Shown in pieces: positions 1-41,892 of a DNA stretch of 41,892 bases. Under the pieces are notes generated by a model. That model searched no databases. It saw only the letters and a list, made by a program, of their open reading frames with translations, and had not been told where the DNA came from. Position 1 is the first letter of the stretch, and each line of letters starts with the position of its first letter. A program made the translations under genes and the position numbers. The DNA is from Bacillota bacterium (GTDB lineage Bacteria > Bacillota > Limnochordia > DUMW01), in assembly GCA_012839765.1 (NCBI GenBank), contig DUMW01000017.1, forward strand, positions 1 to 41,892, written 5' to 3'.

Positions 1-2458
1 GAGGTTGACTTCCTTCAAAGGTGAGCCACAGGGCAGTGGAATCTCCCTCCTCAGTGATCCCACCCGCCATAGCCAAGCCATCCAAGAGCCTAGCAGGACC
101 TTGTAACGTATAAGTCCCTGGTCGGGCTACAGCGCCAAGGATGGTAATCTCCCTGCGGGCTTGAGGAACATACACCACACTGCCCGGTTCCACTGAGGGT
201 TGACCCCAGGTCCCGCCAACCAATCGCTGCACATCAAAAACCTGTCTCGAACCATCAGATCCCAACAGGTAAACCTGTTGTCCATCTCCCAAGGCGGTCA
301 ATCCTCCCGCCATAGCCAAAGCATCTAGCAGACCGACCCCCTGACCAAGGTTAAAGACACCAGGCTGCCGTACTTCACCCAATACTGCGATCTGTCGCTG
401 GGCCTTGGGTACATAGATGACATCCCTGGGCGCCACCTTGATATTGTCCTGGGATCGGTCATTGTTCAGGAAAGCTTCCAGATCCACCACGTGCAGTACC
501 GGTCCGGAAAGGCCAGCTCTTGTCACCGTCACCTCAGCCAGGTTAGCCTCTTCCGTTGGTCCGCCCGCTAAAGCGATCATATCCAGCAAAGTGCCATCCG
601 GCCGGAACTCGTAGGTGCCCGGCGACCGTACCTCACCGAGGACCACCACCTGACGGTCGGCCTTCGGCACAAGCAACACTTCACCACCAGACAACGGGTA
701 ATTCTCCGCTGAGAACGGCTGCTCCAGCACCCGATTCAAATCCACTGCCACCGTACTTACCGCATCACCGTCACGCAAACTCAAAGTAGCATTAGATAGA
801 TCCGCAGCAGTGGTAGGGCCACCGGCTAAAGCCAGGGCATCTAGCACCGTAAGAGTCTGGGTTAATCTATAGTAGCCGGGATTTCGCACCTCGCCGAGCA
901 CCAATATACCCCGCTGATCCGTGGGAACATACACCACATCCCCCGGCTTTACCATCATCGCGTCGGTGGTCTCTGCAAAGAGGGCATTAGCCAAATTGAC
1001 CTCTTCCATGAATACCGACTGTTCTGTCTGTCGAGTAATGGCAATCCTGCGCTGATCCGCAGACATGGTCAAGCCCCCGGCCATGGCAAGCAACTCATAG
1101 AGGCTGATTCCTGCGTCGACTTTGTAGGTACCTGGATTGCGGACCTCACCGAGGATGATGGCGTGGCGCTTGGCCTCAGGAACAAAAATGATGTCCCCAC
1201 CCGCTAGGTAAGGGTTGTCAGCATAGGGTTGGGCAGAAATGGCCCCGGTGGCATCCACCACTAGCGGCGTAGTGGTTTCCTTTGAACTGATACTAATCTT
1301 CGTTGGATCCGCTAGTTCCGTCAACCCTCCGGCCAGAGCAATTGCGTCCGTAAGCCGACTACCGGGTCTTAAGACATGGACGCCAGGCCGCTGAACTTGA
1401 CCAAAAACGATAACCTCGCGCTCAGCCCGCGGCACATATACCACATCGCCGCCATATATATAACAGTCTGCCGTCTCTCCTTCCAAGGCTTTGTCCAGGC
1501 TCACCACGATTCGTTCCGGTTGGTCACCGGCGGTACGAGTAATCACGATCTCATCGGTAAGCGCATCGTCGGTAACATTCCCTGCCATCGCCAGCAATTC
1601 GAACAGACTGAGCTTATCGTGCACCGGGAAGGTCCCTGGACTTCTAACCTGGCCCAGGACCACGGCCTGCTCCACCTTGGGGACATAGATGATGTCTCCA
1701 CCCTTAAACCGAATGCCTTCGGTACCTTTACCAGCCTGGTGCAAATCAAAATCAATGATCCGCTGTCCATCGGCCCCTTGCACAATAATCTGACGCAGAT
1801 TTGCGTCTTTCGTATGACCACCGGCCAAAGCAAGAAGATCGATTAACCGCGTAGTCTCACCGATGCTGTAGGCACCTGGAGCGTTAACTTCACCTAAGAT
1901 CAACACTTTCTCATCTTTGGGTACAAAAACTGTATCGCCCGATTCTAGGGTGATTTCGTCCCTTGTTCCCTGTTGAAGGATCTGGGCAAAGTCAATGAGC
2001 TGTACCTCACCGTCGCGAGTGAGCCGAACTTCTGTCAAAGAAGCCTCGGGGGTAAGCCCACCGGCTTGGGCCAACAGCTCCGAGATGGTGGCTCCGGGTT
2101 TAAGATGATACAGGCCGGGGTTACGCACTTCCCCAAATAGCCGTACCTGGATAGTACGAAACTCTTTGATCACTACTGTAACACGTGGGCTAACAATCAA
2201 CTCTGACATCAGTTCTGCCAGTTCTGCCGCTAGCTGCGAGCTAGTCTTTCCTTCTGCCAGAATATCTTTAGTCAGGGGAGGTACATCGATGTACCCATCG
2301 GGCTTAATCTCAACCACCGTGAGTAAGTCGGCATGACCCCAAACAGAAATCTGCAACACGTCACCGGGCGCTAGCAAGTATTCATTTCCTGCACCGTTGA
2401 CCGTTGCTGTACTCAGAAGAACGAGAAACACCAACATCAGAGTAAGCTTCGTTCGCAT
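1..2458 (-). CDS. Polysaccharide export protein with multiple SLBB repeats (Wza-like), 3' end outside window
   Basis: Reading leftwards from an ATG at 2458, the frame stays open for 819 codons to the window edge, so the C-terminus is missing. Residues 1-23 are a signal peptide. Residues about 26-105 form a polysaccharide biosynthesis/export domain (it begins EYLLAPGDVLQISVWG). At least nine SLBB-type beta-grasp repeats follow, each with a motif like LGEVRNPGTY, then (L/M)AGG, then a G(D/G)xxxVP segment. Wza-type proteins export capsule or exopolysaccharide through the outer membrane and normally carry only a few SLBB domains, so this is a strongly expanded version. It is separated from the next upstream gene by a terminator, so it is probably transcribed separately. 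Family assignment is firm; the exported polymer is unknown. Confidence 0.9.
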   Translation of the reverse strand, partial: MRTKLTLMLVFLVLLSTATVNGAGNEYLLAPGDVLQISVWGHADLLTVVEIKPDGYIDVPPLTKDILAEGKTSSQLAAELAELMSELIVSPRVTVVIKEFRTIQVRLFGEVRNPGLYHLKPGATISELLAQAGGLTPEASLTEVRLTRDGEVQLIDFAQILQQGTRDEITLESGDTVFVPKDEKVLILGEVNAPGAYSIGETTRLIDLLALAGGHTKDANLRQIIVQGADGQRIIDFDLHQAGKGTEGIRFKGGDIIYVPKVEQAVVLGQVRSPGTFPVHDKLSLFELLAMAGNVTDDALTDEIVITRTAGDQPERIVVSLDKALEGETADCYIYGGDVVYVPRAEREVIVFGQVQRPGVHVLRPGSRLTDAIALAGGLTELADPTKISISSKETTTPLVVDATGAISAQPYADNPYLAGGDIIFVPEAKRHAIILGEVRNPGTYKVDAGISLYELLAMAGGLTMSADQRRIAITRQTEQSVFMEEVNLANALFAETTDAMMVKPGDVVYVPTDQRGILVLGEVRNPGYYRLTQTLTVLDALALAGGPTTAADLSNATLSLRDGDAVSTVAVDLNRVLEQPFSAENYPLSGGEVLLVPKADRQVVVLGEVRSPGTYEFRPDGTLLDMIALAGGPTEEANLAEVTVTRAGLSGPVLHVVDLEAFLNNDRSQDNIKVAPRDVIYVPKAQRQIAVLGEVRQPGVFNLGQGVGLLDALAMAGGLTALGDGQQVYLLGSDGSRQVFDVQRLVGGTWGQPSVEPGSVVYVPQARREITILGAVARPGTYTLQGPARLLDGLAMAGGITEEGDSTALWLTFEGSQP
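100..2160 (-). repeat. Tandem array of nine or more SLBB-domain coding repeats
   Basis: The motif xxLGEVRxPGxY recurs about every 250 bases. Its copies lie near 2130, 1885, 1645, 1385, 1140, 885, 630, 375 and 130. Each copy is followed by an AMAGG-like segment and a GGDxxxVPxAxR segment. The copies are diverged in DNA, so this is an old protein-level repeat array rather than recent slippage. Confidence 0.85.
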
Positions 2459-2551
2459 TTACCCACACCCCAGAACTTAAAGATATCCAGATCTATTGCA
2501 CTATCATTCAAACTGATTGAAGGAGCAAGGTAAGGTTATGTAAGAAGTTCC

Positions 2552-2581
2552 AAAAATAGGGAGCCGCGCGAAGCGGCTCCG
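2552..2581 (-). terminator. Rho-independent terminator after the 2614-3537 gene
   Basis: A perfect 8-bp stem (GGAGCCGC at 2560-2567 with GCGGCTCC at 2573-2580) has a 5-base loop. On the minus strand it is followed by a T-rich tail. It closes the unit made of the genes at 5611, 5142 and 3537 and insulates the SLBB gene. Confidence 0.85.
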
Positions 2582-2613
2582 TCACGGTTAACGACAGTCA
2601 AACCATTCCTCAC

Positions 2614-3537
2614 TTACTTAACAGGAATCCCGTGGATTGTTACTGTTTCAACTATCTCACTCACAATTACCGTCCCCACTGGCATCATGACCTCGTTGCC
2701 TTTCACAATGAACGCCAGGCCAGCACCAATGGGCGACCCCAATACTACCAAGCCTGCGGTACCAAGCAAGGCCGCGAGTCCCATGGACTCTTGATCCCCT
2801 TCTTTAAGTGATGGGATCAGCGCAATACTCGTCCGGTCAATACCCTTGATGGTACCCAGGTCCAGCACCACTTGGGCATCTCTGCCCAATTGCTTGGCTT
2901 GGGTTACCTGTTTAATCACTCCGGTACCCGTCGCACCCTTGGGAATTACCAAGACACCGTCTACGAACACGTTGTCGTAGACCCGGAAGTTGATGACGTC
3001 ACCGTCCCGGTTCTTTGTGGAGTCAATCGGGCTCAACAGTTCTAGTTGCACCAAAGTACCTTGGGGCACCACCACGGTCTTAGTGTCAATATTGGGAAAC
3101 AGCTCCAGCATCCCCCTGATTCTTCCGTCAAAGGGTCCCGTGAGAACCTTTCCATAGTATGCATTCTCCATGTACTCCAACTGTTTAATCAGGGAAGCAT
3201 GCTCCCGCACCTGATTGAATGTCAGCCATTCTACAGCTGTAAGTGTCATTACCAGGTTACTGGCCAGTTCATCGCCGGGCGCCAGCATGTCCCAGATCAA
3301 ATCAACCCGCGGTACCAAGCTGGACATCGAACTCCCGCTACTACCAAACAGATCTGTCTCCAACTTGGCCACCCGCTGAAATGGTGTCATGTCTTTGGGA
3401 TCGTAGTCCTTACCATACACCATGGCCTCAATGATTGCAATCTTGTCCAAGACTCCTTGGGCCGAAACAGGAAAACTAGTGGATAGCAACATCAGACAAA
3501 GCAAAATAGCGGAGAATCTTTTCAACCTTCTGGCCAT
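2614..3537 (-). CDS. Secreted protein of unknown function, diderm-envelope neighbourhood
   Basis: This 307-residue protein has a clear signal peptide (residues 1-26, cleavage near VSAQG). The first half (about 27-145) looks alpha-helical. The second half, from about residue 150, has a beta-rich segment with the pattern VVVPQGTLVQLELLSPIDS, then RDGDVINFRV, then GVLVIPKGATGTGVI. That pattern is common in secreted proteins with a small barrel-like domain. A glycine-rich hydrophobic stretch near residues 255-280 might contact a membrane. It is the last gene of a three-gene unit, 48 bases after the SLH-porin and just before a terminator, so an envelope role beside that porin is likely. I do not recognise a named family; TrbI/VirB10-like resemblance is only superficial. 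Confidence 0.75.
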   Translation of the reverse strand: MARRLKRFSAILLCLMLLSTSFPVSAQGVLDKIAIIEAMVYGKDYDPKDMTPFQRVAKLETDLFGSSGSSMSSLVPRVDLIWDMLAPGDELASNLVMTLTAVEWLTFNQVREHASLIKQLEYMENAYYGKVLTGPFDGRIRGMLELFPNIDTKTVVVPQGTLVQLELLSPIDSTKNRDGDVINFRVYDNVFVDGVLVIPKGATGTGVIKQVTQAKQLGRDAQVVLDLGTIKGIDRTSIALIPSLKEGDQESMGLAALLGTAGLVVLGSPIGAGLAFIVKGNEVMMPVGTVIVSEIVETVTIHGIPVK

Positions 3538-3585
3538 GCTTATCCCCCCATTTAGCGGAATATAGAAAATATGTTTAAATCAAGC

Positions 3586-5142
3586 TTAAAACCTAATCGT
3601 GAATTCTGCACTGGCTCGGTTTAACTTGCTCGCATCATTCTCTGAGAAATCAACCATCTCATATCCCAATTTGAACAACGCCTTCCCTCCCACTTCAAAT
3701 CCTAACCCAAAGGAAGTGGTTAGGGAACTGACGTTACCTGACTGCAGGCTAATATCGGCCAACAGTTTCCGATCGTTGCCCAGCAAGTATTCCAGGCCAG
3801 CAGTCGTAGTCTGAGTAGTACTAACAATGTCCGATTCGGTATCTCTCTCCCCCTCCACCACTAGGCCGGCCTTCACCTTTCCCTGAGGGATTAGCACATC
3901 TAGCCCCACCGAGGCCTTAGAACGGGAAGGTCCCAGCTTCTTATTCAGCAGACTGTCCAAGTCCACGTACTCATATCCTGCGTGGAGAACACCTACATTA
4001 TCCACTGTATAGTCCACACCGATGGATCTAGTCTTGCTAATCGCCGCCTCACCGTCAACAGAGGCATTGGCATTCTGGCCCAACTCTGTAACAAACCGCA
4101 GATCACCCATGCGCAATTCCATCTGATATGAGGCCGAATCGCCCTCATGAATACTATCACTGGTAAGATGGCTATATCCATCCAAGATTCGTCGATACCA
4201 GCCTGCCAATTCCAAAAGCTCATTGCTGTAATGGGCACCGATCCGGAAGGAACTTCCTGTATCATCCGACAGTGATGACTGAGAATACTCACCCATCAAT
4301 TCCAATCCTTCGGCCACAGCCCAAGTTCCCCCAAGACTGGCCAGAAACTTAGCCTTTTCCTGGTCCCACACTCCCGAGGGAGCCCTTAGTGCGTAACTAG
4401 CATCGATCACCAACTGCTCGTTCAACCTAAAGTAGCCATCTACCGCGGCCAGATAGTCGTTCTCCTCCTTCGCACCAGGCTGACTAATCAACAATTGGGA
4501 ATTCCAAAACCGAGAAGCTGCACTGGCAGGAAGCCAAACATAAGGACGCGCCCAGGGACCTTCACCCAAGGGTACCATACTAAGAACCAAGGGCGTGGCA
4601 GCTCCAGCCAACAGATCCTTCAGGGGAAATACAAGCCCCTGATATTCTTCGTCCTGACCAAGCAGCTTCGACAATCGCTCCACCACCTGGCCGTCTTGTC
4701 CATCCTTGCCAAAAATGTAGAATAGCTTGCTAGTATCTCCCGTTTCAACAGCATGCCAGTTCATCAGGGAGCTAACCTCGTAGGACATATCAATACCAAG
4801 GAGATCGAGTTCCGGTCGAAACTCCTTTTCCAACTTGAGCAGCAGCTCGGCACTAGCCGGGTTCAATACCTGAAACTTGACTCCTTCCTCTTCCCACGAT
4901 CCCACGTTCAAACCATCTATGATCCGGGAAACCAACAGGGCCATTTCATAACGGCTTACCGTCTGTCCTTCCTTAAATCCCGCGGAATATACACTGTCAA
5001 GAAGACCGTAGCCGGCTAATTCTCGAAAGGCACTGTAGGACCAATGTTCTTTAGGTACATCGCTGAAGGAATCCAGGGCAGAGACAGTCCCGGTTAATGC
5101 CAAAACAAGGAGCATCACCAAACATGGAAATTTCCGCATCAT
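3586..5142 (-). CDS. SLH-domain outer-membrane beta-barrel protein (OmpM-like)
   Basis: This is a 518-residue protein with a signal peptide (1-22). One SLH domain covers about residues 24-80 (FSDVPKEHW near its start, SRYEMALLVSRI near its end). The rest is rich in alternating beta strands and the final residue is Phe (EFTIRF), the usual C-terminal signature of barrels inserted by the BAM machinery. In OmpM-type proteins the SLH domain binds the cell wall and the barrel sits in the outer membrane, so the protein works as porin and tether together. A strong ribosome binding site (AAGGAGG) precedes two adjacent ATG codons, so the true start may be one codon downstream. It lies between the RuvC-like gene and the secreted protein in one unit. 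Confidence 0.85.
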   Translation of the reverse strand: MMRKFPCLVMLLVLALTGTVSALDSFSDVPKEHWSYSAFRELAGYGLLDSVYSAGFKEGQTVSRYEMALLVSRIIDGLNVGSWEEEGVKFQVLNPASAELLLKLEKEFRPELDLLGIDMSYEVSSLMNWHAVETGDTSKLFYIFGKDGQDGQVVERLSKLLGQDEEYQGLVFPLKDLLAGAATPLVLSMVPLGEGPWARPYVWLPASAASRFWNSQLLISQPGAKEENDYLAAVDGYFRLNEQLVIDASYALRAPSGVWDQEKAKFLASLGGTWAVAEGLELMGEYSQSSLSDDTGSSFRIGAHYSNELLELAGWYRRILDGYSHLTSDSIHEGDSASYQMELRMGDLRFVTELGQNANASVDGEAAISKTRSIGVDYTVDNVGVLHAGYEYVDLDSLLNKKLGPSRSKASVGLDVLIPQGKVKAGLVVEGERDTESDIVSTTQTTTAGLEYLLGNDRKLLADISLQSGNVSSLTTSFGLGFEVGGKALFKLGYEMVDFSENDASKLNRASAEFTIRF

Positions 5143-5227
5143 CTGCCCTCCTTACACAAACCTGATAGGATATGATCTTCGCCGTGCTTATCCTTTTTTC
5201 CTTTTTGCTTTAGAACAGAAGAAGACT

Positions 5228-5611
5228 CTATTGTAGCAGGAAGAATCGCTCAGCTAGGATTTCTGCGACTATATCATCATAGGGTTCCGGAGGAACCTGC
5301 AGGGAGGTGGGCAACAACCGACGCCACCCGGTTCGTTTGTTATACTTCCAATATCTTTGCCGGGCTTCTTCGCTGGACCCATGCTCATCAACGAACACGA
5401 CGGGCAACGTCTCTTCAAAGAGCTGAGCAATTCGTCGACCATAAGTCCGGTCTCCCACTACGATCAAGAGAGGACGATAGGTGGCGATAAGTCTCTTCAC
5501 GGCTTTTTCCATCTCATCAGTGGCGACAACCTGACGAAATAGTGTTCCCTGCTGCTCAGCTATAGCAATACCACACTTGCGACTACCTGGGTCAATAGCT
5601 ATGATCCGCAA
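5228..5611 (-). CDS. RuvC/YqgF-like RNase H-fold nuclease
   Basis: The 127-residue product starts RIIAIDPGSRKCGIAIAE, the first strand and acidic residue of the RuvC/YqgF RNase H-like fold. A second strand, LLIVVGDRTYGRR, and a late PYDDIVAEILAERF segment with the expected acidic pair follow. Such proteins process Holliday junctions or pre-16S rRNA; which one applies here cannot be told. I chose the TTG at 5611 because AAGGAG sits 8 bases upstream and the family begins at this strand. Longer starts at TTG 5668 or ATG 5644 are open but lie almost on the mapped promoter or lack a good ribosome site. It is the first gene of the unit that includes the SLH-porin. Confidence 0.75.
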   Translation of the reverse strand: MRIIAIDPGSRKCGIAIAEQQGTLFRQVVATDEMEKAVKRLIATYRPLLIVVGDRTYGRRIAQLFEETLPVVFVDEHGSSEEARQRYWKYNKRTGWRRLLPTSLQVPPEPYDDIVAEILAERFFLLQ

Positions 5612-5685
5612 ATTCTTGTCTCCTTCATTGTCTTGACCCAACATGAGGGCGGCATAGGCAATAGCCAATTTATCCCTTGATACGA

Positions 5686-5714
5686 AGTATACTCTATCCG
5701 ATCAGCCTCGTCAA
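5686..5714 (-). promoter_or_regulatory. Sigma-70-type promoter for the 5611/5142/3537 unit
   Basis: On the minus strand, TTGACG (5709-5714) is followed by a 17-base spacer and TATACT (5686-5691). Transcription would start near 5679, giving a leader of about 68 bases before the TTG at 5611. Confidence 0.7.
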
Positions 5715-5849
5715 CCAGACAACACTGCTTCAAATCACCAAAAGAGGACAAGAGGAGAAAGCAAACCTTACAATACCCTACTTTACGCAAAATATGGGGA
5801 ATAACAGCTTACCCCGATCCAAGGCAAGACTTCCAATGTCGCCGCCACG

Positions 5850-5894
5850 AAAAGAACAACAAAAGAAAGCCCCCGGGGCGCGCCCAGGGGCTTT
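5850..5894 (-). terminator. Rho-independent terminator after the giant SLH protein
   Basis: AAAGCCCCCGG (5866-5876) pairs with CCAGGGGCTTT (5884-5894) with one mismatch around a 7-base loop. The minus-strand sequence after it is T-rich (TTTCTTTTGTTGTTCTTTT). It lies 14 bases past the stop of the gene at 5908. Confidence 0.8.
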
Positions 5895-5907
5895 ACCTAT
5901 ATCCACC

Positions 5908-8900
5908 TTAGAAGGTAAAACCAACGGTAGCCAAGGCTTCCCAAACCTTGTAATCCTCATCCACGTTGGTTTCCCAGTTAAGGGACGCATACTCACTGCT
6001 CAAAGACAGGTTAAATCCGTTACCCAGCGGGTACACGTATTTCACGTCAGCCGTGCGAGCAGTATACCGATCGGACCTCTTCACGTCAAGACCGGTGCTT
6101 TGCTTTGCTTCCAGACGCAGACTACCACCGTAAACCTCGCGGTCTGCCGTCAAGGACAGCTTAGTCTCCGGAGCAAGGCTTACACTATTCAGCAGGTCAT
6201 TGCTCTGGTCATAGGCTATCCCTACACCAATATTAGTGTCAAAGAGCCTGCCAACATAGTCCAAGCCAATACTGGCAGTCCCGATCTTCTCCGTTACCGC
6301 CGCGGTAACCAGATCCTCTGTGGTGGTCAATTGGTAACCGGCAGCAAAGCTAAGACCGTCACCAACATCCATCACAGACTTCAGACCACCAATAGTCTTG
6401 CGGTTGTCTTGCCACTTGTCTACCTCGGTCCACTTGTTATCCAAAATATCCCGAGTGATCCACTGGAAAGTAGCATCAAAGCTGATTCCAGGTCCAAGTG
6501 GCATATTATCAATATCCAGGGCCACTCTGTAGTGCTGACGATCGTCCGCACTGAGCATCCGCAAGTTGGCCGCGTCTACGGTCAACACCACCGGCAGATC
6601 GAAGGGGTTAATCTTCCTGCTCAGGGACATACGCCCAATGATGTGATCTACATCGGCAGTGGTATCGAGGTTTCTGGTAAAGTACGCACCTTGCAGGCTG
6701 AAGTCAAACACGTTGGCCTTCGCCTCCAGAAGGTTCTCCACCTGCCCGCTCTTACCACTTACGTCGTTCGTAGTTACATCCCTACGTTCGTAATCGAAGA
6801 CAAAGCCCCTCAGGTCGACACCCTTCAGCGCAGTGATGTTACTAAGTTTGTAATGACCCTGTGTCACACTGGTGTCCAGCCGACCCACTTCTTGCTTGAA
6901 GGTTGCTCCAAGGACCGGAACCGAAGCAGACAGTACGTATTCCCTTTGGTCAGGCAACAGATCGCCGTCCTGTGTGCTTAGAGCCTTCGCAAACTTAGGA
7001 CTGAAATTGTCATCTACATTGCCAAACCACACATCAAAGTCTACAGCACCGATCCGGGTCTTCAGTTTCAATTCAGTGGCGCTAGCCGGATCTTTACCCA
7101 ACTTATCCAATGTGTACTTCAGATCGTAGTCGAAATTGGCAACGGTACCTACGGCACCAACTTGGGCAACACGGTCACGGGCGTAGGCCGGGGCACCAGC
7201 ACCTACATAGGGATCGGTAAACCAGCTTACGAACCGACCGTATAGCTTGCCTCCGGAGATATCGTACTCCCCATAGACAGCGGCCAGGTACTCGCCAACA
7301 TCGAGCCGACTGAAGTATGCATCTGCCCTCAAGTTATCGCTCAGCACCAAGTTGGCCTTAGCACCGAACATCTTCAGGCTCTCGATCTTCTTCTTGTCGA
7401 TGGTGTACTTGTCAAAGGTACCAGCGATCTGGTTGTCATCCAAAGAGCCAAAATAGACCAGACGAAGCACGTTCGGTGTCTCAACCGTTACGTTCATGTC
7501 AGCAAGCCGCACCGCAAAGTCCGGTGTACCACCGAAGAAGTTGGTTAGAGTCGCCAAGTTCCCCTTAACCAGCACGTTATCACTGGGATACGCTTCAAAA
7601 CCGATGGTCAGCTTGTGCGCAAACTGACTTGTGGGCAGATCATATACCGCCGGGAAAGAAGACTTGCTATCCCGCTCATGGGGATCCTTGTACAGCTTAG
7701 CGGCATCACCGGCAACAACCGCACGGTTGACCAGTTCTAGCTTGGTATCTCCATACAGCCAGAAATTGCCGAACTTCGCCACAAATTCATCAAAGGCACC
7801 AGCCAATGCATCGTGATCTTTGCGCAACTGCGTGGTAGCCTTGTCCAGATCATCCACTGCGGCAAACAACTCGCCCTGTCCCTTCTCGAGCTGAGCAACC
7901 CTCGCTTCAAGCTGCACCTGATTGGCCTTCAGCGCCTTGATTTCCCCATCTAAGGTAGCCACAAGACCCTGCAAGTTACTCAAGGCAGCTGCGTTAGCCT
8001 GTACCTTTTCTTCCAAGAGGTCAATGTTGGCCTCGAGGAGATCAGCACGCAGATTGGTGCGGTCGATCCTGAACATTAGGTCGTCGATCTTGGACTGTAG
8101 AACTGCATTCTTCGACTCAAAGAGCGACAACATTCCGTAAAGCGCATCAATTTCTTCAAGCAGTTCTGCTTCGGTTCCATCAAGCTTGGCCTCTAGCCGC
8201 TCCATAGCCAAGTTTGCTCTGCCAAGGCGGAACAATACGTCTTCAATCTTGGACTCCAGAATCTTATCCTTGGACTCGTACATGGACAACACCCCGTAGA
8301 GTCCTTCAATCTCGTCCCGAAGTTCCGCTGCGCTGCCATCCAACTTAGCCTCTAGCCGCTCCATAGCCAAGTTTGCTCTGCCAAGGCGGAACAATACATC
8401 TTCAATCTTGGACTCCAGAACCCTATCCTTGGACTCGAACAGCGACAAGAAACCGTAAAGCGCATCGATTTCCTCGCGCAATTCAGCCTCGCTTGCATCC
8501 AGTTCGGCCTCAACCCGCTCCAAAGCAAGATTTGTTCTGCCAATGCGGAAAACTACATCCTCAATCTTCGATTCGATAACGGCATTCCTCGCATTGACGA
8601 ACGCATAGACCGCGTCAATCTCCTCAGCAAGATCAGCTTTAACGACTGTCAGCTGCTCAACAATGGAGGCAGTCTTAAGATCGATCAGAGCCTTCAATGC
8701 ATCGGTGTCCTTGGACAACGCAGCCAACTGCAAATCAAAGGACTCCATCTGGCTATTGAGCACGTCGACCACTTGCTGAAGTTTGGTTGCCAGTTCAGAT
8801 GCTTCGCGGGCAATCTGCTCAGCGGACTTGCTGACCTCGAATCCTTCTTTGGCCACAGTCAATGCCTCGGTCGCCGAAACCTGAGCACTCTGTCCCACTT

Positions 8901-10041
8901 TCAAAGCATCTTCGCTTAAGGTTTTTGCCTCTTGCCCATAGGCCAAAGCTTCAGTGGATCTAGTCAGAGCCAAATCACTGTTCTGGACGGCGTTCTTAGC
9001 CATCTCCTTAATCTCATTGTCCAGCACGTCTCCAAACTGCTGCACTAAAGCCTCAGCCCGGTTTGCCGTCGCAGCAGTGACGTCACTCAAGGTCTCAAGT
9101 TCAGCCACAACCTTCTGAATCTCAGCCACTTGCTGCTGAGCCTCTGCGGCTGTGGAATAGGCAACATTACCAATGCGCATAGCTTCAGTGGCTGCGTCCT
9201 TACTGGCCTCGGCAATCTCGCTGCTGACACGGGCAACCTCAAGAGCCCTTTCCACCGCCACTTGGGCCTCCGCCAGAGCCTTAGCGTAGTCAGCCAACTG
9301 ATTATCCAGTCGTTCAGTGCTACTGGCTGCCAATTCGGCAATAAGCCTTACTTGGTCGAGATCGTTGTACAGTTCCGCAATCTCTTCACTGCTCACCAGC
9401 AACTCCAAAGCTTCTTCCTTGGAGAGCCCGGGAGTGAGCTCACTGAGTCTCTCCGCAACCAAGTCGGTTACGAGGGCTCTAACGTAGACCTCGATCTGCT
9501 GTTTAAAGGCATCTTGTTCAGCTGTCAACTGCTCAAGAAGCAATGCCTTTGCAGCGTCAAAGTCAGCCTGCAAACCAAGCTTCGCCTTTTCTAGACTAGC
9601 TTTAATCTCTTCCTTTTGCTCCATGGATGCTCTGTCTAGGACAGCCATGGCCTCGGCAAACTTGGCAGAAAGGGCATCAAGCTCTGCAGCGATTACATCC
9701 GCCAGCTCTCCAGATACATCCTCGCTGATGCGGGCCGCAAAGCTCTGCAACTTTTCATCCAGTTGCCAATCGATCTCAGAGGCCGCAAAGTCTTTGATAT
9801 CCTCGATGAGCCGGGATACCACCATGGCCATTTCATACCTGGTAAATGCATTGCTACCCTTAAACTCTCCATCAGGATAACCAATGACGATTCCAGCCGC
9901 AGCCAGATCAACAATGGCATCATAGGCCCAATGATGATCGGGCACATCCGGAAACGGCATTTTTGATGCATGAGTAGTAAAAACTAATCCTACCACAAGT
10001 ACAAGGATCGCAACAACTACAGGCGTTGTTCGTTTTAACAT
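5908..10041 (-). CDS. Giant SLH / coiled-coil / outer-membrane beta-barrel protein (SlpA/OmpM-like)
   Basis: This is a 1377-residue protein with a signal peptide (1-26). A single SLH domain spans about 28-85 (FPDVPDHHW near the start, TRYEMAMVVSRLIEDI near the end). About 670 residues of Ala/Glu/Leu-rich helix follow (about 85-755) with strong heptad character. A beta-rich region begins at about residue 757 and ends in Phe (VGFTF), as expected for a barrel. The order matches Deinococcus SlpA, whose trimeric coiled coil links a cell-wall-bound SLH domain to a large outer-membrane barrel. The coiled coil holds 53-residue repeats (from residue 491). AGGGAGG lies 10 bases before the ATG. A terminator follows and a 350-base gap precedes it, so it is probably a single-gene unit. 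Confidence 0.88.
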   Translation of the reverse strand: MLKRTTPVVVAILVLVVGLVFTTHASKMPFPDVPDHHWAYDAIVDLAAAGIVIGYPDGEFKGSNAFTRYEMAMVVSRLIEDIKDFAASEIDWQLDEKLQSFAARISEDVSGELADVIAAELDALSAKFAEAMAVLDRASMEQKEEIKASLEKAKLGLQADFDAAKALLLEQLTAEQDAFKQQIEVYVRALVTDLVAERLSELTPGLSKEEALELLVSSEEIAELYNDLDQVRLIAELAASSTERLDNQLADYAKALAEAQVAVERALEVARVSSEIAEASKDAATEAMRIGNVAYSTAAEAQQQVAEIQKVVAELETLSDVTAATANRAEALVQQFGDVLDNEIKEMAKNAVQNSDLALTRSTEALAYGQEAKTLSEDALKVGQSAQVSATEALTVAKEGFEVSKSAEQIAREASELATKLQQVVDVLNSQMESFDLQLAALSKDTDALKALIDLKTASIVEQLTVVKADLAEEIDAVYAFVNARNAVIESKIEDVVFRIGRTNLALERVEAELDASEAELREEIDALYGFLSLFESKDRVLESKIEDVLFRLGRANLAMERLEAKLDGSAAELRDEIEGLYGVLSMYESKDKILESKIEDVLFRLGRANLAMERLEAKLDGTEAELLEEIDALYGMLSLFESKNAVLQSKIDDLMFRIDRTNLRADLLEANIDLLEEKVQANAAALSNLQGLVATLDGEIKALKANQVQLEARVAQLEKGQGELFAAVDDLDKATTQLRKDHDALAGAFDEFVAKFGNFWLYGDTKLELVNRAVVAGDAAKLYKDPHERDSKSSFPAVYDLPTSQFAHKLTIGFEAYPSDNVLVKGNLATLTNFFGGTPDFAVRLADMNVTVETPNVLRLVYFGSLDDNQIAGTFDKYTIDKKKIESLKMFGAKANLVLSDNLRADAYFSRLDVGEYLAAVYGEYDISGGKLYGRFVSWFTDPYVGAGAPAYARDRVAQVGAVGTVANFDYDLKYTLDKLGKDPASATELKLKTRIGAVDFDVWFGNVDDNFSPKFAKALSTQDGDLLPDQREYVLSASVPVLGATFKQEVGRLDTSVTQGHYKLSNITALKGVDLRGFVFDYERRDVTTNDVSGKSGQVENLLEAKANVFDFSLQGAYFTRNLDTTADVDHIIGRMSLSRKINPFDLPVVLTVDAANLRMLSADDRQHYRVALDIDNMPLGPGISFDATFQWITRDILDNKWTEVDKWQDNRKTIGGLKSVMDVGDGLSFAAGYQLTTTEDLVTAAVTEKIGTASIGLDYVGRLFDTNIGVGIAYDQSNDLLNSVSLAPETKLSLTADREVYGGSLRLEAKQSTGLDVKRSDRYTARTADVKYVYPLGNGFNLSLSSEYASLNWETNVDEDYKVWEALATVGFTF
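8005..8571 (-). repeat. 53-residue (159-bp) tandem repeats in the coiled coil
   Basis: Three full copies begin with SKIED at residues 491, 544 and 597, and a degenerate partial copy (SKIDDLMFRI) begins at residue 650. Each full copy has the layout SKIEDVxFRxGRxNLAxER, then ELxEEIDALYG, then LSLFESK. The DNA of two neighbouring copies is almost identical over about 50 bases (from 8191 and from 8350, exactly 159 bases apart), which points to recent duplication or gene conversion. Confidence 0.9.
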
Positions 10042-10391
10042 GTGATAGTACCCTCCCTCATAAGCATGTCAAACTCCTTCACACACATCCCCTATGTAAG
10101 TGGTGCCTCCATAGGGTACGACAGTTTCGATTTCAATCTCAATCTATGATATACTCAACTGCCCGGCTGGTATCTGCGCTACTACGAAAGAATAGCACCT
10201 CCCTTTCGGCAATGTACCTGCCGGACGCTAGATGGAGATCGCGTACAGACAACATCCGGCACTTCAATATCACATTCGCTAGTTGCCTGCAAAATCCTTC
10301 TTGAAATGCAAGATATCTTCAGCTGAAAGGGGCTGCAGTAAGTGGAAAGCAACAAATTCTGTCTTGAGTGATGTCTCAAATCGTAACGGGA
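10042..10391. other. 350-base intergenic region upstream of the giant SLH gene
   Basis: No convincing gene was found here. A 7-bp inverted repeat (CCCTATG at 10090-10096, CATAGGG at 10110-10116) with a 13-base loop lies about 50 bases before the ATG at 10041, in the probable mRNA leader. A small inverted repeat (CGGGA/TCCCG, 10387-10400) overlaps the ktrA stop codon without a T-tract. No promoter with both boxes was clear. Confidence 0.4.
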
Positions 10392-11045
10392 TCAATCCCG
10401 CTGAAAACGCTCAAGCTGCTTTCTAGATCCAATGACTACCAGAATATCGCCAGCAAACAACCGGTCCGTGCCACCGGGCGAAATGTTGACCTCATCACCT
10501 CTTTTCACTACCAGCACTGTAATACCGTACTTCTTGCGCAGATCTATCTCGCCCAAGGTCTTGTTGTCAAACCTCGGGGGAACAATGGTCTCAGCAATAT
10601 GGTATTCGGGAGCGATTTCCATATAGTCTAACAAGTTCACAGAAACCAAAGCCTGAGCCACCCGGACACCCATATCCCGTTCCGGGAACACAACGCGATC
10701 TGCGCCCACCTTCTCCAATACCGTGCCATGGAGATGATTCTGGGCTTTGGCCCAAACCCTCTGCACACCTATGTTTTTTAGGAGCAAAGTAGTAAGGATG
10801 CTGGCCTGAATATCTTGGCCAATCGCTACGATGGCCACATCCACATTCCGTACACCGATCGCATCTAGGGCACGCTCGTCGGTAGTATCGGCCTCCACGG
10901 CCTTAACCACGCGATCGGCGATATTGGCCACCCTTTCGGGATCTTTGTCCACCGCAATAACCTCATAGCCTCTCTCGCTTAACTCCTGGGCCACACTGGT
11001 ACCGAATCGGCCTAAGCCCAAAACAGCAAAGCTCATTGGTTGCAT
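10392..11045 (-). CDS. ktrA: Ktr/Trk potassium uptake regulatory subunit (RCK/TrkA family)
   Basis: The 217-residue cytoplasmic protein has an N-terminal RCK (Rossmann) domain with the nucleotide motif VLGLGRFG and the acidic strand end VIAVDKD. A C-terminal RCK_C domain begins at about residue 135 (TLGEIDLRKKYGITVLVV). KtrA forms a ring that binds ATP/ADP and gates the membrane subunit KtrB. I chose ATG 11045 because GAGGTG lies 7 bases upstream and the Rossmann strand follows directly. A TTG start at 11075 would overlap the end of ktrB. It is the last gene of the lptB-led operon. No clear terminator follows. Confidence 0.92.
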   Translation of the reverse strand: MQPMSFAVLGLGRFGTSVAQELSERGYEVIAVDKDPERVANIADRVVKAVEADTTDERALDAIGVRNVDVAIVAIGQDIQASILTTLLLKNIGVQRVWAKAQNHLHGTVLEKVGADRVVFPERDMGVRVAQALVSVNLLDYMEIAPEYHIAETIVPPRFDNKTLGEIDLRKKYGITVLVVKRGDEVNISPGGTDRLFAGDILVVIGSRKQLERFQRD

Positions 11046-11064
11046 CTGTGAACACCTCGCGCTT

Positions 11065-12432
11065 CTAACCCACAATCACTGTTCCTTCGGGATACCTTAC
11101 TCCAGAACCTGGAAAGCCATGAAACTTGCGACCCAAAGCCAACGCCAGGGTAACAGGTCCTATCCTTCCCACAAACATAAGGATAATCAAAAGAAGTTTG
11201 CTGGAAGAGGACAGTAAGGGAGTAATCCCCGTAGACAAACCTGTTGTACTAAAGGCGGAGACTACCTCAAAAATCACGTCCAGTACTGGCAAGTCCTCGA
11301 TCACCAACATCACCAAGGTCACTGTTAACACCAAGACTAGGGCTAGTATCACGATACTCAACGCTTTACGAACGGTAGTCTCCGGAATGCGTCGACCAAA
11401 GACTACTGTGTCACTCTGACCTTTGATTGTACTAATCACAGTCATCACAAGACACGCGGCAGTCGTTGTCTTAATGCCCCCACCAGTAGAGCCAGGCGAA
11501 GCGCCGATAAACATCAAGAAGATGAAAAAGAAGAGGGTAGCCGCACGCATTCCATCTACAGGAATAGTGCTAAATCCGGCAGTGCGAGGCGAAACCGACT
11601 GAAACCACGTGGCAAGAAGCTTCGTTTCACCCTCTAATGGACCTAAGGTAAGTGGGTTGTTTCCTTCCACACAGAACACGAAGACAAAACTACTGGCCAT
11701 CAGTAGCGAGGTAGTAACCAACACGAGCTTAGAATGCAAAGACAATCTCCGAAAGGACGACCTCAGCAAGAGAGACTTAAGTAACAACTCACCGATCACC
11801 AGAAAACCTAATCCACCGGCGATCACTAGCAGAGATAGCACTATGTTTACGAGCACGTCCCCCACATATGCCTCAAGGTTCGGACCAAGAATGACAAACC
11901 CTGCATTATTGAAAGCAGAGACTGAATGAAACACAGCAAAATACAGCGCTTGTCCGATGGGCATCTTGCCCATCCAACGGATAAAAAGAAAACCAGCACC
12001 AAGGATTTCTAACCCAAGACTTAACCCCAGAACTAATCGAATCAAACGCACCACACCGGATAGGGTAATGGTGTTTAGTTCTTCCTGAATAGCCAGCCGG
12101 TGACGCAGCCCGATACGCTTCCCCAACAACAGGGCAAACAAGGTTGAGATAGTCATGATCCCCAATCCGCCAATTTGAATGAGTAGCATGATGACCAGTT
12201 GACCAAATGTGGAAAAACTAGTAGCTACATCCAAGACGCTCAAACCAGTAACACAAGTGGCGGAAGTAGCCATGAAAACAGCATCAAGAAACGACAACTG
12301 CACACCGGGTTGACAGGAAGCGGGCATCTGAAGCAGTAGACCTCCACCCAGAATCACAATCAGATATCCTAAACCCAATACCTGGGCGGGTCTTAGTTTC
12401 CATCCCGATAACCCAGCAATTCTCCGTACCAT
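11065..12432 (-). CDS. ktrB: Ktr/Trk potassium uptake transmembrane subunit
   Basis: The 455-residue membrane protein has the fourfold M1-P-M2 layout of the SKT superfamily. All four selectivity-filter segments are visible: TCVTGLS, SAFNNAGF, RTAGFST and STTGLSTG. A glycine-rich intramembrane gate segment (GASPGSTGGG) is also present. KtrB moves K+ into the cell, gated by KtrA. Its ATG overlaps the stop of the DUF3084 gene (TAATG), so the two are translationally coupled; ktrA follows after about 20 bases. Placement in one operon with lptB and lptF/G is unusual, and functional coupling is inference only. Confidence 0.93.
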   Translation of the reverse strand: MVRRIAGLSGWKLRPAQVLGLGYLIVILGGGLLLQMPASCQPGVQLSFLDAVFMATSATCVTGLSVLDVATSFSTFGQLVIMLLIQIGGLGIMTISTLFALLLGKRIGLRHRLAIQEELNTITLSGVVRLIRLVLGLSLGLEILGAGFLFIRWMGKMPIGQALYFAVFHSVSAFNNAGFVILGPNLEAYVGDVLVNIVLSLLVIAGGLGFLVIGELLLKSLLLRSSFRRLSLHSKLVLVTTSLLMASSFVFVFCVEGNNPLTLGPLEGETKLLATWFQSVSPRTAGFSTIPVDGMRAATLFFFIFLMFIGASPGSTGGGIKTTTAACLVMTVISTIKGQSDTVVFGRRIPETTVRKALSIVILALVLVLTVTLVMLVIEDLPVLDVIFEVVSAFSTTGLSTGITPLLSSSSKLLLIILMFVGRIGPVTLALALGRKFHGFPGSGVRYPEGTVIVG

Positions 12433-13736
12433 TACTCCGTTCCCTCGGTTACAATTACCTCAAACCCGATTTGTAGTTTACCCGTATTCCACGTCTCATG
12501 ACGTGCCACGGCATTGACGATGACTTCACCCTCCGCCTCCCGCACAGCGGCGATGGCTTCGAAAAATTCCTCTCCAGTTGTCTGCCCCACTCGCCCTTCG
12601 CTATCGGTAATCATCCCTTTCACGATGGCCAGTTCATTTACTTGACGCAAAAGTGCCAGTATTATATCTTCAATATTTTGGGCATCGGTTACCGTAACAC
12701 TAGCAATTACCGCACCCTTATCGAAGACCTTTTGTCTAGGTTTCAGATCAAACCAGATCACCAGCGGCTCTCCCATTACAGTATTGCCATAGGACATAGC
12801 ACGAACTACATAATGTCCACTTTCATTGCCGAGAATACGAACCACCTGGTCAAAGTGTTCCTCTGACAGAAGCACAAGGGCGTAATCATCCTTGCCCTCA
12901 ATACGAGCACCTCGATTCAGAGCAATCTTATTGGCGTTCAACAAGAATTCAACGAGGTCCTGCTGGGCAGCATCATAGCCTTTGCCACCTTCAATAACTT
13001 GAGCATAAACGATCTCATTGGTAGTGAAGATAAAGTGACCATAACGCATCTGTTCGCTGAATCTCTGGTACGCATCATATAGTGCTTGATACTGCTCAAA
13101 GAGGTCAACGATCCTGGCCTCTAGCATGGCTTCCCGTTGCTGCAATTCCTGCAATGTTGCCTGGATCATCTCGCTAGCCGCCTTCAGAGTCTCTACTCGC
13201 TCCCTTTCGAACACCAGTCGCTCTTCGGTGTTAACCAGCGCTGTCTTGGCCTCCAGATAAGCGTTGTGCACCTCCTCGAGCTCTTCCATGGCTACCGTCC
13301 ATTCATGTCGCACCGCTTCCAATTCAGTCATGGCGTCATTCCGTTGTTTTTCCACTAGGGATAGTTCCTCGGTTTTGGCCTCCACTTCCAACCGCAACAA
13401 TTCTACCCTAACTTGCTGTTCGTTCAGGAGCGCCTCGGCCTCACTGAGCAATCTTTGACTTTCCAAGTAGCGGCTTTCGCTCGTAGCTAAAGCCTCTTTG
13501 ATCTCTTCCATGTGAAAAAGAGCCATCCGCACATCTTCTGACACAATAGACAAAATTACCACACTGGCAGCGACAATTACTATGCCGGTGAAGATCGTGA
13601 TGATCATCGAAGTGTATCTGGGTCGAATCCCGAAAAGGGTCAGCCGCTTTTTGCCAACTTTCATCCCAATGCGGTCGCCGATAAAGGCAATAATACCACC
13701 GATAACGAGGAGCACGAGTATTATTAGACCGCCCAC
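12432..13736 (-). CDS. DUF3084-family membrane-anchored coiled-coil protein
   Basis: The protein has about 434 residues. Two N-terminal membrane segments (GLIILVLLVIGGIIAF and about residues 45-65) flank the family hallmark GKKRLTLFGIRPRYTSMI. A long coiled coil (about 75-205) and a globular C-terminal region follow. DUF3084 proteins are found in Cyanobacteria and diderm Firmicutes; their function is unknown. I chose GTG 13736 because GGAGGG lies 7 bases upstream. TTG 13751 is in frame but poorly supported. It lies between lptF/G and ktrB, overlapping the latter, which suggests an envelope role. Confidence 0.85.
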   Translation of the reverse strand: MGGLIILVLLVIGGIIAFIGDRIGMKVGKKRLTLFGIRPRYTSMIITIFTGIVIVAASVVILSIVSEDVRMALFHMEEIKEALATSESRYLESQRLLSEAEALLNEQQVRVELLRLEVEAKTEELSLVEKQRNDAMTELEAVRHEWTVAMEELEEVHNAYLEAKTALVNTEERLVFERERVETLKAASEMIQATLQELQQREAMLEARIVDLFEQYQALYDAYQRFSEQMRYGHFIFTTNEIVYAQVIEGGKGYDAAQQDLVEFLLNANKIALNRGARIEGKDDYALVLLSEEHFDQVVRILGNESGHYVVRAMSYGNTVMGEPLVIWFDLKPRQKVFDKGAVIASVTVTDAQNIEDIILALLRQVNELAIVKGMITDSEGRVGQTTGEEFFEAIAAVREAEGEVIVNAVARHETWNTGKLQIGFEVIVTEGTE

Positions 13737-13755
13737 GATCCGACCCTCCAATCCA

Positions 13756-14847
13756 CTATTTTTTTACCTTAATGATAAGCACCACTGCAGCAACCATCAG
13801 AACCAAATTTGGCAACCAAGCCCCCAAAAAGGGATGCAATGCCCCACTTTCCCCTAGGGCAATACCAAAGGTCATGACGACGTAATAGACCAGGATTATC
13901 GCCATACTCATGCCAAACCCGACCGATGACGCGGAACGATGTGACTGAACACCCAAGGGAGCACCAACAAGGGAAAACATCAACGCAGCAGCCGGCATTG
14001 CATAGCGAGAGTGATATTCTGTGAGCAGTTTGCGATCTATATAACCCGCCTTACTTTTCAAAATATTAATATACTCTCTCAGCTCTCTGGTTGTCATTTC
14101 GTCGGGAGATTTCTGGCTTCTAGCAATATCTGTCGGTCGAAAGGCAATATCGGCGGGCTGTCGTCCCTGGCCAAACCTGATAGTGGATATTCCCTCTTCC
14201 GGATCATGGTAGTATACTTCGGCATCGTTCAAATACCATTGATCCTCATCCCAATATACAGACTTAGCATAGGTCGTGACCTGAGGCTTACCATCAGCTA
14301 GGTCCATGATGGTGACATCGTACATGACCTGGGCTTGTCCATCGAACTCCGCTGCATAGAGAAACCAAGTCATGCGCTGCCTCTCGTACCTTCTAAGGAT
14401 AACATTTTGCTGAACCATTGACAAGCTGGTCCCCTTTACCTCCTCAGCGACGATCCGCGCACTGTGCAAGTTGGCTTTAGGCAAAACGTACGCGCTCACT
14501 ACCAAGGCAAGGCACATCCCTATAAGCCCCACTATCACTGCGGGACGGCTCAGTTGGTAAAAACTCATTCCAGCTGCTCGCATCGCATTGATCTCACTGT
14601 TTGCCGATAGCTGACTCAAAGACATCAATACTCCCAGCAGAACCGCCATCGGCAGCACCCAGACCATAATTTGGGGCAAAGCTAAGCAAAGGAGTAACCC
14701 GGCGGTTTTCCAAGACGCACCGTATTCTGTAACGTAGCGGATAACCCTGAGGATCTCGCTACCTAGAAAAATGCTGCTAAATACACCTATTCCGAATATT
14801 GTGGGGGTCACCAATAGGCGAGCCAGATACCTATCCAACAACCTCAT
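13756..14847 (-). CDS. LPS export ABC transporter permease, LptF/LptG (YjgP/YjgQ) family
   Basis: The 363-residue protein has the family layout. Three N-terminal membrane segments (about 10-30, 55-80, 95-120) precede a periplasmic beta-jellyroll domain (about 125-265), and three C-terminal segments (about 280-360) follow. The early motif [12 protein letters not shown] and the [19 protein letters not shown] coupling-helix region are typical. In E. coli LptF and LptG form a heterodimer with LptB. Only one such gene is present in this window, so a homodimer is possible. Its ATG overlaps the lptB stop by four bases (ATGA), which supports the pairing. Whether it is F or G cannot be said. Confidence 0.92.
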
Positions 14848-15563
14848 AGGCTAAACCGATCTCCCAAGTAGAATTTCCGGGCCATTGGATCCAAAGCAAT
14901 CTCGCCGGACGGCCCCTCCACAAGCACACGGCCTTGATGCATGATATAGGCACGGTCGGTGATGCTCAGTGTTTCCCGCACGTTATGATCTGTAATAAGT
15001 AAACCGAGCCCCTTTTCCTTGAGCATGGCAATTATCCCTTGAATATCAGCAACGGCAATTGGGTCTACTCCAGAAAAGGGCTCATCTAACAAAATATAAC
15101 GTGGTTCTGCGGCCAAAGCCCGGGCAATCTCCACCCGGCGCCGTTCTCCTCCAGAAAGAACTGCTCCAGGCTGCTTGCGGATTCCTGCGATATCGAACTC
15201 CTGTAACAACTCTTCGAGCCGCTCTCTGCGCTCCTTCGATGTGAATGGCATCAATTCCAATACCGCCATCACATTGTCCTCGACGCTGAGCTTTCGAAAC
15301 ACAGACGGTTCTTGGGCCAGATAACCGATCCCAAACCGTGCTCGCCTATACATGGGCCAGCGGGTCATGTCGGTTCCATCAATTATTATACGACCGGCGG
15401 AAGGCCTTTCTAGACCAACAATCATGTAAAAGGTCGTAGTCTTTCCCGCACCGTTAGGACCCAGCAATCCGACAATCTCCCCTGGTTCCACTTTTATACT
15501 AACCTCATTGACCACCTTACGTCTTCCATAGCACTTGACCACTTTCTCCACAACTATTGCCAT
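14844..15563 (-). CDS. lptB: LPS export ABC transporter ATP-binding protein LptB
   Basis: This is a 239-residue ABC ATPase. Walker A is GPNGAGKTT, the signature is [15 protein letters not shown], Walker B runs into [12 protein letters not shown] and the switch His is in [11 protein letters not shown]. The FSGVDPIAV and TDHNVRETL wording is characteristic of LptB and the related YhbG group. It powers extraction of LPS from the inner membrane with LptF/G and LptC. ATG 15563 is preferred because [15 protein letters not shown] is the usual N-terminus. ATG 15572 and GTG 15593 are in-frame alternatives. It heads an operon with lptF/G, DUF3084, ktrB and ktrA, apart from lptA, lptC and lptD near 34-37 kb. 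Confidence 0.93.
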
Positions 15564-15607
15564 TCTTACCATGCTCCCCATCCAGATACCCACGCCGATA
15601 TGCCTTT

Positions 15608-15635
15608 ATTATAACACCACTACCTATAACGGCAA
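15608..15635 (-). promoter_or_regulatory. Promoter of the lptB operon (extended -10)
   Basis: TATAAT (15608-15613) is preceded by TG one base away, an extended -10 element. TTGCCG (15630-15635) lies 16 bases further upstream and touches the terminator of the previous gene. Confidence 0.65.
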
Positions 15636-15662
15636 AGGCCCTCCCAAATCTGGAAGGGCCTT
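15635..15662 (-). terminator. Hairpin terminator after the second TPR gene
   Basis: AAGGCCCTCC and GGAAGGGCCTT form a stem with one bulged base around a 7-base loop. The trailing T-run on the minus strand is short (CCTTTGCC), so it may be only moderately efficient. It separates the TPR genes from the lptB operon. Confidence 0.6.
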
Positions 15663-15691
15663 GCGCATCAAGCGGAAAAGCTAGTCGTCTC

Positions 15692-17782
15692 TTAATCTTC
15701 AGCAATGGGCTCACCGGTCAACAGACTGAAAAAGGCAGCCCACAGAGCCTCGGTAGCCCGGTTCCAATCCTCAACCTCGTAATTCTCCACTACATCAACC
15801 GCTCCAGGGAGGATCTCCGTCCGGAGGCGATCCCAGAGCGCTCTAGCCTCAGCAGCGATCTGGTTTACATCCTCACGAGCCTCCAAAGCAGTCTGGATGG
15901 TAAGCATAGTTCCCAAGGGATCTTGCAACAGGGTCTTCAAGAACTCTTGCTCATCTTCTTCAAGCTCCTGCCAACCCCAATCCTGTCGATTCACATCGAG
16001 TCTCCAGCCGAAGCCGGCCAAGACCTCATCAAAGGCAATCGCCACGGCAGTCATATCTAGTTTCTCGGCTTCTTCCCGCAGTTGTGGAAGAGCTATGTCC
16101 AATACTTCAGGCATAGCCTTGAGCTCATCCTTAACCTTCACCAAATGTCGAACCGCACCGATGAGTAGAGCTGCCTGGTCAACATCCAACTCAGTGACCT
16201 TCACCGCTGCTTCCCGAACCATACTAGTGGCCACTGCAGCCCGGAGGTTCCACCCATCGTCACTAACCTGGTCGAATACCTCCTGGGTCGTATTCAGGAT
16301 AGTCTGCAACCGAGCACCCAGAGAGTCTTCCCCTACCCAGAGTGTATTGAAGAGGAATTCGTTGATTTGCTCAGCGGTCTCATCGAAGTCTGCCCCGGGG
16401 GTAACAAGCTCTGCCAATCTGTCGTAGAGCATATACTGAGTCTCTCGCAGCAGAGGTATGATGTTGGCGGCACTTACCTGCTGATTGCGCAGGTACTCGA
16501 AACAATCGGTGAATACCGCCCTGACATCCTCTTCGACAATGCCCACTTCATCCAAACGAACAAAGAAGCTAGGCTCGATTGTCTCATAGTAGGTTTCCTG
16601 GATCGCATCGATTGCACTGTTCAACCCGCTGCTAAAGGCGGCATAAACAACATCGACTATCTCCAGGCTCAATTCGTAATCGGGATAGGCGATCATTCCT
16701 TCACTGATCGCTTCCAAGCTCTGGGCAATATAATCCTGGATTTCACTTTCAGCATAGTCCCCTGCGAAAGCGTAACTGAGGCTGTCTCCAAAGACGAAAA
16801 CCGACTCTCTCATCTGCCCGACGCTCACATGCAATTGGGACAGATTCGCATAGCGAGTTAAGCTGGGGAAAAGCTCAGCCAAAAGGCTCGCATATTCCAG
16901 AGCCTCATCAAAAGCGTAGCTGTCCATCAGACAAAGCACCAGTAGTTCGAGATCCTCTTCCTTAGGCGTGGTACCAGGCCAGTTAACCGCCGTCTTTAGA
17001 TGTTGAATGGCCTCTTCCCACTTGAACAGCTGGAACTTGATATTTGCCAGCAGAGAATACATCTCCGGCGTCTCGTTGTCCCCCGCCAGGCGCAGGCCTT
17101 CTTCCACATCCTCTTCGGCTGACGCATATTCGCCAGCAAGGTACCGATTCTCTCCCCGAGTTAAGTACGCTTGGCTGAGAGGCCAGGCATAGCTGTCATC
17201 TAGATCGTAAGCTTGCTCCAGGTAGTAAATCTTCTGATTGAGATCAGTGGTACCCTCGGCAAGCTCAAAGTAACATTCGGCTTGGGCCTTCGCATAAGTA
17301 GCCGCATTGCTCGGATCATCTTCCGCCGCAGCGGCATACTTCTCAATTGCAGCTTCATAGTCTCCAGACTCGAACAAGTCAGCAGCCCAAGCGGCATACA
17401 CCTTTCCGCGCTCGACAATATAGTCATCTTTTCCGGAGAGGTCATATGCATCGGTATAAGCATCTACTGCCTTTTGGTACTCCTTCGCACTCAAATACAA
17501 GCCACCAAGGGCGATGTATACGTCAACCTTCTTATCGTTGTACCCAGCGGTCCCCGCCGGATTGGCCTCAATGGCCGCATCTAGCTTCGTAAGGGCTTCT
17601 TCCAGATCATCTATGGTGTCATTCGCAGCTAACGCCATCGCCCAGTCAGCGTAGGTGTCTCCATACGCCCCTTGGTACTCGTCAGCCAGTGGCTCCCACA
17701 GGGCAAAGGCTTCTTTAAAGTAGCCGATGGCTTCCTCAAAACGTCCTTCGCTTCTGGCCACGATGGCCTGCTGCACCAACAT
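15692..17782 (-). CDS. TPR repeat protein, paralogue of the adjacent gene, no signal peptide of its own
   Basis: The 696-residue reading frame has several TPR-like helical pairs in the first 260 residues (for example VYAAWAADLFESGDYEAAIEKY). A long helical C-terminal region follows (about 270-690). It aligns along almost its whole length with the second two-thirds of the neighbouring 1073-residue protein, including the endings TEILPGAVDVV...LTGEPI and TEILPDAIKQI...ITGKPI. It lacks a signal peptide although its paralogue has one. Homology to the paralogue (DETEA matching DEAEE) continues upstream of the ATG in the same frame, into sequence overlapping the neighbour's end. It may therefore be the downstream part of one longer protein reached by frameshifting, or a coupled second gene (GAGG lies 5 bases before ATG 17782). 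The function is unknown. Confidence 0.7.
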   Translation of the reverse strand: MLVQQAIVARSEGRFEEAIGYFKEAFALWEPLADEYQGAYGDTYADWAMALAANDTIDDLEEALTKLDAAIEANPAGTAGYNDKKVDVYIALGGLYLSAKEYQKAVDAYTDAYDLSGKDDYIVERGKVYAAWAADLFESGDYEAAIEKYAAAAEDDPSNAATYAKAQAECYFELAEGTTDLNQKIYYLEQAYDLDDSYAWPLSQAYLTRGENRYLAGEYASAEEDVEEGLRLAGDNETPEMYSLLANIKFQLFKWEEAIQHLKTAVNWPGTTPKEEDLELLVLCLMDSYAFDEALEYASLLAELFPSLTRYANLSQLHVSVGQMRESVFVFGDSLSYAFAGDYAESEIQDYIAQSLEAISEGMIAYPDYELSLEIVDVVYAAFSSGLNSAIDAIQETYYETIEPSFFVRLDEVGIVEEDVRAVFTDCFEYLRNQQVSAANIIPLLRETQYMLYDRLAELVTPGADFDETAEQINEFLFNTLWVGEDSLGARLQTILNTTQEVFDQVSDDGWNLRAAVATSMVREAAVKVTELDVDQAALLIGAVRHLVKVKDELKAMPEVLDIALPQLREEAEKLDMTAVAIAFDEVLAGFGWRLDVNRQDWGWQELEEDEQEFLKTLLQDPLGTMLTIQTALEAREDVNQIAAEARALWDRLRTEILPGAVDVVENYEVEDWNRATEALWAAFFSLLTGEPIAED
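17261..17410 (-). repeat. Near-identical 150-bp patch shared by the two TPR genes
   Basis: Bases 17261-17410 match 19381-19529 with only about eight differences, while the surrounding paralogous sequence is clearly more diverged. The shared segment encodes FESGxYEAAIEKYxAAAEDDPSNAATYAKAQAECYFELA. The pattern fits local gene conversion or strong selection on this TPR pair. Confidence 0.75.
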
Positions 17783-17845
17783 CCGAGCCTCGGTCTCATC
17801 ATCAGGGATGATCTCTATCGATTGGCTTTCCGGTAATGAGACTCA
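17756..17845 (-). other. Candidate +1 frameshift site joining the two TPR frames
   Basis: The 1073-residue frame ends in CAT CCC TGA (TGA at 17802-17804). Slipping one base forward on CCC gives GAT GAT GAG ACC GAG GCT CGG ATG, which runs directly into the second TPR frame. The +1 frame is open upstream to a TGA at 17843-17845, so the shift would have to occur within about 40 bases. A short inverted repeat (GGCCA/TGGCC, 17756-17768) lies about 33 bases downstream. CCC TGA is a known type of +1 site (Listeria phage PSA). Use here is inference; no closely spaced stimulatory Shine-Dalgarno is evident. Confidence 0.4.
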
Positions 17846-20800
17846 TGAAGGCTTCCAGCAAAGCGGTGGCCGCCTGGTTCCACTCTTCCACGGTGAAGTC
17901 CGGGATCTGCTTGATGGCATCAGGCAGAATCTCCGTACGCACACTGTTCCAGAGTGCCATGGCCTCAGCCGCCAACTGGTTCACATCATCCCGTTCCTCC
18001 ATGGCCCGCTGCAGAATGAGCAGCGTACCCACCGGATCCTTCAGGAAGGTCTCCAGGAAGGCCTGCTCCTCTTCATCAAGGGCTTTCCAATCCCAATCAC
18101 GACGGTTCACATCAAACTTCCAACCGAACTCCGCCAGAACCTCATCAAAGGCCGTGGCAACACCCACCAGCTCCAACTGCTCCGCACGGGCCCGGAACTC
18201 TTCAAGGGCAATCTCGACGGCTCCAGGCATCTTCTTTATCTGATCGCTCACCTTGATGATATGACGGGCCGCACCAATCAACAGCTGGGCCTGCTCCAGT
18301 TCAAGATCCATACGGATGTAGTCGGAAAGCTCAGCTACCAAGCTCACAGCCACAGCAGAATTCAAGACCTTAGTTTCCTCGGTGATATCCTTCAAAGCGG
18401 TCATCGTCCGATCCATTATCTTCTGCAGACGACCACCCATTGAATCTTCGCCCACCCACAGGGTCTTGAAGATCGCCTCATTCACCGCTTCAGCGGCGGC
18501 CTTGAAGTCTGCATCAGTGCTAGCAAGCTTCAATAGCTCATCATACATCTTAAACTGCATTTCCCTCAGCAGCGGGATGATGTTCGCCGCATTCAGATCC
18601 TGCTCCAAGAGCTCATCGATGCAAGCGTACACCACTTCTTTCGCAGCCGCAGAGGAAATGCCCACCTTCAACAGCTCATCATAGAACTCGGTTTCCGCCA
18701 CTTCATAGGCCGCCAGCATCTCATCGATGCTCTCGGACAAAGCACCCATGAAGACTTCACCAATATCCCGCACCAGCTGCTCTTCCAGACCCAGATCCGG
18801 ATAGGCCACCAAAACATCCGCCAAGGTCCGGAAGCATTCCGCAATGTAGGACTGAATCTCAGCATCGTCGTCACCATCGATGACCAGCTTCAAGCCATCC
18901 AAGTATGCGCTGATTCCCGCTTCAATGTCATCATTGAGCAGATACGCACCGGCCAGAAGCTGGTAGCTGCCCAAGGTATCCTTGAACAACTCAGCTGCCC
19001 ACTGCGCCACTGTCAACGCTGACTGTAGATCCCCAGCGGTGGTCACACAATAGTAGTATGCTTCGGAGTAGTCTTCGAAGGTGGCGTCCGCATCAGCCTC
19101 AAGCCAGCGCAACAAGTACTCCACTGCCACCGCGGGCTTATCTACGCCCTTGGCCGCTTCCGCCACTAGACGCCACAGACCCGCATCCTGTTTATCCTCC
19201 GGAATCAGGGTCAAAGCTTCATTTAGATCCGCATAGGCGTCTTCATACCTGGCTGCAGCAAGCTCCACGGCTGCCCGCTCTACGTAGGCGAAACCAAGGG
19301 CCTCGCCATACTGCGCATCAAGCCCATAGGCCTTTGTCAAGTAACCGATCTTCTCATCAAGATCACTGGTACCCTTGGCAAGCTCGAAGTAACATTCGGC
19401 TTGGGCCTTCGCATAAGTAGCCGCATTGCTCGGATCATCTTCCGCCGCAGCTTTATACTTCTCAATTGCGGCTTCATAGTTTCCAGACTCGAACAGGTCA
19501 GCAGCCCAAGCGGCATACACCTTCCCGCGGGCTACCTTATACTCAGTATTATCCACCAGGTCAAGGGCCGCACTATAGGCATTCACGGCCTGCTCGTAGG
19601 CACCGTCAGCAAAATGCAGCACACCTAACTTGGCGTACACCCCGGCCTTCTGGGCGTTATATGCCCCAATTCCCGCAGGATGTATATCAATGGCCCCATC
19701 AAGTTTGGCCAAAGCTTCCTGTAAAGATGCCAGTGTATTCTCGTTCTCCAACTCAGCTGCCCAGTCGGCATAGAGGCTACCCACTTCTGACCTGTTTTCG
19801 TCCAACAGGCTAGGATCCAGATCAAAGGCCCGGAAGTACAGACTCAAAGCCTCGGCATAGTCACCTTGTTCCCTAGCCAATCTGGCAGCTTCAAGCAGCT
19901 CCTCGGCCTCATCTGGTTCTGTAGGCTCCTCTTCGTCCTCTTCATCTTCGTCGCTAGGAATCGGCGGTTGGGGCAATACCAGGTCGGCAATGGCATCCAC
20001 AGAATCGCCCGCACCTAAAGCATCACCCAATTGATTGAGGGCTGTGCTGATTTGCTCTACAGATTCACCTTCCCGCAGGACTCCAGATACAATGGAAAGG
20101 GTCCTGTTGACCTCTGCTCCGGTCAATCCAAGTTCTGTCGCGTTCTGGAAAATCCGTTGTACGCCGGAAAGCAACTGCTCCAGCTCTGTTCCACCACTGG
20201 ACTGGGCAATGGCACCCTGAAGAGCGGACATAAGATTCTCCAGGGCTGCGTCGGAAACACCCAAATCGGCACCACTAGACAACAGCCCAGCAATAGTGGC
20301 GCTATGACTCTGCAACTCATCGATGCTTCCAGATTTGAGAGCAGCCTGATACAAAGCCTGGGTGGTTGCGTTGAGCACTCGCTGGTCCACACCTAACGCT
20401 TCTACCTGGGTCAAAATCTCCTGAACTCCAGCGATGGACTGGACCAACTGATTACTGTCGCCCAAGGCGGCCGCTCTTTCCACCAATCCCAGGACATTCA
20501 GCATGTTTTCCTCTGAGTAGCCGCCTTCAGCCATATGGGCTACCATGGTACCCAAACTGCTGGCCACGGTTCCCATGTCCTGGGCAGACTGTGCGTTAAC
20601 ACCGGCCTGGCCAAGAACCGACGATACCTGCACTATAACATTCGCACTTAGATCCTGATCAATAAGCTCCTTAATCAGTATCTCGACATCTTGATTCCTA
20701 CCGCGTTGACTGGCAGCGATCAAGTTTGCCGCGATCCGACCGGCAACTCCTGCAGAATAGCCGTTCTCCAGAGCCGCCGACACAATGTCCGTGATTACTC

Positions 20801-21023
20801 CTTGGGGTACATTGGGTTGCTCCACATCACCCAAGACTGCTTCAAGGGTGCTCACAACACTTTGCCATAGCCCCAATTCCCCGAAGTAGCCTAGTCCGAG
20901 CTGCTCCACCTCAGACTGCACCTGAGCCCACTGGGCACTGGAAAGTCCCTGAGCACTCAGGGTGGAGCAAGAAAGACTCAATAACACAACAATAACACCA
21001 ACGATTAGTCCACTTCTCCTCAA
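17802..21023 (-). CDS. Secreted TPR repeat protein of unknown function
   Basis: This is a 1073-residue protein. Residues 1-24 are a signal peptide (cleavage near LSAQG), so it should act in the periplasm or at the outer membrane. Residues about 27-345 are a helical domain without obvious TPRs. An acidic linker (SDEDEEDEEEPTEPDEAEE, about 354-373) leads into TPR repeats (for example ARLAREQGDYAEALSLYFRA and VYAAWAADLFESGNYEAAIEKY), then a long helical C-terminus. The start is a TTG with AAGGAGGGG 8 bases upstream. It follows a predicted outer-membrane barrel by 69 bases and precedes its own paralogue by 19. Periplasmic TPR proteins often scaffold envelope complexes, but no specific role can be assigned. 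Confidence 0.8.
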   Translation of the reverse strand: MRRSGLIVGVIVVLLSLSCSTLSAQGLSSAQWAQVQSEVEQLGLGYFGELGLWQSVVSTLEAVLGDVEQPNVPQGVITDIVSAALENGYSAGVAGRIAANLIAASQRGRNQDVEILIKELIDQDLSANVIVQVSSVLGQAGVNAQSAQDMGTVASSLGTMVAHMAEGGYSEENMLNVLGLVERAAALGDSNQLVQSIAGVQEILTQVEALGVDQRVLNATTQALYQAALKSGSIDELQSHSATIAGLLSSGADLGVSDAALENLMSALQGAIAQSSGGTELEQLLSGVQRIFQNATELGLTGAEVNRTLSIVSGVLREGESVEQISTALNQLGDALGAGDSVDAIADLVLPQPPIPSDEDEEDEEEPTEPDEAEELLEAARLAREQGDYAEALSLYFRAFDLDPSLLDENRSEVGSLYADWAAELENENTLASLQEALAKLDGAIDIHPAGIGAYNAQKAGVYAKLGVLHFADGAYEQAVNAYSAALDLVDNTEYKVARGKVYAAWAADLFESGNYEAAIEKYKAAAEDDPSNAATYAKAQAECYFELAKGTSDLDEKIGYLTKAYGLDAQYGEALGFAYVERAAVELAAARYEDAYADLNEALTLIPEDKQDAGLWRLVAEAAKGVDKPAVAVEYLLRWLEADADATFEDYSEAYYYCVTTAGDLQSALTVAQWAAELFKDTLGSYQLLAGAYLLNDDIEAGISAYLDGLKLVIDGDDDAEIQSYIAECFRTLADVLVAYPDLGLEEQLVRDIGEVFMGALSESIDEMLAAYEVAETEFYDELLKVGISSAAAKEVVYACIDELLEQDLNAANIIPLLREMQFKMYDELLKLASTDADFKAAAEAVNEAIFKTLWVGEDSMGGRLQKIMDRTMTALKDITEETKVLNSAVAVSLVAELSDYIRMDLELEQAQLLIGAARHIIKVSDQIKKMPGAVEIALEEFRARAEQLELVGVATAFDEVLAEFGWKFDVNRRDWDWKALDEEEQAFLETFLKDPVGTLLILQRAMEERDDVNQLAAEAMALWNSVRTEILPDAIKQIPDFTVEEWNQAATALLEAFMSLITGKPIDRDHP

Positions 21024-21092
21024 CTTTAGGTCCCCTCCTTAGAGTCACATCGTCAGAATCCGTTATATATGAAACCTAAACTGTAACAACCG

Positions 21093-22274
21093 TTAGAAAC
21101 GATAGTTGATGCTTAAACCACCGCCCCACGAATTACGATAAAAGTCTGAACTTGATAAACTCAGGTCGAGCTCCATGGACCCAATTTTCTTGCCGACCCC
21201 TAAACCCAATACCATCCCTTCCAGATCAGAAATACCTATTTTAACTCTCCCCGTTGTCCCCGGCGAGAGAATTCGTTCCATTCCTAGTCTAATCTCCACC
21301 TTGGCATTCTTTTGCAGTTTCCGAACAAACTCTGTGTAAACCGCTCCACTTTGACCGGCCCGAGCCACATAGGAAATTCGGAGCGTCGGAACGAAGACCT
21401 CGACAAACTCACTATCCTGAACAGTCTCTCCTTCCCTTTGACGAATACCGGTCCACTCCATTCGAGTATACAAGTCATCAATGGCGAGGCCAACATCCGA
21501 TTCCCCGGTCCCGTGATAGAAGAAGGCCACATCGAGACCGAGTCCTTGACCCGATATGTTCTCATGGACATAGTCCACCAAATCGTGCAGCCCCATGAAG
21601 TACCTACTACCTTTAAGTCCTTTCAGCCTGGCCCCTAAGGTTACCCGTTGGTCGGAAAACTCCACCGAACGGGCCACGGCAAAGGTATCTAGATCAATAA
21701 ATCCAATACTGATGTCCAAGCCACGCATATTGATGACTGATTCTTGCTGTTTTACATACGACACATTCCACTGTTCTGCACCGGAGAAGGCAGTCACCCC
21801 ATTCAAATAATAACGAAACGGCATGGAAATCAAGAGTTTCGCCAGGGTCAATTCATATTTATCCAAAAACGCGTCCAAGTCTATGGATTGGGTCGTCTGC
21901 AAATCGGAAAGCATGACCAACAATTCCGAAGCCACTTCAAAGTTGGTGACCCTGGCCGAAAGACCCGTGGTCAACACCGGCTGAATCGCTATGTTTTCCT
22001 GCCGCAGTCTCTGTCTGGGGGGTGGAGGGATGATATTTATCTCCCGGATTTCACCCGTCCGGGGATCCCGAATCTGTTGGGAAATGCGAATAATAGGTCG
22101 TGGGGTTTCGTTCAGAGTAAGGGAAGCCGCAGACCATAGGGCTCCACCGGCATTACCAGGGAAACCCCAGGAGTCCCCTTCAAGACTCCACCCTCCGGGT
22201 CCAAAACTGGCATATGAAGAATCCACAATAAGGGCCACAAACATGATGAAAGCTACCACAAAAGTCTTCCGCAT
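21093..22274 (-). CDS. Predicted outer-membrane beta-barrel protein of unknown family
   Basis: The product has about 393 residues. A signal peptide (MRKTFVVAFIMFVALIVDSS, cleavage near YAS) is followed by a Gly/Trp-rich segment (FGPGGWSLEGDSWGFPGNAGG). Next comes a proline-rich stretch and then many alternating strands; the last residue is Phe (LSINYRF). This is the look of an outer-membrane barrel. The ATG at 22274 has GGAG 8 bases upstream and is preferred over ATG 22292. It lies between the lipid A cluster and the secreted TPR protein in the same direction. A role in outer-membrane assembly or transport is plausible from context only. I do not recognise the family. Confidence 0.65.
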   Translation of the reverse strand: MRKTFVVAFIMFVALIVDSSYASFGPGGWSLEGDSWGFPGNAGGALWSAASLTLNETPRPIIRISQQIRDPRTGEIREINIIPPPPRQRLRQENIAIQPVLTTGLSARVTNFEVASELLVMLSDLQTTQSIDLDAFLDKYELTLAKLLISMPFRYYLNGVTAFSGAEQWNVSYVKQQESVINMRGLDISIGFIDLDTFAVARSVEFSDQRVTLGARLKGLKGSRYFMGLHDLVDYVHENISGQGLGLDVAFFYHGTGESDVGLAIDDLYTRMEWTGIRQREGETVQDSEFVEVFVPTLRISYVARAGQSGAVYTEFVRKLQKNAKVEIRLGMERILSPGTTGRVKIGISDLEGMVLGLGVGKKIGSMELDLSLSSSDFYRNSWGGGLSINYRF

Positions 22275-22502
22275 ACCTGCCACTCCGTCCATATCATTAC
22301 GAACAGCAAAACGTGTTACAGGTATTGTTCGTCACCGGCCCTAATTTTACCTTCTTTACCAAGATTCTTTAGCCATTTTCAGTGCGAAAACGAGCACCCA
22401 GTCAGTTTAGTATCTTAATTTATGAAAAGCTCAGAATTTCCTTCTTTCCTTCATCTCGTTTCGATTACAATTATCCTAAAACCTTGTTTCTACTCCATAC
22501 TG

Positions 22503-23699
22503 TTAGGTGAGAATCTCTCTTATGTATTGACCGATGACCGCAGCACCACCCGGGCTGCCCATCCGTTCTTTACCTACCGTAGCCATTCTGTTGTAAAGCA
22601 CGGGGTCACTTAGGATTATCTGGACATGCTCGGCCACAATCCTAGGCGCGGGAGCCACCAAACAGACCGCTTCACCCAGAAGCTTCTTCTGTGCCTTGGC
22701 AAACCTCTCCGTAAACTGGACCCCGCGGCCGGGAAAAGTGATCACCGGTTTGCCTAAACCAGCAGCCTGTTCGTTTGCGGTACCAGCCAGACCGATAACC
22801 AAATCACAACTTTTTAGCAGCCCAGCAAAACATCCCTTTAACACGGGGATCTCCACTCGGTTTTTCACTATTATCTTGCCTTCGATTCCTTGGGACTTCT
22901 CTCGAGGACTGGGTTCCTCAAAAGCACAGGCAGGGCCATATCGTTGCAAATCTATTGTCCGTTTTATCTCACCGAAGGATAGTCCCGGTGCCAATGGTAC
23001 AGCAAACTCACAGGTCCTCTCCTCAACGATTATACTCACGCAATCTAAAAGATCCCCAAGGTTCAAGTAGGCGTCATCACGGCTTCCGGGCAAAAGACAG
23101 ATTAATGGATCGGAAGATTTCTTGGGATAAACCGAATGGTCCTGCATCAAGATATCCATCATCAAGTTCCCGGCGAAGTCCGCGGCAACCCCGTTATTCA
23201 CCATCGCTTCGGCCGTTGCTTTGTCCCGGGCAAAAACCTTCTGGCAATACTTGCGCATCAACCAATATTCCACAGGAAAATGACCATTGATATATTCACT
23301 TTTTGCGGTAGCAAGAAAGATCATCGGTCGCTTTACAAACAAACCGGCAAGCAGCAGGGGATAGACATCTCCAACACATACCACCAAACTGATCGCCTTG
23401 TGCATTTCCCGCAAGGTTCGGATCTGACTTCGCAGCAGGGACAGTAGTCCCGCCCTAAGATCCTGCCAAAGCTGCCGGGGCCCCAGGCGGGTAAACCCCC
23501 CGGAGGGGAGAACCATCCTTGGTTCCAGTACCGGGATACCTTCCTTAATGTATTCCTCTCCTAGCCCCACCAAAGGAAGGGCGCAAATCTGATCTTTTAG
23601 ATCGCCGAGTTCGCGAATCAAAGCTACAGCAATCCCGTCCTCACCATGACCGTTACTGAGAAACAGAATCTGCCTATGCTCCATCGACGATTTCTCCAT
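22503..23699 (-). CDS. LpxB-like glycosyltransferase (lipid-A-disaccharide synthase-related, TIGR03492-type)
   Basis: The 398-residue protein begins with the strand and loop ILFLSNGHGEDGIA, typical of a GT-B protein group related to LpxB, known from Cyanobacteria and some diderms. Later segments match LpxB positions: ADFAGNLMMDIL where LpxB has YLGHPLLD, ICLLPGSRDDA where LpxB has IALMPGSRRQE, and DLVIGLAGTANEQAAGLGKPVITFPG as the C-terminal sugar-nucleotide pocket. The substrate is not known. It starts three bases after the MsbA-like gene, so it belongs to the lipid A operon. A second in-frame ATG lies at 23684. Confidence 0.85.
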   Translation of the reverse strand: MEKSSMEHRQILFLSNGHGEDGIAVALIRELGDLKDQICALPLVGLGEEYIKEGIPVLEPRMVLPSGGFTRLGPRQLWQDLRAGLLSLLRSQIRTLREMHKAISLVVCVGDVYPLLLAGLFVKRPMIFLATAKSEYINGHFPVEYWLMRKYCQKVFARDKATAEAMVNNGVAADFAGNLMMDILMQDHSVYPKKSSDPLICLLPGSRDDAYLNLGDLLDCVSIIVEERTCEFAVPLAPGLSFGEIKRTIDLQRYGPACAFEEPSPREKSQGIEGKIIVKNRVEIPVLKGCFAGLLKSCDLVIGLAGTANEQAAGLGKPVITFPGRGVQFTERFAKAQKKLLGEAVCLVAPAPRIVAEHVQIILSDPVLYNRMATVGKERMGSPGGAAVIGQYIREILT

Positions 23700-23702
23700 G
23701 GC

Positions 23703-25424
23703 CTACCCCGCAAACTGCGTACTGTACAGCCGCTGATACAACCCCATCCTACGCATCAGCTCTGTATGGGAGCCCTGTTCCACAATCCTACCCGCATCCA
23801 GCACGAGGATCTTAGTGGCATTGATAATCGTAGACAGGCGATGGGCAATTACAAAGGTAGTACGCCCCTCCATCAAACGTCCCAGGGCCTCTTGTACCAG
23901 GTATTCCGATTCAGCGTCCAATGCCGAGGTAGCTTCATCAAGGATCAGGATATGGGGCTGTTTGAGTAAAGCCCGGGCGATGGCAATTCGCTGCCTTTGT
24001 CCCCCCGATAGGCAGACTCCCCGTTCGCCCACATAGGTGTCGTATCCATCGGGAAAACTAGTGATGAAGCTGTGGGCATTGGCGGCTTTGGCCGCCTCCT
24101 GGATCTCCCGCCAAGTGGCATCGGGTTTGCCGTAGGCAATGTTTTCCGCAATGGTTCCGGAAAAGAGGACCGTATCCTGGGGAACAATTCCCACTTGACA
24201 CCGCAACCAGCGCAGACTCAAGGTGCGCAAATCATGGCCATCCAATCGAATGGCACCGCTGGTTGGATCATAAAACCGCGGAATCAGGTTCACTAAGGTG
24301 GTCTTTCCGGCCCCACTAGGACCGACCAGTGCGGTCACATCACCGGGAGACACCGACAGATTCACCTTTTTTAACACCGGTTCATCATCATGATAGCTAA
24401 AGCAAACCTGTTCGAATTCTACGTTCCCCTTCACCTTCGAAAGGATAACGGGATCCTTCGGCTCCATGATGGTGATTGGCGTATCCAAAACCTCAAAGAT
24501 CCTGCTTGCAGCACCAAGACTCTGCTGAAACAGGTTGTTAGTTCGTAACAGTACGTTCACCGGCCCCGAAGCCATCGCGATATAACTCAGGAAGGCCACC
24601 AGTTCACCGGGTGAAAGCCGGCCTTGCAGCACCTCCCGGGCTCCGTACCAAATGAGGAGCAACAGGCCACTTACCATCATGAGTTCCACAATGGGAACCA
24701 CGCTGGCCATCAACCGCACCGCTTTCATGGTGGCTTGAAAACTCTGCTCATTACCCCGCTGAAAGCGCTCCTTCTCTGCCTCTTCCATAGCAAAACCCTT
24801 GACCACTTTGATTCCACTCAAAGTCTCCTGGGCCAACCCACCGATATCTGCGACTCTGTCCTGAACCGCCCGGGAATACTGACGGATCCGCTTGCTGTAT
24901 GCGCTAACCGCCACAGCAATCAAAGGAAGGATCGCTAAGGTCAACAGGAACAAGCGCCAATTGATATATATGGCCAGCACAAATACCCCTAGAACCATCG
25001 CGGCATTGTGCAGGAAATCCCCAATACCCACACTGAGCGCGTTCTGCACCATGGCGGTATCATTGATTACCCGACTAATCAGTTCACCGCTGCGATGCTT
25101 CTCGTGATAGGCCAAAGGTAAATCCTGCAGTTTATTGTACACTTGTTGTCGTAGATCCACCGTAGCCCGGTGACCACAATAGGAAAACATCCAGTATTGC
25201 AGGTAGAAAAACACGCCCATGATGAGGTAAATCCCCATTCCCACCAACATAACGCGACTCAATAGACCCAGATCCTGCTGTAGAATCAACACCTGGTCCA
25301 CCAGCTGGGTACCGACAACCAAAGGAAGCAAAGACTTTGCTGCCACCGAGACCAGGCTGGTAATAGCCCCTAAAAGCAAACATGGCCAGTAAGGTCTTAC
25401 ATAGCTAAACAGTCGCCGGCCCAT
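23703..25424 (-). CDS. msbA: ABC exporter, lipid A flippase MsbA-like (permease and ATPase fused)
   Basis: The 573-residue half-transporter has six membrane helices in about residues 15-310 and an ATPase domain from about 335. It carries Walker A GPSGAGKTT, signature LSGGQRQRIAIARALL, Walker B ILILDEATSALD and switch His VIAHRLSTI. MsbA homodimers flip core-lipid A across the inner membrane. Sequence alone does not separate MsbA from other lipid or drug exporters, but it sits between two LpxB-like genes directly downstream of lpxC-fabZ-lpxA-lpxI-lpxB, which makes the MsbA role likely. It starts four bases after the previous stop, with AAGGGGA as ribosome site. Confidence 0.8.
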   Translation of the reverse strand: MGRRLFSYVRPYWPCLLLGAITSLVSVAAKSLLPLVVGTQLVDQVLILQQDLGLLSRVMLVGMGIYLIMGVFFYLQYWMFSYCGHRATVDLRQQVYNKLQDLPLAYHEKHRSGELISRVINDTAMVQNALSVGIGDFLHNAAMVLGVFVLAIYINWRLFLLTLAILPLIAVAVSAYSKRIRQYSRAVQDRVADIGGLAQETLSGIKVVKGFAMEEAEKERFQRGNEQSFQATMKAVRLMASVVPIVELMMVSGLLLLIWYGAREVLQGRLSPGELVAFLSYIAMASGPVNVLLRTNNLFQQSLGAASRIFEVLDTPITIMEPKDPVILSKVKGNVEFEQVCFSYHDDEPVLKKVNLSVSPGDVTALVGPSGAGKTTLVNLIPRFYDPTSGAIRLDGHDLRTLSLRWLRCQVGIVPQDTVLFSGTIAENIAYGKPDATWREIQEAAKAANAHSFITSFPDGYDTYVGERGVCLSGGQRQRIAIARALLKQPHILILDEATSALDAESEYLVQEALGRLMEGRTTFVIAHRLSTIINATKILVLDAGRIVEQGSHTELMRRMGLYQRLYSTQFAG

Positions 25425-25428
25425 CGAC

Positions 25429-26682
25429 TCATCCCCTTAGTCCAAATTGCTCGATCAACAACTCCACCATCACAGAAGCAGTATCCTGGGTGGGAGCAAG
25501 CTCCGCCAACTGCTTCCGTATACTCTCCAAGCGCTGAGGGGCCTCTAGGAGAGCCCGGAGACAACATACCACATCTGCAGCCTGAAAGCTACCTTTATAC
25601 TCAGGCATGATCTCCCGTCCCACCCATTGGTTGGGTAAGGCCACATAGGGATGGGTTCTGAGGTAAGTCTCAACAGCCCGCCGCTTCAATACAGGTCCTA
25701 ACCGCGGTATCCGGCCAACCCACTGAATCAAGCCGGGCAGGGGAATGATCTCCGGCCGATGCAACGGCACCAACACCACAGTAGGTACATGGAGATACCC
25801 CAACTCCGCCGTGTTGGTTCCCGGGATGGTTACCGCCAGTGTACTTCCCTTCATCAGCTCATACCGGGCACCCCAGACCGCGGTCACCCGGTGGCCTTGG
25901 ACTGTCTTCAGGACTACCACCTTGTTTCCCGCTACACCTTCCCACCGCTCCACGCAGGTTGCAGTTATACCACCAAGGATGGAAGAAGGCTTTGACGCGG
26001 CGTTCACCAGTTGCTCTTCCTCCACAAAGGGGGACATAATCATTAGTTGGTGCTGCACCAGTGCTTGCCCCAAAAGCTGAGCCATTTCCAGAAAAAAGGG
26101 AACCAAATGACAAATCTGCCAGGGACGGCTGCCCGGAAAGAAGCTAAGCACCGTCTCACCAGGCTGCACACCTAGATCCACGGCCACCTCTTCCGCACGA
26201 CCCTTCACCGCGGAGGCCATCAGGTTCCCCACGAAATGGACGTTACTTTTGCCCCGGGTCCGAAGCTCCTCTGCTACCGGCGGATAGGCCGCAAAGTACT
26301 GTTGAAAGTTTAAAGCCCCTGCCACCCGCTCCACGTAGGCCGCTGCAGGATAGCCCAAACGTCTGGCCAGACGTCCGGCAAAGGCCGGATCACCCCCAAG
26401 AAAGAGCACAAGTCCACGGTCGCCCCAGTCAGGCCGTCTCCTGCGAAACAAAAGCCCAAAGGCATCCTCCGGACCGATCACTTCGGTAACCTGCTCCATC
26501 TTGCGAATCACGTCAACTTCAGCCCCACTGGCAAAGGGGCAGGGGGGAACCACCACCACAATCCGGCTAGAAGGCAGCCGTTGTCCCAGCTGGACCACCA
26601 CCGGTGCCAACCAGGCAGCCACCTCACCGGGACTATTGACGGTAATAACAACGGTAGGACGCTTAGCCACGGGGATCGACAC
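25429..26682 (-). CDS. Second LpxB-like glycosyltransferase, divergent
   Basis: This 417-residue GT-B-fold protein is related to LpxB. The N-terminal strand and loop are VVITVNSPGEVAAWLAPVV. The middle has VHFVGNLMASAV and LSFFPGSRPWQ, aligning with GHPLLD and PGSRRQE of LpxB. The C-terminal half has LAVTIPGTNTAELGYLHVPTVVLVP, matching the LpxB sugar-nucleotide pocket. It overlaps the end of lpxB by 20 bases (GTG start at 26682). The GNLM variant is shared with the gene at 22503, so these two form a subgroup apart from true LpxB. Its acceptor may be another lipid A or core sugar; this is inference. Confidence 0.75.
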   Translation of the reverse strand: MSIPVAKRPTVVITVNSPGEVAAWLAPVVVQLGQRLPSSRIVVVVPPCPFASGAEVDVIRKMEQVTEVIGPEDAFGLLFRRRRPDWGDRGLVLFLGGDPAFAGRLARRLGYPAAAYVERVAGALNFQQYFAAYPPVAEELRTRGKSNVHFVGNLMASAVKGRAEEVAVDLGVQPGETVLSFFPGSRPWQICHLVPFFLEMAQLLGQALVQHQLMIMSPFVEEEQLVNAASKPSSILGGITATCVERWEGVAGNKVVVLKTVQGHRVTAVWGARYELMKGSTLAVTIPGTNTAELGYLHVPTVVLVPLHRPEIIPLPGLIQWVGRIPRLGPVLKRRAVETYLRTHPYVALPNQWVGREIMPEYKGSFQAADVVCCLRALLEAPQRLESIRKQLAELAPTQDTASVMVELLIEQFGLRG

Positions 26683-27820
26683 CCCGTTCCGCCGCCAGTT
26701 TCAACACCAGGGCCGCACAACGCGCCACAGCCCCAGGAGGACCAAGGGTCACTTTAACCTGGGCAAGGGCCTTACGCTGCTCTTCCCGGGCTTCGCCCTG
26801 CAACAAGGGCATTGCGGCCCTGACCACGGTTTCGGGGGTGAATTCATCTTGGATCAATTCGGGGACAATCTCCCTACCGGCAATCACGTTAGGTAGGGCC
26901 ACGTGGGGCACCTTTACCAACAACTTGGCGATCCGATAGGTGGTCTTGGAAAGTCGATACACGGTAACCATGGGAACCTCTAGCAAGGCCGCCTCCAAGG
27001 TGGCGGTACCACAGGCCACAATGACCAGATCCGCCACCGCCAACACATCATATTGGTAACCGTGGACCAGACGCAGATTGAGTCCTTCTCCCCGTTGGGC
27101 AATGACTTCCCTGATCAGCTCATCATCAATGCCGGCCGCCACCGGAACCAAGTACTGCACCGGTCGCTGTACCTGTTCCTGAATCAGCCGGCCCGCTTCT
27201 AACATAGTGGGAAGGTGGGCCTTAATCTCTTGCCGCCGGCTACCGGGCATCAAGGCAATTTTCATCGCCTCGGGAACAATATTCAAGAAACGATGGATCT
27301 CCACTTCGTCCATGGAAGGCTGCACCGTATCCAACAGGGGATGACCGAGGTAGATGACCTCGGCGCCGGCCCGGCGATAAATATCCGCTTCAAAGGGAAA
27401 CACCGCGGCCACCATATCGACCAGCTTCCCTAGCTTCTTGGCCCGACCCCTGCGCCACGCCCAAACCGACGGGCTGAAGTAATACAAGCTGGGAACCCCC
27501 AGGCCCTTGGCCACTTTGGCCAACCGCATGTTGAACTCGGGAAAATCAATGAACACCACCGCATCGGGGCGCTGGAGCCTCAATATGTGGGCAGCCTGCT
27601 TTAACAGGCGAAGCAAATACCGGACATGCTGAAAGACCTCCACAAAACCGATCAGACTGACGGCAGTGGGATCTGCGATAAGTCTCACACCGGCCTCGGC
27701 CATTAGGGGACCACCGAGGCCGAAAAGCTCCACCGCGGGATTCTGCTCCAAAATGGCCTTGGCCAACCGGGCACCATGCAGATCACCCGACGGCTCGCCA
27801 GCCACTAACATGATCTTCAT
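26663..27820 (-). CDS. lpxB: Lipid-A-disaccharide synthase
   Basis: This 385-residue GT19 enzyme joins UDP-2,3-diacylglucosamine and lipid X to make the lipid A disaccharide. Family segments are plain: MLVAGEPSGDLHGARLAKAI at the start, FIDFPEFNMRLAK, YYFSPSVWAWRRGRAKKL, VIYLGHPLLD, ALMPGSRRQEIKAHLP and VACGTATLEAALLEVPMVTVYR. The length is normal. Its ATG overlaps the lpxI stop by four bases (ATGA). This is the copy with all standard motifs, so it is the true LpxB among the three related genes here. Confidence 0.97.
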   Translation of the reverse strand: MKIMLVAGEPSGDLHGARLAKAILEQNPAVELFGLGGPLMAEAGVRLIADPTAVSLIGFVEVFQHVRYLLRLLKQAAHILRLQRPDAVVFIDFPEFNMRLAKVAKGLGVPSLYYFSPSVWAWRRGRAKKLGKLVDMVAAVFPFEADIYRRAGAEVIYLGHPLLDTVQPSMDEVEIHRFLNIVPEAMKIALMPGSRRQEIKAHLPTMLEAGRLIQEQVQRPVQYLVPVAAGIDDELIREVIAQRGEGLNLRLVHGYQYDVLAVADLVIVACGTATLEAALLEVPMVTVYRLSKTTYRIAKLLVKVPHVALPNVIAGREIVPELIQDEFTPETVVRAAMPLLQGEAREEQRKALAQVKVTLGPPGAVARCAALVLKLAAERGVDPRG

Positions 27821-28656
27821 AGGTTCGCTACAGTGCCACCTTCCTCAGATATACAGATAATGGATATGTCCGCCTTGCGGGCAATGGCCAGGCTTTCCTC
27901 CTGGTCCAGCCACAGGATGCCGGAGGAAAAGGCCAACGCGGTAAGTCTGGCCGCAGACATCAAAGCAAAGGTCTCCGGACCAATGCAGGGGATGTCAAAG
28001 CGGGGATCCTGCTTTGGACGCTTCAATTTCACCATGATCCCGCCCCCACCGGTCAGTTCCGCCGCCCGGCGAATAGTGGCATCGGTGTGCTCCATGGCCT
28101 CCACCGCCACCACTGCGGTATCTTTTACAATAACCGTTTGCCCTACATCCAGTTCCGTCAGGGACCTGGCCACCCGCAGCCCAATCTGGATATCCTGTTC
28201 TTCCCGAACCGTGGGTCGACGGGCCCATTGACCTGGCCCACAGGCTAAAGTCCCCACCAGATCCGTCTGTGGGCCCACGATAAAACCTTCACGTTCCAAA
28301 TCCCTGAGGAGACCACGGAAGATCTCCATATCACTATAGTTGGGCAGGGAAGCCAGTAGCCTAGCCAACCTTGCATCGGGACGCTGGCCGCCAGTAAACA
28401 GAAGTTCCTTTTTTACTTCACCTAGAAAATATATGTTCTGTACCGAGTGTTGGTGTAGGATTTCCACAATCCGGCCCCATTGGAAGGGACTTAACTCGTA
28501 CAACTGGTCCGTAAAAGGGGCAAACCGATGTCCATTACCGGTAAGATCAATCACAGTCAACGGGTAACCGGACCGGGAAGCGAAAGACGCACCTATTTCC
28601 GGTAGTTTGCCGGTTCCGGCGATCAGGGCAAGGGAGCCCTGTAGGCCTGTAATCAC
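27817..28656 (-). CDS. lpxI: UDP-2,3-diacylglucosamine pyrophosphatase LpxI
   Basis: This 279-residue protein of the DUF1009/LpxI family removes UMP from UDP-2,3-diacylglucosamine to give lipid X. It replaces LpxH in many non-gammaproteobacterial diderms. Features seen: LALIAGTGKLPEIGASFASRSGYPL at the start, FLGEVKKELLF, DTAVVAVEAMEHTDATIRRA and a C-terminal GILWLDQEESLAIARKADISII. The start is GTG 28656 with GGGAGG 7 bases upstream. It lies between lpxA and lpxB with minimal spacing. Confidence 0.95.
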   Translation of the reverse strand: MITGLQGSLALIAGTGKLPEIGASFASRSGYPLTVIDLTGNGHRFAPFTDQLYELSPFQWGRIVEILHQHSVQNIYFLGEVKKELLFTGGQRPDARLARLLASLPNYSDMEIFRGLLRDLEREGFIVGPQTDLVGTLACGPGQWARRPTVREEQDIQIGLRVARSLTELDVGQTVIVKDTAVVAVEAMEHTDATIRRAAELTGGGGIMVKLKRPKQDPRFDIPCIGPETFALMSAARLTALAFSSGILWLDQEESLAIARKADISIICISEEGGTVANL

Positions 28657-28671
28657 CGCATATCCTCCCTC

Positions 28672-29496
28672 TTACCCGCAGATACCCCGCTGGCTGCTGC
28701 GGAGAAACCTCAGCAGATGATCAATCTCAGGAACGCCAGAAAGCTCCTGCTCCATCTGTTCAATGGCCTGGGAAACATTTAAGTTCGAGCGATAGAGGAT
28801 CTTGAAGGCGTGTTTGATCTGGGCCCGCACTTCCGGGGCCACTCCATTCCGGCGCAATCCCACGATGTTAACTCCGTACACCTTGGCAGGGTTACCATCC
28901 ACCATGAAGAAGGGAGGCACGTCCATATTCACCATACTATGGGCCCCCAACATGGCCATTTTGCCAATCTTGGTAAACTGGTGCACCCCGGATAACCCAC
29001 CGATCACAGCATGGTCTTCAATGGTCACATGTCCCCCGATACCGGAGCCATGGGAGATCACAACATTGTTGCCAATCTGGCAATCGTGGGCTACGTGAAC
29101 ATAGGACATGATCAGGTTGTTGTTGCCAAGGCGCGTTTCACCGCCCCCATCCTTAGTCCCGATACTGATGGTGGCATACTCCCGAATGATATTCCCATCA
29201 CCAATGAAAAGATAACACTTCTCACCCTTGTACTTCAGGTCCTGGGGTTCATTACCGATCACTGCGCCGGTGTAGATCCGATTGTTGGCCCCAATTCGTG
29301 TCCAACCTTCCACCACCGCATGGGGGCCAATGATGGTGTTGTCACCAATCTCCACATTATCACCAATGACAGCATAGGGACCAATTTGCACGTTCTTCCC
29401 TAAAACCGCCTTGGGAGAAACTATGGCTGTGGGATGAATCTTGCGGTGAATGTGTACTACATTACCACTCTTCGATTGTATAGCCTGTTCTTCCAC
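28672..29496 (-). CDS. lpxA: UDP-N-acetylglucosamine acyltransferase
   Basis: The 274-residue enzyme catalyses the first step of lipid A synthesis, moving an acyl chain from ACP to UDP-GlcNAc. Residues about 15-200 form a left-handed beta-helix of hexapeptide repeats (VQIGPYAVIGDNVEIGDN and similar). The catalytic His lies in YVHVAHDC, and the QFTKIG/HSMVNMDVPPF region and helical C-terminus are typical. I chose GTG 29496, with AGGTGG 7 bases upstream. A TTG at 29526 would overlap fabZ and lacks a ribosome site. The GNEPQDLKYKGE segment separates it from LpxD. Confidence 0.95.
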   Translation of the reverse strand: MEEQAIQSKSGNVVHIHRKIHPTAIVSPKAVLGKNVQIGPYAVIGDNVEIGDNTIIGPHAVVEGWTRIGANNRIYTGAVIGNEPQDLKYKGEKCYLFIGDGNIIREYATISIGTKDGGGETRLGNNNLIMSYVHVAHDCQIGNNVVISHGSGIGGHVTIEDHAVIGGLSGVHQFTKIGKMAMLGAHSMVNMDVPPFFMVDGNPAKVYGVNIVGLRRNGVAPEVRAQIKHAFKILYRSNLNVSQAIEQMEQELSGVPEIDHLLRFLRSSQRGICG

Positions 29497-29509
29497 GTTC
29501 TCGCCACCT

Positions 29510-29932
29510 TTATGCTTCAGACGCAATCATGAACAACAATTCCGCCTCCGCGGCCAACTGCTCGTCCACGAAGGCCTTGCCTTGAATTCTCGCCACCTGT
29601 CGACGGCGTTGGATCACTTCTACTTCTAAGATCACCTGATCTCCGGGCCTTACCACCCGACGGAACTTCGCCTTGTCCACTCCGGCAAAAAGCGGCACCA
29701 CATTGGTATCGTCAGGCAACACCACAACCCCTGCGGCTTGGGCCATTGCCTCAAGGAGCAACACCCCCGGCATGATAGGATTATTGGGATAATGACCCTG
29801 GAAGAAGGCTTCGTTTATGGTCACATTCTTCAGGGCCTTAGCCCGTTGGCCCGGCTGGAGTTCCAAAATCCTGTCCACCAACAAAAAGGGATACCGATGG
29901 GGCAACTTTTCCATGATCTCCCGTATATCCAT
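29510..29932 (-). CDS. fabZ: 3-hydroxyacyl-ACP dehydratase FabZ
   Basis: The 140-residue hot-dog-fold protein dehydrates 3-hydroxyacyl-ACP in fatty acid synthesis, the branch point competing with LpxA and LpxC for precursors. The catalytic His is in LPHRYPFLLVDR. The catalytic Glu is in the helix of GHYPNNPIMPGVLLLEAMAQ. ATG 29932 follows GGAGGA by 9 bases; TTG codons at 29938 and 29935 are possible. Its place between lpxC and lpxA is widely conserved in LPS-bearing bacteria. Confidence 0.96.
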   Translation of the reverse strand: MDIREIMEKLPHRYPFLLVDRILELQPGQRAKALKNVTINEAFFQGHYPNNPIMPGVLLLEAMAQAAGVVVLPDDTNVVPLFAGVDKAKFRRVVRPGDQVILEVEVIQRRRQVARIQGKAFVDEQLAAEAELLFMIASEA

Positions 29933-29963
29933 CAACAATATTCCTCCCGTCTACGGGTCTTGG

Positions 29964-30803
29964 CTAATCCTCTGCCAAACGCAGATACTTGCGCATCTTG
30001 CGGGCTAAGGCATTGTTCATCCTGTGCCCGGACTTGATGGCGATAATGTGGGCGGAGATCTGTCCCAAAAGACTCAGGTCGCCAATAATGTCCAACACCT
30101 TGTGGCGCACGATTTCATCCCGGAACCGCAGTTCATTCAAGTACCGGTCTTCGCCCACCACCACCGCTACGTCAAGGTTACCTCCCAGGGCAAGCTCCGC
30201 CTCGCGCATCCGGGAGATCTCCTGGATGAACCCCACGGTCCGCGCCGGGGCAATTTCCGAGGCAAAGGTATCCTTGTCCAAGGTGTACTCAATAAACTGA
30301 TTACCCACCACGGGGTGATCGGATACAAAGGAATAGCTGATCTTCAGCTCCGGATGGGGCAAGGCCACCAGATGGGCGTCCCCCTGGGAAACCCAACAGG
30401 GTTGCTCCAACAGGTATCTCCGACCGGGTTCATTATAAACGATCGTGCCCGCCGATTCAATTAACTGGCAGAAGCAGGCTGCCGACCCGTCGGCGATGGG
30501 GATCTCCGGACCAATAACCTCCACTTGCGCATTATGGATGCCAGACCCGTGGAGGGCCGCCAAAATGTGCTCCACAGTCTTCACTTTGACCTCCCCGTTA
30601 CCGATGGTGGTACAGCGATTGGTCTCCGTTACATTCTCCACGGTCATAGGGATGCAGGGTTTCCCGGGCAAATCCAGCCGACATAATATATATCCGGTAT
30701 TTGGTTCTGCTGGTTTAATCTTCACCGTTGTGGATTGGCCAGTGTGAATCCCTATGCCCGTATAGGTAACTTCTCTGCCAATCGTCGTCTGTAGGGAGGA
30801 CAT
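29964..30803 (-). CDS. lpxC: UDP-3-O-acyl-N-acetylglucosamine deacetylase
   Basis: This 279-residue zinc enzyme makes the committed step of lipid A synthesis. Zinc ligands are visible: His about residue 79 in VEHILAALHG, then His and Asp in RHKVLDIIGDL. The catalytic His is in KSGHRMN. The N-terminal TIGREVTYTGIGIHTG segment and the ISRMREAELALGG active-site lid fit the family. ATG 30803 is preferred; a TTG lies just before it. The ribosome site is weak. It is the first lipid A gene of a run extending to 22503, 116 bases after the ABC ATPase gene. Confidence 0.97.
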   Translation of the reverse strand: MSSLQTTIGREVTYTGIGIHTGQSTTVKIKPAEPNTGYILCRLDLPGKPCIPMTVENVTETNRCTTIGNGEVKVKTVEHILAALHGSGIHNAQVEVIGPEIPIADGSAACFCQLIESAGTIVYNEPGRRYLLEQPCWVSQGDAHLVALPHPELKISYSFVSDHPVVGNQFIEYTLDKDTFASEIAPARTVGFIQEISRMREAELALGGNLDVAVVVGEDRYLNELRFRDEIVRHKVLDIIGDLSLLGQISAHIIAIKSGHRMNNALARKMRKYLRLAED

Positions 30804-30922
30804 CAATATTGTCGCCTTTCTATTCCAACTCTATCAGTTCAACAACACATTTGATCATAGTACCTGACCAACGATTTCATATAAGCAATTTCGCCACTAC
30901 CCAACTAATTCCTGCTTATCAT

Positions 30923-31654
30923 TTAGGAAACCAGCAAACCCTTGTATTTCCGGCCAATTTCCGACTGGGGGTTTTCAAAAATCTGTTCCGGAGTGCCGAT
31001 TTCCACCACCCGTCCACGGTCCATCAGGACGATACGATCCGCCACCCGGCGGGCAAAGGATACCTCATGGGTCACGATGATCATGGTGGTCTTGCTGGTG
31101 GCAATCAGTTCTTCCATCACATCTAAGACTTCCCTTACCAAGATGGGATCCAATGAAGCGGTGGGTTCATCCCAGAGCATCAGCTCCGGCTCCAAAACCA
31201 AAGCCCGGGCGATCCCTACCCGCTGCTGTTGTCCACCACTGAGTTCCGCTGGCTTTTGCTGCCAATACTCGTCCATCCCCACCCTACTTAAGGCATGCAT
31301 CGCCCGATCCCGGGCAACCTTGGGATCCACACCGTCCATGATTAACCCGAACATGACATTTTCCAACACATTAAGACGGCCAATCAGGTTGAAGCCTTGG
31401 AACACGTAGCCAATGCGTTTTCGTAGGGTCAAAAGCTCCCTACGGTTCATGTCCAGCACCGATTGATCCTGAAGCAGGATGCGACCGTGATCCGGCTCCA
31501 CCAATCGGTTAATGCACCGCACCGAGGTGGACTTGCCGCAACCACTAGGGCCCATAATAACCACCGTCTCCCCTTCCTCCACATCCAGCATGAAACCATT
31601 AAGCGCGGTGACCTTCCCGTAACGCTTAATCAAGTCGATCATCCGTAAAAACAT
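30923..31654 (-). CDS. ABC transporter ATPase, polar amino acid (GlnQ/HisP) type
   Basis: This is a 243-residue ABC ATPase with Walker A GPSGCGKST, signature LSGGQQQRVGIARAL, Walker B LMLWDEPTASLDP and switch His IIVTHEVSFARRVADR. The end, GTPEQIFENPQSEIGRKY, is typical of polar amino acid uptake ATPases. It starts 18 bases after an unusual permease-like gene, so the two should form one transporter. No substrate-binding protein or ordinary permease is adjacent. Because the cassette sits between lptA and lpxC, its substrate may not be an amino acid; this is inference. Confidence 0.9.
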   Translation of the reverse strand: MFLRMIDLIKRYGKVTALNGFMLDVEEGETVVIMGPSGCGKSTSVRCINRLVEPDHGRILLQDQSVLDMNRRELLTLRKRIGYVFQGFNLIGRLNVLENVMFGLIMDGVDPKVARDRAMHALSRVGMDEYWQQKPAELSGGQQQRVGIARALVLEPELMLWDEPTASLDPILVREVLDVMEELIATSKTTMIIVTHEVSFARRVADRIVLMDRGRVVEIGTPEQIFENPQSEIGRKYKGLLVS

Positions 31655-31672
31655 GACACCATCCCCCTCCCT

Positions 31673-33766
31673 TCAGCATTGCTGACGGCGTCTGTTCAGA
31701 GTTTGCACAATCCCCGGCCGACCCGCGGGAATAACCACTTCCCGCATAATCTGGGCATAGGTCAGACCCAGGGCCTCCGCCGCCAGGAGTTCTTCCTGGT
31801 TCACAGGACTGATCCGCTCCGCAAGCAGTGCAATGGTGGTACCGAGCAGGGCACCAATCCCCAGCACCCAATAGGCGTTGAGGTAAGGTACATTTCCACC
31901 GCTGAGCCAGTAGATGGCACTCAGTAGGCAAGCACCCAATAATGCCCCAAAAACCACCACGGGGAACATGGTCTTGATCCTGCGATGTTTCCCTTGACAA
32001 GTGTTAAGCAAAAGCCGCCGGCTGGCACTAAGCAAAGTGGCATGGTCCAAGAGAAAGACCAGAGCCACAAAGACGATACTGAGTAGCCCGGCAATGATCC
32101 CCCGCACTTCACTGAGCACATTGAAAAGCACCGAAAGGGCACTGGGCATGATGACCCCCACCGGTAAAGAATAAAGATCGATGTGCTCAAAGCCCTCAAC
32201 TTCCGCCAAGGCTTGCTCCAACACAGACAGGGCAATGTCCCCATCTAGTAAGAACTCGATCTTACTACCGGGGATCACCTCGCCGCCCAGGTACTGATCG
32301 ATTAACTCCACCGATTGCCCGATGTCTTCATCGGACAACTGGGGCAAGCTGTCCTTCACAAATTGGATCTGCTCCACAATCTGTTCCAGATCGATGGTAG
32401 AAATGGCATCGATCCGGGTGGAGATGCTCTCCAGAGTATCCTGCAGGGCTGCCACATCCAGGTCCTTGAAGGAGCCCACCGGGTCATCACCAGCCCCCAG
32501 GGCATCCTTAAAGAGGTTGTTTAACAGTAAAGTCAAAAGCAGTTCTGTACCCTGGGGTGCACCGCTAGGACTCTGGCTCAACTGGGCAAGCTGTTGCTGC
32601 AGCTGACCCAACTCCACCAAGGCCCGCTGGAAGGTCTCCAAGGTCTGCTCCGCGTTGGTCACCGCGGCATCCGCGTCCTTAGCCAAACCCTCCAGTTCCT
32701 GCAGCAGTTCCACACTGTTGTCTATGGTTTGGGCCAGACGGTACCTTTCGTTGCTGATGGTCACCGTCCCCACCTGTTCACCCACTTGGTCCTTGCCCGA
32801 AAGACGGTGGATCGGTCTGTTTTCTAAGGAAGTATCCAGGGTGGAAGCATCGCCAGACACGATAAGCCCGGTGGCGGTCCTTTCCCCCACTTGAAGGACC
32901 TCAATCACCAAATCCCCGGCCTTGGCGTCGGTGACGACAAGCCGCTCCCCTGGTCGCACTGCAACAGACTCCGACAGGCTAATATCCACCTTTGAAGCAT
33001 AGGTCAACAGAAAGCCCTTCATCTCATGCAACACCTTACGAAAGGCCTGGACACTTTGTTCGTCTTCTCCGGAGGAAATATTCTTGAGGACCTCAGGCCG
33101 CAACTTGGTGGCAATCTGCCTTTCAAGCTCTGCGGACAAAGAAGCAATGTCCTGGGGATCCGTATCCAAGGGTAAGCGGAACTCCACCAATTGATAGGAC
33201 TCTAGCATCTTGTTGATCTCCGCCCGCAGACGGCCACTGGTGTCGGCTGCCTCCAAAAGAACGTAGATATCGGAGCCTCTGTTGAAGACACAGCGTACAT
33301 TGTCTAGGGAATTAATCCGGCCAATGAGTTCCTGCCGAACCCCCTGCTGCACCCCGCTGATTACGATGGAGGGCTCCGCGACAATGCTTACCCCGGAGAA
33401 ACCAGAGACCCCGGAAAAATATGATGATAAATTCTGAAAACTCTCTGCGGTATAAAGGGCGTCGGGCAGACGGAGGAAGAGGTTCATCTTGCCCGCGATG
33501 GTGATCCCTTCCTTCCACTGGGCGCCGGGCAGACTATCCCGCAGAATCCGTTCAAATTCGGGAATTGCCGCCTCCTTGGCTTCCTGCCGGATATGTATCA
33601 CGGCATCGTACTGTCCCATCTCACCCACCAAGTTGGCAGCGGTATCGCCAAAGTAGGTATCCACAGCCCATGCTCCCCCAAAAGCAAGCAAAGATCCCAC
33701 GAGCACGGTAACAATGAAAATAGTGATTAGATCTTTGGCAAAACCATCAGAAAGTATGGTGAGCAT
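31673..33766 (-). CDS. Hybrid ABC permease-like protein with large periplasmic domain, unknown substrate
   Basis: The 697-residue protein has one N-terminal membrane helix (about 10-32) and about 500 residues that should be periplasmic. That region includes a coiled-coil segment near 340-400. Three helices follow (about 553-577, 597-617, 622-645). The last 40 residues contain AAEALGLTYAQIMREVVIP, close to the EAA loop of amino acid ABC permeases, which contacts the ATPase. Ordinary permeases have more membrane helices after this loop; here the protein ends about 17 residues later. It has a strong ribosome site (GGGAGG) and its own promoter. I know no named family with this layout. It could be a new transporter or tether, or a decayed permease. 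Confidence 0.75.
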   Translation of the reverse strand: MLTILSDGFAKDLITIFIVTVLVGSLLAFGGAWAVDTYFGDTAANLVGEMGQYDAVIHIRQEAKEAAIPEFERILRDSLPGAQWKEGITIAGKMNLFLRLPDALYTAESFQNLSSYFSGVSGFSGVSIVAEPSIVISGVQQGVRQELIGRINSLDNVRCVFNRGSDIYVLLEAADTSGRLRAEINKMLESYQLVEFRLPLDTDPQDIASLSAELERQIATKLRPEVLKNISSGEDEQSVQAFRKVLHEMKGFLLTYASKVDISLSESVAVRPGERLVVTDAKAGDLVIEVLQVGERTATGLIVSGDASTLDTSLENRPIHRLSGKDQVGEQVGTVTISNERYRLAQTIDNSVELLQELEGLAKDADAAVTNAEQTLETFQRALVELGQLQQQLAQLSQSPSGAPQGTELLLTLLLNNLFKDALGAGDDPVGSFKDLDVAALQDTLESISTRIDAISTIDLEQIVEQIQFVKDSLPQLSDEDIGQSVELIDQYLGGEVIPGSKIEFLLDGDIALSVLEQALAEVEGFEHIDLYSLPVGVIMPSALSVLFNVLSEVRGIIAGLLSIVFVALVFLLDHATLLSASRRLLLNTCQGKHRRIKTMFPVVVFGALLGACLLSAIYWLSGGNVPYLNAYWVLGIGALLGTTIALLAERISPVNQEELLAAEALGLTYAQIMREVVIPAGRPGIVQTLNRRRQQC

Positions 33767-33826
33767 ATGGCTCCCTCCCCAGGGTGTGGCTAATACAGCT
33801 GCTAATACTTCTCATTTAGCATTTGC

Positions 33827-33835
33827 ATTATACCA
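33827..33835 (-). promoter_or_regulatory. Extended -10 promoter for the hybrid ABC pair
   Basis: On the minus strand TGGTATAAT gives a perfect -10 (33827-33832) with the TG extension. No good -35 is visible at the usual distance. Transcription would start near 33820, about 55 bases before the ATG at 33766. Confidence 0.6.
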
Positions 33836-33879
33836 TAGCCCGGGAGGGAGCAGGACATGTAAATAGGACTACATCTGCC

Positions 33880-34545
33880 TTAAAGTGTCAAATCCAAACG
33901 GCCGGGGCCAGTACCCACCACGGTCTCATTATCCAGATCGATGGTGAAACTGTTGCCCCACCAGGTACCCTGTTCGGTAATCAACCGCGCATTGCCGCTG
34001 AGGGTAACCACACCTTCTTCTTCCAAGTAGGTGACCCGGTCAGCCCGTCCTTCTTGATCTTGGTTGTAGAAGAACACATCATCCTGGGCCACGATCCTGT
34101 CCTCGGCCGCGAAGTACTCCAGGTAACCGGCCTTCAGCTCCACCCGGATCTCGCCACTGTCCGCCTTCCGTTGCACCAGGTGCACATTACCGGTGATTAT
34201 GTACCGCTCCTCGTCAAAGAGGGCTTCCACTTGCTCCGCAGTAATGGTGTTTTCCCCTTGAATCACCTGCACGGCACCGGTAATGATAGCCCGCCGTTCC
34301 TTGCCATAGTATTCCACCCTGGTGGCGTTAATCTCTACATCATCCAGGGTAATGCGCACATAGCCCGCCGAAGGAGCAATGAACCAGATGTCTTCCTTAA
34401 GATCACCGGTTACCGAAGGATCATCCTCCGGTGCATCAATGACTTCAATGGTTACCCGCTTCCCCTCGTCGGCCTGGGCATAGCCAGCGCAGAACGCAAT
34501 CAGCAACAATACCACTAGAATTCTACTTACAGTCCTCCCCATCAT
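33880..34545 (-). CDS. lptA: LptA-like periplasmic LPS transport protein (OstA domain)
   Basis: The 221-residue protein has a signal peptide (1-25, ending near GYAQA) and an OstA/LptA beta-jellyroll made of repeated short strands. Examples are VEYYGKERRAIITGAVQVIQGENTITAEQ, RYIITGNVHLVQ and VVTLSGNARLITEQ. LptA filaments bridge LptC and LptD and shield lipid A. It is the third gene of lptD-lptC-lptA, 14 bases after lptC. The match is to fold and context; LptA and LptC are similar domains and can be confused, but the cleavable signal here fits LptA. Confidence 0.88.
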   Translation of the reverse strand: MMGRTVSRILVVLLLIAFCAGYAQADEGKRVTIEVIDAPEDDPSVTGDLKEDIWFIAPSAGYVRITLDDVEINATRVEYYGKERRAIITGAVQVIQGENTITAEQVEALFDEERYIITGNVHLVQRKADSGEIRVELKAGYLEYFAAEDRIVAQDDVFFYNQDQEGRADRVTYLEEEGVVTLSGNARLITEQGTWWGNSFTIDLDNETVVGTGPGRLDLTL

Positions 34546-34559
34546 TACCCCCCCAAGTT

Positions 34560-35225
34560 CTAGGCGTCTAGTTGCTCCTTCCGATCTAGCTCCAGCTCCA
34601 GACGCACATTACCAAATAATTCTACTGCCTTCCCCTCGGAGTCATAGACCACGTGATCAGCTGTAATCCGCTGTTTCTCTCCTTGGGTGATTTCCACTTG
34701 TCCACTAATGGACATCTGTTTCTTGGCCAGATCCCCCTCCATCCTCTCTGCATGTAATTCCTTTTCCCCAATGTAGGCCACCACGGGCCCCGTGGAGACA
34801 AAGGTCTCCTGCCTGGAGTTATATCTGAGCCCCTCGATCAAGAAACGCTCCTCATCAGTGGTAATCTCCACCTCACCCAACAGGTGGAAATCGTCAGTAT
34901 TGCGATTCCAGATCCCTTCCCGACCGGTGAAGTACAAATAGGGCTCTCCTTCACGAAAGATTATACCGGAACCAATTTCCTTGATCACCGCCTCGCTTTG
35001 CCCCTCGCCCACCTGAAGGAGGGAAGCGTCCATCTCCCATTGCTTGACACCACCCCGTCGGCCAATCAACAGCACGTCCTTGAAATACATGCCGGGATCC
35101 GCGGGAAATTCACGGGAGGGCGGCTCCGGCGAAGACGCATCCTGCTCCGCACCTCGCTGGAAGAAATACACCAAGCCCACCACCAAACAAAGCCCTAACA
35201 GAAGAAGCCCAATTCCCTTGCGCAT
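34560..35225 (-). CDS. lptC: LptC-like inner-membrane LPS export protein
   Basis: The 221-residue protein has an uncleaved-looking membrane anchor (GLLLLGLCLVVGLVYFF, residues 5-22). A periplasmic beta-jellyroll of the LptC/OstA type follows, with strands such as GVKQWEMDASLLQV, EAVIKEIGSGIIF and HLLGEVEITTDEERFLIEGLRYN. LptC takes LPS from LptB-LptF/G and passes it to LptA. It starts 12 bases after the lptD stop with a GGGGGG ribosome site. The second jellyroll-like stretch (about 150-215) makes it a little longer than E. coli LptC. Confidence 0.88.
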   Translation of the reverse strand: MRKGIGLLLLGLCLVVGLVYFFQRGAEQDASSPEPPSREFPADPGMYFKDVLLIGRRGGVKQWEMDASLLQVGEGQSEAVIKEIGSGIIFREGEPYLYFTGREGIWNRNTDDFHLLGEVEITTDEERFLIEGLRYNSRQETFVSTGPVVAYIGEKELHAERMEGDLAKKQMSISGQVEITQGEKQRITADHVVYDSEGKAVELFGNVRLELELDRKEQLDA

Positions 35226-35237
35226 CGGATCCCCCCC

Positions 35238-37433
35238 TTATGGAAACAGGTTTTGCCAGCCGGCGGCATCGAACATGAATTGCTCGCCGCTAGTTCCCAG
35301 CCGGAAGCGTCCATCGGGAAAAGCATAGATGCGATACTCGGCCCAAACCATATTGTCCACCTGGTTGTACCGGAAGACCACTTCCCGGCAGTGCAGGTCT
35401 TTGCTCAAAGCCAGATCCCCCCGCTCCCATTTCCCCTCAGACCCGCTGTAAATACCGGCATAGGCCAGAGTCCAGGTGTCGCTAAGCTTGAGGTTCAGTT
35501 GGGCATCGAAGCGCTCTAGCCTCTGTTTGAGAGGATCGTAACTGACGCCCAAGCGCACTGCATAATCCTCTCCAAAACTCTTTTCAAAAAGACCGGTAAC
35601 GGAGACCAAAGTACTCAGGTAAGGATTGAAGACACCGGAAACGCCCAGTTTCCATCCACCTTCCCCTTGGGCACCTTCCATCTGGAAAGAAGCGGTGATA
35701 TTCTGCAATAGCCCGGTACGGAAGTTGTACCCACCGGAAAGTGACCAGTCCATCCAGTCATTATTATACACCAACTTACCGGTCAACAGCCGAGAAGGAG
35801 TAACCCGTTCAGAAGCGAAGGGGGTCTCGCCGATCCCCTGTTGTATCTGGAAAGTGGTCTGCATCCGCAGCCCGCCGAAAAGCTGCCAATCCAAAGTGGC
35901 CTTGGGATGTAGCCGGAAGTAGTAGGTATCGGCGCCATAGATACTACCACTTTGGGTACTGCTCAGATCCAGTCTCATCCCTTCGGCTAGTTGGTAGGAC
36001 TTGTTCTTCAGGTTAAACTCCACGGTGGAGCGAATGGCTTCGATGCCCTGGGGTTCCTCCCGATAGCGGCCCACCTTCAGAGCAAAATCGTAAGGCCAAG
36101 AGCCCAAATGGCGGGAGACGGTAGAAAGGCTCAATTCAGGCAATTTGCTAATCGAATGCCAGGTAACGTCCTGGCCGGTCTCCAGACCGGGGTTGAAGGT
36201 CTGGGCTAGAACCAGATCAAACCGGTAATCGGAGCGGTTCCGGGACAGCTGGGCCTGGTACTCCACCCGTTTCTGGAAGGCAGTTCCTTCCTGTTTGGTA
36301 GCATACTTCCCCTGGACATTGGTGCTCCAATCCTGGCCTAACTTAGTGGACAGCCGCAGCTCGCCACCCAACTGCTCCGTAGTCTTGCTGGGCGTTTCGG
36401 TGACGCTGTAGGACATCGCAGCGCTGGCGGTGGTGTTCCCCCACTGCCCCCACAACTGCAGCTGGCTCTGCAAAACGTCCCTACTTATCCCGCTAAAGGT
36501 ATAATTGATCCTCCGATCCAAGATCCCGCTCAAGGTCAAGGGACCTAAGGAAAGCTGGTGAGACAAACTGCCCCGCCACTGTCCTCCGCCCACTGGTCGG
36601 TTCTGGCGGTATTCCGTGGAGAACCTCCCCGTCTGGTTATCTCCGAGGCGATAGTCGCCGGAAAAGCCAAGGACAAATCCCGTCCTTTGGTGATACTGAC
36701 CATGCACTTTACCCCACAGATTCTCATGGAGACGTACATCCCATTTTGCGCCGATGAACCAGCCACCTGCGACGGTATACCCAATCTCGGGCAGGTTCAA
36801 CCGCCCTTCTTCCCTAATGGGCAGACTAAGATAGGGCCAGTAAAAAAGCGGTATCTTCCCCTCCCGGTAAACCACGTTTCGAATGACGATGCGGTCATCG
36901 GGATAAATCTCCAGCCTTTCCGCCTGCAAATGATAATGGGGTTCCTGGAGGGAACAGGTGGTAGCAGTGCCATTGGTGATCACCAGCCGTTGGGGGGCAC
37001 CTTCAAAAACCTCCCCTAAAAGGTAGACTGGGGAATTGAACTTGGGCACTTCGATGGTGGCCTGGGCCGCAAAGAAGGACCATTCACCGGTGGATAGATC
37101 ATAATGCAGGGCCTCTCCCTTAATCTCTCCTTCCTCCAACAAGAGAGTGGCACCACCGGCCAGTTCCAGGTGGTTGTTGGCCAGGTCCACCACCAAGCTT
37201 TCGCCCTTTAAAGTCAGGCCTTGATGTCTAATCTCCACGCCCCCCTCGGCCAGGAGCATGTCATCGCGCAAAAGGTAGTTCACTTGTCCAAAGAAGTCCA
37301 CTTCCACCCGTTCAGCGGCAGCAAGTACAGGCCAAGCCACCAGAAGGGAAGCCAGAAAAAGAAATATGATCGTACTTGCACGCCTTTTCAAGTCCAATTC
37401 ACACCACCAAGTAGAGGTCATTGTGTTTTTCAT
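35238..37433 (-). CDS. lptD: Outer-membrane LPS assembly protein LptD
   Basis: The 731-residue protein has a signal peptide after a short polar N-terminus (hydrophobic core TIIFLFLASLLVAWPVLAA). An OstA/LptA-like jellyroll covers about residues 45-145. The LptD hallmark follows: TTCSLQEPHYHLQAERLEI then PDDRIVIRNVVYREGKIPLFYWPY. The rest is a large beta-barrel (about 225-731). LptD inserts LPS into the outer leaflet. The second cysteine pair of E. coli LptD is not evident. ATG 37433 lacks a ribosome site; TTG codons at residues 13 and 15 are alternative starts nearer the signal peptide. It heads lptD-lptC-lptA and is divergent from csoR. Confidence 0.92.
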   Translation of the reverse strand: MKNTMTSTWWCELDLKRRASTIIFLFLASLLVAWPVLAAAERVEVDFFGQVNYLLRDDMLLAEGGVEIRHQGLTLKGESLVVDLANNHLELAGGATLLLEEGEIKGEALHYDLSTGEWSFFAAQATIEVPKFNSPVYLLGEVFEGAPQRLVITNGTATTCSLQEPHYHLQAERLEIYPDDRIVIRNVVYREGKIPLFYWPYLSLPIREEGRLNLPEIGYTVAGGWFIGAKWDVRLHENLWGKVHGQYHQRTGFVLGFSGDYRLGDNQTGRFSTEYRQNRPVGGGQWRGSLSHQLSLGPLTLSGILDRRINYTFSGISRDVLQSQLQLWGQWGNTTASAAMSYSVTETPSKTTEQLGGELRLSTKLGQDWSTNVQGKYATKQEGTAFQKRVEYQAQLSRNRSDYRFDLVLAQTFNPGLETGQDVTWHSISKLPELSLSTVSRHLGSWPYDFALKVGRYREEPQGIEAIRSTVEFNLKNKSYQLAEGMRLDLSSTQSGSIYGADTYYFRLHPKATLDWQLFGGLRMQTTFQIQQGIGETPFASERVTPSRLLTGKLVYNNDWMDWSLSGGYNFRTGLLQNITASFQMEGAQGEGGWKLGVSGVFNPYLSTLVSVTGLFEKSFGEDYAVRLGVSYDPLKQRLERFDAQLNLKLSDTWTLAYAGIYSGSEGKWERGDLALSKDLHCREVVFRYNQVDNMVWAEYRIYAFPDGRFRLGTSGEQFMFDAAGWQNLFP

Positions 37434-37638
37434 TTCTACAGAAAAGCCTAGATCCCTCCTGGTAGATGCCAGTAACCTGCAAGACTTCCGACCCCTCGGT
37501 TCTAGTTAAGCCATACAATTTCTTGGGCCTTTTCCTCGAGCAGACCAAAGTCGCAACATTCTTCCCGGAGGAATGATATCCCTGGGAATGGCACAATATA
37601 GGAAGAGCATGGTTCTAAGAAAGTCCCGAGGGATGCTC

Positions 37639-37667
37639 TTGACAAACGGAAGCTGGTAAATTATACT
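37639..37667 (+). promoter_or_regulatory. Promoter of the csoR-trxA operon
   Basis: TTGACA (37639-37644), a 17-base spacer and TATACT (37662-37667) form a near-consensus housekeeping promoter. Transcription should begin near 37674, exactly at the operator-like palindrome. Confidence 0.85.
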
Positions 37668-37673
37668 TTGTAT

Positions 37674-37692
37674 ATACCATACGGGGTATGGT
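37674..37692 (+). promoter_or_regulatory. CsoR-family operator
   Basis: The palindrome ACCATA-CGGGG-TATGGT (37676-37692), also readable as ATACC-N6-GGTAT (37674-37689), resembles CsoR/CstR operators (TACCC and GGGTA arms around a short GC-rich centre). It covers the start of transcription just after the -10 box, so bound repressor should block the operon (autoregulation). Confidence 0.7.
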
Positions 37693-37731
37693 TATCTGGG
37701 CTGAGGGGGTGGTCACCTGGGTGCTGATGTA

Positions 37732-38010
37732 ATGGAGCAAAGGCTCCGCCCGGAATTCAAGCAGCAGATTGTCGCACGTCTGAAACGCATTGAAGGCCAG
37801 GCACGGGGAATCTGCAAGATGATCGAGGAGGATCGCAGCTGTGAAGAAGTGGCAGTACAGCTGGCGGCCCTGAAGGCCGCGATCGCCCAAGTGGGCATCA
37901 CCTTTGCCTGCGATCACCTTACCGAGTGCATGGCTGCCGAACTTGCCGCGGGCAAAGAGGTTGAAGAAGTAAAAAACCGCTTTGCCAAAATCTTTAGCCA
38001 ACTCACCTAG
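37732..38010 (+). CDS. csoR: CsoR/RcnR-family metal-sensing repressor
   Basis: The 92-residue all-helical protein belongs to the DUF156/CsoR family (KRIEGQARGICKMIEED is the typical first helix segment). The metal site Cys37, His62, Cys66 (RSCEEV and DHLTEC) has the Cys-His-Cys pattern of copper(I)-sensing CsoR. The persulfide sensor CstR lacks the His. The family represses its own operon until the ligand binds. Here the partner is a thioredoxin instead of a copper ATPase, so a redox or sulfur signal cannot be excluded. The ribosome site is weak. Its ATG overlaps the stop of a possible 14-codon leader frame (TAATG at 37730). Confidence 0.92.
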   Translation: MEQRLRPEFKQQIVARLKRIEGQARGICKMIEEDRSCEEVAVQLAALKAAIAQVGITFACDHLTECMAAELAAGKEVEEVKNRFAKIFSQLT

Positions 38011-38020
38011 GAGGGAGCTT

Positions 38021-38359
38021 ATGGGAAACAAAGTTTTGGAGTTAACTGAAGACATCTTTCAAGAGGAAGTCCTCGATGCAGAAGTACCGGTATTAGTGGA
38101 CTTTTGGGCGCCGTGGTGTGGACCTTGCCGCATGGTCGCACCGATCATTGAACAACTGGCAGCATCCTATCCACCGGACAAGCTGAAAGTGACCAAAGTC
38201 AACGTGGATGACAACCAAGAGCTGGCCATGAAGTATAATGTAATGTCAATTCCCACCCTGGCCCTGTTCAAGGACGGCCAAGTGGTCAAACGCATGGTGG
38301 GGTTCCAACCCTTCGAGAGATTACAAGAAGAGATTGAGGAAGTCCTGGTTGATGAGTAA
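38021..38359 (+). CDS. trxA: Thioredoxin
   Basis: The 112-residue thioredoxin has the active site WAPWCGPCRM, the cis-proline segment SIPTLALF and the conserved VDDNQELAMKYNV region. It reduces disulfides in the cytoplasm. The start is ATG 38021, 5 bases after AGGAGGGA, which itself overlaps the csoR stop, so the two are coupled. A strong terminator begins within the stop codon. Expression should be under control of the CsoR-type repressor, which is unusual for a housekeeping thioredoxin and suggests a stress role. Confidence 0.95.
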   Translation: MGNKVLELTEDIFQEEVLDAEVPVLVDFWAPWCGPCRMVAPIIEQLAASYPPDKLKVTKVNVDDNQELAMKYNVMSIPTLALFKDGQVVKRMVGFQPFERLQEEIEEVLVDE

Positions 38360-38386
38360 AAAGGAGACGCGAAGCGTCTCCTTTTT
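38358..38386. terminator. Bidirectional terminator between trxA and the acyl-CoA synthetase
   Basis: AAAAAGGAGACGC (38358-38370) and GCGTCTCCTTTTT (38374-38386) form a perfect 13-bp stem with a GAA loop. The A and T ends let it serve both converging genes; it starts in the trxA stop and ends two bases before the other gene's stop. Confidence 0.93.
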
Positions 38387-38387
38387 A

Positions 38388-40052
38388 CTAAGCTGTCTCA
38401 ATGCAGGTTTCCTCTTGGAGATTTAGAAGCTTGATCCCCATTTCCCTCAACTTATATTTCTGCACCTTGCCACTGGCCGTGGTGGGATATTCGGTCACAA
38501 AATGGACGTACTTGGGCACCTTATGCCGGGCCATGTTCTCCCTCACGTATTCTTGAATCTCTTCCGCAGTACAGGTTACCACGTCCTTTAGGCAAATAAA
38601 GGCCATGATCTCTTCACCGTAGGTCTGATCGGGCACCCCCACCACCTGCACGTCGCTCACCGCTGGATGGGTGTACAAGAACTCCTCGATTTCCCTGGGA
38701 TAGATGTTTTCCCCGCCCCGGATGATCATGTCCTTGGCCCGGCCGGTAATCTTGAAGTACCCCTCTTCCGTCTGGATCCCCAGATCACCGGTGTACAACC
38801 AACCATCTTCGTCAATAACCTGGGCCGTAGCCTCGGGCATATTGTAGTAACCCTTCATCACGTGATAACCCCGGGTGCAAATCTCCCCCTGCACTCCCCG
38901 GGGAACCTCCTGGCGGGTCACAGGATCCACCACTTTGGCTTCGATCCCGGGCAGAACCCGTCCCACCGTAGTCAACCGCATCTCCACCGGATCCGTCGTC
39001 CTGCTTTGGGTAATACCCGGGGATGACTCGGTCTGACCGTATACACTGGTAATCTCTCGCATGCCCATCCGGGTCATCGCGGCCCGCATCACCTCCGCAG
39101 GACAATTGGAACCAGCCATAATCCCGGTCCGCAAAGAGCTTAAGTCGTATTGGTCGAAATCCGGTTGGGAAAGAACCGCAATGAACATGGTGGGCACACC
39201 GTGCAGCGCAGTACACCGTTCCTGGGAAACCGCCTCCAAAACCCATTTCGGTCGGAAATACTCCAAGGGAACCATGGTGGTGCCATGGGTGATGGATGCC
39301 ATGATGGCCAACACAATCCCGAAACAGTGGAAGAAGGGCACCGGGATACACAACCGATCTTCGTGGGTGAAGTCCATGCAATCCCCGATAGCCTTTCCGT
39401 TGTTCAAGATATTGTAATGGGTAAGCTGTACACCCTTGGGAAAGCCGGTGGTACCCGAGGTATACTGGATATTGACCACTTCATGGGGATCAGTGGAAGC
39501 CGCCCGGGCCCGGAACTCCTCCTCCGAAACCTGCGAAGCCCAATTCATAAGATCATTCCAGTGAAACATGCCCTTTGGCGCAGGCTCCGTCCCTATGTAG
39601 ACGACCCGCTTCAGCCGCTTCAGCCGTTCCGATCTCAGCATCCCAGGCTCACTTTCCCGCAGCTCCGGCACCAACCGGTACAGGGTCTTGACATAATCCA
39701 CGTCTTTGAAGCCATCCATGAGGAAAAAGGTCTCGGTATCGGACTGTTTTAGCAGATACTCCAGTTCAAAGCCCTTGTAATTGGTGTTGACGGTGACCAA
39801 AACGGCACCGATCTTGACGGTGGCAAAAAGCAGCAACAGCCACTCCAGCTTATTGGTGGCCCAGATGGCCACATGCTCCCCCTTGCGCACACCCAAGGCC
39901 ATCAGGCCCCGCGCCGCTTGGTTACACATTTCATTAAACTCTTTATAAGTCAGACGAATTCCCTCGATGGGGTAGACCACCGCTTCGTTGTCAGGGTATT
40001 TTTGTGCAATCTCCTCCAAAAAGGCCCCAATGGTCTTGTTGATCATTTCCAT
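38388..40052 (-). CDS. Acyl-CoA synthetase (AMP-forming), leucine T-box controlled
   Basis: This 554-residue enzyme of the ANL superfamily activates a carboxylic acid with ATP and CoA. Motifs: [12 protein letters not shown] (phosphate loop), [30 protein letters not shown] with the hinge after [17 protein letters not shown], and the catalytic Lys in [13 protein letters not shown]. It is close to medium- or long-chain fatty acyl-CoA ligases such as FadD/YngI, but the acid cannot be read from the sequence. ATG 40052 has GGAG 7 bases upstream. The leader is a leucine-type T-box, so expression should rise when leucine is short. That hints at a leucine-related acid such as isovalerate. Confidence 0.88.
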
Positions 40053-40090
40053 GATATCACTCCGTTATCAGCGTCGTGTTCGTCGGCAAC

Positions 40091-40342
40091 AAAAAAGCCT
40101 TTCATCTCCGACAAGAGACGAAAGGCATGCTTCCGCGGTACCACTCTTCTTAGCCAACCGGAGGTTGGCTCCCTTGATTCCATAACGGCGGACCCCGGCC
40201 ACTGCTACGGCTACTGCTTTCACAGTGACGACTCCAGGACGAGTTCACTGCCGATTGGGCCATTTTCCACCAACCAATGGCTCTCTAGACCAACCCGGAC
40301 AGCTAATACTTCCCTTCATTGTCTTTCGCGTAATCGCATTTA
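40091..40342 (-). promoter_or_regulatory. T-box riboswitch leader, leucine (CUC specifier)
   Basis: On the minus strand the T-box core AGAGTGGTACCGCGG lies at about 40133-40147. It is followed by the terminator GCCTTTCGTCTC...GAGATGAAAGGC (40097-40126) and six T (40091-40096). Stem I elements are AGTA (near 40309), AGAGAG, the GGTTGGTGGAAA distal loop, and GTGAA just before the specifier. The specifier reads CTC at 40241-40243, a leucine codon. The antiterminator bulge TGGT pairs with ACCA, so the discriminator base is A, as expected for tRNA-Leu. An 8-bp hairpin (AGCCAACC/GGTTGGCT) lies between Stem I and the antiterminator. Confidence 0.93.
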
Positions 40343-40348
40343 GTGTTA

Positions 40349-40377
40349 AGTGTACAAGAAGAACCGGCCGATGTCAA
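40349..40377 (-). promoter_or_regulatory. Promoter of the T-box leader
   Basis: TTGACA (40372-40377), a 17-base spacer and TACACT (40349-40354) on the minus strand. Transcription should start near 40342, giving a leader of about 290 bases. Confidence 0.85.
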
Positions 40378-40403
40378 GGGTTCAAACCCCCTGATCAGTG
40401 TAA

Positions 40404-40442
40404 AAGAAGGGAAAGACCCCCACTGCCCGAGCAGTGAAGGTC
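40404..40442 (-). terminator. Rho-independent terminator after the glycosidase-like gene
   Basis: GACCCCCACTGC (40415-40426) and GCAGTGAAGGTC (40431-40442) form a stem with one internal mismatch region around a 4-base loop. The minus-strand tail is T-rich (TTTCCCTTCTTTT). Confidence 0.75.
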
Positions 40443-40456
40443 TCCCGTATTCTTGC

Positions 40457-40481
40457 CGGAAACCTAGATTCAGGTTTACCG
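40457..40481 (-). other. Second hairpin in the 3' untranslated region
   Basis: CGGAAACCT and AGGTTTACCG pair with a single bulged A around a 6-base loop. It has no T-tract. It lies between the stop at 40538 and the terminator and may protect the mRNA 3' end. The rest of 40443-40537 shows nothing clear. Confidence 0.4.
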
Positions 40482-40537
40482 ACCCCAAGGCTCCATCGAA
40501 ACCGCCTAAAGAAAGGCCATCAGTCTTTCGGTGGCTG

Positions 40538-41785
40538 TTAAAGTGGACTCACCCAATCGGGTAAAAGACCATGGGGATCCCTGAGCTCTCCGTTTTCCAC
40601 CATGGGACATATGCCCTTATCCCAGTCGGCATAAAGCAGCACGGGAACCTTGACCTTGGAGTGGAGGGGCTGCAGGCCCAGTCTTCTCCCCGGGACATCA
40701 ATGAATAGGCCCGCCATGGCATCGTAATAGCCGAAAATGGCCACACCCCGGGGATAGGTCATCAAGTTGTTACCGTTGAAGCTTTCGAAGAATAGATGGG
40801 GCCCTTGGGTGTTAGTAACCACCTGGAACTCCCAATAACGCTCACACAGGTGGGAAAAGTCCAAGCCACGATAGAAGGCGGTGATGTCCCGGGCAACGTT
40901 CATAGAGATCCATCCCCGCTTATTCCCCATGATATTGCCACCTTCTCCCGCTGCATCCTCTTGCGCTGAAAAATAGTCACTGTGGCAGCAGCCGTATTTC
41001 ACCAAGCAACGCTCCAAAGCCACCTGCAGATCCTGGCAAATCTTCCTGTGATCTAGACCAAGGGAAGCTCCCACCATATCCAACAGTACCAGCCCATTGG
41101 TAGTGTAGATGTGGGCAGCATCCCAGCCCGGCAAGGGCCCGGGAATAAACTCCTGGGACCAGGCGTCGTACACTCCTTCGTAGGCTGGATCCAACACAGT
41201 AACAAAGTGATCGTCTTTCCAGCCTTGTTCATGCAGCCGTTGTAAGATCTTTCGCGCCCGCAGGAAATACTTAGCCAGCTGGTCGGATTCCACTAGCCCC
41301 TCCAACATCTCGCAGCTGGCCCAAAAGGCGGCCAAAGTCTTTACCGCCAGATAAACCTGTTCCTTTCCAAACTGCAACGCCGGAGAAGCATCGTCGATGG
41401 TATTGGACATACCCTCATCGGGAACACCGTTGCCCGTGGTGTCGCTGAGCTCCAAGAATCTCAAGGCTTTTACGATGGTGTCCTTGTGCTTGACAATGAG
41501 GGACTTATCACCGGTCCGTTTCCAGTAGGCGTAGCTCATCAGGATGTAGTTGGTGTTCTCCTCCACGGGCATGTGATGATGGTACCGCATGGTATCGCAG
41601 TCGGTCACCCACCCGATGTCATGCATAAAAATGACACTGTCCTTGCCTCGTTCACCCAACACTTCTTCACCACTAACGGTGAAGTGAGGCCACATATCAA
41701 GCTCTAACCGGTATTTCGCACCCTTGCACGCAGAAGCCGTTGGATTTTTTTTGTTAGGTTCTTGCAAGGTATATCCTCTCATCAT
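40538..41785 (-). CDS. Predicted (alpha/alpha)6-barrel hydrolase, glycosidase/GtaA-like, possibly N-terminally truncated
   Basis: The 415-residue protein has segments shared with GH52 and GtaA/DUF4965 (alpha/alpha)6-barrel enzymes: IFMHDIGW, HHHMPVEENTNYILMSYAYWKRTGD, NTIDDASPALQFGKEQVYLAVKTLAAFW and a late TYPRGVAIFGYYDAMAG. Related enzymes carry an additional N-terminal beta domain of several hundred residues, which is absent here, and the usual residues before MHDIG are short. No signal peptide is seen, so it is probably cytoplasmic. The ATG pair at 41785 has poor spacing. A TTG at 41767 has AGAGGA 6 bases upstream and may be the true start. The exact family and substrate are uncertain. 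A terminator follows. Confidence 0.55.
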   Translation of the reverse strand: MMRGYTLQEPNKKNPTASACKGAKYRLELDMWPHFTVSGEEVLGERGKDSVIFMHDIGWVTDCDTMRYHHHMPVEENTNYILMSYAYWKRTGDKSLIVKHKDTIVKALRFLELSDTTGNGVPDEGMSNTIDDASPALQFGKEQVYLAVKTLAAFWASCEMLEGLVESDQLAKYFLRARKILQRLHEQGWKDDHFVTVLDPAYEGVYDAWSQEFIPGPLPGWDAAHIYTTNGLVLLDMVGASLGLDHRKICQDLQVALERCLVKYGCCHSDYFSAQEDAAGEGGNIMGNKRGWISMNVARDITAFYRGLDFSHLCERYWEFQVVTNTQGPHLFFESFNGNNLMTYPRGVAIFGYYDAMAGLFIDVPGRRLGLQPLHSKVKVPVLLYADWDKGICPMVENGELRDPHGLLPDWVSPL

Positions 41786-41892
41786 ATCCTGCCAATCTGA
41801 GCAACTTCAAAATCTCAGGAGATGTATTCGTTGGCAAGTAGCGTTCCGTATGAGTCCCGTGGTGAAGGTAAACCACAGAGATATACTGGAGC
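41754..41892 (-). CDS. Possible 3' end of an upstream gene, partial
   Basis: Entering from the right edge, one frame is open for 45 codons (VYLHHGTHTERYLPTN and EILKLLRLAGYDERIYLART) and stops at TAA 41754-41756. It overlaps the first 32 bases of the next gene in another frame. The composition looks protein-like, but no family is recognised and the start lies outside the window. It could be the C-terminus of an overlapping upstream gene or the other half of a gene broken by a frameshift. Confidence 0.35.
   Translation of the reverse strand, partial: LQYISVVYLHHGTHTERYLPTNTSPEILKLLRLAGYDERIYLART

Follow-up and report, generated by a model that had tools for sequence, protein, structure and literature searches.

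A leucine T-box in front of an acyl-CoA ligase gene in anaerobic Bacillota, and a possible role of the ligase in leucine synthesis from isovalerate

The locus considered here raises the question of why the gene for an AMP-forming acyl-CoA ligase should be placed behind a leader RNA specific for tRNA-Leu, and what acid such an enzyme would activate. Within the window, i.e. the whole stretch of 41,892 nucleotides that was analysed, cmscan with Rfam gave a single match, the T-box RF00230, recovered over its full length (1-219) with a score of 127.3 bits, where 93 is the gathering threshold, and an E value of 4.6e-28, by which a chance T-box is ruled out. The elements of the leader and of the gene behind it are collected in Table 1. 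The promoter is the only promoter-like site of the region, 0.2 such sites being expected in shuffled sequences, and the terminator fold has an energy of -20.5 kcal/mol (z -6.2). The features expected of a T-box, namely a UGGN bulge and alternative terminator and antiterminator folds in front of a coding gene, were all found, and the segment CGUCUCU is common to both folds. On the upstream side a strong terminator (40446-40411) sets the T-box and ligase apart from the preceding gene.

An initial annotation of this DNA, made from the letters alone, had described a full T-box with promoter, CTC specifier, TGGT bulge and terminator at 40091-40377. The covariance-model search which it had proposed, together with the promoter and folding data, bears out this description, and the interval indeed runs from the promoter to the terminator. 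There is hardly any doubt that the leader is an ordinary, well-formed leucine T-box. It has the same structural elements, the same CUC specifier and the same terminator/antiterminator switch as the Leu-class T-boxes (RF00230) of leuA, ilv-leu and leuS leaders, but its target is an acyl-CoA ligase and not a tRNA synthetase, a transporter or a classical biosynthetic enzyme.

Table 1. Positions of the features of the T-box-ligase unit in the window, and of tRNA genes nested in related leaders (positions within the named locus).
Feature	Position	Strand	Basis or remark
T-box leader RNA (Stem I, III, antiterminator)	40111..40328	-	RF00230
Sigma-70/A-type promoter TTGACA-17-TACACT	40349..40377	-	10/12 consensus matches
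Specifier codon CUC (Leu) within GAA-CUC-G	40241..40243	-	Rfam alignment and register calibration
UGGU of T-box bulge, pairing with tRNA ACCA end	40140..40143	-	Sequence and Rfam alignment
Antiterminator helix, alternative to terminator	40112..40148	-	Fold of 40112-40150
Intrinsic terminator hairpin	40097..40126	-	13 bp, then T run (TTTTTT) 40091-40096
AMP-forming acyl-CoA ligase, candidate branched short-chain (isovalerate) CoA ligase	38388..40052	-	554 aa
Bidirectional terminator-like hairpin closing the transcript	38357..38387	.	Sequence AAAAAGGAGACGCTTCGCGTCTCCTTTTT, after ligase stop codon
Nested tRNA-Ala(GGC), leuS leader of the same genome (G000:C109)	L003 1559-1634	-	
Nested tRNA-Ala(GGC), ligase-leuS leaders of other families	L092 3337-3412, L102 3314-3389, L104 1234-1308, L105 1237-1311, L135 1208-1283		

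To calibrate the register of the specifier, the ligase leader was compared with seven further T-boxes of this genome, all of them above the gathering threshold. The leuS and ilvB leaders contain GAA-CTC-G in a register identical to that of the ligase leader, and in this register the specifiers of ileS (ATC), tyrS (TAC), serS (TCC), thrS (ACC) and DAHP synthase (TTC) are read, the specifier amino acid agreeing in all seven T-boxes with the function of the gene behind. The calibration confirms the leucine specifier proposed initially and rules out the frames AAC (Asn) and ACU (Thr), which are also incompatible with the leaders of relatives having one extra base (GAA-N-CTC-A/G). CUC is the commonest leucine specifier and accounts for 74% of the Leu T-boxes in TBDB (PMC7778990).

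The protein encoded behind the leader contains the AMP-binding domain PF00501 (E 1e-99) and PF13193, and these, together with the motifs YTSGTTG(F)PKG and GDLG and the catalytic lysine (GKVQK), place it in the ANL superfamily. Its ATG at 40052 has the sequence GGAG on the 5' side. The nearest NCBIfam subfamily is PRK12583, 'fatty acid CoA ligase family' (NF009233), the cut-off of which was not reached (777.9 vs 832 bits), and among proteins of solved structure it is closest to fatty-acyl and feruloyl-CoA synthetases. Because a terminator-like hairpin lies behind the stop codon and the neighbouring gene, coding for a thioredoxin, is on the opposite (+) strand, the ligase gene is regarded as monocistronic; a longer co-transcribed operon in the window is ruled out by the orientation of this neighbour. 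The same stretch contains LpxA, LpxC, LptC, LptA-like and LptD-like genes (28672-37433), indicating a diderm bacterium with T-boxes, and an open reading frame of 697 aa (31673-33766) that belongs to no Pfam family.

Orthologues of the ligase were gathered from named genomes and from 398 genomes of the phylum, 90 of which possess one; of 73 genomes of the window's own class only one other has a close orthologue, and it is without a T-box. It was found that a T-box confirmed with the Rfam model lies directly upstream of 30 other orthologues, including those of five named gut and rumen Clostridia, and that the specifier is CUC in all 30 of them (31 of 31 with the window); L128 and L156, which were motif-positive and without Rfam confirmation, were left out of this count. 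Between the clades with a T-box ligase the identity of the enzyme is about 50-69%, and the carriers occur at dispersed positions in the ligase tree, which requires 6-11 changes, so the association is either old and retained or was gained repeatedly. We are very confident that control by leucine is genuine and occurs widely in this ligase family; the survey of orthologous leaders, suggested at the outset, has extended the control first claimed for a single locus. A search of the literature, mostly outside subscription papers, found nothing relevant on a leucine T-box with a CoA ligase, and single cases may already be indexed in TBDB, which lists downstream genes.

Some further loci deserve mention. 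Motif hits at L052, L077, L082 and L087 (delta-proteobacteria and others) gave weak core matches with no clear leucine specifier loop and were ascribed to chance. Two genomes have a tandem pair of leucine T-boxes before the ligase (L110 859-1392, L134 4231-4732). Eighteen loci in L151-L178 represent a ligase branch fused to about 290 extra amino acids (840-890 aa in total) and have no T-box.

As to the substrate, information is contained in the surroundings of the orthologues. In several Bacillota they are situated inside full yng/liu-type clusters of leucine/isovalerate degradation, composed of acyl-CoA dehydrogenase, ligase, biotin carboxylase, HMG-CoA lyase, enoyl-CoA hydratase and carboxyltransferase genes, which represent the path from isovaleryl-CoA to HMG-CoA and are often accompanied by a separate acetoacetate-CoA ligase. 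At five Desulfuromonadales-type loci the orthologue adjoins genes of a 2-oxoacid:ferredoxin oxidoreductase; three of these loci were scanned, and VorB exceeded its curated cut-off at L061 and L085, the alpha subunit of L062 being nearer to PorA. At L061, L062, L070, L080 and L085 a conserved XRE-cupin-like regulator lies in front of the ligase-oxidoreductase cluster. In Desulfotomaculum-like genomes the orthologue is adjoined by an MbcS-like synthetase. The motifs which, by analogy with other ANL enzymes, we take to line the acyl pocket (one beginning GIMAGS) hardly vary between the T-box, liu and VOR groups, and this suggests one substrate class. Isovalerate would fit all of these contexts, and the product of the ligase is quite probably isovaleryl-CoA or a close branched short acyl-CoA.

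Two known enzymes invite comparison. The YngI/liu-type ligase of the Bacillus-type cluster belongs to the same family as the window ligase, with 55-60% identity and the same putative pocket motifs, but the cluster there is catabolic, whereas the window ligase is a lone gene governed by a leucine-starvation switch, a setting that implies anabolic use. The methylbutyryl/branched-acid CoA synthetase MbcS (NF047394) also activates branched short acids, but it is a member of a different ANL subfamily.

Since a T-box opens when its tRNA-Leu is uncharged, the ligase would be wanted when leucine is short, and this fits a route from the acid through acyl-CoA and 2-ketoisocaproate to leucine, not degradation. 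As judged from the T-box family, the anticodon of uncharged tRNA-Leu(GAG) would pair with the CUC specifier and the ACCA end with the UGGU bulge, the antiterminator would be stabilised, and RNA polymerase would read into the ligase gene. The gene contexts suggest that the ligase would then convert a short branched acid, most likely isovalerate, into isovaleryl-CoA, from which 2-ketoisocaproate may be formed through reductive carboxylation by a 2-oxoacid:ferredoxin oxidoreductase of the VOR type, the genes of which lie elsewhere in the genome, leucine being presumably obtained by transamination. Regulation by the leucine T-box is near certain. That the main purpose of the ligase is leucine synthesis through reductive carboxylation is, on balance, probable, and the same may be said of the whole chain, in which uncharged tRNA-Leu turns on an isovalerate-type CoA ligase feeding this conversion, with substrate and pathway deduced from context. 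To our knowledge, the activating ligase gene of the isovalerate-to-leucine route and its regulation have not been assigned. The route itself is cited for rumen anaerobes and methanogens in a review, according to which isovalerate is used by methanogens of the rumen to make leucine (PMC10658910); the pathway and substrate are those predicted here, and a VOR-type enzyme is present.

In the genome of the window, a VOR-type oxidoreductase was found at G000 C68, where VorB is over the cut-off and has adjacent small subunits. Another leucine T-box precedes ilvB-ilvN-ilvC, leuA and leuC follow further down the same strand, and LeuC and LeuA are over their cut-offs. Between ilvC and leuA of this operon (L230, G000:C98) there are apparent aminotransferase and phosphoglycerate dehydrogenase-like (serC/serA-like) genes. 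As the classical leu genes are kept in this organism, the ligase route would be supplementary, or a salvage route. The leucine salvage route put forward in the initial annotation is retained as far as a ligase under a leucine T-box is concerned, but ilvBNC, leuA and leuC had been missed, and the route is not the sole source of leucine. The isovalerate idea that went with it gains support from the yng/liu clusters, the VorB-type neighbours, the VorB of this genome and the loss of LeuC described below. Oxidoreductase genes with the same leader, a further check named in the initial annotation, were looked for in 30 VorB loci, and no T-box was found before the VOR operon.

VorB is present in 21 of 26 T-box-ligase genomes compared with 207 of 372 others (Fisher p 0.009, kinship ignored), the former count still including the genomes of L128 and L156 (G286 and G427), both without VorB, and the protein is common in the phylum as a whole (57%); the enrichment lends the pathway weak support. 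No clear VorB was detected in the T-box-ligase genomes G427, G175 and G455, nor in G286, the T-box of which is at motif level only. These genomes count against the proposed pathway, as do the classical leu genes of the window's genome and the VOR operons found with no T-box.

In the rumen family of G458, no LeuC was found in six of the seven genomes with an unfused ligase (G457, G458, G459, G462, G463, G464), where the searches recovered either an aconitase of about 760 aa or no protein at all; the seventh, G456, has both the unfused ligase and LeuC. LeuB was absent from all three of the six that were tested (G457-G459), and these three possess VorB. The leucine T-box of the ligase was seen in five of the six, the ligase of G462 being cut at the contig end. 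Targeted searches with TIGR00170, LeuB and NF001614 were used for these absences, the first LeuC model being blind to the bacterial type; the genomes are drafts, and hence the absence is supported mainly by its repetition. In this clade the isovalerate route would replace the last steps of the classical pathway.

It is tempting to speculate, albeit tentatively, that a leucine-gated isovalerate-salvage module, consisting of the leucine T-box, the branched-acid CoA ligase and VOR, might be widespread in anaerobic Bacillota, either in a leuS operon or alone, and might in the rumen family have replaced the leuCD/leuB half of the pathway. For decades it has been known that rumen and other anaerobes require isovalerate, but we know of no gene assigned to the activation step. 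If true, such a module would provide a genetic explanation for the dependence of rumen fibre degraders on isovalerate. A specific, regulated candidate for this step can now be named in dozens of genomes, a metabolic enzyme class is added to the targets of leucine T-boxes, and the case shows how a substrate can be assigned, by way of a regulatory RNA, to an acyl-CoA ligase that could not otherwise be annotated. The conversion of isovalerate to leucine is itself old biochemistry; the new elements are the candidate gene and the way it is controlled.

The main rival to leucine synthesis is the supply of primers for iso-branched fatty acids. It assumes the same T-box and the same substrate class, isovaleryl-CoA made from external isovalerate priming these fatty acids when leucine, from which the primer normally comes, is short, so that the product is common to both readings. 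In ruminococci isovalerate is incorporated into leucine, as known from older work, and also into branched fatty acids; MbcS, the role of which is in branched fatty-acid priming, has a relative beside the orthologue in Desulfotomaculum-like genomes; and an acyl-ACP thioesterase directly follows the T-box ligase in two rumen genomes (L060 7696-8457, L071 7730-8506). However, a sensor of tRNA charging would be an odd control for lipid synthesis, VorB adjoins orthologues, and both the co-transcription with leuS at 15 loci and the loss of LeuC (and of LeuB where tested) in the rumen genomes point to leucine itself, which makes this alternative unlikely.

Another acid might be the substrate, such as 2-methylbutyrate, isobutyrate, an aryl acid or a longer fatty acid, leucine shortage then being no more than a signal of starvation in general. 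Enzymes of the ANL superfamily are promiscuous, the nearest ones of solved structure act on fatty acids and ferulate, and a fused branch of some 850 aa exists; but the specifier is always that of leucine, never of isoleucine or valine, and the yng/liu contexts are pathways of the leucine skeleton. We consider this reading quite improbable.

The order T-box, ligase, leuS was found at 15 of the 30 other loci, leuS usually beginning 15-180 nt past the ligase with no further leader between; at the other 15 loci and in the window the ligase is under its own T-box without leuS. The leucine control initially read from the window was confirmed, but leuS, present in half of the other operons, had been missed. 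In three rumen genomes (G457-G459) T-boxes were detected before ileS, the ligase and some further amino-acid genes, with none seen before leuS, the T-box of the ligase being the only one found before a leucine-related gene; these genomes and the stand-alone leaders argue against a ligase gene that is only carried along with leuS. That the T-box belongs to leuS, the ligase having been inserted between them in an ancestor and separated copies keeping the leader with no role in leucine metabolism, would agree with the 15 leuS-containing loci and with the common leader descent suggested by a tRNA-Ala nested both in the leuS leader of this genome and in ligase-leuS leaders of others, but is very improbable, given the full leucine T-box kept without leuS at the remaining loci, the tandem T-boxes before the ligase and the rumen arrangement, neutral retention across clades so divergent being unlikely.

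The nested element is a complete tRNA-Ala(GGC) gene with CCA, placed inside the leader of the leucine T-box, 13-25 nt upstream of its antiterminator core (Table 1). Its flanks look able to pair in several of the leaders. For a riboswitch that senses tRNA it looks unusual to contain a tRNA gene.
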